A DNA stretch of 64,000 bases. It comes from Fuerstiella sp. GTDB lineage: Bacteria > Planctomycetota > Planctomycetia > Planctomycetales > Planctomycetaceae. This document shows positions 1 through 64,000 of this stretch, piece by piece. The first letter of the stretch is position 1; each line of letters starts with the position of its first letter. Location of the stretch: positions 62,001 to 126,000 of the forward strand of contig JAQWLN010000177.1 of NCBI GenBank assembly GCA_029247265.1, given 5' to 3'. The notes beneath the pieces are model-generated. The model searched no databases, was not told where the DNA came from, and saw only the letters and a list, made by a program, of their open reading frames with translations. A program made the position numbers and the translations under genes.

Positions 1-2
1 TG

Positions 3-1718
3 CCCATCCTCGTGGTTGCCGTCTTTCTTGTCGGACTGCGATGGCCCGCGAGTCGGGCAATGCCACTGTCGCTTGTGACAGCGGCGTTGCTGGCCTTGTT
101 TGTGTGGCGCGTTCCTGATCTGCAGGTGCTGGCATTTGGCATTAAGGGCAGTCTGATCACATTCGACCTGCTGTACATCATCTTCGGAGCAATTCTGCTG
201 CTGAACACGCTTCAGCAAAGTGGCGCGATCACTGTTATCAGAAACGGTTTTCGTCAGATCTCGCCTGATCGCCGGGTGCAGGCAATCATCGTAGCGTGGC
301 TGTTTGGTTCGTTCATTGAAGGTGCTGCGGGGTTCGGAACGCCCGCGGCTGTTGCTGTGCCGCTGCTGGTGGCACTGGGATTTCCGCCACTGGCAGCAGT
401 CGTGTGCGGCATCGTGATTCAAAGCACACCGGTTTCCTTTGGAGCGTTAGGAACTCCAATTCTGGTTGGTGTCGGAAACGGACTGGACGTGGCCGCGGGA
501 TTCGGCGCTGATTCGGCCGTGCGGTCAGCCGCCGTTTCATGGAGACTGATCGCAGACGAGAACGTTGCGTCGACTGCGCTGCTGCATGCCATTGGCGTTC
601 GCGTCGCGGCCCTCCATCTGGTCGTCGGAACATTTGTTCCACTAATCCTGGTGTGCCTGCTGACTCGGTTTTTTGGACGTGAACGGTCGTTGCTCGACGG
701 CCTTGGCTGCTGGAAGTTTGCCATTTTCGCGGCATTCGCAATGACCGTTCCGTCCGTTGCGACGGCGATATTGCTTGGCCCGGAATTTCCATCGCTGTTT
801 GGAGGCATGGTTGGCCTTGTTTTGGTGGCCTCCGCGGCCCGTCGCGGTTTCCTGATGCCGGCAGGTGAGCCATGGCAATTCCCGGAAAAAAAAGATTGGT
901 CTGCTGACTGGCAACCTGTGGTGCAGGCATCAGAACTCGTGGCGGATTCAGTTCCCGCCGGCGCCGATACCCCGCAGGACGGCGCGCCGCTGAGTCTGTT
1001 TCGATCCTGGTTGCCGTATCTGATGCTGGCCGTATTGCTGGTTGCCTTCCGACTGCCTCAGCTACCCTTGAAAGCGTTGGTCAATCATCCCAGCGTGACT
1101 TTCGCAGTTACCGACCTGTTCGGAAGTTCGGCGGATCTCAAACACACGCCCCTGGCGTTACCGGGAACAATCTTTCTACTGGTATCCGGCCTCACGTTTG
1201 TGCTGCATGGCATGTCCGTAAAATGCTATCGCATCGCCTTCGCAGATTCGTTCCGCGCAACAGCGAAGGCTTCAGTGGCTCTGATTTTCACGGTGCCCAT
1301 GGTGCAGATCTTTCTTGGCTCAGGCGGCGGTGCGGCTGGATTGTCTGCCATGCCGATTGTTCTGGCCGAACAGATGGCCACGCTTGCAGGCGCAGCGTGG
1401 CCTTTATTGGCGCCTTTTGCTGGCGGTCTTGGAGCCTTCGTGGCAGGCAGCAATACGATCAGCAACATGATGCTGTCGATGTTTCAGTTCGGTGTGGGGC
1501 AACAGATCGGCAGCGACCCATTCTGGATTGTGGCCCTGCAGGCGGTCGGCGGAGCGGCTGGCAACACGATCTGCGTGCATAATGTTGTGGCGGCATCGGC
1601 AGTTGTCGGTCTGGTCGGTCGTGAGGGACAAATCATCCGTCGAACGCTGCCAGTGTTTCTGTACTATGCGACGTTCGCAGGTATTCTTGGGCTGATCATC
1701 GTGATGATGATTTCGTAA
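3..1718 (+). CDS. lctP: L-lactate permease (LctP family), 5' end truncated by window edge
   Basis: Frame is open to the window edge ([17 protein letters not shown]...). Contains LctP-like [31 protein letters not shown] and [13 protein letters not shown]; multiple TM segments. Confidence 0.93.
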
Positions 1719-1736
1719 CAGAGGAGTCGGGTCGTA

Positions 1737-2870
1737 GTGATCATTACCGGTATAGATGTTTGTCCGCTGACAGGCGCCACAGTTGACGGCGGCTGGCCGC
1801 AGGGCCACGAGCCACAGGAAGATCTGCATACGCTTGTCGTCGTCCACACGGATGCCGACATCATCGGGTATGGCAGCTGTTTTACTTCCGGAAAGCTGGT
1901 CACCGGTGCAGTTCAGCTGTTGTGGCCGCTGCTGAAGAATGAGTCGGCCCTGGAACCGGAACGCGTCTCTGAAAAGCTACACCAGTCGACGTTCTGGCAG
2001 GGCCGCGGCGGCACAGTCACTCATGCCATCAGCGGTATCGACATCGCTTTGTGGGACATTATGGGAAAAGCCTGCGGCCAACCTGTGTCGCGTTTGCTCG
2101 GCGGTAATTACCGGGATAGTATCAAGCCATATGGCTCTATCCTGTTCGATGAGCCTGATGCGCTGGCGCGAAATCTGGAAAGTGTCGTTGGCCGAGGATT
2201 TCGCGCCATCAAAATGGGCTGGCGACCATTTGGCCGCCGGGACCGAGCATTTGATGAAATGCTTGTCAAAACAGCCCGCCAGGCTGTTGGCGACGATATT
2301 GATCTGATGGTGGACGCGGGCGGCAGTGAGCAGTTCTGGCCGCACGGCACGAACTGGGCTCGCAATACCGCCTCCATGCTTGCCGACTATAATATCGTTT
2401 GGTTCGAAGAAGCACTGCCGCCGGACGACATTGGCGGCTTTGTGGAACTCACTCGAACTTCGCCCGTACCGATCTCCGGTGGCGAGGTGCTGACGCGGCG
2501 ACAGTCGTTTCTGCCGTGGCTCAAAGGGCGCGCCGTTGACATCATTCAACCAGACGTGACGAAGTGCGGTGGACTGAGCGAGTTTCGCCGGATTTCTCAG
2601 ATGGCGCAGGATCACAATATTCAGGTCGTGCCGCACGGCTGGAACACAGCGATCGGCCTTGCTGCGGATCTGCAGATTTCAGCGTTTCTCCCGAACGCGA
2701 CGTATGTCGAATACCTGACTCCGTGTGCCTACATCGATGAGCTCACGACGGATCCATTCAAACTTGACAACGACGGTTGTCTGGCCATTTCGCAGGCGCC
2801 GGGTCTCGGGATCGACATTGATGAAGATCGACTCAATCGATTTTGTCCGGAGCGCATCGAGTTTCGATAG
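1737..2870 (+). CDS. Mandelate racemase/muconate lactonizing enzyme family (enolase superfamily)
   Basis: 377 aa with LMVDAGG, WFEEALPP, PISGGE and VVPHGWNTAIG, the metal-ligand and His motifs of the MR/MLE group. Confidence 0.9.
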   Translation: MIITGIDVCPLTGATVDGGWPQGHEPQEDLHTLVVVHTDADIIGYGSCFTSGKLVTGAVQLLWPLLKNESALEPERVSEKLHQSTFWQGRGGTVTHAISGIDIALWDIMGKACGQPVSRLLGGNYRDSIKPYGSILFDEPDALARNLESVVGRGFRAIKMGWRPFGRRDRAFDEMLVKTARQAVGDDIDLMVDAGGSEQFWPHGTNWARNTASMLADYNIVWFEEALPPDDIGGFVELTRTSPVPISGGEVLTRRQSFLPWLKGRAVDIIQPDVTKCGGLSEFRRISQMAQDHNIQVVPHGWNTAIGLAADLQISAFLPNATYVEYLTPCAYIDELTTDPFKLDNDGCLAISQAPGLGIDIDEDRLNRFCPERIEFR

Positions 2871-2923
2871 GTGCTGTCAATTCCGATTCGGCAATATTCA
2901 TTTTCTCATAGGACGCCAACACC

Positions 2924-3952
2924 ATGGAACGCCAGACCGTTCGCCCCGAAGACCTGGACCTCGATTCACCCGGCCGCCGCGATTACTGGCTGGCACTGGA
3001 ACACGACAGCATCTGGGGTGATCACCTGATTCCACTCACTGTGTTCGTTGGTCCGGAAGTCAGCGATGGCAAAGGACTGGTTTCTTTTGGATCTAATCAT
3101 GGCAACGAATACGAAGGCCCGATCGTTCTGAAGCACCTTGTGAAAGAGATTGATATTCGCAACGTACGTGGACGCATCATTCTGATACCGGTCCTGAACC
3201 CTGCCGCCTTTTTGTCAGGAACCCGCGAGAGCCAGCAGGATGACGGCGTCAACCTGAACCGAGCCTTTGTCGATGGTGCCGGGACCACACCAGCGCTGGC
3301 CGGAATCACTCATCGTGTTGCAGCGTTCGTTCGCGAATACATCTGGCCACGAGTCCACATAGTGCTGGATCTGCATTCCGGGGGGGAGGTTGCCAGGTTT
3401 TCAATCTGTGCCAGCTTCCATCCCGTGGACGATCCGGAACTGGGCGATCGTATTGAACAGGCGGCGCGCTGGTTCGGCACGCCAAGCCTGATGGTGTACC
3501 AGAACGTGACTCCCGGTCTGCTGCCCAGCGAAGCCGAACGGCTTGGGAAAATTACGGTCGGCACGGAACTGGGCTGGGGCAAGGCTGTGAATCCGGAAGG
3601 CGTTCGCTACGGTCGCCAGGGCGTTCTGGCGGCGGCGATCAACAACGATTTGCTGCACGGAAAGATTGAACCGATTGCGCATCACAAGGCGGGCACGCAA
3701 CGGAAGCTGGCCATGGTGGATCGCGACTGCTTCACCGTCGCGCCATTTGCCGGCCACTACGAACCTCTGGTCGAATGCGGCAGTGTCGTCAAGGCCGGCG
3801 ACACAGTTGGTTTGCTGCACGACTTCGACCGCATTGACCTTGAGCCCTGGCCCTGTGTCGCTGCAATTGACGGCGTCGTGCTGGCTCAGGCATGGGTCGC
3901 TCCTGTTCCCAAAGGTCAGCACATCGTTGTTGTGGCGCGTGAACTTTCGTAG
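2924..3952 (+). CDS. Succinylglutamate desuccinylase/aspartoacylase family protein (M14-like deacylase)
   Basis: 342 aa; GSNHGNEYEGP, NLNRAF and VLDLHSGGE zinc-carboxypeptidase-like motifs. Confidence 0.87.
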   Translation: MERQTVRPEDLDLDSPGRRDYWLALEHDSIWGDHLIPLTVFVGPEVSDGKGLVSFGSNHGNEYEGPIVLKHLVKEIDIRNVRGRIILIPVLNPAAFLSGTRESQQDDGVNLNRAFVDGAGTTPALAGITHRVAAFVREYIWPRVHIVLDLHSGGEVARFSICASFHPVDDPELGDRIEQAARWFGTPSLMVYQNVTPGLLPSEAERLGKITVGTELGWGKAVNPEGVRYGRQGVLAAAINNDLLHGKIEPIAHHKAGTQRKLAMVDRDCFTVAPFAGHYEPLVECGSVVKAGDTVGLLHDFDRIDLEPWPCVAAIDGVVLAQAWVAPVPKGQHIVVVARELS

Positions 3953-4063
3953 AGCTGTTTAACGATGACACGCGGTTCGTTCGGGCATCGCGGGATGCAG
4001 ACGTAGCAGACCAGAAGACGGTTTTCGTGGCCTTGAATCGGTCTGGCAGGCTGTAATCGACGA

Positions 4064-4447
4064 TCAGCAACGCAGAGCGATTATGGGGATACGGTCCGGA
4101 TTCAGCTTCAACCCGTGGGGGTATCCGCCGGACACAGCCAGCAGTTGTGCAAAGCAGTATTCCATATCGGACAGTAGTTTCTGGACGTCGATGTCACAGA
4201 ACACAGGTGCAAAATCCGCAACATATGCCACGAAACTGCTGTACATTTTGCGAGCACCGCTCAGGTTGTCGCCCTCAAAGTGATACAGACAAACGGCTGC
4301 ATGGATCAGACCTTGAAAAAATGGCTTTTCCGGACCGACGAGTTCGGACCACAAATCCTCAAACACATCATGGCACGGAAAGAATTCCCGTTCGTTGAAC
4401 AGGCGGATTCCTGCGGCGATGCGTGGGTCGTGGGGGTCGAATGACAT
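4064..4447 (-). CDS. DUF309 domain-containing protein
   Basis: From internal ATG: MSFDPHDPRIAAGIRLFNEREFFPCHDVFEDLW...FFQGLIHAAVCLYHFEGDN, DUF309 signature (FN..EFFECHDVLEDLW, Q.A.A.YH). The track's upstream extension looks non-coding. Confidence 0.82.
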   Translation of the reverse strand: MSFDPHDPRIAAGIRLFNEREFFPCHDVFEDLWSELVGPEKPFFQGLIHAAVCLYHFEGDNLSGARKMYSSFVAYVADFAPVFCDIDVQKLLSDMEYCFAQLLAVSGGYPHGLKLNPDRIPIIALRC

Positions 4448-4605
4448 AGTCTGGTTCGTCGTGGCACACTGTTTCATCATGTCCAGACGGACACATCGCC
4501 CCACCGGGGTTGAAAGACGGACAGCACAGTGGGAAGTCAGAGAAGTCCAATCTATCATCCGGTGATCTAAAACGGAATTACCACATTCAAAACCCTGGTT
4601 GGCAG

Positions 4606-5304
4606 ATGGCAAAGAAGAAAACGGGCCGAGCGAAAAAGTCGACGGACGATCTGGTCGACGAACGAAAGCAGCGAGCCAGATCCGTGATTCGGCGCCTGAA
4701 GAAACTGTTTCCGGTTGCCGAATGCGCACTGCATCACGATTCGGCGTTTCAGCTGTTGGTGGCGACCATCCTGTCGGCGCAATGCACGGACGAGCGGGTC
4801 AACATGGCGACGCCGGCCCTGTTTAAAAAGTACCCGGATGCCGCAGGGCTGAAAAAATCGACTCAGCCGGCGGTGGAAAAAATCGTCCGTCCGCTCGGCT
4901 TCTTTCGCAACAAAGCGGCCAATATTCGCGCGATGGCGGCAATGCTGGTTGACGAATTTGATAGTGAAATACCGCTGGATATCGATCAGATGGTGGATCT
5001 TCCCGGAGTTGGCCGGAAGACGGCCAGCGTTGTCCTGGGAACGTGGTACGGAATTCCATCAGGAGTCGTCGTCGATACTCACGTTCGCCGGATTTCAAAT
5101 CTGCTGGGCCTGACAGAATCTCAGAACCCCGAAATCATCGAACGAGACCTGATTCAGATATTGCCGAAAAAGGAATGGATCGAGTACTCGCACCGCATCA
5201 TCTACCACGGCCGAAAAACCTGCATCGCTCGACGTCCTCAGTGTGCGGACTGCGGTCTGCTGAAGTACTGCCCGAGAATTGGACTGCCGCCGTTAGTGGA
5301 ATAG
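4606..5304 (+). CDS. nth: Endonuclease III
   Basis: LVATILSAQCTDERVN, HhH DLPGVGRKTASVVLG, VDTHVRR, and C-terminal 4Fe-4S cysteines C-X6-C-X2-C-X5-C. Confidence 0.96.
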   Translation: MAKKKTGRAKKSTDDLVDERKQRARSVIRRLKKLFPVAECALHHDSAFQLLVATILSAQCTDERVNMATPALFKKYPDAAGLKKSTQPAVEKIVRPLGFFRNKAANIRAMAAMLVDEFDSEIPLDIDQMVDLPGVGRKTASVVLGTWYGIPSGVVVDTHVRRISNLLGLTESQNPEIIERDLIQILPKKEWIEYSHRIIYHGRKTCIARRPQCADCGLLKYCPRIGLPPLVE

Positions 5305-5313
5305 TCAACGCAT

Positions 5314-6702
5314 TCAACACTCGTCTTCCGACGGAAGCAACAGATTGCGCAGCTCGGCCGCCAGAAAGATCGAGCCGGTGCCACAGATGATTCCGTTGTG
5401 GCCCACGGTTTTTTCTGCCAGAGAGAATGCTTCAGCTGGCGTCTCGGCGGTCACGACCGTGGCTGCTGTGCCAGCAGACGGATTGGAGCCCAGCAGTTCT
5501 GCCAGTTCCTGCGGTGCGTACGAACGCGGGTTCGTCTCAAATCGGGTCAGAATGATCGTATCGAAGTGTGGGCGCACCAGCTGCAGCATATGAGCGGCAT
5601 CTTTGTCGCGGCTAACAGCGAAGATCAGGACTCGCCGTTCTGCCAGCCAGTTTTGATCGCCAAGCGTGTTCAGGCAGGCCGCAATCGAATCGGGATTGTG
5701 GGCGGCATCCAGCACGATGTACGGCGATGTTGAAACGACTTCGAATCGCAGCGGCCATGAAAGTGATGCCAGTCCCTGTGCAATTGTAGAGGCTGTAATA
5801 CGATCATTGGTTTGTGACACAAAATCTGATACGGCGACGGCCAGTGCGGCGTTGCGCAGTTGATGGTCACCCAGTAGAGGCAGCATCAGATCTTCGTGAG
5901 TTGCCAAGGGTGTTTCAACGTCGAATCGCTGCTCGCCTACTTTGGCGGAGATCGCTCCGCGAACGCGCTCGAAAATATCGTGTTCGCCCTGGAACAATTC
6001 ACAGCTTAACGCTGCCGACCGTTCTGCAACCACGCGAACAGCGTCGGGTTGTCGAACCCATGAAAACACGGGAACGCCAGCCTTGATGATGCCTGCCTTT
6101 TCACCCGTGATTGCTTCAATTGTATTGCCCAGAATGTGAGTGTGATCGAGACCGATGCTGGTAATGACGGTGGCCAATGGCTGGCAAATGGTTGTGCAGT
6201 CGAGTCGGCCGCCCAGACCGGTTTCCAGCACCGCCAATTCCACGTCGTTTCTGTCGAAGAACATCCATGCCAGCAGCGTCGCGACTTCGAAGTAGGTGAC
6301 TCCGTCCTGGATCAGGTCGGCGTCCGCGTCAAGCAGTGTTTCCTGTAGGCAACGGACCATGCTTGTCAGCTCATCAGGGTCCGGCATGCGCCCGTCGACG
6401 CGCATCCGTTCTTCGAACATGTGGATGTGCGGCGACGTAAACAGACCACTACGGATATCTGAGGATGTCAGGATGGAGTTGACCATCGCGGCCGTCGAAC
6501 CCTTGCCTTTGGTGCCGGCAATGTGGATTGCCGGAATTCGCTGCTGTGGGGAACCAATCAGCGCAAGCAGGCGTTCGACGCGTTCCAGGCGAAAGTGGCT
6601 GGACTGTCGCCGGGGACGAACGCGTTCGTAGTCAATACGATCGTAGATCCAGCAAACTGCGTCGTCGTATGTGGTGACCGTGTTTGGCAGCGTTTTTTCC
6701 AT
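5314..6702 (-). CDS. folC: Bifunctional folylpolyglutamate synthase/dihydrofolate synthase
   Basis: 462 aa; HIAGTKGKGSTAAMV, GLFTSPHIH, ETGLGGRLDCTT, DAAHNPDS motifs. Confidence 0.95.
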   Translation of the reverse strand: MEKTLPNTVTTYDDAVCWIYDRIDYERVRPRRQSSHFRLERVERLLALIGSPQQRIPAIHIAGTKGKGSTAAMVNSILTSSDIRSGLFTSPHIHMFEERMRVDGRMPDPDELTSMVRCLQETLLDADADLIQDGVTYFEVATLLAWMFFDRNDVELAVLETGLGGRLDCTTICQPLATVITSIGLDHTHILGNTIEAITGEKAGIIKAGVPVFSWVRQPDAVRVVAERSAALSCELFQGEHDIFERVRGAISAKVGEQRFDVETPLATHEDLMLPLLGDHQLRNAALAVAVSDFVSQTNDRITASTIAQGLASLSWPLRFEVVSTSPYIVLDAAHNPDSIAACLNTLGDQNWLAERRVLIFAVSRDKDAAHMLQLVRPHFDTIILTRFETNPRSYAPQELAELLGSNPSAGTAATVVTAETPAEAFSLAEKTVGHNGIICGTGSIFLAAELRNLLLPSEDEC

Positions 6703-6735
6703 CGTTGAATTCGAAACTGGCAGAACCAGCGCTCT

Positions 6736-7866
6736 TTACTTCGTCGGCCACGTTCCATCAACGATTTCAGACAACTGAAGTTGTGATGGATCAATCGTGA
6801 CATGACGAACGCGACGACGCTTCCATGTGTACGTTGTATGTACCAAACCATCTGATGTCTGGATGACAGCTGGGTAGGAAAACTCAGAACGACCTTCGTT
6901 TTCCAGCGTTAGCGCTGCTTTCCAGGAGACTCCATTGTCGCTGACGGCGACGTTGATCATTTCCCGACCGCGTGGCGAATTCCCGGAACGGACCGTGTGA
7001 TTGTAGACCAGCAGAAATCGACCGTCTTTCAGAGTGACCGCATCAATTCCCGAGTTGGGATTTGGCAGTTCTGTTTCCACGAGGTCTGACCACGTAGCGC
7101 CATTGTCGCGGGAGATCGTCGACAGAATTTTTCCATTCCCGTCTTGGTTACGATTCAATGCCTGAAGGTGGCCGTGTTTTGCGAGTAGTGTCGGCTGGAT
7201 GGCACCGAAAGTTTTTCCGTCGTGAGTGGCTGGTGTCCGCGACCACGTGAGGCCCCGGTCAGTCGTGTGTTCAAAATGCAGTCTCCAGCCATCGAATTCT
7301 GTGCTGCTGCCGCATAGCAGTGTGCCATTGTCCAGCAGGATTGGTTTGTTACGAACGGGCCCGTCGATGTGTTCCGGCAACCGGCGCGGGATGCTCCAGG
7401 TCTTTCCGTGATTGTCTGATTGAGTCAACATGCCCCACCATGTGCCGGGAGTCGGCCCGCACTTGTAGAACAGCATTAACGGGCCGGACGGATACTGATA
7501 CAGAACCGGATTCCATGTGGGGTGACGGATGACCGTGCCGTCCGTCAACGTGTACTGAATGCCATTGGCAACTTCCACTGGCTTCGTCCAGCCATCGCTG
7601 TTGCGATGAGCCACCCAGATGCCGACGTCAGGATTTTTTTCGCGAGTACCTCCAAACCAGGCCGCGACAAGGCCATTCGGAGTTTCTTCGATCGTGGACG
7701 CATGACATTCTTTGAATGGAGCGTCTTCGTAAATGAATTCCACGTCAACAACACCTGGTTGATCAGCGGCACCCGCGGTCGACGAATAAGAGTTGCAGGT
7801 CGTGAGCGTGTAGATGAGACATGACATTACGTATCGGTGCATTTGTGACATACCGGGCCGATTCAT
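6736..7866 (-). CDS. Secreted exo-alpha-sialidase / BNR-repeat family protein
   Basis: Signal-like N terminus; repeated Asp-box-like S-D-N-G-x-x-W segments (SDNHGKTWS, TTDRGLTWS, SRDNGATWS, VSDNGVSWK). Confidence 0.87.
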   Translation of the reverse strand: MNRPGMSQMHRYVMSCLIYTLTTCNSYSSTAGAADQPGVVDVEFIYEDAPFKECHASTIEETPNGLVAAWFGGTREKNPDVGIWVAHRNSDGWTKPVEVANGIQYTLTDGTVIRHPTWNPVLYQYPSGPLMLFYKCGPTPGTWWGMLTQSDNHGKTWSIPRRLPEHIDGPVRNKPILLDNGTLLCGSSTEFDGWRLHFEHTTDRGLTWSRTPATHDGKTFGAIQPTLLAKHGHLQALNRNQDGNGKILSTISRDNGATWSDLVETELPNPNSGIDAVTLKDGRFLLVYNHTVRSGNSPRGREMINVAVSDNGVSWKAALTLENEGRSEFSYPAVIQTSDGLVHTTYTWKRRRVRHVTIDPSQLQLSEIVDGTWPTK

Positions 7867-7921
7867 TGGGAGTCAGGTTGATATCAGAGAACTGCGAAAG
7901 AACGATTCTAAATCCGACAAC

Positions 7922-8533
7922 TCATTCCCGCAGGTCGGATGACGAAATATCTTCACGGAATCGTTGTTCCGATACCCCCGAGAATAATTGGCAGAATTCC
8001 CCGGGTATTGTGAGCTCGTCGACACTGCAAAACTGCGATCTATCCCCGGATAGTCGTCCGCCAACGAAGAAGCGATTCCCGTTGTTTGACAGTGTTTGCA
8101 AAGCGTCACGGAGTTGTGTCTGGTTGTGTTGATAAAATCGAGGATCAAGAATTCTGGCAGCTGTGTCAAAACCCACGACGAACCAGCAGCCTGGGAACAG
8201 CTTCGCCTTTTCTGCGAACAGGGTACATTGGGTCACGGCAACATCGAAGGCACCAAACTGATCAAGACGAGTACGCACGTCAGATTCCGAAAGTGTCTGT
8301 TTTTCCGCATTCGTAACAGATAACTCAAAAACGACCGGCAAGTTCAATTCCTGCACAGCAACCCGTTGAAGTTGCTGGTGTCCGTGGTGCAGTGGGTTGA
8401 ACGATCCTGAAAAGATGGCAACATTCGTCAGAACTTCCAGGTGACGTGTTGTTCCTGTTCCCTCGAATAGAATCAGCGAGTCCTGATCACCGGGAAACAG
8501 CGGCTCGGACTTTTTAGGGGGGCGGCGATTCAC
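7922..8533 (-). CDS. NMNAT/cytidylyltransferase-like nucleotidyltransferase
   Basis: AIFSGSFNPLHHGHQQL (nucleotidyltransferase HxGH), ELFPG-like KLFPGCWFVVGFDTAARILDPRFY, C-terminal DISSSDLR (ISSTxIR-like). Confidence 0.82.
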   Translation of the reverse strand: MNRRPPKKSEPLFPGDQDSLILFEGTGTTRHLEVLTNVAIFSGSFNPLHHGHQQLQRVAVQELNLPVVFELSVTNAEKQTLSESDVRTRLDQFGAFDVAVTQCTLFAEKAKLFPGCWFVVGFDTAARILDPRFYQHNQTQLRDALQTLSNNGNRFFVGGRLSGDRSQFCSVDELTIPGEFCQLFSGVSEQRFREDISSSDLRE

Positions 8534-8730
8534 GTGATGTCTGAACAGTTAACGCGGCTCAATCCTGGTTCCAGCAATTGACGGGAGCAGCACCGTCATC
8601 GGCCGGTCAGAAAACCTGGGTCATGAAGAGCTTGATTCAGTCGGAAAAAAATTGACGCCGTGTCGCGTCGTCGTCGAAACGATGTTTGTTTGAGCCCGCT
8701 ACTGCCGGTCCTTACGGGAAGAAAATTGCC

Positions 8731-9297
8731 ATGGCTACGGATAACGGAAACGGGTCGCTGGATGGTAGTGCGTCTGAACTTGTCCGCATACTGACCGAAT
8801 CGGGGCAGAATATCGTCTTTGCGGAAAGTTGCACTGCCGGGTTATTATCAGCAACGCTGGGGCGAGTTCCGGGGGTTTCGAACGTGTTGGCCGGATCGGC
8901 CGTGGTGTACCAAGGCAGGACCAAGCATGCCTGGCTGCGCGTCGGCGACGACGTGCTGCGGGATCCTAGTCCCGTCAGCAAGGTAGTCAGCGAATCGATG
9001 GCTCAGGGGGTATTGGCGAATACACCACATGCTACAATCGCTGCCAGCGTCACAGGGCACCTTGGGCCAGCTGCTCCGCCGGATCTGGATGGAATAGCGT
9101 GGTCGACGGTAGCTATCCGCGAAAAGAATGGGATCTGTCTGCAATCAACCCAATTGCAGCTGGCGCCGTCGACAACCGCAGCGGCTGATGCGCAAATGGA
9201 TGACCTGACGATTCGACACGGTCGCCAACAGTCCGCTGCGAAACTGGTGCTTCAGTTTTGTTTGCAAATCATGTCGGCGTCAGGCCGTTTTTCCTGA
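8731..9297 (+). CDS. CinA C-terminal domain-like protein (NMN amidohydrolase family, divergent)
   Basis: IVFAESCTAGLLSATLGRVPGVSNVLAGSAVVYQGRTKHAWLRV matches the CinA-C AESCTGG...Y.N..K pattern. The downstream glycine-rich motif is divergent (TGHLGPAAPPDLDG). Confidence 0.82.
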   Translation: MATDNGNGSLDGSASELVRILTESGQNIVFAESCTAGLLSATLGRVPGVSNVLAGSAVVYQGRTKHAWLRVGDDVLRDPSPVSKVVSESMAQGVLANTPHATIAASVTGHLGPAAPPDLDGIAWSTVAIREKNGICLQSTQLQLAPSTTAAADAQMDDLTIRHGRQQSAAKLVLQFCLQIMSASGRFS

Positions 9298-9825
9298 TTT
9301 TTTGCTGCAAAAGGCCAATTCACAGGGAATGATGGTCGGATGTGGGCGTCTATGAAACAGCTCCGTGGCATTTGCGAAATCTTGTTGGTACTCTCCCGAC
9401 GTGTTGTTTGGCGCAATTTGTGTCGAATATGCGGACTTCAATGACCCGTCATAATCCCTGTCAAAAACCCTTTGTTTTCTCGTGACGTTCGCTGTCTCAT
9501 TCTGGACGTCGTTCGTTTGACCTGTCATCTTATCACTTCCTGGTCACGGCTTGCTCTTTAATTCAATGTTGAGCCGTGTTCGAGCTACTCTTGGAAGAGT
9601 GTGGTCTGTTTCCGTCAGCCGCTGAAAATATACGCAAAATGCGTTGTTGGTGTGGAAAAAGACTCTATTCGTCTTCAACTCGTTAACACCTCCTGCACTT
9701 GTATTGGTGTGTCTGCAGAAAAACTGCAAGAATGCAGGGTTTGTTAACTGTTCGTTCGTTCTTGTTTCACAATCAGTGAGGAACGGGACGAGACACAGAT
9801 CGTCGAGACTCGACGTCTCACAGAT

Positions 9826-11193
9826 GTGGTGGAATCTATGCCGGTGGAAGTTACTGACAAGAGCCAGGTGTCCAGAATCTGGCTGATGATGCTTGCTGCC
9901 TGCTACCCGCTGCTGGCAGTGGCTCCGAACGCATTGGCGACTCAGGAATCGGCAGACTCAGAGGGTGGGCCACCGGCGAGCCAGCCTGCGGCCGTCGCTC
10001 CCGAGGCCAATAGTGATCCTGCGACGGCCTACCGAGTCAAACAACAGGGTCTGGTTCGCGACCTGCGGCGACTGCAGCAGTCGCTGCTGACTCCGGAAAT
10101 TGTGGTTAGATTCAGTTCTGACAGTCGCGATTATCGAGGGTTGTTGAGAACAGGTGTGAGTCGAGGCAGTGCCAGGGAACTTGAAATCCTTCGGACCTGT
10201 CTCAAGTACAGGGCATATTCACTGTCCGACCCGGATGTTCAGAAGAATCCAGGCCTGTTCGAAGCAGCCTTTAAGAATCTGCTGCGTGACCTCAACGGTG
10301 CTGGCGGACAGATCCTGAACGCTGGGGATAAGCAGCGCTATCGGCAACTTCTGTGTGGTGAGCTACTGCCATTCTTCAAAGAGCTGTTGCAAAACAACCT
10401 GTATTCACGTTCTGTCGCGATTGAGCTTATGCTCGAGTTTGAGGTTGGCCCTGCCAAGAGTAATCGCGGTGTCACCATATTCGATCAAGTGGACGACGTG
10501 CTGGTGACCGTTCTGAAAGATGCCGCGCAACCGGATTTCGTTAAGACGCGAGCTGCGAACGTCTGTAAGAAGTACCTTCAGAAGGCGGACGTGACTCCTC
10601 AGGTGCAGATTACGCTGGCAAATGCGTTGATCTCAGAACTGCAGAGGCCATTTACAGAAATCGCATATCAGAACACTCTGCTGTCCGCGCTGGAAGAGAT
10701 TGCTGAGCCTCGTGAACTTGTTAGCCCGAAACGGGCGATTGTGATGCTGGCTGCGACGACAATCATTCAGGACAACACCCGTGACATACTTATTCGCTGC
10801 CGAGCGGCTCGCGTTCTGGGACGATGCGGATTCGATTCGTCGATCGATTTCGAAGTTCTGGCGTGGAAGGTGTCGGAACTGACTCTTGAAACCGGTGTGC
10901 GTTACACTCAGGCGAAAAATAAGAAGGCCCCGAAGTGGCAGTTGTGCGGTTGGAACCTGTATCTCGCTTTTCATCACGAAAAGAAGAAGGAAGTCTCGAA
11001 AGGATTTCTGAATCGTGACAACAAATCGCAACTTGTTCGTAGCGGCTACGAAGCGTCTCTTCCTGTTATGTTAAAAATGATGGGCCAGGACGGCGCTGTG
11101 CCTGCCGGAGTGTTGAACGCATTGCACACCTGGGAGGGGAAGAACAAGCCGGCCAATCTGAAGTTTGACCCGGCGTGTCCCCCGCTTAAGTAA
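9826..11193 (+). CDS. Hypothetical secreted protein (alpha-helical, possibly HEAT-like)
   Basis: 455 aa with N-terminal hydrophobic signal (IWLMMLAACYPLLAVAPNALA) and helix-rich body; no family recognised. Confidence 0.7.
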   Translation: MVESMPVEVTDKSQVSRIWLMMLAACYPLLAVAPNALATQESADSEGGPPASQPAAVAPEANSDPATAYRVKQQGLVRDLRRLQQSLLTPEIVVRFSSDSRDYRGLLRTGVSRGSARELEILRTCLKYRAYSLSDPDVQKNPGLFEAAFKNLLRDLNGAGGQILNAGDKQRYRQLLCGELLPFFKELLQNNLYSRSVAIELMLEFEVGPAKSNRGVTIFDQVDDVLVTVLKDAAQPDFVKTRAANVCKKYLQKADVTPQVQITLANALISELQRPFTEIAYQNTLLSALEEIAEPRELVSPKRAIVMLAATTIIQDNTRDILIRCRAARVLGRCGFDSSIDFEVLAWKVSELTLETGVRYTQAKNKKAPKWQLCGWNLYLAFHHEKKKEVSKGFLNRDNKSQLVRSGYEASLPVMLKMMGQDGAVPAGVLNALHTWEGKNKPANLKFDPACPPLK

Positions 11194-11274
11194 CGTCAGA
11201 CTCGCGCCTTTCACGAAGGCAGCGGCGCTATACCTCTGAGCGTCAGCTCGAACAAACCGTCAAGGACGGCGACA

Positions 11275-12465
11275 CTACCATTCCGCTTCGGCGTCCTGGA
11301 CCCCTGCCCTGATCTGTTTCTTTGCGGCGGCCGCCATTTTCTTTGCAGCCCTCTGTTGGTCCTCTGTCAGCTGCGACAGTCGGACCTGCTTTAACTCGGC
11401 CATCGCTGCCGAGGGTCGTTTATGGTGAACCAGCAGCACCTGAGCCAGCCGGACCCGTGCCCACGCTGCGTTGTCAGGAAATCTTTCGACGTACTCTTCC
11501 AGGTAGATTTCTGCCTCGTCCGGCATGTTGGCGCGCAACAGTCCGACCGCCAGTTTTTTCAGACGCGACTCATTGAACTGCGAATCTGAGTCCTCTATGC
11601 TGAGGGTCAGCATGGCTTCGGAGGCACCGATGAAGTCACCGCAGTCGATCATTTCGTTGATCTTTGTCAGACGTTTCGAGTTGCGTTTCGGTCGACCGTT
11701 GTCCGGGATGTCATCTTTGACGGCAACGTCACTCTTGCCAAACATCAGTTCCGGATCTGCGTAACTTGAGACCGTCGTGCTGGAATCGGCATACCGACCG
11801 TAGTTACCGCTCAAGACTCGAAACAAATCCCAGTTTTCACAGTCAACCCAGCCTTTCTTCAGGTAAACCACTCCAGCCCCAAAACCGATGAGCGCCCCGG
11901 ACAGATGCAGCGCGGAAGTACTCATTCCCATTCCATCCAGCAGCGTCCAGCTAATGACCTCCCAGAGCAGATAGAAGCACGCGTACCACATGATCGTGAC
12001 GTCAAAGATGAAGATACGGAAGAACAGCGAAAAGAAGACCTTAAGCTCATTCTTCGGGGCCCAGACCAGGCTGATGGCCATCAGTCCCATGATGGCTGAC
12101 GACGCCCCCACAGCTCCGCCGGTATCTCGTGGCAGCATGATGAGCTGAATGAGGGCGGCCTGTGTAATGCCAATGGCAAGATACAGTATCAGCACCCGCC
12201 ACCACCCAAGCTTGCCTTCGACCACCAGGCCAAAGCCCCACAGGAAAAACATGTTGCCGATCAGGTGGCCGAATCCCGCATGAGCGAACATTGTGCTCAG
12301 CCATTCAATCGGGTTAATTGTGCCAAAGTGCAGTACCCACGGATCAAGCGTCTCTTCTGCTCCGAAGCCGGTAACGACAAAACAGATGATGTTGGCAACA
12401 ATCAATCCGACCGTGGCAATAGGATAGTGGTACAATGGGGCGTCGGTGCCAATTGGGATGAGCAT
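11275..12465 (-). CDS. Rhomboid family intramembrane serine protease with C-terminal TPR-like region
   Basis: MFAHAGFGHLIGNMFFLWGFG, GAVGASSAIMG (catalytic GxS), LHLSGALIGFGAG (catalytic His); helical repeats in C-terminal half. Confidence 0.92.
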   Translation of the reverse strand: MLIPIGTDAPLYHYPIATVGLIVANIICFVVTGFGAEETLDPWVLHFGTINPIEWLSTMFAHAGFGHLIGNMFFLWGFGLVVEGKLGWWRVLILYLAIGITQAALIQLIMLPRDTGGAVGASSAIMGLMAISLVWAPKNELKVFFSLFFRIFIFDVTIMWYACFYLLWEVISWTLLDGMGMSTSALHLSGALIGFGAGVVYLKKGWVDCENWDLFRVLSGNYGRYADSSTTVSSYADPELMFGKSDVAVKDDIPDNGRPKRNSKRLTKINEMIDCGDFIGASEAMLTLSIEDSDSQFNESRLKKLAVGLLRANMPDEAEIYLEEYVERFPDNAAWARVRLAQVLLVHHKRPSAAMAELKQVRLSQLTEDQQRAAKKMAAAAKKQIRAGVQDAEAEW

Positions 12466-12626
12466 ACGACGAATCCGAAGTCACAGGCAAAAACTTAATA
12501 TCGGAACGCATGAGCGTACCAATAAAGCGTACTCGGGTGTGGTTACCGTGTACAACCAAAGCGTCGCCGAAGTCCCGTTGCTTCGCGTTTTGAAGCGAGT
12601 CGCAAAACGAGTGACTCATCCGCGCG

Positions 12627-14249
12627 TCACAGTGCCGCGCGACGAATAGGCGCAACTATCTTTCTTTGCCAGACCTGCCATTTATCGTTTTCGTTTTCAG
12701 CGCGAACCCAGCTTCGGTCTTGTTCCAGGGCATCGGTCTGTCTTTGTCGTGACAGTACCAGGACGTCAATTTTTTCCGAAAGCAGGTCCGGGTCGATCGA
12801 GTTGTCCGCGATGGCCCGCGCCAGGACCCTGTCTCGCGGGATGAAATCCGGAGTGTTAAATTTGTGACACATCCACGGTCGGACGGGTATGTAAGTGGGC
12901 ATCAGATAATTCAGCTGCAGCGATTCGCAGAATACCACTTGGTCGTGTGCGCAGTCGTCGAGCAGTTCAAGCACACGCTGGTCATCGGCTGCCAGAAAGA
13001 ATCCCTCTTTGCCACGATACTGCCAGACACTGTGTGTGAGCGTAAAGGCAATATTGTCAAAACACGCCGTGAGCACCAGGGCAGCCATCACAAGTCGTCG
13101 ACGCGGTAGACGATTGATACAGGCCAGAATTCGTTGTAACTGCGGAGCTCCAATCAGAAACAGGGGCATCCAGATGTAGCCGCGAGTAAAGTGAATTGGC
13201 TGCACCGGTTTTGACAGAATTCGATCATGGAGGCTCAGGCACAGTGCGACGGCCGCAGCAATCAGCAGAAACTGTTCTTCACGGTTCACGCGGAAGCCCG
13301 TTCGCTGCAGATGTGCAAACGCCAGGCATGCGACCGGGCCGTAAGCATACAGCACGGTACTCCATTCCAGATTCCAGTTCAGTGACCAGTTCTTCTGCAG
13401 TGTCGCATGAGCTGGAAACTGCGGCAGCCAGACTTTGTAATACCCCAGCAACAGACACAGCAACAGTATCGAACACCCCAGAGTCCTCAGGTTGACTCCG
13501 GATCGATTTCGCATGGCCTGTAGCAGAAACCATGCATTCAACGTCAGCAACAGCTCAATGCTGGACCACGGGTCAGTCAACGCAAGGCACCCTGCAAACA
13601 TCAGCGCCATGAAATGTCATTTCTGCAGGACCATCCACCACGCGGCGGCGACGAAACAGTGGTAGGTGATTTCAATACCGTAGACCGTGTTGCGTCCCCA
13701 ATTCAGAAACCAGAGTCCTTCCGTTGGGTCGAATAGGAAGACGGCTTCATCCAGCGGTATGCCTGTGAACAGTCCTTTCACGATTCCAATCATGGAAACC
13801 AGGCCGCCGGCCCATAGAGCCAGCACTGTGATGGGCAGTCGATGCTGCGTCGTGCGGCGTTTTATCAGTTGCCACGTCAAACAGCCAAAAATCGGCAGCA
13901 TTACGAACGTCAGCAGCGAGTAGGCTGTTCCCGGGGCAATGGATAGCTGAGTCACCACAGCTCCCAGGATACAGGGTAGCCAGTGAAAATAGATAACAGG
14001 AGCGTTGGCATCGGCATCTGACGGGTTGGGATACAGCAGCCCGTTGCCACGGTCAAATACGGCCCGGCCGTTTGCCACGTAGTAAGGTTGGTCGTATTGA
14101 ATAAATCCGGTCGCGGAGTTGCCATTTCCCACGTAGTGTGCAGCCAGAATCGTCATCCACGACAGCAAAGACAGGCCAACGACCAGCACGATCTGTCGAT
14201 CAGCGCGCCGTGACGGGGCTGTCGGTTCCGCATTTCGGCATTCATTCAT
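12627..14249 (-). pseudogene. Multi-TM hypothetical membrane protein interrupted by an in-frame TGA
   Basis: ORFs 13617..14249 and 12627..13610 are in the same frame, separated only by TGA (13617-13619) and two sense codons: ...WWMVLQK*HFMALMFAGCLALTDPW... Both halves are hydrophobic. Confidence 0.8.
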
Positions 14250-14512
14250 GGCTGAAGTCTAAGAAAGAATGCGGCGAGCGGTCGAGGTCGGTGTGGGAGC
14301 TGTTTGGAGAGTGTTTTGAAGGGCTCCGATGCCTGATCGCTTGAATTTAAGCGGCCTTTTCAGCAGTTCTGGCGGACAACATCCGGCACGCGTCACCGTC
14401 CCCGAAAACTGCAGTTTTGGAGAACAAGGCCGATCGGGCTTCATCGAATTCCGTCGGGCGGCTACCCTTTCTATCCTGATGTTTTCACAGTTGACCGCTG
14501 GTGTGGTTTCTT

Positions 14513-15472
14513 ATGTCGCTAACGCTGTCTGAGTATGCTGATACCCTGGCTGAACGAGACCTGATCTGGCCTCAGGTGCTCCCGCCAAGACCAGTGAAAG
14601 CGAAGCCTTCCATCGCTTTGCTGAAAGGCATTCGGGTGGTGATGTGGGACGTCTACGGAACACTTCTGCGAACGACAGACGGCGGATTTACGCTGTTTCC
14701 GAATCCCGAAGTGCGGCTGCAGGTGGCTCTCGAGAAGACGATTCTTGAGTTCAATATGTGGAACAGCATGTATCGCAAGCCGGGGCCGCCGTGGCAATCC
14801 ATGATGCCGCAGTATCGCGATTATGTCGAACGGGTGGCAATGGTCCCCACAAAACTGAAGGGTGACTTTACGGATGTTGACTTGGTCAGCGTCTGGAAGG
14901 CAATTCTTGATCGGCTGTTCGACAAGGACTACAAGTACGATCAAGGCGTTTACGGCAACGAAGAACAGTTGAGTGAGAAAATAGCATACTTTTTTCACTG
15001 TAATCTGCAGGCAACGGAAGCTCGTGCGGGGGCTGCCAGAGCGATGACGGACCTTGCCGAAGTCGGGGTGACGCAGGGGCTGCTGGCGGATGGGCAATCC
15101 TTCACCTTCGTCCAGCTGGTCCACGCCCTCAAAAAACAGGGACTTGTGAAGCCGATACACGAGATCATTCGAACAGATGCCACCCTGCTTTCCCACCAGA
15201 TGGCAATCCGAAAGCCATCTCAATCGTTGTTTCAGCGGGCGGTGGAACAACTTGAGGTGATGGGCGTGGCACCTGAACAGGCGTTACACGTCAGTTGCCG
15301 GTTGCCGACCGATTTAGCCCCGGCAAAGGCAGTAGGCATGAAAACCGCCCTGTTGGTGTCGGAGAAAACAGGCCTTGAGGCGCCAGCAGATTTGATCAAA
15401 GATCCGCAATCTCGACCAGACCGGTTGCTGACAGACATCACTCAGATTACATCCGTCGTTCAGTCGGATTGA
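14513..15472 (+). CDS. HAD family hydrolase
   Basis: VVMWDVYGTLLRTTDG (HAD motif I DxxGT), later TDLAPAKAVGMKTALL (motif IV-like). Start within ORF 14501..15472 at MSLTLSEY. Confidence 0.8.
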   Translation: MSLTLSEYADTLAERDLIWPQVLPPRPVKAKPSIALLKGIRVVMWDVYGTLLRTTDGGFTLFPNPEVRLQVALEKTILEFNMWNSMYRKPGPPWQSMMPQYRDYVERVAMVPTKLKGDFTDVDLVSVWKAILDRLFDKDYKYDQGVYGNEEQLSEKIAYFFHCNLQATEARAGAARAMTDLAEVGVTQGLLADGQSFTFVQLVHALKKQGLVKPIHEIIRTDATLLSHQMAIRKPSQSLFQRAVEQLEVMGVAPEQALHVSCRLPTDLAPAKAVGMKTALLVSEKTGLEAPADLIKDPQSRPDRLLTDITQITSVVQSD

Positions 15473-15606
15473 CAGAAAAACTGCTGGTTGTGATTTGTCG
15501 ACTGGCTTCGACATCGCGACAGATTTCCGTATTTCCAATTCAGATTATCCTGATTCTGGCCGTTCACCTGGCTAGAGAAAACACACGACGAGAAGAGAAG
15601 TTCCCA

Positions 15607-16101
15607 ATGCCTTCTTCGCCACTGGTTGACCTCACTCAATTCGATTTCAGCAAAACATTGTTTGACCTGAACGACATTCGACGGGTGAATCCGCAACGTC
15701 ACGAAATGGAACAACTGACGGCAATCGTTCACGTTGACGAATCGAATCACACGATCGTTGGCTATAAGACGATCGGCGACAAAGAATTCTGGAGTGCCGG
15801 GCACATGCCGGGGTTTCCCCTGATGCCGGGCGTCGTGCAGTGTGAATGCGCAGCACAGCTGGGAGGGTTCTATGCCCGAAAATACGATCTGATTGGCGGC
15901 GATTACCTCGGTTTTGGCGGCATGAATGGGGTGAGATTCAGGAAGCCGGTTTTCCCCAACAGTCGACTGGACCTTGTTGCTCAGGTGGCGCGCGTCAGAG
16001 CCCGGAAACTGGCGCAGTTTCAGTTTCAGGGATTCGTCGACGGTCAAATGATGTTCGAAGGGGAAATGCTGGGCGTCACCGTCAATCGTGACCAGGTTTG
16101 A
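15607..16101 (+). CDS. FabZ/FabA-like hotdog-fold 3-hydroxyacyl-ACP dehydratase family protein
   Basis: From internal ATG (MPSSPLVDLTQ...): GHMPGFPLMPGVVQCECAAQLGGFYA matches the FabZ GHFP..P.MPGVL..EA.AQ motif. Confidence 0.87.
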   Translation: MPSSPLVDLTQFDFSKTLFDLNDIRRVNPQRHEMEQLTAIVHVDESNHTIVGYKTIGDKEFWSAGHMPGFPLMPGVVQCECAAQLGGFYARKYDLIGGDYLGFGGMNGVRFRKPVFPNSRLDLVAQVARVRARKLAQFQFQGFVDGQMMFEGEMLGVTVNRDQV

Positions 16102-16104
16102 AGT

Positions 16105-16416
16105 CGGGACGCCCCGGCTGGCGATGGTGTGGCGGGTGTGACCAGAATGCGCCGAGACGTCAGCTTCGCCTGCTTGATTGAACGGTCGAACCTCAAACGC
16201 AGGGAAATCTAACCTGGTCACCGCTTGAGGAGTCCACTTTCTTAGAGGCGGGGACGAGTGAATGGCGTGGCCCAACGTTCACACCAGTACGTCACCTGCC
16301 GTTTTCCGAATTCGCGGCGAGCCAGTAAACGCTATGCATTCCGGTTCGACCCCACCGGCGGCGGTCACGTGTTTCTCCGCACTGCATCGTACGCCACCGC
16401 CTGCCGGGGCGTCCCG
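16105..16416. repeat. Region bounded by a 14-bp perfect (26-bp imperfect) inverted repeat; possible MITE-like element or paired palindromic repeats
   Basis: CGGGACGCCCCGGC at 16105-16118 is the exact reverse complement of GCCGGGGCGTCCCG at 16403-16416; the next 12 inward bases match 9/12. Confidence 0.4.
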
Positions 16417-16591
16417 GCTGGGTTCTCAGTTCTGCGACGTCGCCGAAAGCATGGAAAATTCGGTTGCCTTGCAGGCCGACATGCGACAGAATGCGAGAAA
16501 TGTAGCATTGGCTAAGTTTCGGCCTCGAAGGGTTTTGAGGACTGCGTGTTTCTGCTCAACTTTTGTGTGAGGCCAGGTTCTTGGCCAACCA

Positions 16592-17671
16592 ATGAAGTCA
16601 GGTCCTATGAAAATTACGGCAAGCTTTCATCTGCGTTGTCTTTTGATCTCAGCGGTTTTCGGGGCAGGCTGCGGAGACAGTGCTGATCCGTCCTCGGCCG
16701 TTTCGCCGGCTGAAAATACGCAGCATACCGGTTCGGGCCCGATTCATGTCGTTTGTACGACCAACATCATCAAAGACCTTGTACGACAAATCGGTGGCGA
16801 GCGAGTTGCTGTCACGGCCATCATGGACGGGCCAGGCATTGATCCTCATTCCTACACTCCGTCACCGCAGGATACTAACGCGTTGACGGCGGCAGATTTG
16901 GTTGTGTATTCCGGATTGCATCTGGAAGGACAGTTTGATGGGCCGCTGGAAAGCCTGAACCATCGCGGAATTCCCGTCATTTGCGTGACTGAGGGTCTGG
17001 CCAGCGAGCAGCCCGGTCGGCTGCTTCAGACACCAGACGGAATCGCCGATCCGCATGTATGGTTTGACCCGGAACTCTGGCTGAGCTGCGGGCAGCATCT
17101 GGCCGATGAACTCTCTGAATATGATCCGGATGGCAGAGAGCAGTACTCGAAATCTGCTGTCGCATTTGCGGAACTTATGCGAACGACTCAGGCCGAAGGC
17201 AGAAAGATCATTGCCTCCGTCCCGGTGACACGTCGAGTGCTGGTGACGGCTCATGATGCCTTCGAGTATTTCGCCAGGGCCTTTGAGTTTCGTGTGGAAG
17301 CTGTTCAGGGGATTTCGACGGAGAGCAAGCCCGGACTGCGTCGTGTTGATGAACTTGTCACACTGCTGGTGGATAACAGGATTGCCGCCGTTTTCACTGA
17401 ACAAAGCGTGTCCGATAGAAACATCGCTGCTCTCGTCGCCGGATGTGAGGCTCGGCAGCACGCTCTTAAGATTGGCGGCCGGCTGTATTCGGACACGGCC
17501 GGTGCCGAGGGCACAGAACAGGAGACATTGGCCGGCGCGTTATTACACAATATTCGACAGATCGCAGACGCACTGGCAGAGACGGAGCCTGATGCCGACA
17601 AACCAGCACCAGGTTCGAACGCGGCCGCACCGCAGACTGGCGCGTCGACCGAGTCAGAGGATTCTCAGTGA
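16592..17671 (+). CDS. Metal (Mn/Zn/Fe-type) ABC transporter substrate-binding lipoprotein
   Basis: Lipobox-like LISAVFGAGC; TTNIIKDLVRQIGGERVAVTAIMDGPGIDPHSYTPSPQD, DPHVWFDPELW, TAHDAFEYFA, FTEQSVSDR: ZnuA/SitA family. Confidence 0.92.
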   Translation: MKSGPMKITASFHLRCLLISAVFGAGCGDSADPSSAVSPAENTQHTGSGPIHVVCTTNIIKDLVRQIGGERVAVTAIMDGPGIDPHSYTPSPQDTNALTAADLVVYSGLHLEGQFDGPLESLNHRGIPVICVTEGLASEQPGRLLQTPDGIADPHVWFDPELWLSCGQHLADELSEYDPDGREQYSKSAVAFAELMRTTQAEGRKIIASVPVTRRVLVTAHDAFEYFARAFEFRVEAVQGISTESKPGLRRVDELVTLLVDNRIAAVFTEQSVSDRNIAALVAGCEARQHALKIGGRLYSDTAGAEGTEQETLAGALLHNIRQIADALAETEPDADKPAPGSNAAAPQTGASTESEDSQ

Positions 17672-18456
17672 CGGCCCGCACGGAGAACAAGACTTCGGCC
17701 GTTTTCGATATTCACGACATGACGGTCGCATACGACCGGCGTCCCGTGTTATGGAATATTGATCTGACGCTGCGCAATCCCGGACTGGTTGCCATCGTTG
17801 GCCCCAACGGAGCCGGCAAGAGCACCATGATTCGAGCGGCCATGGGGCTGGTCCCGATGGTCAGCGGCTCTGTGAGTGCATGGGGTTCACCCATTGGCCG
17901 CGAGCTGGGGCGTATCGGCTACGTTCCTCAGAGAGGCAGTGTGGACTGGGATTTTCCTATCAGTGTCTTTGAAACCGTGTTGATGGGCACCTACGGTTCG
18001 CTGGGTTGGTTTAGGCATCCAGGTCGCGTGCAGCGAGACCTCACGATGCGGTGCCTGGAGCGTGTTGGCATGCAGGATTATGCCCAGCGACAGATCGGTC
18101 AGCTTTCCGGCGGACAGCAGCAGCGAGTCTTTCTGGCCCGCGCACTGGCTCAGCAGGCGGAATTGTATTTCATGGACGAGCCGATGGCCGGTGTGGACGC
18201 AGCCACCGAGCGCGTCGTCTTCGAACTGTTGCAGTCGCTGAGTGAGGAGGGCCGCACAATTGTCGTGGTGCATCACGATCTTCGAACGGTCTCAGAATAC
18301 TTTGACGAAGTTGTGCTGCTGAACGTTCGCATCGTTGCCTCAGGCCCTGTCGATACGACATTCACGTCGGCAAATCTGCAGTCAACGTACGGGGGGCGAC
18401 TGTCGATTCTCGATACAATGGCCGAAGCCGTCCAGAAACAAACGGAGACAGAGTAG
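17668..18456 (+). CDS. Metal ABC transporter ATP-binding protein
   Basis: Walker A GPNGAGKST, signature LSGGQQQRVFLARAL, Walker B ELYFMDEPMAGVD; overlaps upstream stop by 4 nt. Confidence 0.95.
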   Translation: MTARTENKTSAVFDIHDMTVAYDRRPVLWNIDLTLRNPGLVAIVGPNGAGKSTMIRAAMGLVPMVSGSVSAWGSPIGRELGRIGYVPQRGSVDWDFPISVFETVLMGTYGSLGWFRHPGRVQRDLTMRCLERVGMQDYAQRQIGQLSGGQQQRVFLARALAQQAELYFMDEPMAGVDAATERVVFELLQSLSEEGRTIVVVHHDLRTVSEYFDEVVLLNVRIVASGPVDTTFTSANLQSTYGGRLSILDTMAEAVQKQTETE

Positions 18457-18549
18457 TGCTTCCTTGTGGACAGGAATCGGCGTGGAAGTCCGGCGTGAGG
18501 GCCGCCCTGGCCCCTTTGTCACGGCTGGAAGGGGCAACAGCCTGATCAT

Positions 18550-19497
18550 ATGTTTTTCACTCAGACACAAATCGTTCTTACGGGGACATTGTTGCTTGGC
18601 ATCGCTGCCGGAATGGTGGGCACTTTTGCTGTGCTGCGGCGTCGCGCACTGGCGGGCGATGTGGTTGCGCATTCGGCCCTGCCTGGTCTGTGTCTGGCGT
18701 TTCTGACGTTTCAGTCTCGTTCCATGCTTGTGCTCCTGAGCGGAGCATTGCTGAGCGGCTTGCTGGGAGCTGTGACCGTATCGTTGCTGAAACGATTCAC
18801 TCGGCTCCGCGACGATGCCGTGCAGGGGATTGTGCTGAGTGTGTTTTATGGAGGCGGAATCGCCCTGACGCGTTCCATTCAGAATACCCACCGCAACGAC
18901 CCTGGTGCAGACCTTGAGTCATTCATTATTGGACAGGCGGCGACCATGCTGAAGGGAGACGTCCAGCAGATCGCTGTTGTTGTTGCCGTGACTGCGGGCA
19001 TCGTGCTGCTGCTGTTCAAGGAGCTGAAACTGCTCAGCTTTGACGAACAATTCTGCCAGGTTCAGGGCTGGTCGGCGATGGGACTGGACATCTTACTCAT
19101 GCTGTTGACGGCGATTACCGTGGTAGCCGGGTTGCCGGCAGTCGGAGTCGTTCTTACCGCCGCATTACTCATCATTCCTCCAGCCGCCGCCCGATTCTGG
19201 AGCGACCGGCTTTCAAGAATGATGATGATCGCATGCGCCATCGGCGGTACATCCGGAGTCACCGGCACTTTGTTGAGTGCCCGTTATGACGGTCTGCCGA
19301 CGGGGCCGCTGATCGTGCTGACATCGACCGTGATTTTTGCTCTGTCGTGGGTCTTTGCTCCCCACCGCGGAGTCTTGTGGAAGTCACGCGACATGACAGA
19401 CCTTCAATCATTTCTGCCGTGGGTTGAATCCGATGATACCGTACCTCGTGCGCCGACCACTTTGGATCCGCACGTTTCTGCTCAGGAGGCTTCCTGA
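18550..19497 (+). CDS. Metal ABC transporter permease
   Basis: MVGTFAVLRRRALAGDVVAHSALPGLCLAFL, VGVVLTAALLIIPPAAARFWSDRL: ABC-3 family. Confidence 0.93.
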   Translation: MFFTQTQIVLTGTLLLGIAAGMVGTFAVLRRRALAGDVVAHSALPGLCLAFLTFQSRSMLVLLSGALLSGLLGAVTVSLLKRFTRLRDDAVQGIVLSVFYGGGIALTRSIQNTHRNDPGADLESFIIGQAATMLKGDVQQIAVVVAVTAGIVLLLFKELKLLSFDEQFCQVQGWSAMGLDILLMLLTAITVVAGLPAVGVVLTAALLIIPPAAARFWSDRLSRMMMIACAIGGTSGVTGTLLSARYDGLPTGPLIVLTSTVIFALSWVFAPHRGVLWKSRDMTDLQSFLPWVESDDTVPRAPTTLDPHVSAQEAS

Positions 19498-20900
19498 TGC
19501 TGCACATGTTGCCCGACACCGCGGTTCTGTTTGCTGGTGGAATCCCGATTCCATTTGAGGCACAGACAACCCGACTGGCGGCATCGCTGGGTCTTCCGGC
19601 AACTGACGTGCAGAATGCCTTCTGGACGATGGCTGTGGGCGCCCTGTGCGCCGTCTGCTGTTCGCTGGCGGGTTGTTTTCTGGTGCTGCGTCGCATCAGC
19701 CTTCTGGGAGACGCACTCAGTCACTCGGTCCTTGCCGGCACGGCTGGTGTTTATCTGCTGACTGGTCGAGTTGACCCGGTTCCGATGTTGTGTGGCGCAA
19801 TCGCGGCCGGAATTGTGACCGCCGTGTTGACTCAGTTTGTCCACAAGGCTGCGCTGGTACCCGAAGATTCCAGTATTGGTATCGTCTTTACATCACTGTT
19901 CGCATTCGGTGTGGTGGTTGTGTCACAGGCAAAACACGTGCACCTGGACCTGGACTGTGTGCTGTTCGGCGATTTGGCGTTTGCCGGAGTGAATCTGCAC
20001 CCCACCTTTGGCTGGCTGGTGCCCGAATCGTTTCGCAGCCTTATTCCGACACTGATGATCACACTGCTGCTGCTGGCCGTTTTCTGGAAGGAATTGCGTC
20101 TGACTTCGTTTGACCCGACTCTGGCCGTGACACTCGGATTCAGCGCGACTCTCATGCACTACCTGCTGACAACAGTCGTGGCGATTGTCACCGTGTCCGC
20201 CATGGATGTCGTGGGCCTGTTGGTCGTCGCGTTGCTGATCGTGCCGGCGGCGATCGCCCGGTTGCTGACTGATCGCCTGTCCACCATGCTCGTGCTGTCC
20301 TGCTTGATTGGTGTTTCCTGCACAACCATTGGCTATCTGCTGGCCCTCCGCTGGGACTCGTCGGCCGCCGGACTGTCGGCCGTGGTTGCCGGTGCGGAAC
20401 TGCTGGTCGCCATTGTTGTGTCGCCAAAGAATGGTCTGCTGGGGAGATTGTTGCGAACGGTGCGACTGCGCATCCGAATCTGTGCCGAAGACGTACTGGC
20501 CGGACTGTTCCGACGACAGGAACGTTCCGACGCACCGGACAAACGGGTACAGGCATCCGTGTCGGAGTGCCACACGCTGGCTGGTGGCGGAATCATGTCG
20601 GTAGCAGCACTGCGGTGGCTGCTGTCGCGGCAGTTGCTGCAGCAGGCCGGTCCTGTGATGTTACTGTCCGAAACCGGACTCAGGTATGCACGTTCGATGG
20701 TCCGATCACACCGTCTGTGGGAAGCGTACCTCCAGGAAAACTTCAATCTTCCGTCTGACCATCTGCATGATCCCGCTGAAGCGATGGAACATTTCATCGG
20801 CCCTGGCGTGCAACAGCAGATCACTGAAGAGCTGTCGCAATCGGCCGAAGATCCCCATGGGCGAGCGATACCGGACGTGAAGAGGCAGGACGTCCGCTGA
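19497..20900 (+). CDS. Metal ABC transporter permease with C-terminal DtxR/MntR-like regulatory extension
   Basis: N-terminal ABC-3 permease (RRISLLGDALSHSVLAGTAG, VGLLVVALLIVPAAIARLL); about 130-residue soluble C-terminus with EDVLAGLFR, LLSETGLRYARSMVRSHRLWEAYLQENFNLPSDHLHDPAEAMEHFI. Confidence 0.9.
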   Translation: MLHMLPDTAVLFAGGIPIPFEAQTTRLAASLGLPATDVQNAFWTMAVGALCAVCCSLAGCFLVLRRISLLGDALSHSVLAGTAGVYLLTGRVDPVPMLCGAIAAGIVTAVLTQFVHKAALVPEDSSIGIVFTSLFAFGVVVVSQAKHVHLDLDCVLFGDLAFAGVNLHPTFGWLVPESFRSLIPTLMITLLLLAVFWKELRLTSFDPTLAVTLGFSATLMHYLLTTVVAIVTVSAMDVVGLLVVALLIVPAAIARLLTDRLSTMLVLSCLIGVSCTTIGYLLALRWDSSAAGLSAVVAGAELLVAIVVSPKNGLLGRLLRTVRLRIRICAEDVLAGLFRRQERSDAPDKRVQASVSECHTLAGGGIMSVAALRWLLSRQLLQQAGPVMLLSETGLRYARSMVRSHRLWEAYLQENFNLPSDHLHDPAEAMEHFIGPGVQQQITEELSQSAEDPHGRAIPDVKRQDVR

Positions 20901-21068
20901 CGCGGGATGGTCGGTACGCCGATGGAATTGCCGGGTCAGAGAATCTTCACCTCATCCCGGATGACAGATACAGCAATTCGTGTCAGACTCTTCCTGTTGA
21001 CTGCAGGCGGTGCCGCTCGATTCCACTGCAGGCCACGACCGACAGCCCCTCGAACGGAAAGTACACAG

Positions 21069-21987
21069 ATGATGATTCGACAACTCGGACCGGCCAGTCT
21101 CTGCCTTTGTGCCGCAGTCTTCACCAGTGTTGAAGTTGCTGCCGCAGATCCGCCAACGCTGCAAAAAGATGTCGCGTATGGTGAACATCATCCGGCTCAG
21201 CGGCTGGATGTCTATCTCGCGAAGTCTGACCGGCCGGTACCGGCGATGGTGTATATTCACGGCGATGGTGTATATTCACGGTGGTGGCTGGCGCGCGGGT
21301 TCCAAGAATCGCCTGCCTGGGTGGCTTACAGCGGCTGTGAACGACGGCTGGCTGTCCGTCGTTTCTGTTGAATACCGGTTCACCGACGTCGCACCCCACC
21401 CGGCTCAGGTTAACGATTGCATTCGAGCCATTCAGTTTGTCCGAAGTCGGGCGAAAGAGTGGAACATCGACCCCGACCGCATCGGTGTGACCGGTGGTTC
21501 AGCCGGGGCGCACCTGTTGTTGTGGGTGGCTCTGCACGATGATGCGGCCGATGCGTCTTCGTCGGATCCGATCAAGCGACAGTCATCGCGAGCTGCGTGC
21601 GTTGTCAGCTTTGCAGGTCCAACGGACTGGTCACTGCTGGCGGAGATCGAGCATAAACATCCGGCGTACCGGCAGTTGCTGGGTTATGAGCCTGGTACAC
21701 CAGCAGCGGAAATGTCGAGTGCCGTCATAGCGGACGTGTCTCCAATCAGCTTTGCAACAAAAGACGATCGGCCCGTCCTGTTGGTTCACGGCGACAACGA
21801 CGTGATCGTTCCTGTAAGACATGCCAGTAAACTGCATGAACAGCTGAAGTCGGCTGGAGGCAGCTCGGAACTTCTCGTTGTTAAAGGCGCTAATCATGGC
21901 GTCGCCGGGCCCGGTGGAAACGTCAGTCAGCGCGCCATTACTTTTGTTCGAACGCATCTGAGAATCGATCAGGACGACAACGAATAG
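21069..21987 (+). pseudogene. Secreted alpha/beta hydrolase (esterase/lipase) frameshifted by a 19-bp tandem duplication
   Basis: Frame 1 carries the signal peptide to PVPAMVYIHG. After the duplicated GGCGATGGTGTATATTCAC the frame of ORF 21109..21987 continues MVYIHGGGWRAGSKNRL...GGSAGAHL...HGDNDVIVP...NHGV. Confidence 0.87.
21242..21279. repeat. Perfect 19-bp tandem duplication (2 x GGCGATGGTGTATATTCAC)
   Basis: Read directly: copies at 21242-21260 and 21261-21279. Confidence 0.97.
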
Positions 21988-22027
21988 GCTTCGTGTACGT
22001 CCGATGGTTACCATTGCCTGAGAAAAC

Positions 22028-23032
22028 ATGTCCTCTGACTTTCGGAACAGAATCACGCGCCTGCTGGTCGGCGAATACCTGGGTCTGCTGGCTGTACTCG
22101 CCTTGTTGGTCGCATTTTTTCGCGCCCAGACGCAGTATTTTTTTACTGTTCCAACGTTGACCGCCATCATAAATCAGATCCCGGCGCTGACGCTGGTCGC
22201 TATCGGGATGACGTTCGTGCTGATTACCGGTGGCATCGACCTGGCGGTTGGGGCCGTGCTGGCATTCAGCGCTTCGGTGCTGGGCGTGTTGATTGTTCAA
22301 CTTGACGTGTCGATCTGGCTGGCTGTTCCCGCAACAGTCCTGGTGGGTGCGTGTTGTGGGCTGATCAGCGGTGCCGTGAGCGTCTGTGCTGGAATTCCGT
22401 CGTTCATCGTCAGCCTTGGTGTGCTGCAGATCACGCATGGACTGGGCTACGTGCTGACTGATTCCGCGTCAATTTATGTGGATCAATCCACCGGCATTCA
22501 GTTTATTGGAGGACGTATTGCCCATGCCGGAGTTTCTCCTGCGTTCCTGTTCGCCTTCGGTGCGGTCCTTGTTTCGCAGTTCGTGCTTCACCGAACTTTG
22601 TTTGGTCGATACTGCATGGCGATAGGTTTCAACGAAACCGTGGTCCGCTTGAGCGGTGTGAACACTGCCCGCACCCGAATTGGTGCGTTCGTCGTGTGCG
22701 GAGCTCTGGCCGGGGCCGCCGGCGTCGTTGAGACATCGCGACTGTCAACGGTCGATCCGAATGCCGCGATCGGATTCGAGCTGTCAGCGATCGCAGCAGC
22801 GGTGATCGGCGGTACCAGTCTGATGGGCGGACGAGGATCGATGGTTAATACGTTTCTTGGTGTGCTGATCATTGCGGTTCTGCAGACCGGGCTTATTCAG
22901 ATGGGAGTCAGCGAAGGAGCGAAGTATATTACCACCGGCTGCGTTATCGTGGTGGCCGTGCTGCTGGACGCGTCGCGGGCAAAAATCAGCGAGCTGATGC
23001 GGCACTTGTTCGGTGACTTTTTTCGGCGGTGA
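22028..23032 (+). CDS. Ribose-type sugar ABC transporter permease (RbsC family)
   Basis: ALTLVAIGMTFVLITGGIDLAVGAVLAFSAS, GCGLISG-like region, VIGGTSLMGGRGSMVNTFLGVLIIAVLQTGL. Confidence 0.9.
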   Translation: MSSDFRNRITRLLVGEYLGLLAVLALLVAFFRAQTQYFFTVPTLTAIINQIPALTLVAIGMTFVLITGGIDLAVGAVLAFSASVLGVLIVQLDVSIWLAVPATVLVGACCGLISGAVSVCAGIPSFIVSLGVLQITHGLGYVLTDSASIYVDQSTGIQFIGGRIAHAGVSPAFLFAFGAVLVSQFVLHRTLFGRYCMAIGFNETVVRLSGVNTARTRIGAFVVCGALAGAAGVVETSRLSTVDPNAAIGFELSAIAAAVIGGTSLMGGRGSMVNTFLGVLIIAVLQTGLIQMGVSEGAKYITTGCVIVVAVLLDASRAKISELMRHLFGDFFRR

Positions 23033-23043
23033 GGCACCGTGTG

Positions 23044-24438
23044 CTATTTGCCAATGCAGAAGTTGCTGAATATGTGGTCGAGGATGTCGTCTGTATAGAC
23101 TTCGCCCAGGACCGTACGGAGCTGACGCAGTGCGTCACGCAATTCCAACGCAATAACTTCGTCTCCAGCGTTCGCTTCGGCTGTGTAAATAGCGGTTTGA
23201 ATTGCTTTGGTTGCACCGACCAGGCATTCGTGACACCGCAGCGACGTTGACGACAGCAATTCCGAGCGCGAAGATTGTTCACCAGCCAGTCGATGCTGAA
23301 GTTTGTCGATCAACGGTTCTACACCATCGCCTGTTTGAGCACTCACTCGGCAGCTGTTCGGAAATACGACGGCTGCCGTGACGTCCCTGACGTTCGCTAA
23401 ATCGCAGCGAGTGAAGACGTCCAGCAGGGCGACGCCCGTGGCATCGGCCTCCGTTCGCAGGCGGATGTTCTGGGTGACTTCGGATTCGTCCAGATCCGCA
23501 GCCGTACACCACAGTACCAGGTCACTCACCGCCAGCTGTTCAGCACGCAGATTCTGAGCGTGCTGCATGATGAGATCCGCCGCTGTTTCCCATCCGGCGG
23601 TGTCAATTACTTCCACTTCCATATCTCCAATACCCACGACGCTGGTCAGATAGTCACGTGTGGTCCCCGGCGTTGACGAAACGATAGCTCGTCCGGCGCC
23701 CACCAGCCGATTGAACAGAGTACTCTTGCCCGCATTGGGCAAACCGGCCAGCACGATTCTCCGTCGGTATCCCGAGGGAAGTCGGGCCGCGGAGTCGTCC
23801 GTTAATTGCTGCAGTCGGACGATACACTCTGCCAGTCGTTCACAGATCTGCTGTTTCGTAATGAACTCAATGTCTTCTTCCACGAAATCCAGTCCGGCCT
23901 CCAGATCGCCCAGTAATGCAAGAATTTCTGACCGTACAGCAACCAATTTGGAGGTGATGCCACCGCCAAGCTGTGTTAATGCGACCTGCAGTTCTTCGTG
24001 ATCGGCAGCATCGATCACGCCGAGTACTGCCTCCGCCTGCACCAGATCGATCTTTCCCGACATGAAAGCCCGAAACGTGAATTCTCCACGATTGGCCGAT
24101 CGAGCGCCACAATTAAGGATGTGCTCAAGCGTTGCATCCAAAATCGGTGGCGAACCGATGGTGTGAAATTCCGCCATCGGCTGACCCGTGTAACTACGGG
24201 ATGTCGGCCAGAGCATCAATGCCGCCGGCAGCGGAGCACTCAGTGACGGGATCACCAGTTCTCCCACAACACGCACTGGCAGCCGGCTGTTCTGCCAGGC
24301 AGCCGCACGTTCGTCTGCAGTAAACAGTTGTTCGGCAATGCCGGCCGCGTCGTCGCCGCTCACCCGAATGATGCCTCGTTTCGCTGAGCCGGGCGGCGAG
24401 GCAATCGCAGCAATCGTATCCTGCAGGTCCAGCGGCAT
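23044..24438 (-). CDS. mnmE: tRNA uridine-5-carboxymethylaminomethyl(34) synthesis GTPase MnmE
   Basis: DTIAAIASPPGSAKRGIIRVSG, GEFTFRAFMSGKIDLVQAEAV, GLPNAGKSTLFN, GTTRD, DTAGW and terminal FCIGK. Confidence 0.97.
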   Translation of the reverse strand: MPLDLQDTIAAIASPPGSAKRGIIRVSGDDAAGIAEQLFTADERAAAWQNSRLPVRVVGELVIPSLSAPLPAALMLWPTSRSYTGQPMAEFHTIGSPPILDATLEHILNCGARSANRGEFTFRAFMSGKIDLVQAEAVLGVIDAADHEELQVALTQLGGGITSKLVAVRSEILALLGDLEAGLDFVEEDIEFITKQQICERLAECIVRLQQLTDDSAARLPSGYRRRIVLAGLPNAGKSTLFNRLVGAGRAIVSSTPGTTRDYLTSVVGIGDMEVEVIDTAGWETAADLIMQHAQNLRAEQLAVSDLVLWCTAADLDESEVTQNIRLRTEADATGVALLDVFTRCDLANVRDVTAAVVFPNSCRVSAQTGDGVEPLIDKLQHRLAGEQSSRSELLSSTSLRCHECLVGATKAIQTAIYTAEANAGDEVIALELRDALRQLRTVLGEVYTDDILDHIFSNFCIGK

Positions 24439-24586
24439 GTTGACACCGTGTCAGGAGAGCAAGGGGGTCGGGAGTCTTTTGGGGACGATAAGACGTCCCG
24501 TGTTCGCTGTGCATTCAGCCGAAAAAACTACCGACCCCTTTTAGTCTATTAGTGCGTTCAGGGGAAAAGCAAAAAGAGGGGCGCGG

Positions 24587-26710
24587 TCAGCGGCCTTTTT
24601 TCTTCTTGCTCTTGTTCTGTTTTTCTTTTGTCTTCTCTGCCTGTTTCTGCGCTTCTTCGGCAGCCGCCATCAACTTCTGGAAGAAGCCCTGTTTCTTCTC
24701 CGTTGCCGGTGCCTTCGTGTTTGCACCGTTCTTTTTCGGCCCGGCCACAGCGGCTTCCTTTACTGTTACGGACGGTTCGGCGGCGGCTGCCGTTGATGTG
24801 CTGGTCTTTCCGAGCAGCATTCGTTCAGCAATGCCCCACATGCTGGAGGCGATAAAGTACAGACACAGCCCGGCGGGCATGTGCCAGAACATGAAGCCAA
24901 AGAACAGTGTCATGAAGTTCATCATCTTCTGCTGCGCTGCCTGTTGTTCGTCCGCTGGCGGTGGCATGAACAACTTTTGCTGGATGAAGAACAACACGAC
25001 TGTGATACATGGCAGCAGATTGAAGTCCTGTCCCAGAATCGGAAGTGATGCCGGCATTCGAAACAGAGCGTCGGGCGCCGCCAGATTTTCGATCCACAGG
25101 AATTGTGCCAACCGCAGGTCGACCGCAGTGTTCAGACACGTATACAGGGCGATGAAGATCGGGAACTGAAACAACAGCGGAAAGCATCCGCCCAGCGGAT
25201 TGATATTGTGCTTGCGCCATAGCTCCATCTGCGCTTTGGCCATCTTTTCCTTGTCTTCACCATACTTCAGCTTCAGCTCGTTGATCTTCGGCTGAAGATC
25301 CTTCATTTTGGCGGCGCTGATGGCCTGTTTGCGGGACAGCGGAAACATGCAGCCTCGGACCAGAACGGTCAGGCAGATGATTGCCAGAGCATAAGGCATT
25401 CCCCAGCTATAGAACCACGACAGCAGGCGATGCATGCCGCGAGCGATGAAACCGAACCATGACCCGTAGTCCAGAACCTGATCGGCCTCCATCGGTTCCG
25501 GGTCGAGCAGTTCGCTGCGTTTGGGTCCCACAAAAAATGCGAACCTGTGGACGATGCTGTCGCCTTCTGCAGGAAGAGTCTGTGGAGACGACGCCATGCG
25601 AAAGCTGATATCACTGTAATTGACATCGACGCGGTCCTGCTGCACCATCACAGGGTAGGTTCGGTCGATCCATTTGTTGGCAAGGCGTTCAGCCTCCGGA
25701 CGGTCATCCAGCGGGGCAACCAGTCCTGCGAAGAACTGCACGTCGACACCGGCGTAGCGAAACACCCCCGTCCAGGAATCATTCGTCTTCAGTTTCTGGC
25801 GAAGCTGGACTTCCGAAATTCCCTGGCCGGCATCGCGAGCGACGTCGATGTGATTCTCGTACAGTTTGTTCAGAGCTTTCGCGCCAAGAACGACGTCGTC
25901 TTCTTCGCCGATAAACTCGATTTTGATGTCGCGATACTTGCGCGTATGTTCAATATTCTCCAGCACGATTCCAACAGGTCCCTGCAATTCATACTCGAAC
26001 AACTGAGGCTCGGACGACAGGTTGGTGACCTTCAATTCCGTCTCGATCGTGAAACCAGCGGCGTCTGTCAGAAACGCTCCCCGCATTTGTTCCGGGGGCA
26101 CGTCGGTCATGTGAAGACGGAACGTCTTTTCAACACGCAGCGAGCGGTCGGGTGCATCGAACGAGAATGTGGCGCTGCCGCTGTCCGAGGCCACGACTTC
26201 CCAGTCGATCGTCTTCAGCTTCAGTTTGTGCTTTTCCAGTTGTGCATCAATCGTCGTAATTGCTGTTGAGAAAGTGCGGTCGTCAGTCGAGTTTGTCCCC
26301 ACGACCACCAGCTGTTCCTGTACGTCCGTCAGCTCCTTAAAGGTCGGGTCGGACAACTGGACGGATTCGATGGCGGCACCTGCTGAGTTCAGCTGTACTT
26401 CCATAAAGAATCCGCTTTGTGGATTCAACGAACCGATAACCACACGACGATTCGGAGAAACGGCTGGTGCGTCATCCACTACAGCTGCTGGTTCGCCGTC
26501 TTCTTTTTCGGCGACGGGCTGGTCGTCTGGGTTCTCGGTCTCCCCGGCATCCTCATCTGCTGCAGCGGCACCTCCATCAGTGTCTTCCACAACGACAGGC
26601 GCTGGCGGTTGTTCAGGCTTTGGAAATAACCTGGGAGCAATCAGCCCGTTGTACAGATATGTAAACGCGAAGAAGCAGACCAGAAATGTGACAAAACGTC
26701 GGTTGTCCAT
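24587..26710 (-). CDS. yidC: Membrane protein insertase YidC
   Basis: 707 aa; N-terminal MDNRRFVTFLVCFFAFTYLYNGLI, periplasmic domain, GCMFPLSRKQAISAAKMKDLQPKINELKLKYGEDKEKM, QFPIFIALYTCLNTAVDLR; Lys-rich C-tail. Confidence 0.96.
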   Translation of the reverse strand: MDNRRFVTFLVCFFAFTYLYNGLIAPRLFPKPEQPPAPVVVEDTDGGAAAADEDAGETENPDDQPVAEKEDGEPAAVVDDAPAVSPNRRVVIGSLNPQSGFFMEVQLNSAGAAIESVQLSDPTFKELTDVQEQLVVVGTNSTDDRTFSTAITTIDAQLEKHKLKLKTIDWEVVASDSGSATFSFDAPDRSLRVEKTFRLHMTDVPPEQMRGAFLTDAAGFTIETELKVTNLSSEPQLFEYELQGPVGIVLENIEHTRKYRDIKIEFIGEEDDVVLGAKALNKLYENHIDVARDAGQGISEVQLRQKLKTNDSWTGVFRYAGVDVQFFAGLVAPLDDRPEAERLANKWIDRTYPVMVQQDRVDVNYSDISFRMASSPQTLPAEGDSIVHRFAFFVGPKRSELLDPEPMEADQVLDYGSWFGFIARGMHRLLSWFYSWGMPYALAIICLTVLVRGCMFPLSRKQAISAAKMKDLQPKINELKLKYGEDKEKMAKAQMELWRKHNINPLGGCFPLLFQFPIFIALYTCLNTAVDLRLAQFLWIENLAAPDALFRMPASLPILGQDFNLLPCITVVLFFIQQKLFMPPPADEQQAAQQKMMNFMTLFFGFMFWHMPAGLCLYFIASSMWGIAERMLLGKTSTSTAAAAEPSVTVKEAAVAGPKKNGANTKAPATEKKQGFFQKLMAAAEEAQKQAEKTKEKQNKSKKKKGR

Positions 26711-27113
26711 AAGACGATTTCGCGAATTTGATTCGCTTGACCAGAGCGAGTTCGCTCAGTTGTGCCCGCGAGGGACGTGAAAAGAATAATGGCCACACGG
26801 GCCAATAAGGCAGCAGTGATTCGCAGGGGACAGCGAATTCCTGGGCGAGAACGCATCGAATAACGAGGGAGGAGAATACCGCCGGAAATTCGGTCCGTGA
26901 ATCTTTACCTGCGTCGTTCCGGCAAATCAGGCGGGTTTTCCAGGAAATCGTCAGGCGAATCACCAACGCCGGCCTGCAACTGCGGAAAAACAAGCAGAAT
27001 GGCTAACGGCTCCGCCGTCGACATGCTTTCGCTTAACGGCCAGGCCAGCGGGAAAGTTCGGCCGGATTGGCGCTTCCTGCCACATTCTTCAATTGGACGG
27101 GTTTGCCACTGAC

Positions 27114-27860
27114 TTAACGCCCTTCGCGCAGGCGGTCACCCAGAAAGTTGTCCAATTCGGGGATGTTGTAAATCTTGTCTGCCGTCTTATCGATATTGTA
27201 ATCAACGCGATGGAAGGTCACCGTGTTTCCATCAACCGTGACGTAGGACGACCTGGAATCGTTATTCCGTGGCTGTCCGACAGAGCCGACGTTGATCATC
27301 ACTTTCTGGCTTCCGAGTTCGTACTTCGAATCGATTTCCTTCGGATCCAGAAACTCCAGCGTCTCTGTAAAGACACCGGGAATATGAGTGTGGCCCTGAA
27401 AACAGTATTGCGGCACCAGTGCAAAGATTTTTTCCATCTTCACCTGATTGTAGATGTCGTCGGGAAAGACGTATTCGTTTAGCGGATTACGAGCGGACCC
27501 GTGTACGTACATCGTTTTTTCGTCGTCGCTCATATGACGACGGTTGAGTTCTCCCAGAAACTCCCAGCGTGTTTCAGCCTTGGGGCCTTTTGCTTTTTCC
27601 AGCACGGACCGGGTCCAGAAAATTGCACGTTCGGCGCCAGCGTTGAACCCTTCCGGATCGAACAAGGCGGCCTGATCGTGGTTTCCCAGCAGGCACATAT
27701 CCAGATCAATCACCCGGTCAATGCATTCGCACGGGTTTGGGCCGTACCCGACAATATCGCCGAGACAGAAGACTTCGCTGACGTCTTTCGATGCAATGTC
27801 GGCCAGCACGGCCTCAAGGGCTTCAAGGTTGCCGTGAATGTCACTAATGATCGCTCTCAA
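27114..27860 (-). CDS. Metallophosphoesterase family protein (YfcE/ApaH-like)
   Basis: [56 protein letters not shown]. Confidence 0.93.
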
Positions 27861-28280
27861 GTTCTCTATCCTTCTGCAGAATTCTGCTGCAGACTCTTGT
27901 GATGAATCTCAAGTCAGTCAGTTGATTGGAGGATGGTAAATCCGGAATTTGTATAGCGGTGCAGGAATGAAGCCGTGGAGAAGCCGTTATTCACAGAGCG
28001 ATCTGTGCAACTTTCCCAATGGCCAGCGGCTTCATTATTCGATCGACCATCAACGGCCCCGTGTGAACGGTTCCCCCGCGAATTCGATTTCGTCTTGGAA
28101 AGCTATGGGCAACACAGGATCAGGATCCAATCATTCCGACTGAACATACCGACCATTCCACATTACCGGACAATCATGACCTCTTCAAAGAGCGTCAACC
28201 TGGGCAAGGGCGGTGAAGTTTACGGAGCCTTTCTCGCAGGAACAACCGCTGACTCTGTACGGCGAAGCCATTCATCGAAA

Positions 28281-28304
28281 ATATGCTGGTTTTTACCAGC
28301 ATAT
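28281..28304. terminator. Perfect 9-bp stem-loop (ATATGCTGG-TTTTTA-CCAGCATAT) in intergenic region; possible terminator
   Basis: Read directly; followed by a second small hairpin ATCGG(G)TC-TAA-GACCGAT. No T-tract, so the function is uncertain. Confidence 0.4.
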
Positions 28305-28347
28305 CGGGTCTAAGACCGATATCCCGTACCGCCCCCTGCAGATCCGG

Positions 28348-29445
28348 CTACTTGAGTAATTTGATCCACGAAACCTGAGTAATCAGGTGGTTGATGGATG
28401 CGAACGATATGTGAGCGTTGGTGGCATACCGTGGTGTCGAGTTGGCGGGAAATGTCGCTAGGGTGGCGTCGCCAACAAGAAAGACGTTGAAGTCTTTCGA
28501 CAGATTCTCGTAGCCTGCCGTCGTTTTGCAGAAACACATGTCGGTGGCATATCCGGTCAGCAGGATATGGCGAATGTCATGCTGCTGCAGGAATTCTTTC
28601 AGTGGGGCGTATCCTTCCACGTCGAAGATCAGCACGTCGTCGGGTTCTGCAGTCACGCTGCTGTGAATGGGCACAGGTAATTGCCAAAAGCCCGCACCGT
28701 TGAAGTCGTTGTGTGCGGTGAGTCCGGGAAAGCTGCGAAAGTAGTCAATGACGGGTGTGTGCTGAGACAGGCGAAATTCGGCGGGTAACGGTTTGCTGGT
28801 GTAGTCGAATTCATTGAGTTTTTCGGCCAGTAGTTTTCTCGCGGAGGCCCGCTCATCTGCTGTCGGAGTGTAGTCGAGCGTGCGATACAGTTTTTTTCGG
28901 ATCGGATCCACGCCGCCAATCAGGCTGTACATGATGAATGGAACTTTGGGCCTCATTCGTTTCAGAAAGGGGTCGATCACTTCAATGGTATGTCGTCCAG
29001 CCAGATGATTCTTTTCCGGCGTGCAAAAATCCGCGGCGCCGGCCGGCTCGGGAGTCCGCCAGCCCTGAGCATCGTCAATGCCCCAGGGATGGACCATGAT
29101 CACCGCTGTGTGCCTGGAATTGAGGCGGTTCGGCATCTCAATAATACCACGAGCGTTGTATGAAAATCGCCACGCGCGAACGCTCAGGTCGGCGTCGTCA
29201 TCATTCACCAGCAGCGGTGCCTCAAATCGCCCGACTTCCTTAACCGGTTCGACGAATTCGGGATAGTCGGCCAGCAGCGGCTCCGCATTCTTTAGCGGTA
29301 CGAGTCTATTCTGATAGATTCGAGCGTCATCGGCAGCCGCGACGTGCAGCGAACACAGCAGCAGGCACAATGGAATTGTTCGGCCGGCGCTCAAACAGGG
29401 TGCTGTTGATGGGCTGTTCGTCTTTGGCGCTGAATTACCGTTCAT
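28348..29445 (-). CDS. Isochorismatase-like cysteine hydrolase (secreted)
   Basis: Signal-like N terminus; HTAVIMVHPWGIDDAQGW, ILLTGYATDMCFCKTTAGYENL (catalytic Cys region). Confidence 0.78.
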   Translation of the reverse strand: MNGNSAPKTNSPSTAPCLSAGRTIPLCLLLCSLHVAAADDARIYQNRLVPLKNAEPLLADYPEFVEPVKEVGRFEAPLLVNDDDADLSVRAWRFSYNARGIIEMPNRLNSRHTAVIMVHPWGIDDAQGWRTPEPAGAADFCTPEKNHLAGRHTIEVIDPFLKRMRPKVPFIMYSLIGGVDPIRKKLYRTLDYTPTADERASARKLLAEKLNEFDYTSKPLPAEFRLSQHTPVIDYFRSFPGLTAHNDFNGAGFWQLPVPIHSSVTAEPDDVLIFDVEGYAPLKEFLQQHDIRHILLTGYATDMCFCKTTAGYENLSKDFNVFLVGDATLATFPANSTPRYATNAHISFASINHLITQVSWIKLLK

Positions 29446-29472
29446 CCTGGTCTCCGTGTTCAGTACATCTGC

Positions 29473-30492
29473 TTATGACACCCGCGAGGCGATGGTGCTG
29501 AGGCTTACTAACTCCGCTGCGTCTCCGGCATTTTTAACCAGATCGCAAATGTGGTCCACCACTTCAAATTCTGGGTCTTCCACGTACATGATGGACGGAT
29601 GGCACAGAAAATCGAACACACCCCCGTTGTCGATGGCCCATTCCACGCACTGCGTGATCGATTTCAGAAAGTATTCACGCTTCCACCGACTGGTGCGAAA
29701 TGCGCCAACATCACTGATGGGGCTCATTGGAATTTCCACCAGGCCTGTGGGATATCGGTAGGGCTGAGCTGCCTTCATGGCCTCAACGATGGAGGCGTAC
29801 ACCTCAGCACCGGGTGGCTGTTTCGGTTCGCCGTACTTGTGCGACGGATATCCGGAACTGACCCACTCGAAACCCTGTGACAGCAGCATCTGTTGCAGAT
29901 CTTCGCGCCCGTTGAGTGCTGCGTGAGAGCCACCGGGACTGCGGAAGCCCTCGGCAGTGACTCCCAGCCGTTGCTGCATCGCAGCGGACGCTAGGCGGAT
30001 GTTTTCCTGAACGATGTCTTCCACCGACTTTCCGGCGACCAGCCACGGCGACCGCTGGAATCGGAACTGCACCTGTTTCACGTCCTTTGTCCAGATGTTG
30101 ACGTGATCATAGGTGTGATTGCCGATCGGATGACCCATCTCGGCAATCTGCCGCAGCCAGCTGACGTCCTGTTGTTCCAGCACGCGACCAACACAAAAGA
30201 AATGAATCAAGCCGCCCCGTTCATGGACTCGTTTCGCGGCCTGCAGCGAATACTGTTTGGTCTGGTCGTTCAGATTGCCTTTCTGAAAATCCCACTCCAT
30301 ATTGTCTCGTGAGGGATACTGGCGGCTCATCTCCAGATCAAAGGTGATTGCAATCTGCGCTTTTCGCCTGGTCTTACTATCGGCCGAGCTCAATGCCGGA
30401 AACATGGCGACTGCCGCGGCAGTCGATGCCAGAAACGCACGTCGACTTCGTTGTGCGGAGTCAGCGACCCGGTGGATGTCTCCAGACGGCAT
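29473..30492 (-). CDS. Polysaccharide deacetylase family protein, Tat/Sec-exported
   Basis: QRSRRAFLASTAAAVAM (Tat-like RR), QIAITFDLEMS, IGNHTYDHVNIW, GFRSPGG: NodB-homology motifs. Confidence 0.88.
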   Translation of the reverse strand: MPSGDIHRVADSAQRSRRAFLASTAAAVAMFPALSSADSKTRRKAQIAITFDLEMSRQYPSRDNMEWDFQKGNLNDQTKQYSLQAAKRVHERGGLIHFFCVGRVLEQQDVSWLRQIAEMGHPIGNHTYDHVNIWTKDVKQVQFRFQRSPWLVAGKSVEDIVQENIRLASAAMQQRLGVTAEGFRSPGGSHAALNGREDLQQMLLSQGFEWVSSGYPSHKYGEPKQPPGAEVYASIVEAMKAAQPYRYPTGLVEIPMSPISDVGAFRTSRWKREYFLKSITQCVEWAIDNGGVFDFLCHPSIMYVEDPEFEVVDHICDLVKNAGDAAELVSLSTIASRVS

Positions 30493-30635
30493 AGTTCTCT
30501 TCCGGACGAATGCTTGTGGTCGTGAAGACCAAGTCTAGCAATCAGCGGAAGCGATCCAAAGTGCGCACGGGAAAAAGCGAGCACGGAAAACGCCAAAGCG
30601 TTTCGTGTGATTCGGCACCGGAAATCTGACGTATG

Positions 30636-31601
30636 TCAGACTTCCACGGATTCCATCAGTTCAATGGACTTGTCCAGCGACTGAACGATCGTTGGTACCA
30701 GAGCGTCGGCTTCGTTGGCGGGAATCTGGCAGGTTCCGGCTGCCGCGTGACCGCCACCGCCGTGCTGCAGACAAAGACCACCAATGTCCACGGGGTTAGT
30801 GCGGCTGAGAATAGACTTACCCATGGCCAGCACTGTGGTGTCGGCCTGGCGGCTTCGCAGCAGATGAAAGGAAATGTTGCATTCCGGAAAGAGTGCATAC
30901 ACCAGAAATCGGTTGCCCGAATAGATGATGTCTTCGTTGCGGTAATCCAGCACCACAACGTTGCCGTAGACGCCTGAGCAGCGAGCAATCTGCTCCAGAA
31001 ATGCCTCGCGTTGAGAATTGTACAGGTCGATACGTTCACGCATGTCAGGCAAAGAAAGTATTTCATCAATGGAATGTGTTCGACAGTAGTCGACCAGGGC
31101 CAGCATCAGTTGGTAATTGGAGATTCGGAAGTCGCGAAAACGACCGAGCCCTGTTCTTGGGTCCATGATGAAGTTCAGCATCACCCAGTCTCGGGGATCA
31201 AGAATCTCGTCGCGACTGAAGCGGGCGGAATCGGCAATGTCGACGGCTTCCATCATTTCAGTGCTGATGTTCGTGAATCGTTCAGCGCCACCAAAATAGC
31301 CATAAACCACTCTCGCCGATGAATCAGCGTCCGGGTCCATGATGTAATTCTGTCGAACGACACTGCCGTTGCGAACGGCTTCGCTGCAATGGTGGTCGAA
31401 ACACAAATGGCAGTCCTGCACGTACGGCAGATTCGTGATGATATCGCGGGACGTGACGTCAATCAGTCCATCCTGCATGTCCTTTGGATGCACGAACGTG
31501 ATGTCGTCCAGCATCTGAAGCTCACGCAGAAGTGCAGCACACACGAGACCATCGAAGTCACTGCGTGTGATCAGTCGGTAACGAAATGTTTCAGTTGCCA
31601 T
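30636..31601 (-). CDS. DHH-family phosphoesterase (exopolyphosphatase-like)
   Basis: LITRSDFDGLVCAALL (DFDG), CFDHHCSE (DHH), C-terminal QHGGGGHAAAGTCQIP (GGGH). Confidence 0.9.
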   Translation of the reverse strand: MATETFRYRLITRSDFDGLVCAALLRELQMLDDITFVHPKDMQDGLIDVTSRDIITNLPYVQDCHLCFDHHCSEAVRNGSVVRQNYIMDPDADSSARVVYGYFGGAERFTNISTEMMEAVDIADSARFSRDEILDPRDWVMLNFIMDPRTGLGRFRDFRISNYQLMLALVDYCRTHSIDEILSLPDMRERIDLYNSQREAFLEQIARCSGVYGNVVVLDYRNEDIIYSGNRFLVYALFPECNISFHLLRSRQADTTVLAMGKSILSRTNPVDIGGLCLQHGGGGHAAAGTCQIPANEADALVPTIVQSLDKSIELMESVEV

Positions 31602-32089
31602 GATGAAATTCCTTGTCCGGGACGGACCTCAGGTCGATTTAAGTTCGCGTTCGGAACTGATTGGTCAGTTGGTGCAGGTCGCTGCATTGATCGGCGAAAT
31701 AGCAGCCAGTTGATTATTGATCAGGATGTTTGGAATGACGAGGAAATCCACTGGTCGGTTGCCGATACGAGATCCCTGTGCAGTGAGCATAAGTCAGGAA
31801 TTACTCCCGGTCTGCGATCCGGCTGCCATGGCGATGGGTGAGGCGGAATCGCATCATCTCGCATCAAGTTAGTGCGATTGTGCTGAATATGCGGACGGTC
31901 TGAACGGGCATGATTCCGGCATCTGCCCAGGCAAAACAAGAACGCTCTGCTTGACGTACCACGTGTTTTGGCGACTGTCGCCGCCATTTGGCGGACTCAG
32001 TCCAGTTTTCTCAGCCCCTGATTGGAGACTCAGACGGGCCGTTGCAACAATGGGAACATTGACCATCTTCTCTTAACAAAGACTCAATC

Positions 32090-33568
32090 ATGAAATTCGT
32101 CCCTGTTGCTGCTGGACTGCTGCTCTGCCTGACGGCACTCTGCAGCGCGGCCGCGGCGTCCGCCAAACCGAATATTCTGTTTATCGCCATTGATGACCAG
32201 AACGACTGGATTGGCTGCTTGAACGGTCATCCGCAGATTCAGACTCCGCATATCGATGCCCTGGCGGAACGGGGCACTGTGTTTCTGAATGCTCACTGCC
32301 AGTCGCCACTTTGCAATTCGTCTCGAACGAGTCTGATGACAGGTCGCCGTCCATCATCGACAGGCGTCTACGGATTGGCTCCGTGGTTTCGAGACGTCGA
32401 AGAACTGAAAGACATCGTGTCGTTGCCACAGCATTTGCGGAATAACGGATACACGGCGCTGACCACCGGAAAAATTTATCACGGTGGTTATGGTCGCCGA
32501 CCGAATAAGGACGATGAATTCGATGTGATCGGACCGCCTCCCGGCGTGGGAGTTCGTCCGAAGCAGAAGCTGGTGCAGACGCCGTCCCCCCACCCGTTGG
32601 TTGACTGGGGCGTGTTTCCTCATAAGGACGAGGACAAGGGCGACTGGCGAGTCGCTTCGTGGGCCGTCGACGAACTGGCGAAACAACAGGACGAGCCATT
32701 CTTTCTTTCTGTCGGATTCTTACTGCCACACGTCCCCTGTTACGCGACGCAGAAATGGTTCGATCTGTACCCCGAAGAAACGCTCCAGCTGCCACCGTTC
32801 CAGGCCAACGACCGGGACGACACGCCACGCTTCAGCTGGTACATGCACTGGAAGCTGCCGGAACCACGCCATAAGTTTCTGATTGAGGCAAATCAGTGGA
32901 AGAACATCGTCCGATCGTACCTCGCCTGCACCAGTTTTGTGGACAGTCAGGTCGGCCGTGTTCTGCAGGCTCTGGAGAAAAGCGGTAAAGCAGACAACAC
33001 CATTGTTGTGCTTTGGTCAGACCACGGCTGGCATCTTGGCGAAAAACTAATCACCGGCAAGAACACGTTATGGGATCGTTCCACTCGGGTTCCGCTGATC
33101 TTTGCAGGACCAGGAGTGGCGGCAGGCGGGCGTTGCGAGCAGCCGGCAGAACTGCTGGACATGTATCCGACGCTGTCAGAGTTGTGTGGATTGGAAGCAC
33201 CTGAAGGCCTGGAAGGACACAGCCTGATGCGTCAACTGCAGGACGCCACTGCGGAACGTGACTGGCCTGCGATCACAACACACAACCATGATAATCATGG
33301 AATCCGCACAAGGGACTGGCGATATATTCAGTATGCAGACGGCAGTGAAGAGCTGTATCACATGAAAGATGATCCAAACGAGTGGAAGAATCTGGCCGGT
33401 GCCGCAGAATACGCAGACGTTGTTAAGCGACATCGCAAGTGGGTTCCGGAAAGTCGTCAGCCTGTTCCGGGAAGCCGGCATCGAATTCTGCTGTACGGGG
33501 CCGACGGCAGCGTTAACTGGGAGGGCGAAGACGTTGCTGCGGACGATCCGGTTCCTGAACTTGAATAG
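32090..33568 (+). CDS. Sulfatase (iduronate-2-sulfatase-like), secreted
   Basis: Signal peptide; PNILFIAIDDQNDWIGC; active-site SPLCNSSRTSLMTGRRPSSTGVYG (C-x-S-x-R); WSDHGWHLGEK. Confidence 0.95.
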   Translation: MKFVPVAAGLLLCLTALCSAAAASAKPNILFIAIDDQNDWIGCLNGHPQIQTPHIDALAERGTVFLNAHCQSPLCNSSRTSLMTGRRPSSTGVYGLAPWFRDVEELKDIVSLPQHLRNNGYTALTTGKIYHGGYGRRPNKDDEFDVIGPPPGVGVRPKQKLVQTPSPHPLVDWGVFPHKDEDKGDWRVASWAVDELAKQQDEPFFLSVGFLLPHVPCYATQKWFDLYPEETLQLPPFQANDRDDTPRFSWYMHWKLPEPRHKFLIEANQWKNIVRSYLACTSFVDSQVGRVLQALEKSGKADNTIVVLWSDHGWHLGEKLITGKNTLWDRSTRVPLIFAGPGVAAGGRCEQPAELLDMYPTLSELCGLEAPEGLEGHSLMRQLQDATAERDWPAITTHNHDNHGIRTRDWRYIQYADGSEELYHMKDDPNEWKNLAGAAEYADVVKRHRKWVPESRQPVPGSRHRILLYGADGSVNWEGEDVAADDPVPELE

Positions 33569-33712
33569 TGTTGTGACACAGGCCTGGTCCGTGGCCACGA
33601 GTTGTGCAGCAGAACGAAAATTCGACATTTGCAGCCTGCTTCATCGTTTCTACCGAAGACTCAGGCAATTCCTTAACTCTGATCGGCCGGATTATTCCGG
33701 CCTTACCATATC

Positions 33713-34840
33713 ATGAAATTTACTGTTCCCGATATCGATTCGCAGATTCTTGACTCGTTGCACAGTCCGTCGCTGGTCGTCTTTGCCGACCAGGTGCGCG
33801 CCAACATCGACCGAATGATCGCGACTGCAGGTTCTGTCGACAGGCTTCGTCCTCACTGCAAAACGCACAAGATGTCAGAAGTCGTGAAGATTCTTCTTCA
33901 GAAGGGCGTGACACGACACAAAGCGGCGACAGTGGCTGAGGTCGAAATGCTGGCCGACGCCGGGGCAAAGGATATATCCTTTGCCTACAACCCGGTTGGC
34001 CCGAATATTTCGCGCGTTGTTGAACTGGCACGGAAGTATCCCAACGTCAAACTTACTGTGACCGCAGACCACCCTGCTCCGCTGCGCCAACTGTCAGCTG
34101 CAATGGTCGCTGCCGACCTTCGGGTCGGTGTGATGCTGGATGTGGACACGGGGCTGCATCGGACCGGCATCGCCCCGGATACAGATGCAGCGTTGCAGTT
34201 ATATCAGTCCATTGAGGATCTGGATGGGCTGACGCCTGCCGGGTTCCATGTGTACGACGGTCACCAGCACCAGGAATCGCTGGATGAACGCAGAGCTGCA
34301 GTGCTGTCCGAATGGCCAAAGGTCCTCGACCTGAAGGTGCGATGCGAGCAGGCCGGCCTTTCGGTTCCGGAGTTGCTGTGTGGTGGCACGCCGACGTTTC
34401 CTCTGTATGCGGAACTGGATGACCCGGCAATTCTGCTCAGTCCGGGAACAGGTATTTTTCATGACGTTGGTTATGGCGGACATTTTCCGGACCTGGACTT
34501 TGTTCCTGCCGCTGCCGTGGTCGCGCGAGTGATCAGTCGGCCGACGCCGGACCGCATTACTCTGGACCTGGGCAACAAATCGGTCGCCGCCGATCCACCG
34601 AAAGGCCAGCGAGTTTACTTTCCGGATCTGCCGACCGCGTCACAGGTGATTCACAACGAAGAACATCTGGTTTTGGAAACACCGGATGCCGAGAAGTTTC
34701 AACCTGGCGATGTTTTGCTCGGCATTCCCACTCACATCTGCCCGACCAGTGCGCTACATCAGGATGTTGCGGTGATTGATCAGGGCAAGCTGGTCGGTTC
34801 GTGGGACGTGACTGCCAGAAACCGGCGGATTACGATTTAG
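33713..34840 (+). CDS. DSD1-family PLP-dependent enzyme (D-threonine aldolase / D-serine dehydratase-like)
   Basis: LRPHCKTHKMSEV (PLP Lys region), VGVMLDVDTGLHRTGI, C-terminal GIPTHICPTSALHQDVAVID (metal-binding H..C). Confidence 0.92.
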   Translation: MKFTVPDIDSQILDSLHSPSLVVFADQVRANIDRMIATAGSVDRLRPHCKTHKMSEVVKILLQKGVTRHKAATVAEVEMLADAGAKDISFAYNPVGPNISRVVELARKYPNVKLTVTADHPAPLRQLSAAMVAADLRVGVMLDVDTGLHRTGIAPDTDAALQLYQSIEDLDGLTPAGFHVYDGHQHQESLDERRAAVLSEWPKVLDLKVRCEQAGLSVPELLCGGTPTFPLYAELDDPAILLSPGTGIFHDVGYGGHFPDLDFVPAAAVVARVISRPTPDRITLDLGNKSVAADPPKGQRVYFPDLPTASQVIHNEEHLVLETPDAEKFQPGDVLLGIPTHICPTSALHQDVAVIDQGKLVGSWDVTARNRRITI

Positions 34841-34912
34841 AGCCATTCGGAAGAGACAACGACCCCGTTTACAGCCATGCCTCAGTTTCTCAGCTGAACC
34901 AAAGGAAAACCA

Positions 34913-35842
34913 ATGCCCTCGACACGTCGACATTTTCTCTCGGCCGCCGCGACAACAACAGCCTGCAGCCTTCTTCCGTTTTCTGCCTCATTAAAGGCTC
35001 CGGCTGCCGATCCTCCCGTGCGTAACGGCCAACCACTGCTGAAACTCAGTCTTGCTGCCTACAGCTTCAACAAGTTCTTTGCCCGCCGCGGCACTCCCGA
35101 ACAAATCGCTGCCGCCGATATGACGTTGGAGAAGTTTATTGACTACTGTGCCGAACAGGAGCTTGGTGCTGCAGAGCTGACGGGGTATTACTTTCCGAAA
35201 GAAGTGACGACGGAGTATCTGCTCAGCCTGCGGCAGCGGACGCACCGACTGGGGCTGGATATTTCCGGAACGGCAATCGGCAATGACTTCTGTCTGGTGG
35301 CCGGAGAAGCCCGTGAACGGCAGCTGGCTGAGTGTCGTCGCTGGATTGACTATGCGGCGATCATGGGAGCTCCTGCAATTCGCATCTTTGCAGGCAAGGT
35401 ACCGAAGGGAGATACAGAAGAAGCTGCGGTGGAACGGTGTGTCGACGGCATTAATCAAAGCCTCGATTATGCTGCGACAAAGGGTGTTTTTCTGGCGCTG
35501 GAAAACCATGGCGGCATCACTTCAACGCCCGACCAACTGCTGAAGATCGTTGGCAATGTCAAATCATCGCCGTGGTTTGGCGTGAACTTTGACAGCGGGA
35601 ATTTTCGAACAGATGACCCGTATCGCGACCTGGCACGAATCGCCCCGTATGCCGTAAATGCACAGGTAAAGGTGATGCTGCATACCGCCGATCGAAAAAA
35701 GGCCTACCCAGCAGATTTATCGAAAGTCATCCGCATCCTGCAGCACGCCAACTATCGAGGCTACGTGGCTCTGGAATTTGAGGAGCGGAATCCGTTCGAA
35801 GAGATTCCCAAAGTGTTGAAGCAGCTTCGTGATCTGGTCTGA
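34913..35842 (+). CDS. Sugar phosphate isomerase/epimerase family TIM-barrel protein, exported
   Basis: STRRHFLSAAATTTACSLLPF Tat-like leader; AIRIFAGKVPKGDTEE, LALENHGGITSTPDQLL, FGVNFDSGNF, YVALEFEE. Confidence 0.88.
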   Translation: MPSTRRHFLSAAATTTACSLLPFSASLKAPAADPPVRNGQPLLKLSLAAYSFNKFFARRGTPEQIAAADMTLEKFIDYCAEQELGAAELTGYYFPKEVTTEYLLSLRQRTHRLGLDISGTAIGNDFCLVAGEARERQLAECRRWIDYAAIMGAPAIRIFAGKVPKGDTEEAAVERCVDGINQSLDYAATKGVFLALENHGGITSTPDQLLKIVGNVKSSPWFGVNFDSGNFRTDDPYRDLARIAPYAVNAQVKVMLHTADRKKAYPADLSKVIRILQHANYRGYVALEFEERNPFEEIPKVLKQLRDLV

Positions 35843-35849
35843 CGCGGCA

Positions 35850-35880
35850 CGGCCTGCAGGCCGATGCGAGCTGACGCTCG
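35850..35880. repeat. Two adjacent palindromes (CGGCCTGCAGGCCG; CGAGC-TGAC-GCTCG) between convergent genes
   Basis: Read directly; 35850-35863 is a perfect 14-bp palindrome and 35867-35880 a 5-bp stem with TGAC loop. Confidence 0.6.
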
Positions 35881-35942
35881 GAGGCTCCCGGGCCGAATCC
35901 AGAGGATGTACTACGTGGCTCAGGATCTGATTCAACAGCATT

Positions 35943-37316
35943 TCATACGTAACGAATACGCTTGCTGACGTCTGTATTGACGCTCTGGTACGGAGTTGAA
36001 AGATTGCCCGGACTAAACAGTTCGGCTCTCATGAATTCCATGTCGTCCCAGCCAATCGCATTCGTGAATATCGGTTTCAGGTATTCTTCACCGAATCCTG
36101 ATGCCTGCATCCGGTGGTTGTCATACATGGATGGGTGAACACATCGCGGGTGGATTTCACCCCACTGGTTTCGCAGTTTGTTCGCCGAAATGGAAGACAC
36201 GTCAAAGCCGTTGGCGGGGCTGTATTGCAGCGTCGCGACCGTATTGTTTTCGCCATTGACCAGCAGGCGGACCGCTTTCCCGCCAAGCTGTGGTGCATGA
36301 AAACGGTCGAACAGAATTGGCCGGCCGCCCCGCTGTGTGTGTCCCACTTTACGAGTAAAATACGCGGCTGAGGCGGGTTCGTGAGTTCTCGCACGATCAA
36401 AGAATTCGGGCTCGATCCGGTCCTGCAGGATTTTTTGCAGCGCGTCGGCGGCGCCACTGTAGCGTATATTGCCCGCCGGGTCATAGGTTGGCGTCGCGGC
36501 GCCCAGGTCGCAGCCATCCGCTGTCTTCGCGCCTTCACCCACCACAATGAGCACGTGGTGCTGCGTGTCGTAGATCTGCCGAACCCGCTGTTCAAGTTCA
36601 TCGAAATCCACAGGCACCTCCGGGATCAAAATCAGATCCGGCTGCCCATAGGCGGCACCCAGCGCGATGTAGCCGGACTGGCGGCCCATGACTTCCACAA
36701 TTCCGATTCGTCGGTGACTTTCAGCTGTCGTGCGCAAACGTCGAACACACTGGGCTACCACAAACACCGCGGTGGCATAGCCAGGAGTTGCATAGTTAAT
36801 GATGTCTTCCAGATCCATATGCTGGCGTGCACGAATCTGTACAGTTCCGAGACCGTCACCATCGTCAGTCGGCTGTTGTACCCATTCATTGGGCTCGTTC
36901 AGGTAATTGAGTCCCAGGTCGTTGTCGATGGTTTTGGGGGCCAGTACGCACTGAGTGAACTCGGCAATCGGCTGCATGCCGTTGATGGTGCCGTCGCCAC
37001 CGATACAAATCAGGCCATCCAGTTCCAACCGCTTCAGACTTCTCTTTACGATTTCAATCTGGTCAGAGTCCGGATCAATATATGTCCGCGACGACCCGAT
37101 AAGCGTCCCGCCCAGACACGGATCGAGTTCCGGAATACTGGTGAACAGCGGATTCAGGTGAACGTGCGGAACGTTGTTCGACAGCAGCCCTGCATATCCT
37201 CTCAGCAGTCCGAAGACATTGATGCTCAGGGCATTCGCCTGCTCGACAGCCCCATATATGGTTGCGTTCAGCGTTGGCGTATCACCTCCAGCAGTCAGTA
37301 TTCCGATGCGTTTCAT
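35943..37316 (-). CDS. pfkA: 6-phosphofructokinase
   Basis: From MKRIGILTAGGDTPTLNATIYGAV; ICIGGDGTINGMQ, LAPKTIDNDL, VEVMGRQSGYIAL. The upstream 76 codons in the track look non-coding. Confidence 0.93.
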   Translation of the reverse strand: MKRIGILTAGGDTPTLNATIYGAVEQANALSINVFGLLRGYAGLLSNNVPHVHLNPLFTSIPELDPCLGGTLIGSSRTYIDPDSDQIEIVKRSLKRLELDGLICIGGDGTINGMQPIAEFTQCVLAPKTIDNDLGLNYLNEPNEWVQQPTDDGDGLGTVQIRARQHMDLEDIINYATPGYATAVFVVAQCVRRLRTTAESHRRIGIVEVMGRQSGYIALGAAYGQPDLILIPEVPVDFDELEQRVRQIYDTQHHVLIVVGEGAKTADGCDLGAATPTYDPAGNIRYSGAADALQKILQDRIEPEFFDRARTHEPASAAYFTRKVGHTQRGGRPILFDRFHAPQLGGKAVRLLVNGENNTVATLQYSPANGFDVSSISANKLRNQWGEIHPRCVHPSMYDNHRMQASGFGEEYLKPIFTNAIGWDDMEFMRAELFSPGNLSTPYQSVNTDVSKRIRYV

Positions 37317-37634
37317 TGACCAGACCTGGCGACAGTTGAGAGAACAGATTCGACTTTGTGAACATTGTTGCAGAAAGTCGATTATCCGGCATCCGGACCC
37401 GGCGGGCTCGGGAGCGAAATCCAGCGACGGCCGGAAAAACACTGGCCACAGAACCTTGCATCGGGAAGAGTTCCGGCCAGAAGCTCTGCAGTTTGAGAAT
37501 TGTGGGTAACCACCGTCGTCGTGGTTTGAAATGCCCGAAGCCATGAATACGATGTTGTGGTGTCAATGTGGGGGCCCTCCGATTTTCCCCCTTCCAATAA
37601 CCATCCCACCAGTTTGCAATAAAGGAATCGACCT

Positions 37635-38729
37635 GTGAGCAATGTTGCCGAAGCAGCGCAGAAGAATAGGGAACTGCTGGATCAGCAAACTCGGGAAATC
37701 GTGCAGTGGCACTTTGGCGACGACACGGGAAGTCAATTCTGGCTTGAAAAAAAGAAGGAGTTCGACTTCGACCCATTGACGGATGTGAATTGCTTTGACG
37801 ACCTGAAGAAGTTTCCCCTTTTTGAAGATGACTGGCTGCGAGGCGGCCCGATGCGCCGCTGGGTTCCTCAGCCGTATCAGGATAAGCCGATTTACGTCTT
37901 TGAAACCGGTGGTACGACTGGCGTGCCGAAGTCTCGTGTGGTTGTTGAGGATCACTGGATTGACTACGAGATGTTCAGTGACACGCTGTCGGACGAAAAT
38001 TTTCCTCGCGGAGCCAACTGGCTGATGCTGGGGCCTTCAGGGCCGCGTCGGCTGCGACTGGCTATCGAACATCTGGCACAACACCGCGGCGGCATCAGTT
38101 TTTGTGTGGACCTGGATCCCCGCTGGGTGGTGAAACTTCTGAAGAAGGGCAAGGTCGAAGAAGTCAAGGAGTACAGCAACCACGTCATCGATCAGGCGAT
38201 GGCGATCATCGGTGCCGGTAATGAAATTCAGTGTATGTTCACAACACCCAAGTTGCTGGAAGCGCTGGCGATGCGTCTGCTGGACGAAGGCAGCAGTATC
38301 GAAGAAGCTGGGATTAAGGGAATTTTCTGCGGAGGCACAGAATTCACTCAGCAATGGAATCGGTTTGCCTGCGAAGAACTGCTCGGCCCCAATGTCTTTA
38401 TGACACCGACCTATGGCAACACGCTGATGGGACTTGCCTGTGGCAAGCCATTTGATCCGGCAGACGACTACAAGGTGACGTATTACGCTCCACAGCCTCG
38501 GGCAGTGGTGGAGGTTGTGGACTTTGACTACCATACGAAGGTGGTTGACTACCACGCGACTGGCCGCGTTAAGTTGTACACGTTGACCAAGGAGTTCTTC
38601 GTGCCGGGCTTTTTGGAGCGTGACGAAGCCGAACGCGAAGACCCTCACGAAAAGTACCCGTGGGACGGCGTCAGTGGTGTTCGTCCGTATCACGTCTTTG
38701 CAAAGACGACGACGGTCGGCGTTTATTAG
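37635..38729 (+). CDS. Phenylacetate-CoA ligase-like / ANL-superfamily adenylating enzyme
   Basis: VFETGGTTGVPKSRVV (AMP-binding P-loop-like motif), GIFCGGTEFTQQ, MTPTYGNTLMG. Confidence 0.82.
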   Translation: MSNVAEAAQKNRELLDQQTREIVQWHFGDDTGSQFWLEKKKEFDFDPLTDVNCFDDLKKFPLFEDDWLRGGPMRRWVPQPYQDKPIYVFETGGTTGVPKSRVVVEDHWIDYEMFSDTLSDENFPRGANWLMLGPSGPRRLRLAIEHLAQHRGGISFCVDLDPRWVVKLLKKGKVEEVKEYSNHVIDQAMAIIGAGNEIQCMFTTPKLLEALAMRLLDEGSSIEEAGIKGIFCGGTEFTQQWNRFACEELLGPNVFMTPTYGNTLMGLACGKPFDPADDYKVTYYAPQPRAVVEVVDFDYHTKVVDYHATGRVKLYTLTKEFFVPGFLERDEAEREDPHEKYPWDGVSGVRPYHVFAKTTTVGVY

Positions 38730-38782
38730 AACCGGCTCTGCCGCGTCAGGCGGGAGATTGCTGTTGCCGTCCTGAGACGTAG

Positions 38783-38804
38783 AGTGCGTGCTGGCACGCA
38801 CTTT
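38783..38804. terminator. Hairpin AGTGCGTGC-TG-GCACGCACT + TT between convergent genes; terminator-like
   Basis: Perfect 9-bp inverted repeat read directly; sits between 37635..38729(+) and 38949..40571(-). Confidence 0.45.
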
Positions 38805-38948
38805 ACAGAGCTGCAGCTTGGCGCCATTGCTCCGGCCCCCGCATTTCGATTACCGAAAGTCTCCGACCGGGACATTTCACAGTGTAGTACGGACCTGCGG
38901 GCGAGACTCGGCGGCATCAGAAAGTCCCGCGTTCCGCGTCTGGGGTTT

Positions 38949-40571
38949 TCAGACCAGCTGTTTCGGTCGGGTTTGACGTTTCTCGAGGGCCGCGCCGACG
39001 AATCCTTTGAACAGCGGATGAGGTTTGTTGGGCTGCGACTTGAATTCCGGATGGTACTGTACTGCCACGTACCATGGGTGATCGTTCAGCTCAACAACTT
39101 CCACCAGACCCCCGTCCGGACTGGTGCCCACAGGCGTCATTCCCGCATGAACGTATTGTTCCCGGTACTCAGGATTGAACTCGTAGCGGTGACGATGTCG
39201 TTCGTTGATTTCTGCTGTTCCGTAAGCCGCCAGTGAGTGAGATCCTTCGGAAAGCAGGCAGGGCTGGCTGCCAAGTCGCATCGTGCCGCCCTTGTTTTCC
39301 ACATCCGCCTGATCTTCCAGCAGACAGATCACCGGGTGCTGAGTGTCGGCCTGGAATTCGCTGCTGTTGGCGTCGCCCAGTCCCATAACATTGCGTGCAA
39401 ATTCAATAACGGCACATTGCATGCCCAGACAGATACCGAAGTACGGAATATTGTTTTCTCGAGCGTACTGAACGGCTTGGATCTTGCCTTCGATGCCTCG
39501 CATGCCGAAGCCGCCCGGAACGAGAACCCCGTCGACACCCTTCAACAGGCTTTCGGCACCCTTGTTTTCCAGGTCTTCTGCCTCGATTCGTTTCGCGATG
39601 ATTCTTGTCGAGTGATGGAAGCCGGCGTGGTCCAGAGATTCATAGATGGATTTGTAGGCGTCGAATTGATCGATGTATTTACCGACAACAGCCACGGTCA
39701 CTTCGTGTCGAGGGTTACGAATACGGTGGATCAGGTCCCGATAATCATCCAGCTGAAGCGGGCCCGCCTCGATATTTAACTTCTCGAGAATCAACTCATC
39801 CAGCTTGTGCTCGACCAGTCCCATGGGCACTTCGTAGATCGAATATTCCTTGTCGACCTCTTCAATGACCGCACGTTTTTCGACGTTACAGAAAAGGGCG
39901 ATCTTGTCGGTGTGTTCCGTGCCAATCGGGCGTTCTGTTCGACAAACCAGAATGTCCGGTTGAATTCCAATAGTCCGAAGCTGCTGCACGCTGTGCTGCG
40001 TCGGTTTGGTTTTTGCTTCTCGTGCGGCCTTCAGATAGGGCACCAGGGTCAGATGAATGAACAGACAGTTCTCTTTGCCGATGTCCAGAGGGATCTGTCG
40101 AATGGCTTCCAGAAAGGGCAACCCTTCGATGTCGCCGGTTGTTCCCCCAAGTTCCGTGATGACCACGTCAACATCGGGGCCCGCCAGTCGTCGAATGCTG
40201 TCCTTGATTTCATCCGTGATGTGCGGGACCACCTGAACTGTCCGGCCGAGGTATTCGCCGCGTCGTTCCTTGTTAATGACCGTTTGGTAAATCTGGCCGG
40301 TGGTGTAGTTGGAGTCACGATTCAGAATGCTTGACGTGAATCGTTCGTAGTGACCCAGGTCGAGGTCGGTCTCTGAGCCATCATCCAGAACGTAGACTTC
40401 GCCGTGCTGGTAGGGACTCATTGTGCCCGGATCGACGTTGATGTACGGATCCAGTTTCTGCATACGAACCGTCAGCCCACGACGTTCCAGCAGCATGCCG
40501 ATAGAGGCGGAGGTCAGTCCTTTACCCAGAGAGCTTACGACGCCGCCCGTAACGAAGATGTGCTGAGTCAT
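38949..40571 (-). CDS. pyrG: CTP synthase
   Basis: 540 aa; [78 protein letters not shown]; GATase [11 protein letters not shown]. Confidence 0.98.
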
Positions 40572-40841
40572 ACTGTTAAAGTCCTTTTTCTGCCGTTGTC
40601 CGGCCTGGTTACGGCTGCCGAAAGGGATATCTCCCTGCGGCTGTAATCAGCATCCGAAAACGCAACGAGGCATGTTGCGTTTTTCATGGATGTGACGTTG
40701 CTCAGCCGGACTATTAAAGCGGATGCCTGCAAGTCCTCAACACATTGATGCCTCAATCCTCAATAAGTCCCGAAAATGACGCTGCGGCAGGCGCCCATCG
40801 GGTGGCCTTTGTCCGAAAACTCAGGATTTATCCACAGCGCA

Positions 40842-40882
40842 TAAAAAGGCCCCGACAACACACCTGGTGAAGCGGGGCTTTG
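40842..40882 (-). terminator. Rho-independent terminator-like hairpin downstream of the small pilin-like gene
   Basis: Minus strand: AAAGCCCCG...CGGGGCCTTTTTAT; GC-rich stem followed by T-run. Confidence 0.65.
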
Positions 40883-40939
40883 GGTCCGTTCGGCAGCTCA
40901 CCCCGAACGGACGAATCAGATCTACGGTCCAGCGACTAA

Positions 40940-41194
40940 CTAATGCCCGCGGCGTCCTGCGATTTCGGGCCTTGGTTTGCTACTGGACAGCTTGTACGTG
41001 TTACCGTGATGTCGATCTGACCCTCGTGAATCAACTGCGTTAGCTGCGTCGTTAAGTTCTCCTGAGACCGCGTGCGAAAGACTCGAAAGGCCGGCAATCG
41101 AGCCCAGGACCAGGATCGTTCCCACCAGAATGATTTCCGATGTGACGATGATACCGTCCTGTTCTTTCCATAGCTTGATGAGCAGCCGTCGCAT
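40940..41194 (-). CDS. Flp/type IVb pilin-like small membrane protein
   Basis: MRRLLIKLWKEQDGIIVTSEIILVGTILVLGSIAGLSSLSHAVSGELNDAANAV resembles class III pilin N-termini (x-E-x hydrophobic stretch); strong RBS-like GGAGTAAT context. Confidence 0.6.
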   Translation of the reverse strand: MRRLLIKLWKEQDGIIVTSEIILVGTILVLGSIAGLSSLSHAVSGELNDAANAVDSRGSDRHHGNTYKLSSSKPRPEIAGRRGH

Positions 41195-41945
41195 CGGAAT
41201 TACTCCTGAAACATATTAAAACGCTTGGCAGGTTATGTTGCGTTTTTGCAACACTACAACACAAATGAACGGGAGGCAGAAATCTGTGGGCCGTCCGTCT
41301 CACCTAACGCTATTCGCTGCCAAATGTATCGGTCGTGGCGGTTGCATGGCAGATTCAGAGGGTCATCCCGCAGAAGGTGCACCCGATGGACATTTGCCGG
41401 ACCGGACCAGGCCGGGGCTGCCAACAGAACCGTCTGCGTCATCGAATAAGCAGGCTGGTCGCATGTTGATGGGCCACGAAAAGCGTTTCCATACACGGCA
41501 AATGTCTGACGCCGTGCGGTTGGCTGAAATTACTTCTCGCCGCACCCAGCAGTGACATGCGTTCGACAGGTGAACAAATCCGGTCGAATTGGTGCAGTGA
41601 GCGAATCATGTCACCTTCGACGCCCCCTTGAACAAGGTCTCAGCGCAGCTGATTTCCACCCGAGTTCCGCATTTCCGTCGTCTGATAAAACGGAATCGAT
41701 GATCGCGTCAGCCATACCGCGTGACTGTGCTTCGACTGCTCGCTAGGCTACGCAGACTCACATGACAGGTGGACTGCGCCGTCCGATCCGTTCGGCGCCA
41801 TCCGGCACACGACACTGTCATTTCGAAACGGACTAGTGCCGGAAGCGTATTGTTGCCCGTCCGGCGCCCCATGATCTTTGGATCGCGGCCACTCGACACT
41901 GCCTGCAGTTGTTTGAGGCGAGGTTGCGGCAAAGGGAAGTCGTCA

Positions 41946-43935
41946 ATGGTCGTCACAGCTGATGAAGAGATTCCGCGCGGACGTCCTGCCGTTTTTGCGA
42001 AATATCTGAGGCACGACCTGATCTCCGGGTTCCTTGTGTTTTTGATTGCACTGCCGCTGTGCCTTGGCATTTGATTGGCGTGTGGGTATCCGCCAATTGC
42101 CGGCATCTTTACCGCCATCATCGGATCTATTCTGGCGACGTTTGTCAGCAACTCAGAGCTTACCATCAAGGGCCCGGCTGCCGGACTCATCGTCATCGCC
42201 GTAGGATGTGTCAAAGACTTTGGGGGCGATGGCTTCCTTGATGGTCAATGGACGTCAGCGGATCAGACGGCCTACCAGGCGGCGCTGGCCATCGGAGTTG
42301 CGGCTGCCATCCTGCAGATACTGTTTGGCATGTTTCGAGCAGGGATTCTCGGCGAATTCTTTCCAACCTCTGCCGTACATGGCATGCTTGCTGCAATCGG
42401 CGTGGTCATCATTATCAAGCAGTTTCCCGTCGCGCTGGGAGTATCGGCGGACGGCAGCCCGCTGGAAATGCTGCAGGAAATTCCGACGTATCTTGCCACC
42501 GCGAATCCCGCTATCGCGGCGATCGGTATCGTCAGCATGCTGATCATGTTTGTCTGGCCGACTGTTGGAAAACATTTCCGGTGGTTGAAAACGATCCCGG
42601 CTCCAATGGCAGTATTATTTGTCGCTGTGCCAATGGGTGCGGGATTCGATCTGCTGCACGCCCATTCCTACATGCTGCAGGGCCATGAGTATATCAGCTC
42701 AGTGAACGATTTCTGGTGAGCATGCCGGATCGTATGTTCGGCATGTTTGACGATATCACGTATCCGGATTTCACAGCGCTCGGGACAGCGAAGGCGTGGA
42801 AATGGGTGATGATGTTCTTCGTGATCGGCAGTCTGGAATCATTGCTCAGCGCCAAGGCGATAGACCTTGTTGACCCGTGGAAACGCAAAACGAATATGGA
42901 CCGAGACATCTTGCCGTGGGAATCGGTAACCTGTGTGCGTCATGGGTCGGCGGACTGCCGATGATTTCCGAAATCGTCCGATCGAAAGCAAACATCGACA
43001 ACGGAGCACGCACTCGATATGCAAACATGTGGCACGGTATTTTTCTGCTGGCGTGTGTGGCGCTGATTCCAACTGTTCTGCATCGTATTCCGCTGGCGGC
43101 CATGCTGGTTTATACGGGCTTCCGGTTAGCGCACCCGACTGAGTTCATTCATGTTTATCGCGTAGGCAAGGAGCGGCTTGCGATATTCGTCACGACGCTG
43201 GTTGTGGTTCTTGCGACTGACCTGCTGATTGGAGTCGCTGCCGGAATTGTCCTGAAGATGATCTTCCACTATTCGAACGGAGTGCCGCTGAAGTCACTGT
43301 TCAAACCGTATCTGGAAGTTCAGGAAGTCGACGACGAAACGAGCCTGATTGTGGCACGTGAATCAGCGGTCTTCAGCAACTGGATTCCGTTCCGTCGGCA
43401 GATTGAACAAATCGGACTCGTGCAGCGGCGGAATCTGGTCATTGATGTGTCGGACACCAAGCTTGTCGACCATAGTGTGATGGCCAAGCTGGAAGAAATG
43501 GAACGCGATTTCGAACAGGAAGGTCTGCGTTTTGAAGTTCGCGGCCTTGATTCACTGCGGCCGCTGGCCGACAACATCCACGCTGCTCGCAAAGGCGGCC
43601 TGGCCTCGATGCGGCGTCTGACCGTTGTCGCGGAAGCTGACCTCGAAGACTGGTTACTGGACAACTTTGTCGAACTCGGAGCGATGGGTTACACGTCTCT
43701 ACCATGTTCCGGTGCCGGTCGCAGTACCCTGCGAAACGAAAGGTCTGCTGCCAGCCCGATGGTCCGCATCGAAATTGTGACACCGCATGCCACATCCGAA
43801 AAAATTATGGCGTTCCTTCGCATGGACGTACTTCCTGAACATGCTGTCACTGCCTGCGTCGAAGCCGTGGATGTTGTGCGACGTGATCACTTTTCGGTTT
43901 CACTCGACGACAGACAGACTGTGAAGCCAAGGTAG
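41946..43935 (+). pseudogene. SulP-family inorganic anion transporter with STAS and C-terminal PII-like domain; broken by one TGA and two 1-nt frameshifts
   Basis: Segments MVVTADEE...[14 protein letters not shown] / [15 protein letters not shown]... / [12 protein letters not shown]... / [25 protein letters not shown]... join into one SulP sequence when TGA 42072-42074 is read through and one base is restored near 42711-42716 and near 42911-42914. Confidence 0.9.
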
Positions 43936-43950
43936 CGACGGATGTCGCGG

Positions 43951-45606
43951 TTATGGGCGGCTGCGACCGTCCTTGATAATGCCGGCAAGTTGCGACTTGA
44001 GGCGAACAGCGATTGCAGGGTGATCGCTGATTACGTTTTTTGTTTCTGCCGGGTCGTCGTCGAGATTGAACAGCTGAAACTGCGGCACCTTCGAATTCGT
44101 CAGTGATTGTTCAACGACCACATTGCGGGCCGTCTTCTTATCGTATCGGTGCAGCTTCCACTTGTTCGACCGCAGGGCGTACGTTCCATTGTTGCCGTTG
44201 TTCTGCTGTACCAGATGATCTCGCCCGCCAGCGTCGGCTTCCCCCAGCAGCGCGCTCAGCACGTTGAAACTGTCAAGGCAGCCGTCGTCCGGCAGTGACT
44301 GTTTGCTGAGAGCGGCCAGACTACCCGCCAGATCGATCGTGCACACGAGCTCGTCACTCACCCCTGGCTTGATGCGCCCTTTCCAGCGAGTGATAAACGG
44401 GGTCCGCGTACCACCTTCATACACGCTGTACTTGCCGCCCTTGTACGGTCCGGCGGCGCGGTGACGGCCGATTTTTTCGATGGCTTCGTCTTTGTAACCA
44501 TCGTCCAAAACAGGTCCGTTGTCTGAGCAGAATACGATCAGCGTATCTTCGGCCAGTTTCAGGCGGTCCAGTGCCTTCATCAATTCACCCACGCACCAGT
44601 CGAGTTCCACGATCGCGTCGCCTCGGAACCCCAGAGACGTCTTACCCTGGAAGCGTTCATGCGGAATTCGCGGCACGTGAATGTCGTGCGATGAAAAGAA
44701 CAGAAAGAAGGGGCTGTCTTTGTGCTGTTCGATGAATTCAACCGATTTCTCAACCCATTTGTCTGCCAGGTCTTCGTCGCGGAAGCGGGCTGCGTGACCG
44801 CCCGTGTAAAAGCCGATGCGACTGATGCCGTTGTGGATGGTCGAGTTATGTCCGTGTGACCAGTCCATCTTCAGTGTGTCACGATGGGTGATGCCGGTTG
44901 GATGGTCGCCGCTCGGTTTTTTCTTACCGACCCACAGAGGATCCGCCGGATCCAGATTGGGAACGCGGTGATCATGCACATAAACCTGCGGCACTCGGTC
45001 GTTGGTCGTGGGTAGCAGGAAACACGTATCGAATCCGATTTCGAGCGGTCCCGGCTTCAGCAGGCCATTCCAGTCCGGTCCGTCCTCTGCGCCCAGGCCC
45101 AGGTGCCATTTCCCAACAACACCGGTGGAATATCCGGCTCGTTTCAGAATCGATGCGACCGTTTCCGTTCCTGGTTTGATGATGGCCGGCGAATTGGGTG
45201 GCGCGATCCCTGTGCGTTCGCCTCGGAAGGCGTAGGTCCCCGTGAGCATGGAATAACGAGTTGGTGTGCAGGTCGACGCGGAGCAATAGCCGCTGGTGAA
45301 TCGCAGGCCTTCGCTGGCCAGCTGGTCGATGTGCGGCGTCTTCAAAGCGGTTGCGCCGTAACACGAAACATCGCCGTAGCCCAGGTCATCAGCCATGATG
45401 ACCATGATATTCGGCGTTTCCGCCCATAACGGTGGCGCGCCTGCGAACAGCAGCGCCGCTGCCGCCAGCATCAGCGTCCGGAACCACACCTGCGATCTGT
45501 TTGGTATCCGTTCCGGCGAAGACGACCGCAAACCATGGAGTCGCTCATGAGCCGTCAGTGCAGTCTGGTATCGACAATGCCGCATCGGTAAACACGTCTT
45601 GTTCAT
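43951..45606 (-). CDS. Sulfatase (arylsulfatase-like), secreted
   Basis: PNIMVIMADDLGYGDVSCYG; active site SASTCTPTRYSMLTGTYAFR (C-x-P-x-R); FCSDNGPV. Start taken at MNKTCLPMRH. Confidence 0.95.
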   Translation of the reverse strand: MNKTCLPMRHCRYQTALTAHERLHGLRSSSPERIPNRSQVWFRTLMLAAAALLFAGAPPLWAETPNIMVIMADDLGYGDVSCYGATALKTPHIDQLASEGLRFTSGYCSASTCTPTRYSMLTGTYAFRGERTGIAPPNSPAIIKPGTETVASILKRAGYSTGVVGKWHLGLGAEDGPDWNGLLKPGPLEIGFDTCFLLPTTNDRVPQVYVHDHRVPNLDPADPLWVGKKKPSGDHPTGITHRDTLKMDWSHGHNSTIHNGISRIGFYTGGHAARFRDEDLADKWVEKSVEFIEQHKDSPFFLFFSSHDIHVPRIPHERFQGKTSLGFRGDAIVELDWCVGELMKALDRLKLAEDTLIVFCSDNGPVLDDGYKDEAIEKIGRHRAAGPYKGGKYSVYEGGTRTPFITRWKGRIKPGVSDELVCTIDLAGSLAALSKQSLPDDGCLDSFNVLSALLGEADAGGRDHLVQQNNGNNGTYALRSNKWKLHRYDKKTARNVVVEQSLTNSKVPQFQLFNLDDDPAETKNVISDHPAIAVRLKSQLAGIIKDGRSRP

Positions 45607-45972
45607 GATCTTCGGGTCTTCTGGCGGACATGGGAAATGGAAAAACACGATTCTTCCGTTGTAAGTAACGGCAGTCTGCACTCCGGAAGTCCGGCCTGAA
45701 CACGGCAACCTTCCTGGCCAAGGTGATTCAGGTGTGTCGGTCGACCTGCGCCGCAGCTGACTGAACAATCTATGAACGCAACCGACGACTTGAAACCAGT
45801 AGCCAGCGACTTTGCCCCACATTTTCTGAATACCCGGTGTCAGGGTCGTTCAGTTTGTGCTTCGTTACCTGGACTGGCCCCGATCAGCCCTGGCAGCTTG
45901 AGGCCGTACTCGTCACGTCCGGACCGCCATGATTATTCGCAACGACGATCCGACGACAGGGGGCTTTCGACG

Positions 45973-48237
45973 TTAGCCTTTGGGCGACTCCTGATCGTTT
46001 CGGCTGTGCCGCTCGGGCGGTTTGTCGTGCCCGTCGTGAAGCGTGTTTTGTGTTTCAGGCCAGCCATTCTGAAGAATCAGGACGGCCACGCTGCGACCAT
46101 TTAACGGATAGGATTGTCCGTTGGAGTACGCTGTGTCTGAGGGTTCGTCGACGCTGGTATCGAACACCGGTACCCATCTTTCGGAAAGCTTGTGTCGTGG
46201 CAGAATAAACGATTCGGCCACGGTTTGATTACTGAGTAGCATCAGCAAAGTATCACCAGTAATTCGCTCGCCGCGTTCGTCGACTTCGTCGATCGATTCT
46301 CCGTTCAGGCGCACGCCGATGGAATGTACGCAGCCCGAATTCCATTCATCATCCGTTAACTCCTGACCCGTTGCTGACAACCAGGCAATGTCCTTCACCC
46401 CGGCTCCGCGAATTCGACGCCCCTGAAAGAAATTACGGCGTTTGAACACCGGCTGATCACGCCACAGGTGGATCACTTTCGTGCAGAAGTCCAGAAAGCT
46501 CTGCTGTTCCTCACCCAGGTCCCAGTGCAGCCAGCTGAGTTCGTTATCCTGGCAATAGGCATTATTGTTTCCCTGCTGCGTCTGCCCCAATTCATCCCCT
46601 CCTCGAATCATGGGGACACCCTGAGACAGCAACAGCGTCGCAAACAGATTCTTTCTCTGTCGCAGTCGCAGTTTGTTGATCTTAGGATCTGTGGTTTCGC
46701 CTTCCGTGCCGCAGTTCCATCCGTTGTTGTGACTTTCGCCATCGCGATTGTCTTCGTGGTTGGCAAGGTTTCGTTTTTCGTGATACGTCACTAGGTCTCG
46801 CAGGCAGAAACCGTCATGAGCGGTCACAAAGTTGATGCTGGCATGTGGCTGGCGACCGTTGTGTTTGTACAGGTCGCTGCTTCCTGTCAGACGGGTTGCA
46901 AACTCATTGACAGCACCGCCGTCACCTGCCCAGAAGCGGCGCATCGTATCGCGATATTTTCCATTCCATTCGGACCAGCCATGAGGGAAATTGCCTACCT
47001 GATACCCGCCGCTGCCCAGATCCCACGGTTCTGCAATCAGTTTGATTTCCGACAACACCGGGTCCTGCAGAATGATGTCAAAGAATGCGCTGAGCTTGTC
47101 GACGTCGTGAAGTTCCCGTGCCAGAGCGCTGCAGAGGTCGAATCGAAATCCGTCGACGTGCATTTCCTGGACCCAGTACCGCAGGCTGTCCATGATCAGC
47201 TGAAGAACTCTTGGCGACTGCATATTCAAAGTGTTGCCGCAACCGGTGAAATCCTGATATTGCCGTTTGTTATGTGGCATCAGTCGATAGTACGACGCAT
47301 TGTCAACGCCGCGCAGTGACAGTGTTGGCCCGAACTCGTTGCCCTCACCTGTGTGGTTGTAGACCACGTCAAGAATGACTTCGATGTCAGCAGCGTGCAA
47401 CTGCCTGATCATCTGTTTGAATTCCCTGACGACGGCCTGCGGTTCAGTGGCTGACGCGTAGCGGGAGTCCGGAGAGAAAAACGACAGGGTGTTGTAACCC
47501 CAGTAGTTGACCAGTCCGTTGTTGATGAGGTGACGATCATCCACGTGATAGTGAACGGGCATCAGTTCGACCGCCGTGACTCCCAATTTCCTGAAATGTG
47601 CAATGGCGGCATCAGACCCAAGCCCGGAGTACGTCCCGCGAACTTCTTCCGGCACATCAGGGTGCAGTTGAGTAAACCCTTTGACATGTGTTTCGTAAAT
47701 CAGGGTCTTGTGCCACGGTGTGCACGGATGCCGGTCATCACCCCAGTCGAAGTCGGAATCAACAACAACACCCAGCGGGGCGAACGCAGCATTGTCGGTT
47801 TCGTTGAACAATGAATCATCGTTTCCGGCGTCGTGTCCGACATGGAATCCAAACATGGAATCCGACCATTGGATTGCACGACCGACAGCACGGGCGTAGG
47901 GATCCAGCAGGACTTTGTTTGCGTTGAAACGGTGTCCTGCGTGAGGAGCAAAGGGGCCGTGCACGCGAATGCCATAAAGCTGCCCCGGTCGCAGATCGGG
48001 GAAAAATCCGTGCCAGGCAAGATGTGTACACTCGGTCAGCGGGATTCGGTGCGTTTCTATCTGGTCTGAAGCAGAATCAAACAAACACAATTCCACTTTC
48101 GTGGCGTGTTCTGAGAAAACAGCAATGTTCAGGCCCTGGCCATCCCATGTGGCTCCCAGTGGGTAGGGGCGGCCCGGCCATTGACGAATCTCTTCAGATC
48201 CCGATTTTGCTGCTTTCTGTGGCAATGTTTCCAACAT
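45973..48237 (-). CDS. glgX: Glycogen debranching protein GlgX
   Basis: 754 aa; N-terminal GRPYPLGATWDGQGLNIAVFSEHA, VVYNHTGEGNE, DGFRFDLCSAL, FVTAHDGFCLRDLVTY (GH13 motifs). Confidence 0.95.
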   Translation of the reverse strand: MLETLPQKAAKSGSEEIRQWPGRPYPLGATWDGQGLNIAVFSEHATKVELCLFDSASDQIETHRIPLTECTHLAWHGFFPDLRPGQLYGIRVHGPFAPHAGHRFNANKVLLDPYARAVGRAIQWSDSMFGFHVGHDAGNDDSLFNETDNAAFAPLGVVVDSDFDWGDDRHPCTPWHKTLIYETHVKGFTQLHPDVPEEVRGTYSGLGSDAAIAHFRKLGVTAVELMPVHYHVDDRHLINNGLVNYWGYNTLSFFSPDSRYASATEPQAVVREFKQMIRQLHAADIEVILDVVYNHTGEGNEFGPTLSLRGVDNASYYRLMPHNKRQYQDFTGCGNTLNMQSPRVLQLIMDSLRYWVQEMHVDGFRFDLCSALARELHDVDKLSAFFDIILQDPVLSEIKLIAEPWDLGSGGYQVGNFPHGWSEWNGKYRDTMRRFWAGDGGAVNEFATRLTGSSDLYKHNGRQPHASINFVTAHDGFCLRDLVTYHEKRNLANHEDNRDGESHNNGWNCGTEGETTDPKINKLRLRQRKNLFATLLLSQGVPMIRGGDELGQTQQGNNNAYCQDNELSWLHWDLGEEQQSFLDFCTKVIHLWRDQPVFKRRNFFQGRRIRGAGVKDIAWLSATGQELTDDEWNSGCVHSIGVRLNGESIDEVDERGERITGDTLLMLLSNQTVAESFILPRHKLSERWVPVFDTSVDEPSDTAYSNGQSYPLNGRSVAVLILQNGWPETQNTLHDGHDKPPERHSRNDQESPKG

Positions 48238-48656
48238 CCTGCCGACACCTTTGCTTTCGACGGCAATTTACAAGAAAGTCACCCGTACCGAAATCAATAG
48301 TGCGCACAAGTAGTAAGTAGCGTGCCGCGGGCATAAACCCTGAATTATCAGGCGACGCTCGATCCGCCTGTTCACTTCGCGGTATCCTTCATCGGTCGAA
48401 TACAGGGCCGAACGTGCATATTCAAAGGAATCTCGCGGCTGAAACGGTTGTTGCGGTCGCGTAGACTGGATGGTTTTCTCCTGCGATTCCTCAGTCCGCA
48501 GTCGCATCGACCGATATTATGAGGCGAGGACATGTCGTGGCCTCACACTTCGGACGAGATACCACAAATCCCTCTGGTCGCAGACTTTGTGTTTGACTCC
48601 GTTTTCCCTGGGGCCGTATAACGTAACGCTACCAAACAGGCCTTCTTATTCATTCA

Positions 48657-49316
48657 ATGCGCAAAGCTTTCCCTAAAATTGCCACTATTCTCCTGGCCAT
48701 CAGTTCTGTGGCGTTCATGGGAATGTCGGTGGCAGCATATTTCGGACGTCCCAATCCCATCGCAGAGATGGGATCCGAGGTGGTCGCGGACTATAAGTTC
48801 GAAGGTACTCCCGACGGGTCGTCATGGAAGGTCACGCCTAATACGGGAACGGATCGGACTGAAAAACAGCACACCACTGCCTACGGGGCACTGCTGGATG
48901 CGTTTGACAGTAAGTCCAGTCGAATGAAGTCTGAAGCGGATGCCATGACGTCGCGGACGACAGAGATTCGCGACGCCATCACGCAGATTCGTGGCCAGCA
49001 GGATCTGGACATCGATGCTCTGACTCAGCGAATTGAGGTCCTGGCCCAGGAGGCCGACACACGGCTTTCGGAGCAAATGAACAAGTCGCAGCAACTGCAG
49101 GCGTTGTCGGTCGATACAAAAGTACTCCGTGATGAGACAACCCGTCGTCGTCAGGACGTCATTCGACTGCAGAATGAACTGGAAGAACTGAAGACAGACC
49201 GATTTCGCCTGGTAGAGCTTCGTCGTGTTCTGACAGACCGACTGCTTCGGTTTCAACTGGAAAACGAGGCTCTTGAGGACCGCGTCCAGCAGATGAAGAA
49301 ACTAACGGACCAGTAG
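48657..49316 (+). CDS. Membrane-anchored coiled-coil hypothetical protein
   Basis: N-terminal TM (KIATILLAISSVAFMGMSVAAYF) then long Glu/Lys/Gln-rich heptad-like helix. Confidence 0.72.
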   Translation: MRKAFPKIATILLAISSVAFMGMSVAAYFGRPNPIAEMGSEVVADYKFEGTPDGSSWKVTPNTGTDRTEKQHTTAYGALLDAFDSKSSRMKSEADAMTSRTTEIRDAITQIRGQQDLDIDALTQRIEVLAQEADTRLSEQMNKSQQLQALSVDTKVLRDETTRRRQDVIRLQNELEELKTDRFRLVELRRVLTDRLLRFQLENEALEDRVQQMKKLTDQ

Positions 49317-49366
49317 TCCGGTTTCAGTCACACAACATTTCGAAACGATGATCTGGAGACTGCTCG

Positions 49367-50218
49367 ATGAACAACGTCGTCGGCAAAATGTTGATCGTAA
49401 TGCAACTCGTGTTCAGCGTGCTGTTCATGTGTTTCGCGGGAGCGGTATACACCTTCCAGGGACAATGGCGCACGAAGGCCCTAGACCTGCAGCTTCTTGT
49501 CGATGACCAGAAGCTGCAAATCGACGATGCTGTTGCCGCCCGAAATCGCGAAGTGATGCAGCTGGAGGCCAGTGTGGAAACTGCGGAAACGGACCGCGAT
49601 AATTTCCGAGCACAACTACAGACCGCAGAAACTCAGGCGGCGACAGATCAGGCGTTGCTTGCTGCCGCGTCGCTGGAGCGTGACAAAGCTCTGGCGGATT
49701 CAGAAGTCGCGACTGCGGAGGCCGCTGCCCGCATCGTTGAAGCCAACGCTTTGAACAAGGAAGTGCGAAGTCAGCAACTTCGCATTTCAACACTTGTGTC
49801 CGACATTCAGAGCGTCGAGAACGATCTGCTTGACAAGACCGGAAAACTGGCTTCGGCTGTGGAAATCGAAGAACAACATCTCAGCGAACTCGGGCGAATG
49901 AAGGATTTGCTCCGCCTGAACGATATTGACCCTGGTCAGATGATCGTGGGGCCAGTACCCGCGCAGGTGGAGAAAGTTGACGGTAAAATTCGAGGAACAC
50001 GGCGGAATAAGGCGCGTACCGCTGAGCTGGCAGAAATCAGCATAGGCAGCGACGATAAGGTCTACGCAAATCAGCTGCTGACCGTCTATCGCAAGGACAA
50101 ATACATCTGTACGGCCCGTGTTGTGGAGGTTTTTCCCGACGTGGCGATCTGTCTCGTAATCGAAAAGACCCGTCAGGGCAACATTCAGGAAGGCGACGAT
50201 GTCACAACAAAACTCTGA
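49367..50218 (+). CDS. Membrane-anchored coiled-coil hypothetical protein
   Basis: N-terminal TM (MLIVMQLVFSVLFMCFAGAVYTF), Ala/Glu/Asp coiled coil, C-terminal beta-like domain (AELAEISIGSDDKVYANQLLTVYRKDKYICTARVVEVFPDVAICLVI). Confidence 0.75.
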   Translation: MNNVVGKMLIVMQLVFSVLFMCFAGAVYTFQGQWRTKALDLQLLVDDQKLQIDDAVAARNREVMQLEASVETAETDRDNFRAQLQTAETQAATDQALLAAASLERDKALADSEVATAEAAARIVEANALNKEVRSQQLRISTLVSDIQSVENDLLDKTGKLASAVEIEEQHLSELGRMKDLLRLNDIDPGQMIVGPVPAQVEKVDGKIRGTRRNKARTAELAEISIGSDDKVYANQLLTVYRKDKYICTARVVEVFPDVAICLVIEKTRQGNIQEGDDVTTKL

Positions 50219-50324
50219 TCCAACCGTCTACGATGGCTTGATGTTTGTCTCGCTGGCGGCGGTCATCGTGGGCATCGTTTTTCTGGTGATGACACTGGGG
50301 CAGTACGGCTGGACCGGTCCGTAA
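50199..50324 (+). CDS. 41-aa single-TM microprotein (MSQQNSDPTVYDGLMFVSLAAVIVGIVFLVMTLGQYGWTGP)
   Basis: ORF read by hand; overlaps the stop of the upstream coiled-coil gene by 20 nt, GGAAGG RBS-like sequence upstream, one clear TM helix; followed by a strong terminator. Confidence 0.7.
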   Translation: MSQQNSDPTVYDGLMFVSLAAVIVGIVFLVMTLGQYGWTGP

Positions 50325-50351
50325 GAGCCTCCGTTATGAAATTCTGCGCAT

Positions 50352-50390
50352 AAAAGAAGCCCGTCACCTTCAAGGTGCCGGGCTTTTGTG
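50352..50390. terminator. Strong bidirectional rho-independent terminator between convergent genes
   Basis: AAAAGAAGCCCG-T-CACCTT-C-AAGGTG-C-CGGGCTTTT; A-run on one side, T-run on the other. Confidence 0.85.
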
Positions 50391-50407
50391 TGCGCAGGTT
50401 CCGAACC

Positions 50408-51121
50408 TTATTCTTCCCTGATCAGATACAGAATTCGTCCACAGGCTCGGCACAGAAGAAACTCACTCATGTTCATTCGCACGATATCCTGAGACGTCGC
50501 GCCCGTGTTGCAGGCAGTGCAGAATCCACCTTCCACAAGTGCCATGGCAGCGGGGCCCATTGCGTCACGCAGTCTCTGGTAAGTTGTCCGTGATTCTCCC
50601 GCAGGAATGACGGCATCCGCTTCTGCGATCTCCGTGGTCAATCGCTCGATATCGCTCTTGAGGCCAGGCTCAATCGACTTGGTCTCGGCCGTGATATCCG
50701 CTGTCTTCTGTTTCAGCTCGGACACTTCTTCCATGAGTCGATTTAACTCGTCATTGGCCTCATCAACCTGACTCAGCAGACTCAGAATCTGATCCTCAAG
50801 TTGTGCATCAGCCGCTCTTGCTGATGCCATCTGAGCCTGGATGATGTCATACTCCTTGTTGGAACTCGCCTCGTTCAGCCGCAACGTCAGTTTCGTGACT
50901 TCTGCTTCACGGCTCTTCAGGTTCAGAGTATTCTCATCGACGGATTTTTTCAGCAGCTGGATCTGTTCCTTCTGATCCGTACACGCCTGATCGGCGGCTG
51001 ACACTTTCTTTTCTGAGACAGCGATTCTTCTGGGACCATGGGCAAGCGTCTGCTCGGCGTCGTCAAGTTGCTGCAACAGCCCGTGCAGATGATGATACTC
51101 GTGAGACGTCCTGGTGGTCAT
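50408..51121 (-). CDS. Coiled-coil protein with C-terminal C4 zinc ribbon (DUF164/CT398-like)
   Basis: Long coiled coil then EGGFCTACNTGATSQDIVRMNMSEFLLCRACGRILYL (C-x2-C ... C-x2-C). Confidence 0.8.
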   Translation of the reverse strand: MTTRTSHEYHHLHGLLQQLDDAEQTLAHGPRRIAVSEKKVSAADQACTDQKEQIQLLKKSVDENTLNLKSREAEVTKLTLRLNEASSNKEYDIIQAQMASARAADAQLEDQILSLLSQVDEANDELNRLMEEVSELKQKTADITAETKSIEPGLKSDIERLTTEIAEADAVIPAGESRTTYQRLRDAMGPAAMALVEGGFCTACNTGATSQDIVRMNMSEFLLCRACGRILYLIREE

Positions 51122-51448
51122 GAACAGATGCTCCAAACGGAATTTTGCAGGAAGTGACGGCCAATGTGATTGTGGCCGATAAGGAAAGGTGACAGATTCG
51201 CCAATGACAGGAATCCTGATTCTATGAAGCCTTGCCGTGATTCTCTACAAAGAAGCCCATGTTAAAGTCTTTTGGAAAAACAACCTTCTGAGCAGGGCGC
51301 CGCACCGTAGCGCTCTATGGAAGCAGATCAAACGCCTCCTGGCCTTAGGGTCTCAGGACGCTCGGTTGAGGCATGCCCTCGTTGATGGCGTAATTGTGGC
51401 AGCAGTCGATTGGTGCAACCGAGGTGAACTGTCAGGATCGGTGGAGAA

Positions 51449-52984
51449 ATGACCGAAATGAAAACCGGAAAAGTCTTTCTGGTAGGAGCCGGCCCCGGCG
51501 ACCCCAGGTTGCTGACGCTACGGGGCAAAGAAGTGCTGACGGCAGCGGATCTGGTGTTGTACGACGGGTTAGCCAACCCGCTGCTGCTGCGTCTGGCCGA
51601 TTGTCCTTGTGAAAGAACGGCTCGCACACAGGTCGGAGGCGGTCGCATTGTACTTCAACAGGAAATCAACGAACGCCTGATCAGGGAAGCTCACAGCGGA
51701 AAAAACGTGGTTCGCCTGAAAGGCGGGGACCCGTATATCTTCGGCCGCGGCAGCGAAGAGGCCGCGGCACTGGAAGCGGCGGGTGTACCGTTCGAAGTCA
51801 TTCCGGGAATTACGGCTGCGACGGCTGCCGGCGAGTATGCCGGATTTTCGTTCACTCATCGAGACATCGCGTCGGCCGTCGCCTTTGTGACGGGGCACGA
51901 AGATCCGTCGCGTGAGGCACCTCGTCTGGACTACCGCGCATTGGCGTCGTTTCCGGGAACTCTGGTTTTTTACATGGGGCTGGGGCGAGTTCAGGATATT
52001 TGCACCCAACTGATCTGCGAAGGAAAACCGGGAACGACATCAGCAGCCGTTGTCTGCCAGGCATCGTTACCCCAACAACGGGTCGTCATTTCGACGCTGG
52101 CCGAGCTGCCCGCTGCTGTAGCAGCATCCGATCTACGCCCACCTTCTCTGATCGTTGTCGGCGAATGTGTGGACTTGCGGCACGCCTGTTCATGGTTTGA
52201 ACAGGGTCCATTGTTCGGCCAAACCATCGGGATTACTCGACCGGACCATCAGAGCGACGATATTGCCGCCAAAATCGTCACTCTGTCCGGGCAGCCAGTC
52301 ATCATGCCCATGATCGAAATTCGCGCGATCCACGAAACACAGGCTGCCACCGCTGATGAAGTTGTGGCCCGACTTGAAAACTACCAATGGCTGGTCTTTA
52401 CGAGTGTCAACGGCGTTGCCGCGTTCTTTGATCGTTTGTGGCAGACGGGGCGTGATGTGCGGCAGATTGGCCATCTGCAGGTTGCTGCCGTTGGTTCATC
52501 GACTGCCGCCGCGCTCGAAAATCGTGGGCTGAGGGCCGATATTGTCCCGGATTCCTTTCGGGCCGAAGCACTGGCAGAGTCGCTGAGTCCGCACGTGAAG
52601 GACCAGCGTGTCCTGTGGGCCAGGGCCAGTCGTGGCCGCGATGTACTGTCGCGCACGCTTGCCGACGCAGGGGCAACCGTGGATGAGGTGATCGTCTACC
52701 GCAACGATGATGTCGAGCCGTTCGATGCCCAGGTTGTGGATTTGGTCCGCTCGGGTTCGCTGGACTGGGTGGGACTCAGCAGCCCGTCCATCGCTCGACA
52801 GTTCGCGAAACTGTTATCCACGCACCAGATCAGTCCGCAGTCGTTGAGTACAAAAATTGCGACGATAAGTCCCGTGACCAGCGGTGCTGTGACAGAGGCG
52901 GGCCTGGTTGTTGCCGTCGAAGCCACAACTTACACGTGGGATGGTATTATCGACGCGATCGCCGGATCGACGACAGCTCGTTGA
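51449..52984 (+). CDS. cobA-hemD: Uroporphyrinogen-III C-methyltransferase / uroporphyrinogen-III synthase fusion
   Basis: N-terminal VFLVGAGPGDPRLLTLRGKEVL, VVRLKGGDPYIFGRGSEEAAAL, PGITAATAAGEYAGFSFTHRD (SUMT); C-terminal HemD-like domain (IGITRP..., WLVFTSVNGVAAFF, VGLSSPSIARQF). Confidence 0.93.
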   Translation: MTEMKTGKVFLVGAGPGDPRLLTLRGKEVLTAADLVLYDGLANPLLLRLADCPCERTARTQVGGGRIVLQQEINERLIREAHSGKNVVRLKGGDPYIFGRGSEEAAALEAAGVPFEVIPGITAATAAGEYAGFSFTHRDIASAVAFVTGHEDPSREAPRLDYRALASFPGTLVFYMGLGRVQDICTQLICEGKPGTTSAAVVCQASLPQQRVVISTLAELPAAVAASDLRPPSLIVVGECVDLRHACSWFEQGPLFGQTIGITRPDHQSDDIAAKIVTLSGQPVIMPMIEIRAIHETQAATADEVVARLENYQWLVFTSVNGVAAFFDRLWQTGRDVRQIGHLQVAAVGSSTAAALENRGLRADIVPDSFRAEALAESLSPHVKDQRVLWARASRGRDVLSRTLADAGATVDEVIVYRNDDVEPFDAQVVDLVRSGSLDWVGLSSPSIARQFAKLLSTHQISPQSLSTKIATISPVTSGAVTEAGLVVAVEATTYTWDGIIDAIAGSTTAR

Positions 52985-52987
52985 CGA

Positions 52988-53287
52988 CTACAGATGTACC
53001 GGGATGAACCGCTCGAATTCACCCGCTTCCGGAGCCGGGGCATCTAGCCACGGAACTTCCTCATTGGTGTCAGAATATTTCTGAACGGCCGCCTTAAATT
53101 GCCTGACGATGGCCTTCAACACGTCACGTTCCGACGCCCCATTTATGACAATCCCGTCCAGGTTGGCGACGCGACCCGACAGTTGGCCGTCGCCGGCTTT
53201 CGTAAGAATCACGTGGCAACTGAAGACCGGAACCGGATTACAGTCACTTTCCGAAATCAGCGGTAGTGGACTGGGGTCTTTTTCCAC
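52988..53287 (-). CDS. Hypothetical small protein (HicB-like fold possible)
   Basis: 99-aa ORF with coherent amphipathic composition, tail-to-tail with cobA-hemD; no clear family. Confidence 0.55.
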   Translation of the reverse strand: MEKDPSPLPLISESDCNPVPVFSCHVILTKAGDGQLSGRVANLDGIVINGASERDVLKAIVRQFKAAVQKYSDTNEEVPWLDAPAPEAGEFERFIPVHL

Positions 53288-53556
53288 GAGTTAAAACTCC
53301 CGTTTGCACCGATCGGCATAAGGTAGGCACGTGGATCCGGTCACCAATCGCGGATTCGTGCGGTTTTGCCTGTGCAGGCTTGAAATCTGGGTGATCGTCA
53401 GCGGCTCAGCCTGCAAACTACTTGAACAGGCGGACATTCGGATAGAATAGCGAATCGTACCTGCCTGGGTCTATATGGTCAGCCAGGTGTGGGCCAAGAA
53501 ACACCGTCCGATCCTTCGGATCCTGAAACCTCTCACAATCGCCAGGCGACGCCAAC

Positions 53557-54633
53557 ATGCGAACGTTATTTCTGTGTCTGACACTTCCAGGATTGTTGCC
53601 ATGTGGCCTGCAGGCTGCTGACTCCGATTTGGCAACCATGCGTGAAAAAGCGGTGCGCTTCCTCCGTCTGACACAAAACACGGATGGATCGTGGACTGAG
53701 GACAGAATGGTGGGCGTCACCGGTCTGGTCACCACGTCTTTGCTGCGGTCCGGACTTCCTGCGAAGAATCCCCTTGTTGCAGCCGGACTTGAGAACCTGC
53801 TCAGCCACCATCAGGCGGACGGTGGGTTCTATGCGGAAGGCAGCCTGCATCGAAACTACGAAACCTGCATCACTGTGCTCGCGCTGTCTGCCGCTAATAA
53901 CGGTGGACAGTATGACGAACACATCAAGAAGGCTCAGGGATTTCTGAAGGGGCTGCAATGGGACGAAGGTGAAGGTATCGAATCGTCCGACCCGGCTTTT
54001 GGTGGAGGCGGTTACGGTAGCCATCAGCGACCTGATCTTTCCAACACACAGTTCATGCTGGAAGCGTTAAAAAAATCAGGCATGAAAAAAGATGACCCCG
54101 CGATGCAGAGAGTCCTGGTATTTCTATCGAGAACACAGAACCTGGAAGGGCTTGGAAACGATACCGTCTTCGCAGGTAAGATCGGCGACGGTGGCTTCTA
54201 CTACACGCCTGCAGCTGGTGGCGATTCCAAGGCTGGTGTTACTGAGAATGGTGGTCTGAGGTCATATGGCAGCATGACTTACGCCGGCTTGAAAAGCCTG
54301 ATCTATGCTGGTCTCGACAAAAAGGACAAACGTGTCCAGGCCGCGACGGACTGGATCAGAAAGAACTACACACTTGCCGAAAACCCCGGTATGGGACGGC
54401 AGGGCCTGTACTATTACTTCCACACATTCGCAAAAACGATGGACGTAATCGATGAAGACAGTTTCCAGGACGCGGCGGGCAACACTCACGACTGGAGAGC
54501 TGAGCTCGTGGAACGGCTTGCCGGGCTGCAGCAGCCCAATGGCAAATGGACCAATCCCGCCGACCGCTGGTATGAAGGTGATCCGAATCTGGTGACGGCA
54601 TACTGTCTGATGGCGTTGAGTTACTGCGAATAA
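53557..54633 (+). CDS. Secreted prenyltransferase/squalene-oxidase-repeat (alpha/alpha toroid) protein
   Basis: Signal-like N terminus; repeats FLRLTQNTDGSWTEDRMVGVTGLVTTSLLRSG, LLSHHQADGGFYAEG, LAGLQQPNGKWTNPADRWYEGDPNLVTAYCLMAL. Confidence 0.86.
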   Translation: MRTLFLCLTLPGLLPCGLQAADSDLATMREKAVRFLRLTQNTDGSWTEDRMVGVTGLVTTSLLRSGLPAKNPLVAAGLENLLSHHQADGGFYAEGSLHRNYETCITVLALSAANNGGQYDEHIKKAQGFLKGLQWDEGEGIESSDPAFGGGGYGSHQRPDLSNTQFMLEALKKSGMKKDDPAMQRVLVFLSRTQNLEGLGNDTVFAGKIGDGGFYYTPAAGGDSKAGVTENGGLRSYGSMTYAGLKSLIYAGLDKKDKRVQAATDWIRKNYTLAENPGMGRQGLYYYFHTFAKTMDVIDEDSFQDAAGNTHDWRAELVERLAGLQQPNGKWTNPADRWYEGDPNLVTAYCLMALSYCE

Positions 54634-54666
54634 CCAGATTCCGCCGTTGTTACTCGAAAGACAGGA

Positions 54667-55137
54667 ATGCCGGTCTTTGATTTTCGGTTTACCGTCGATG
54701 CGTCCGTGGACGTCGTTTCAGCATTCCATTTTGAACCGGGGATCCTGAAGACTCTGACCCCTCCACTGATGATCCTGCAGGTGCATCAGTTCGAACCGCT
54801 GGGCGAGGGTTCGATTAGTGATTTTACGATGTGGATGGGACCAGTGCCGATTCGGTGGAGGGCCGTCCATTCCTGCGTGTCCCCATCCGGCTTTACCGAC
54901 ACGCAGGTGGCAGGTCCGATGTGTTCGTGGGCCCACACCCATTCCTTTGTTGCCATAGGCGAAAACACGACCGAAGTGCGCGAACACATCGAGTATGAAC
55001 ATTTCGGTGGCCTGCGCGGCCTGCGGTCACAATTGCTGTTTTCGCGAATCGGACTGCTGTCGCTGTTCACGATGCGGAAGGTGATTACTCGGCGGGAGCT
55101 GCGCAGTCGCACGGCGCAGTACGATGTTCATTCGTGA
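54667..55137 (+). CDS. SRPBCC (START-like) family protein
   Basis: FRFTVDASVDVVSAFHFEPGILKTLTPPLMILQVHQFEPLGEGSISDFTMWMGPVPIRWRAVHS, typical SRPBCC layout. Confidence 0.83.
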   Translation: MPVFDFRFTVDASVDVVSAFHFEPGILKTLTPPLMILQVHQFEPLGEGSISDFTMWMGPVPIRWRAVHSCVSPSGFTDTQVAGPMCSWAHTHSFVAIGENTTEVREHIEYEHFGGLRGLRSQLLFSRIGLLSLFTMRKVITRRELRSRTAQYDVHS

Positions 55138-56197
55138 ACCAGCAGGATCCATGCACCACCGCCAACCACCAGCACGAGGCCGCCAAGCATCAGGCCTGTA
55201 TACTTCAGGAATCCCGCCGGCGTTCGATTGACCTCGAAGATGTAGGCATCATCCGGATCGATCTCAGGCAGGCTGCTCCGCAGCAGATCCTTTTCTTCCC
55301 GCCCCAGTCCCGTGATATCGTTGATGATCATCCCCGTATGAGTATCGGTCAGCATCAGCCCGTCGACGTCAGCTTCTGTTGGAGCTGTTGTGGAATAGAG
55401 GATGAACTTTGGGGTTTCCGTGGATTCGACAGGAACACAGGGAATCCAAACTTTAGTCATGCGATTTGTAGCCGTTTCTTCGGCAACATATTCGCCTGTT
55501 GACGGCTCAATACCGGTGACCGTGAAGTACACGTTTCCACCCGGTCCGTTGGATGTCAGTTCAGCCAGCGAGATCTGTGTTGGACTGCTGCCGGCTTTCA
55601 AACTGAGACGTAGCTCCTAGATCCCCAGGACGAACAGAATCACACCCAGAATTAGCATCGCTCCGTTGAGCCGATTCAGATTGAATGTCATTGATGGCAG
55701 TCCTCCCCCGAGCGACTTCTTACTGTCCACCGTTTTGGGGGAGGTTGTCTTCTTCTTCTTTCGCGGCGGAACTGATCCATAGGCCCCATATGAATCAGCA
55801 GGCGAGTCATCGTCGTAGGACCGACCTTAGTCATCTTCTCCGAAATCGTCGAAGGCTCCCCCAAAGCCGTCATCAACTGGTGAGTCACCAAATTCGTCTG
55901 CGTATGGATTCTGTGCCCTCTTCTTTCTCTTCCTTGCAGCGGTTGCCTTCTTTTTCTTCTTCCTCGGTGTTGGAGCATCAGGTGAACGTCCCTGTGCCGC
56001 GTTCGCACCCGAGGATGCTGTCTTGTCCTGGGAGACGCGTCAGCCGACCGTTTCGGTTTAACTCTCGGCGCAGCGGCCTCACTGTGACTGGCCAGTACGA
56101 TGGCACCGCAATCACGGCACTTGAATTTCTTGCCGATGAGTTCGTCCTTCAGGCGATACTTCCGTTCGCAGCTGTGGCACGCAACATCGATCGGCAT
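55128..56197 (-). pseudogene. Zinc-ribbon N-terminus + Lys/Asp-rich linker + TM + C-terminal domain membrane protein, broken by one frameshift and TAA + TAG stops
   Basis: MPIDVACHSCERKYRLKDELIGKKFKCRDCGAIVLAS ... (frameshift near 56030-56045) VSQDKTASSGANAAQGRSPDAPTPRKKKKK...FDDFGEDD* (TAA 55827-55829) GRSYDDDSPADSYGAYGSVPPRKKKK...MTFNLNRLNGAMLILGVILFVLGI* (TAG 55617-55619) ELRLSLKAGSSPTQISLAELT... Confidence 0.82.
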
Positions 56198-56521
56198 GAT
56201 GGTGGGCTTTCCAATGAAGAACAGTGAATGCCGTGTCCAGGATGCCAAACATCTGTCGAAGTCGCCCCGGGCACACTTTGGGTATACCCTCGGTCCGATT
56301 CTGTCGCAATCCAGTACGGGCATCAATCCGCTGGATTTCGTCGTCGATCCTCACAACAATCGACGATGATGCGGAGAGTGTGAACGCCGCGCGCACGTTT
56401 GTGGCTACGATGGAGCATGGCCAGCCTTCGGCTCAGTCCGCGAAAGCGACGCTGCCGATTGTCAGACGCCGCCAACTCCCCTGGGGCAGCCGTCGCGAGC
56501 AGCGTCTGTCGGGCGTTGAGA

Positions 56522-57202
56522 TTACTCGGCCGCAATCAGAATGCGGTTTTCGACCTTCCGTACACCAGGTCTGAGTCGAATCAGATTCGCCGCCAGCCGC
56601 CGCGCGGCTGCGTTATTGACCGCACCATCCAGAACAGCCACGCCGACACTGGAGACACTGACGGAAACGTTGCGAAATTCCGGACGTTGCAGAGCGACAC
56701 GGTTTATCGCATAGCCGGAGGCAGGTGCCAGGCCGGAACCTGCGTTTGGCGACGGGTAACTGAAAGCGATTCTCAATGATGTGGGAATGCTTCGCGGCGT
56801 CCCCGTCTGCTGATTTCCGCCCGTTGGCACACTGGCTTCTGCAAGAGCACGAAATAATCGATTGGCGCCGGTGTCGGTTGCCACAGCACCGCCCACAAAG
56901 TTGCCCGTCTGGTTGCTGCCGATGAATGTTTCTCTGGTGTTACCGCCGGCAACACCGCCGTCCTGGCCACCGCCGTCGAGACCCTGTGTTGTGCGCCCGC
57001 CGGCGCCTTCTGTTGTGCCACCGCCTTCTGTTGCAGAACCCTGCGCTGCGGCATTGCCACCGCCGGTCGCCGTCTGGCCACCACCGCCGATTTGACCCAG
57101 TTGAGCCATCGCCTCGGCAGAGAACAGAAGAGCCGCTGAGAATGTGACGTGAAGAAATAATTGTCTTGTCTGCACGGGAATCCATCCTTCGCTGAGAACC
57201 AT
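56522..57202 (-). CDS. Secreted Gly-rich protein with C-terminal BON-like domain
   Basis: Signal-like N terminus; Gly/Gln-rich spacer; C-terminal RPEFRNVSVSVSSVGVAVLDGAVNNAAARRLAANLIRLRPGVRKVENRI (BON pattern). Confidence 0.8.
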   Translation of the reverse strand: MVLSEGWIPVQTRQLFLHVTFSAALLFSAEAMAQLGQIGGGGQTATGGGNAAAQGSATEGGGTTEGAGGRTTQGLDGGGQDGGVAGGNTRETFIGSNQTGNFVGGAVATDTGANRLFRALAEASVPTGGNQQTGTPRSIPTSLRIAFSYPSPNAGSGLAPASGYAINRVALQRPEFRNVSVSVSSVGVAVLDGAVNNAAARRLAANLIRLRPGVRKVENRILIAAE

Positions 57203-57548
57203 CAGTTGTGGCAGGCACGTGAACGCACGTCTTCCATCATATGCACTAAAGCACGTCCGCTACATGGAATATCGCAAGATTCGCGATTGCGATCCTGACG
57301 AAACGGCGAGAACAGCGGCTGCCCATCCGAGATTCGCAGATTCCGTCACTGAAATCGTTTCATCTGGCGCAGAGGGCACAGAAAGTCTCGTGTTTGACGG
57401 GCATGCACCTGATTTAAGCAGGCTGTCGGTGAGGCAGTCTGCTCCGGTGGTTCCGACAGTTCTGACGCCGTATATACAAAGCAGATTTGCCACTGAAGGT
57501 AGCGTACTTCAGATTCTGGTCATGGTCCTGATCCAGCGGTAAACTGGC

Positions 57549-58493
57549 GTGCTGCATCATCCCTTACGTCAACCAACGAGCCACGTCGCGAATCTACAAA
57601 TGGGAACAGGTGAGATAGCTGCTCTGGCCGCTGCTGCGTTCTGGGCGGCAGCCAGCTTGTTGTACGGCAAAACGAAGCTCTCTGCATGGGGAATGAATCT
57701 CGGCAAGAACGTGATTGCCAGTCTGATTCTGCTGGGGCAATTGTATGTGCTGTCTTCGCTCAACGGTTCGGACATTTTCAAGGCAGATTTCCATGCCTGG
57801 TCATGGCTCAGCCTGAGCGGCGCGATTGGCATCATGCTGGGTGACACGTGTTATTTTCGCAGTCTGCAGATTCTGGGCCCGCGAAAGGCACTCATCGTTT
57901 CGACGACAGCTCCGATTTTCGCTGCTGTTCTGGGCTACGTTCTGCTGGACGAATCCGTAACGGTTACGGTTGCCGTCGGCATCCTTGTGACTACCGGCGC
58001 GGTTGTCTGGGTTGTGTCCGACGGACGTTCTACCGACGAAGCCCCCGGCCTGTTTCCCGGGTCGGCACTTGCAGGAGTCACTGCCGGCGTTCTTGGGGCT
58101 ATCTGCCAGGCGGTTGGAGCAGTCTGTTCGAAGATCGGCATGGAGGACTGCGATCCCGTCGAGGCGGCACTGATTCGTTTGTCCGTGTCGGCGGTGGGCG
58201 CGTTTCTTGTAGTTGCGGCTTTGGGGCAATTGAAGTCTGTGACCACTAAACTCGCTGACGTCGGCCTGTTGCGTCGGTTTGTGCCCGCTGTGATTGCCGG
58301 GACGTGGCTGGGAATCTGGCTTAGCCAGGTGGCTTTCAAGCATACATCTGTGTCGGTGGCCATCACCCTGCTGGCCACTACTCCGTTGTTTGCCATTCCA
58401 CTCGTTCGAATATTTTACGGTCATCGCGTGTCCGGCATAGCTGTGGTTGGCACGGTTCTGGCGATTGTCGGTGTCTACCTGGTCGTGTCGTAA
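57549..58493 (+). CDS. EamA/DMT family transporter
   Basis: About 10 hydrophobic segments; GDTCYFRSLQILGPRKALIVSTTAPIFAAVLGYVLLDE and second EamA repeat FKHTSVSVAITLLATTPLFAIPLVRIFYG. Confidence 0.88.
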   Translation: MLHHPLRQPTSHVANLQMGTGEIAALAAAAFWAAASLLYGKTKLSAWGMNLGKNVIASLILLGQLYVLSSLNGSDIFKADFHAWSWLSLSGAIGIMLGDTCYFRSLQILGPRKALIVSTTAPIFAAVLGYVLLDESVTVTVAVGILVTTGAVVWVVSDGRSTDEAPGLFPGSALAGVTAGVLGAICQAVGAVCSKIGMEDCDPVEAALIRLSVSAVGAFLVVAALGQLKSVTTKLADVGLLRRFVPAVIAGTWLGIWLSQVAFKHTSVSVAITLLATTPLFAIPLVRIFYGHRVSGIAVVGTVLAIVGVYLVVS

Positions 58494-58640
58494 CACTTCA
58501 GACGTCCGGCCACTTTATCAGCACTGCTCTTTCCACAAAAATCGTGGCAAAAAGTCACCATCTCCTGATAGTCTGGAGCGAAATCCCTGGCATGAATCAA
58601 CTCCTGCCGGATGATTCCTGTTCCGTATTTGCGATCCTTG

Positions 58641-61600
58641 AGAGTCATCATGCTGATGTTCATTCGGGCCGTTGTCATATTATTGATTCCCGCCGTTTCA
58701 TTCGCCGCCGATCAGTCGTCTGATCAAAACATCGGGTTGCGGAAAAACGTTCCGGACGTCTGGGCGTTTCAGCATGCGACAGTCGTGGTGCGCCCTGGCG
58801 AAGTCGTTAACGATGCGACTGTTGTCATTCGCGATGGCAAGATCAGTTCAGTAGGTGCAGCAGCTACATCGCCGGCTGATGCACGTCTGATCGATCTGAC
58901 CGGCAGGATAGTATACGCCGGGTTCATCGATGCATATTCGGAAGTCGCGCTTTCCTCAGACCGCCTCAGCCGAACAGCTCGACATTGGAATGCAAACGTC
59001 ACGCCACAGTTGTCGGTCGCACAGCAGCCAGGAGCCGCCTCAAAAAATGAACAACTTCGAACGCAGGGCATCGTCGCCCAGCTTCGTGCCCCGTCGACGG
59101 GGGTTGTTCGAGGTCGGAGCACACTGGTCGCGACGGGGACGAATGATCCCTCTCATTCCGTTCTCAGTGACGATGTCGCGCAGCATCTTGAACTGACGGT
59201 GGCCAAACGAGACCGCGAAAATTATCCCGGATCGCCCATGGGCGCCGTAGCACTTGCTCGGCAGGCGATCTACGACGCTCAGTGGTATCGCGACGCATGG
59301 AATGCGGCGAACGCTCATCCGAAACTGCCGCGTCCGGAACGCAACGACGCTCTGAATGCGTTGCAGCCGGTCCTGAGCGGCACCCAACCCATCATTGTGG
59401 AAACGTCGAACGAGCTGTTTCTTCTGCGAGCCGATCGGTTTGCCAATGAATTTGGACTGAATCTGATTGTTCGAGGTAGTGGACATGAATACCGTCGGCT
59501 GGACGACATCGCCGCCACAAATCGGATCGTGATCCTACCTCTTAACTTCTCGCAACCACCGAACGTCAGTACAGCAGAGGCTGCAGAGAACGTCACGCTG
59601 GAGTCACTGCTGCACTGGGACATCGCTCCGGAAAATCCTGCTCGCGTTGCTGCCGCCGGGATGATGCTTGCTTTCACGACTGACGGATTGCCATCAACCA
59701 GTGACTTTCTAAAGCAGCTTCGCAAAGCTGTGGCCAGAGGATTGGCCAAAGATGCCGCGTTAGAAGCTCTGACTTTGACGCCAGCTGCCCTGTTCGGCGT
59801 TGCCGCACAGCTGGGGTCAGTCGAGCCAGGTAAACTGGCCAGTCTTGTCATCGCAGACGGTGACGTCTTTGACCCGAAGACAAAGGTCGTGGAAACCTGG
59901 GTGGCGGGCGAACGCTTCGAGCATGCTCAGGAACCGCGAACGGATCTGACAGGAATGTACGAGGTCCGATTGCAGAAAGCGTCGGGCTTTGAAGAACGGC
60001 TGTACGTGGAGTTGAAACGAGATGGCAAGAAGTCCAGCGGGCGAGCCGCGTTATCACCGATTGAAGAGCCTGCTGACGCAGACAACGAATCGTCGAAAGA
60101 TGTAGGCGACAAGAAGCAGGAAACTGAAAAGGACGCCACGGATATTGTCAGCCTGAAGCATGTTCAGCTGCGAGACTTTACAGCCACAGGGCAATTTGAA
60201 GCTGAAAAATTCGGTGGTAATGGTGCAGCTCGCATGACGCTGGTATTCAGCGACACGTCAGCTGACCCGAAGAAAGACGTTGTGGCACTTGGCAGTGTCG
60301 TCTGGCCATCCGGCCAATCTTCATTGGCATCGGCTGTGCGAATCAGCGCCGTCGAAAAGTCTGAAGGTGCTGACACTAAAAAAGAAATCGGCGACAGTTC
60401 GAAGTCGTCGCTGCCCGCGTCATTTGAAGTCAATTTTCCGCTGGGCGCGTTCGGCCGGTCCACCAATGTGACGCCCGCGGGGCCCACGGCGTTTACCAAT
60501 GCCACGATCTGGACGTGTGGTCCAAAAGGCGTGATAAAAAAAGGCACGATCCTGATCGATGATGGACGTGTTATCGGTGTGGGACGTACGTTGCTGCTGC
60601 CCGACAACGCAACAATTATCAACCTTCGCGGCCGACACGTCACACCCGGAATCATCGACTGTCACTCTCACATGGCAACGGACGGCGGCGTCAACGAATC
60701 GACTCAGGCTGTTACGTGCGAAGTGCGAATCGGTGATTTTGTCGACTGCGATGACATTTCCATCTACCGGCAACTGGCTGGTGGTGTCACCACCTCCAAC
60801 ATTCTGCACGGCTCGGCCAATCCTATCGGCGGCCAGAATCAGGTGATCAAACTGCGCTGGGGATCGACTGGCGAGCAGATGAAGTTTTCGGAAGCACCCG
60901 CCGGAGTGAAATTTGCGTTGGGCGAAAACGTCAAGCAAAGCAACTGGGGCGACGAATATACAACTCGTTATCCGCAGACGCGCATGGGAGTTCAGCAGAT
61001 TTTCCGCGACTCATTTCAGGCGGCTCAGGAATATGCAGCACGCATGGATGCATGGCATAAAAATCACCGGGGACTGCCGCCGCGGCGCGATCTGGAACTG
61101 GACGCACTGCGTGAGATTGTTGAAGGTGATCGCTGGATTCACTGCCACAGTTATCGGCAGGACGAAATTCTTGCACTGATTCGAGTGCTGAACGAATACG
61201 AAATCACGATCGGCACATTTCAGCATATTCTGGAGGGCTATAAAGTCGCTGACGAGATGGCTAAACACGGTGCCATGGGTTCCGCGTTCTCTGACTGGTG
61301 GGCCTACAAGTTCGAAGTGTACGACGCCATTCCTTATGGCGGGGCGTTGATGCATAAGGCGGGCGTCGTGGTGTCCTTCAATTCCGATGATGCGGAACTG
61401 GCGACTCGTCTGAATCAGGAAGCGGCCAAGGCAGTCAAGTATGGCGGTGTCTCGCCGGCCGATGCGTTGAAATTTGTCACGCTGAATCCCGCCAGACAGC
61501 TGCGAATCGATCAGTATGTGGGCTCTCTGGAAGTCGGCAAGCACGCAGACCTGGCTGTCTGGAACGGGCCGCCGCTTTCGAACTACAGCCGGTGCGAGCA

Positions 61601-61838
61601 GACGTGGATCGACGGTGCGTTGCACTTTGATCGCGATGAAGACGAAGCTCACCGTCAACGCATTGCCGAAATGCGAAATACTCTGATCCAGAAAATTTTG
61701 ACATCGGGTGAAAAAATGCGCGGTGTTGGAGAAGACGATGATGACCCGAGTGCGCTGTGGCCTCGTCACGACGAGTTTTGCCATGCTCATGGTCACGACC
61801 ACGGTGAGCATGAACATAGTCACTCAGAATCCCACTGA
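58641..61838 (+). CDS. Secreted tandem amidohydrolase-family protein with His-rich C-terminal tail
   Basis: Two amidohydrolase-like units: N-terminal DGKISSVGA...GRIVYAGFIDAYSEVA, C-terminal DDGRVIGVGRTLLLPDNATIINLRGRHVTPGIIDCHSHMA ...; ends CHAHGHDHGEHEHSHSESH. Exact start among several Met codons is uncertain. Confidence 0.88.
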   Translation, partial: RVIMLMFIRAVVILLIPAVSFAADQSSDQNIGLRKNVPDVWAFQHATVVVRPGEVVNDATVVIRDGKISSVGAAATSPADARLIDLTGRIVYAGFIDAYSEVALSSDRLSRTARHWNANVTPQLSVAQQPGAASKNEQLRTQGIVAQLRAPSTGVVRGRSTLVATGTNDPSHSVLSDDVAQHLELTVAKRDRENYPGSPMGAVALARQAIYDAQWYRDAWNAANAHPKLPRPERNDALNALQPVLSGTQPIIVETSNELFLLRADRFANEFGLNLIVRGSGHEYRRLDDIAATNRIVILPLNFSQPPNVSTAEAAENVTLESLLHWDIAPENPARVAAAGMMLAFTTDGLPSTSDFLKQLRKAVARGLAKDAALEALTLTPAALFGVAAQLGSVEPGKLASLVIADGDVFDPKTKVVETWVAGERFEHAQEPRTDLTGMYEVRLQKASGFEERLYVELKRDGKKSSGRAALSPIEEPADADNESSKDVGDKKQETEKDATDIVSLKHVQLRDFTATGQFEAEKFGGNGAARMTLVFSDTSADPKKDVVALGSVVWPSGQSSLASAVRISAVEKSEGADTKKEIGDSSKSSLPASFEVNFPLGAFGRSTNVTPAGPTAFTNATIWTCGPKGVIKKGTILIDDGRVIGVGRTLLLPDNATIINLRGRHVTPGIIDCHSHMATDGGVNESTQAVTCEVRIGDFVDCDDISIYRQLAGGVTTSNILHGSANPIGGQNQVIKLRWGSTGEQMKFSEAPAGVKFALGENVKQSNWGDEYTTRYPQTRMGVQQIFRDSFQAAQEYAARMDAWHKNHRGLPPRRDLELDALREIVEGDRWIHCHSYRQDEILALIRVLNEYEITIGTFQHILEGYKVADEMAKHGAMGSAFSDWWAYKFEVYDAIPYGGALMHKAGVVVSFNSDDAELATRLNQEAAKAVKYGGVSPADALKFVTLNPARQLRIDQYVGSLEVGKHADLAVWNGPPLSNYSRCEQTWIDGALHFDRDEDEAHRQRIAEMRNTLIQKILTSGEKMRGVGEDDDDPSALWPRHDEFCHAHGHDHGEHEHSHSESH

Positions 61839-61846
61839 AAATACCC

Positions 61847-63172
61847 ATGACGACTAACACAGAATTCTCAATGTCGAAACGGTTCCTGCACAAGGTCGGC
61901 GCGCTGACAGTGACACGACTATTGTTGTGCTTAACCGTGTCGCTGATACCGTCAATGGGCACAGCGAATGCGGAAATCCCTGGTGCGCCACAGAAACGAC
62001 CGGTCGCTTTGACGAATTGCAATATTCACCCGATCGTCGGGCCAATGGTCAGGAAGGGCACTATTGTCTTTGAGGGTGGACGGATCACCGCGATTGGCAC
62101 GGACGTGCCCCTCACAAAGAAGACCGAAGTGATCGATCTGCAGGGCCAGCACGTTTACCCTGGCCTGATCGAAGCCCATTCTCAGATCGGACTGAAAGAG
62201 ATCTCGGCCGTGCGAGCCAGCCGAGACTATTCCGAAGCCGGCAGTATCAACCCCAACGTGCGGGCCAATGTCAGCGTGAATCCCGACAGTGAAGTCATTC
62301 CGGTCACACGGGCCAACGGCGTGCTGATGGCCGTTTCCGCACCCAGCGGTGGGCGAGTCAGCGGTGTGGCTTCTGTGATGCAGTTGGATGGCTGGACGTA
62401 TGAAGACATGACTCTGAAGGCAGCTGCCGCGATGGTTGTTGACTGGCCGTCGTCGCCTTCGAGCGGTGAGAGTTCAGGACTGAGGGTTCTGCGCGAATTA
62501 TTCGACGATGTGCGAGCCTACAGGGCCGCTCGGAATGCCGATGCGGGCGAGCAGCCATTTGACATACGTCTGGATGCGATGCTTCCGGTCATTGCCGGCG
62601 ACGTACCCGTTATGGCGCTCGCCAACAGAGCGTTCGAGATCCAGGCGGCTGTTTCATTCGCAGTGGAGCAGAAGATTCGCCTGATCATATTCGGAGGGCA
62701 CGACGCTGAAGTCTGTGCCGCTCTGCTGAAGAAACATGACGTGCCCGTGATTATCGATTCCACTCACCGCAAGCCCTCACGACGGCACGAACCCTATGAC
62801 GTGGCATACACTCTGCCAGCGCGACTCAGCAAAGCAGGCGTGCAGTTCTGTATTTCCGGTTCGGATCGAAATGCTACATGGAACGCCAGAAACCTGCCCT
62901 ATCATGCGGCCACGGCAGCAGCTCATGGCTTGCGTCGCGGCGAAGCTCTGCGATCTGTGACTTTGTATCCAGCACAGATTCTTGGGATTGCAGATCGAGT
63001 TGGCTCGCTGGAACCAGGTAAAGACGCCACGCTGATCGTTACGACGGGTGATCCGCTTGAGACGAAAACTCACGTGACTCGAGCATATGTTCAGGGCCGC
63101 AGCGTGCAACTCACCAGCCGCCACACTCGACTGCGCGACAAGTACCTCGAAAAATATCGCCAGCAGAAGTGA
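61847..63172 (+). CDS. Secreted amidohydrolase-family protein
   Basis: Signal peptide; IVFEGGRITAIGTDVPLTKKTEVIDLQGQHVYPGLIEAHSQIG, C-terminal LYPAQILGIADRVGSLEPGKDATLIVTTGDPLE. Confidence 0.88.
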   Translation: MTTNTEFSMSKRFLHKVGALTVTRLLLCLTVSLIPSMGTANAEIPGAPQKRPVALTNCNIHPIVGPMVRKGTIVFEGGRITAIGTDVPLTKKTEVIDLQGQHVYPGLIEAHSQIGLKEISAVRASRDYSEAGSINPNVRANVSVNPDSEVIPVTRANGVLMAVSAPSGGRVSGVASVMQLDGWTYEDMTLKAAAAMVVDWPSSPSSGESSGLRVLRELFDDVRAYRAARNADAGEQPFDIRLDAMLPVIAGDVPVMALANRAFEIQAAVSFAVEQKIRLIIFGGHDAEVCAALLKKHDVPVIIDSTHRKPSRRHEPYDVAYTLPARLSKAGVQFCISGSDRNATWNARNLPYHAATAAAHGLRRGEALRSVTLYPAQILGIADRVGSLEPGKDATLIVTTGDPLETKTHVTRAYVQGRSVQLTSRHTRLRDKYLEKYRQQK

Positions 63173-63190
63173 CTGAGAAACGGCGCGGGT

Positions 63191-64000
63191 TCACTTTGCC
63201 AGGGTGTCGACGGTGACCAGGTCCACTGGTGTTTCTCTTTCGCCGGGAGTGTTGCCGGAAGCGATGGCCTCCAAGGCGTATTCAATGCCGAAGACGGCCA
63301 GCTGGTCGGCGGTGGCGAGGATTTCGCCGTCGCGAATTGCCTGTTGAACGGCAGAGATGTTGTCGACGCCGACGATCTTAATCGTTTCCAGTCGACCTGC
63401 TGCCTTGACCGCAGCCAGTGCTCCCAGTGCCATGCTGTCGTTACAGGCCAGAATTGCCTTCAATTCAGGCTGAGCAGTCAGCATTCCCGATGCCGTTTGA
63501 TTGCCCAGACTCATTTCCCATTTGGCCGACTGTGAATCGACGATATTGATGCTGGCGGACTTCATGGCTTCTTCGAATCCAAGTTTCCGCTGCTGCCCGT
63601 TGAATGACGTCGGCAGGCCCTCAAGAACGGCAACTTTGTCGCCAGCCTGTAACGTCGACGCCAGATAGTCGCCGACTTTTCCAGCTCCCGCTCTGTTGTC
63701 GGGGCCAACGAACGGAATTGTTATACCGCTGGATGACAACACCTCAGCGTCCAGCTTGTTGTCGATGTTGATGACAACGATCCCCGCGTCGCCGGCCCGC
63801 TGTAGTACTGGCACCAGAGCTTTCGAATCAGCCGGCGCAATCACGATGGCGTCCACCTGCAGGGCGATCATTTGTTCGACAAGGGACACCTGACCACTCA
63901 GGTCGGTTTCGTCCTTGATGCCGTTGACGATCAATTCGTACTGTTCAGCGTTGGCGGCCTAGTGGTCTGTCGCTCCCTGGGCCATTGTGGAGAAGAACTC
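63191..64000 (-). pseudogene. Ribose-type ABC transporter substrate-binding protein (RbsB-like), interrupted by in-frame TAG; truncated by window edge
   Basis: EFFSTMAQGATDH*AANAEQYELIVNGIKDETDLSGQVSLVEQMIALQVDAIVIAPADSKALVPVLQ...; the frame is open on both sides of TAG at 63959-63961. Confidence 0.8.

Follow-up and report, generated by a model that had tools for sequence, protein, structure and literature searches.

What links a nucleotidyltransferase to an NMN deamidase-like protein when their genes stand head to head in a planctomycete? The window, that is, the whole stretch of 64,000 nucleotides analysed here, comes from a Fuerstiella-like planctomycete MAG that is 90.5% complete. A sequence-only reading of it had pointed to divergent nucleotidyltransferase (minus strand) and CinA-C (plus strand) genes at positions 7922–9297, and both reading frames lie there with the motifs that it named. 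PncC and NadM are the two established routes of NMN recycling; PncC converts NMN, which inhibits NAD-dependent DNA ligase, to NaMN (PMC3680494).

The window encodes a stand-alone NadD-like nucleotidyltransferase

The minus-strand gene (positions 7922–8533) starts at GTG and encodes a stand-alone nucleotidyltransferase of 203 aa, hereafter NT, from an uncharacterised NadD-like family. It lacks the N-terminal CinA-fold domain that precedes NT in its relatives, which we label ND. The NT reading frame carries GSFNPLHHGH, KLFPGCWFVVGFDTAARILDPRFY and DISSSDLR. GSFNPLHHGH (8378–8407, minus strand) is the nucleotide-binding HxGH motif, with the G, F, P, L, H, G and H columns invariant in 35 relatives, and DISSSDLR (7928–7951, minus strand) is an ISSTxxR-type motif near the C-terminus, whose D, S, S and R are likewise invariant. 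The segment FVVGFDTAARILDPRFY (8132–8182, minus strand), at the position of the GAD...W region of NadD, is specific to the family, and its F, G, D, T, R and Y are invariant in the same number of relatives.

PF01467 scored 25.4 bits against NT, just above its 21-bit cut-off, and no NCBIfam equivalog model matched above its own cut-off. The curated NadD model TIGR00482 reached 19.6 bits (cut-off 112.45) and the nadR model 12.5 bits (cut-off 341), and the NadM model gave no match up to an E-value of 0.1. The top structural match of the predicted NT structure was a NadD, the NaMN adenylyltransferase 1kaq, and structure comparison placed the NT fold nearer to NadD than to NMN-specific enzymes. The HxGH motif, the ISSTxxR-type motif and the fold are all NadD traits present in NT. 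We rejected the possibility that NT is the organism's NadD, since the real NadD is encoded elsewhere in the genome, as a separate gene that scores 166.6 bits with TIGR00482; its presence also argues against NT being merely a second NadD. We predict that NT is an ATP-dependent adenylyltransferase of NadD fold acting on NMN or its deamidated form; for the use of NMN or NaMN, we infer this from the fold, the motifs and the partner.

The named records closest to NT by identity are from Fuerstiella sp. (79% and 75%). In the NT tree, the Fuerstiella NT clusters with NT from a different planctomycete family (f82) and not with its own family (f1), which suggests transfer or old paralogy.

The divergent neighbour belongs to a variant PncC-type subfamily

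The plus-strand gene (8731–9297) encodes a PncC-type CinA-C protein of 188 aa, a member of the NMN deamidase family. Its start is more likely the ATG at 8731 than the TTG at 8686, because the two closest Fuerstiella genomes use the same start. PF02464 scored 93.8 bits against a cut-off of 23.5, which makes the protein a member of the Pfam CinA family, and it fell below all NCBIfam cut-offs. Catalysis by Agrobacterium CinA requires Ser31 and Lys63 (PMC5384747); its Tyr58 and Arg145 bind phosphate, and Thr105 helps orient the substrate (PMC5384747; PMC4246079). By alignment, the window protein has the catalytic Ser (S31) in AESCTAG (8821–8841, plus strand; PMC5384747), the phosphate-binding Tyr (Y58) and general-base Lys (K63) in YQGRTK (8908–8925, plus strand; PMC5384747; PMC4246079), and the phosphate-binding Arg region (R145/R377 equivalent) in RHGR (9214–9225, plus strand; PMC4246079). 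The Thr (T105) is retained in TGHLGPAAPPDLDG (9052–9093, plus strand), so that the Ser/Lys dyad, the phosphate-binding Tyr and Arg and the Thr are all present, as they are in the stand-alone relatives.

The sequence-only reading had taken TGHLGPAAPPDLDG for a poorly conserved glycine motif. The ribose-binding loop there does read TGHLGPxAPxxxDG and not TGIAGPGGG, and the canonical form TGxAGPxGG is absent; what it carries instead is a subfamily signature, TG[HD]xGPxxP, which is conserved across some 35 stand-alone proteins of planctomycetes. We therefore rejected decay of the glycine loop, as this form is kept throughout the subfamily, and the non-canonical loop leads us to class the protein as PncC-type of a variant subfamily rather than as canonical PncC. 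It is the only CinA found in its 90.5% complete MAG, and it is predicted to hydrolyse NMN to NaMN. Many Planctomycetaceae (L227–L263) encode a full-length COG1058-CinA with a degenerate deamidase domain, in which the Tyr is replaced by Pro, the Lys is lost and TGxxGP is gone; judged by these residues, annotating such proteins as NMN deamidases would be wrong.

Comparison of the window with its two nearest relatives indicates that both genes are under purifying selection (dN ~0.12–0.15, dS ~0.7–1.0). A common spacer of 197 bp (8534–8730), measured from the ATG at 8731, separates them, and the two genes may be regulated jointly from it. We recognised no sigma-70-like promoter in the spacer, neither its sequence nor its length is conserved among three close genomes, and a conserved promoter, of which none was found, was rejected.

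The head-to-head pair persists in different gene surroundings

The NT/PncC pair stands head to head in eight genomes from four genera, five of them from the genus Fuerstiella (G000, the window genome, with G199, G200, G201 and G203) and one from each of three other genera (G223, G244 and G251). The adjacency claimed from the sequence thus holds in relatives, with flanks that are mostly unrelated: the pair occurs in six different gene surroundings, the flanking genes being common to G000, G199 and G200 and different in each of the other five genomes, where local synteny beyond the pair is absent save for folC near the pair of G201. In G251, the gene opposite the window-type PncC encodes a fused ND-NT. 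A cytidine-deaminase-like open reading frame overlaps the 3′ end of the pair's PncC gene in G203 (L123, 4630–5103).

The pair is conserved, though not universally: NT and PncC lie apart in 10 of the 18 planctomycete genomes that have both. PncC is also found in most related planctomycetes without NT, for which reason we rejected a strict dependence of PncC on NT.

Most NT relatives are fused to a degenerate CinA-fold domain

When 199 planctomycetes were searched, most NT relatives lay in reading frames of 340–460 aa, the typical protein having about 400 aa. Of 143 NT proteins, ND is fused to 96, is encoded by the neighbouring gene for 4 and at another place in the genome for 8; for the other 35 no ND was identified, the ND search having covered only some of their genomes. 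NT alone occurs in eight Chloroflexia genomes that encode ND elsewhere. The fusion is present in Chloroflexota, Planctomycetota, Trueperaceae and Latescibacterota; no copies were found on plasmids, and no NCBIfam model covers it. The window NT belongs to the ND-NT family by its NT domain, with ~40% identity and the invariant residues in common.

ND is homologous to CinA. An hhalign comparison of ND with the profile of window-type PncC gave an E-value of 3.5e-6 over 126 columns, and when a fused protein was modelled with AlphaFold (pLDDT 92.9), its first structural matches were CinA structures, with Agrobacterium CinA 2a9s at a TM-score of 0.75. An alignment of 119 ND sequences shows the Tyr and Arg in every copy and Thr/Ser in 98%; GGG/GAG stands in place of the AES motif, and the catalytic Lys has been lost. 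Other residues are newly conserved in ND, namely Lys/Arg105 (in all copies), His109, Arg110 and Lys130. Since ND lacks the Ser/Lys dyad and keeps the phosphate site (Tyr, Arg, Thr), its role is probably to bind or present a ligand.

The sequence-only reading had further held that the window pair mirrors a fused plant protein. This is right insofar as NT is fused to a CinA-fold domain in most of the family; it fails insofar as the fused ND lacks Ser and Lys, the window CinA-C being complete and from another branch of the superfamily. We accordingly rejected the idea that fission of the fused ND gave rise to the window CinA-C, as ND has no Ser/Lys dyad, has its own profile and coexists with window-type PncC in G251. 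ND was found neither in the window genome (90.5% complete) nor in seven relatives from its genus. In one genome (G241, L155), NT has an N-terminal region of 223 residues that is a barely recognisable, decaying relic of ND, and intact PncC is present in the same genome. N-terminal extensions of the other ND-less NTs were also considered as ND relics and rejected, as G241 alone exceeded shuffled controls.

NT with ND and intact CinA/PncC are distributed in a complementary manner

In an evenly drawn sample of 121 Chloroflexota genomes, NT was found in 20, none of which has a CinA other than ND. CinA is present in 97 of the 101 genomes without NT, the remaining 4 having neither gene (Fisher P = 3e-19; the genomes are related and P-values carry no phylogenetic correction, so that Fisher values overstate independence). 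Among 81 Deinococcota genomes, 19 have NT, and CinA is absent in 11 of these and low-scoring (≤57 bits) in 8; a CinA of at least 85 bits occurs in 60 of the 62 NT-less genomes vs 0 of the 19 with NT. The same pattern appears in our collected set, where intact CinA is absent from 81 of 93 genomes with NT and ND, and intact PncC/CinA is present in 26 of 27 genomes with NT and without ND; here "intact" means that Tyr, Lys and Thr/Ser are present in alignments, some absences were called by score alone, and the genomes surveyed are partly MAGs. The CinA of ND-bearing planctomycete and Trueperaceae genomes is mostly degenerate at Tyr/Lys/Thr.

We conclude that ND-bearing NT and intact PncC/CinA exclude each other almost completely. 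Absolute exclusion was rejected, since 12 genomes carry both ND and intact CinA, 11 of them SAR202/Dehalococcoidia-like and the other G251; the single ND-less exception (G349) has NT with neither ND nor intact CinA. Well-supported branches of the NT tree provide only three independent contrasts, none against the rule and too few for significance. SAR202/Dehalococcoidia-like genomes (L264–L275, L283–L293) encode up to three divergent CinA paralogues besides ND-NT, with motifs such as AEACTN.../TGVTGP, or SESSCG with Lys replaced by Gln.

A possible unit of NMN recycling

An NT family that is found almost exclusively in genomes with a missing or dead PncC, and whose fused CinA fold retains its phosphate site, is explained most simply as a PncC substitute that handles NMN. 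We lean slightly towards a model in which NT and PncC form a functional unit of pyridine-nucleotide (NMN) recycling, ND-NT replacing PncC/CinA elsewhere. NMN released as a by-product of NAD-dependent DNA ligase would be hydrolysed to NaMN by PncC, and NT would transfer the adenylyl group of ATP to NMN or its deamidated form. In most NT-bearing bacteria, the partner of NT would be ND, fused or encoded elsewhere, and not PncC; ND would probably bind or present the mononucleotide instead of carrying out the classical deamidation, and NT with ND would take over from PncC/CinA in ND-bearing genomes. In the lineage of the window, where ND is absent, the partner would be the genuine PncC of a distinct subfamily that stands head to head with NT. 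Homology, residues, fold, adjacency and complementary distribution are observed, and the substrate, the direction of the flow and joint regulation are predictions. Several observations count against this model: the genome's own NadD would make a plain NaMN adenylyltransferase redundant, gene neighbourhoods in other genomes give no sign of an NAD role, NT and PncC are often apart, 12 genomes combine ND with intact CinA and G349 has NT with neither, and the independent contrasts are few.

The separate NadD would suit a reading in which ND-NT is a direct NMN adenylyltransferase (NMN + ATP -> NAD), ND senses NMN and PncC becomes dispensable; NT and PncC of the window would then offer NMN two alternative routes from either side of a common spacer and would not act in succession. 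Such an enzyme would explain the mutual exclusion of dead domain and active deamidase with no catalysis by ND, fits the retention of the phosphate-binding Tyr and Arg in 119 of 119 aligned ND, and has a parallel in the cyanobacterial NMNAT that recycles NMN alongside CinA (PMC13036487). We nevertheless regard it as rather doubtful, since the NT fold is closer to NadD than to NMN-specific enzymes, NT scores far under the NadR cut-off with no NadM match, and planctomycetes keep NT together with PncC, where an alternative route should be redundant. It is unlikely, too, that ND is itself active, hydrolysing a related or damaged pyridine nucleotide with its own residues (Cys-Thr-Ala, TxRxK[KR]GxHR, KGxRxR) and passing the product to NT, in line with the repair idea of the sequence-only reading. 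The strongly conserved polar residues of ND that PncC lacks (Lys/Arg105, His109, Arg110, Lys130) go beyond the needs of mere binding, and an active enzyme, PncC, apparently substitutes for ND; yet the Ser and Lys that are essential in Agrobacterium CinA (PMC5384747) are lost, and no neighbouring gene indicates a damaged substrate.

Adjacency and complementarity might also be side effects of lineage history, with a generic CinA and an unrelated nucleotidyltransferase that occur in the same clades and have no functional link. The presence of PncC in most related planctomycetes without NT, the separation of the genes in over half of the genomes that carry both, and the small number of phylogenetic contrasts all agree with this. 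We consider it improbable, given that the head-to-head pair persists through six gene surroundings, that the exclusion recurs in Chloroflexota, Deinococcota and, in its ND form, Planctomycetota, and that one protein uniting NT with a CinA-fold domain is in itself direct evidence that they are linked. Gene neighbours raise a further alternative. Fused ND-NT lies directly upstream of a ubiD-like gene at six Chloroflexota loci (L012, L014, L023, L026, L041 and L070) and of a UbiA/MenA-type prenyltransferase gene at three (L024, L035 and L067), and a ubiX-like gene occurs within 19 of 80 loci, these names having been assigned by eye from the sequences. The ubiD-like and UbiA/MenA-type neighbours are not explained by a role in NAD metabolism, and they would favour a nucleotide-like substrate of NT outside it, for example in quinone or flavin chemistry. 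We judge this very improbable, as the ubi neighbours are confined to some Chloroflexota, and the exclusion of CinA and the fusion to a CinA fold would be left unexplained.

Returning to the NMN-recycling unit, a bolder form of it, which we offer tentatively and with less than even confidence, is that ND-NT adds a third, unrecognised route to the PncC and NadM routes by which bacteria recycle NMN, one in which a defunct NMN deamidase domain steers a NadD-like adenylyltransferase. In many Chloroflexota, Trueperaceae, Latescibacterota and planctomycetes, and possibly plants as well, this route would have taken the place of CinA/PncC. The window would represent the opposite change, the dead domain having given way to a genuine deamidase from a new PncC subfamily. 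For those parts of several bacterial phyla in which CinA/PncC is absent or degenerate, the ND-NT family is a directly testable candidate for clearing ligase-inhibiting NMN.

Comparison with known systems

NT resembles NadD (TIGR00482, 1kaq) in its fold, its HxGH motif and its C-terminal ISSTxxR-type motif, and differs from it by its low score and by the family-specific KARLFPGxxFVVGxDTAxR...PRYY segment. The window CinA-C shares with the C-terminal domain of PncC/CinA (PF02464; Agrobacterium CinA 2a9s, E. coli YgaD) the family match, the active-site Ser/Tyr/Lys/Thr/Arg and the stand-alone form of ~190 aa; it differs in having TGHLGPxAP for TGIAGPGGG and in standing head to head with NT. As for plants, the sequence-only reading named Arabidopsis At2g01220 as a fusion of CinA-like and nucleotidyltransferase regions, and the motifs that it gave for this protein resemble the consensus of the bacterial ND-NT fusion family; our literature search on the plant fusion found no paper naming At2g01220. 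If plants do carry the same fusion, the bacterial proteins would suggest a function for a plant protein that has none assigned. Full-length CinA (COG1058-PncC) and NadM-Nudix (PMC3680494) are like ND-NT in that an enzyme of the NMN-recycling type is fused to a second nucleotide enzyme, whereas in ND-NT it is a degenerate CinA domain that is joined to a NadD-like transferase.
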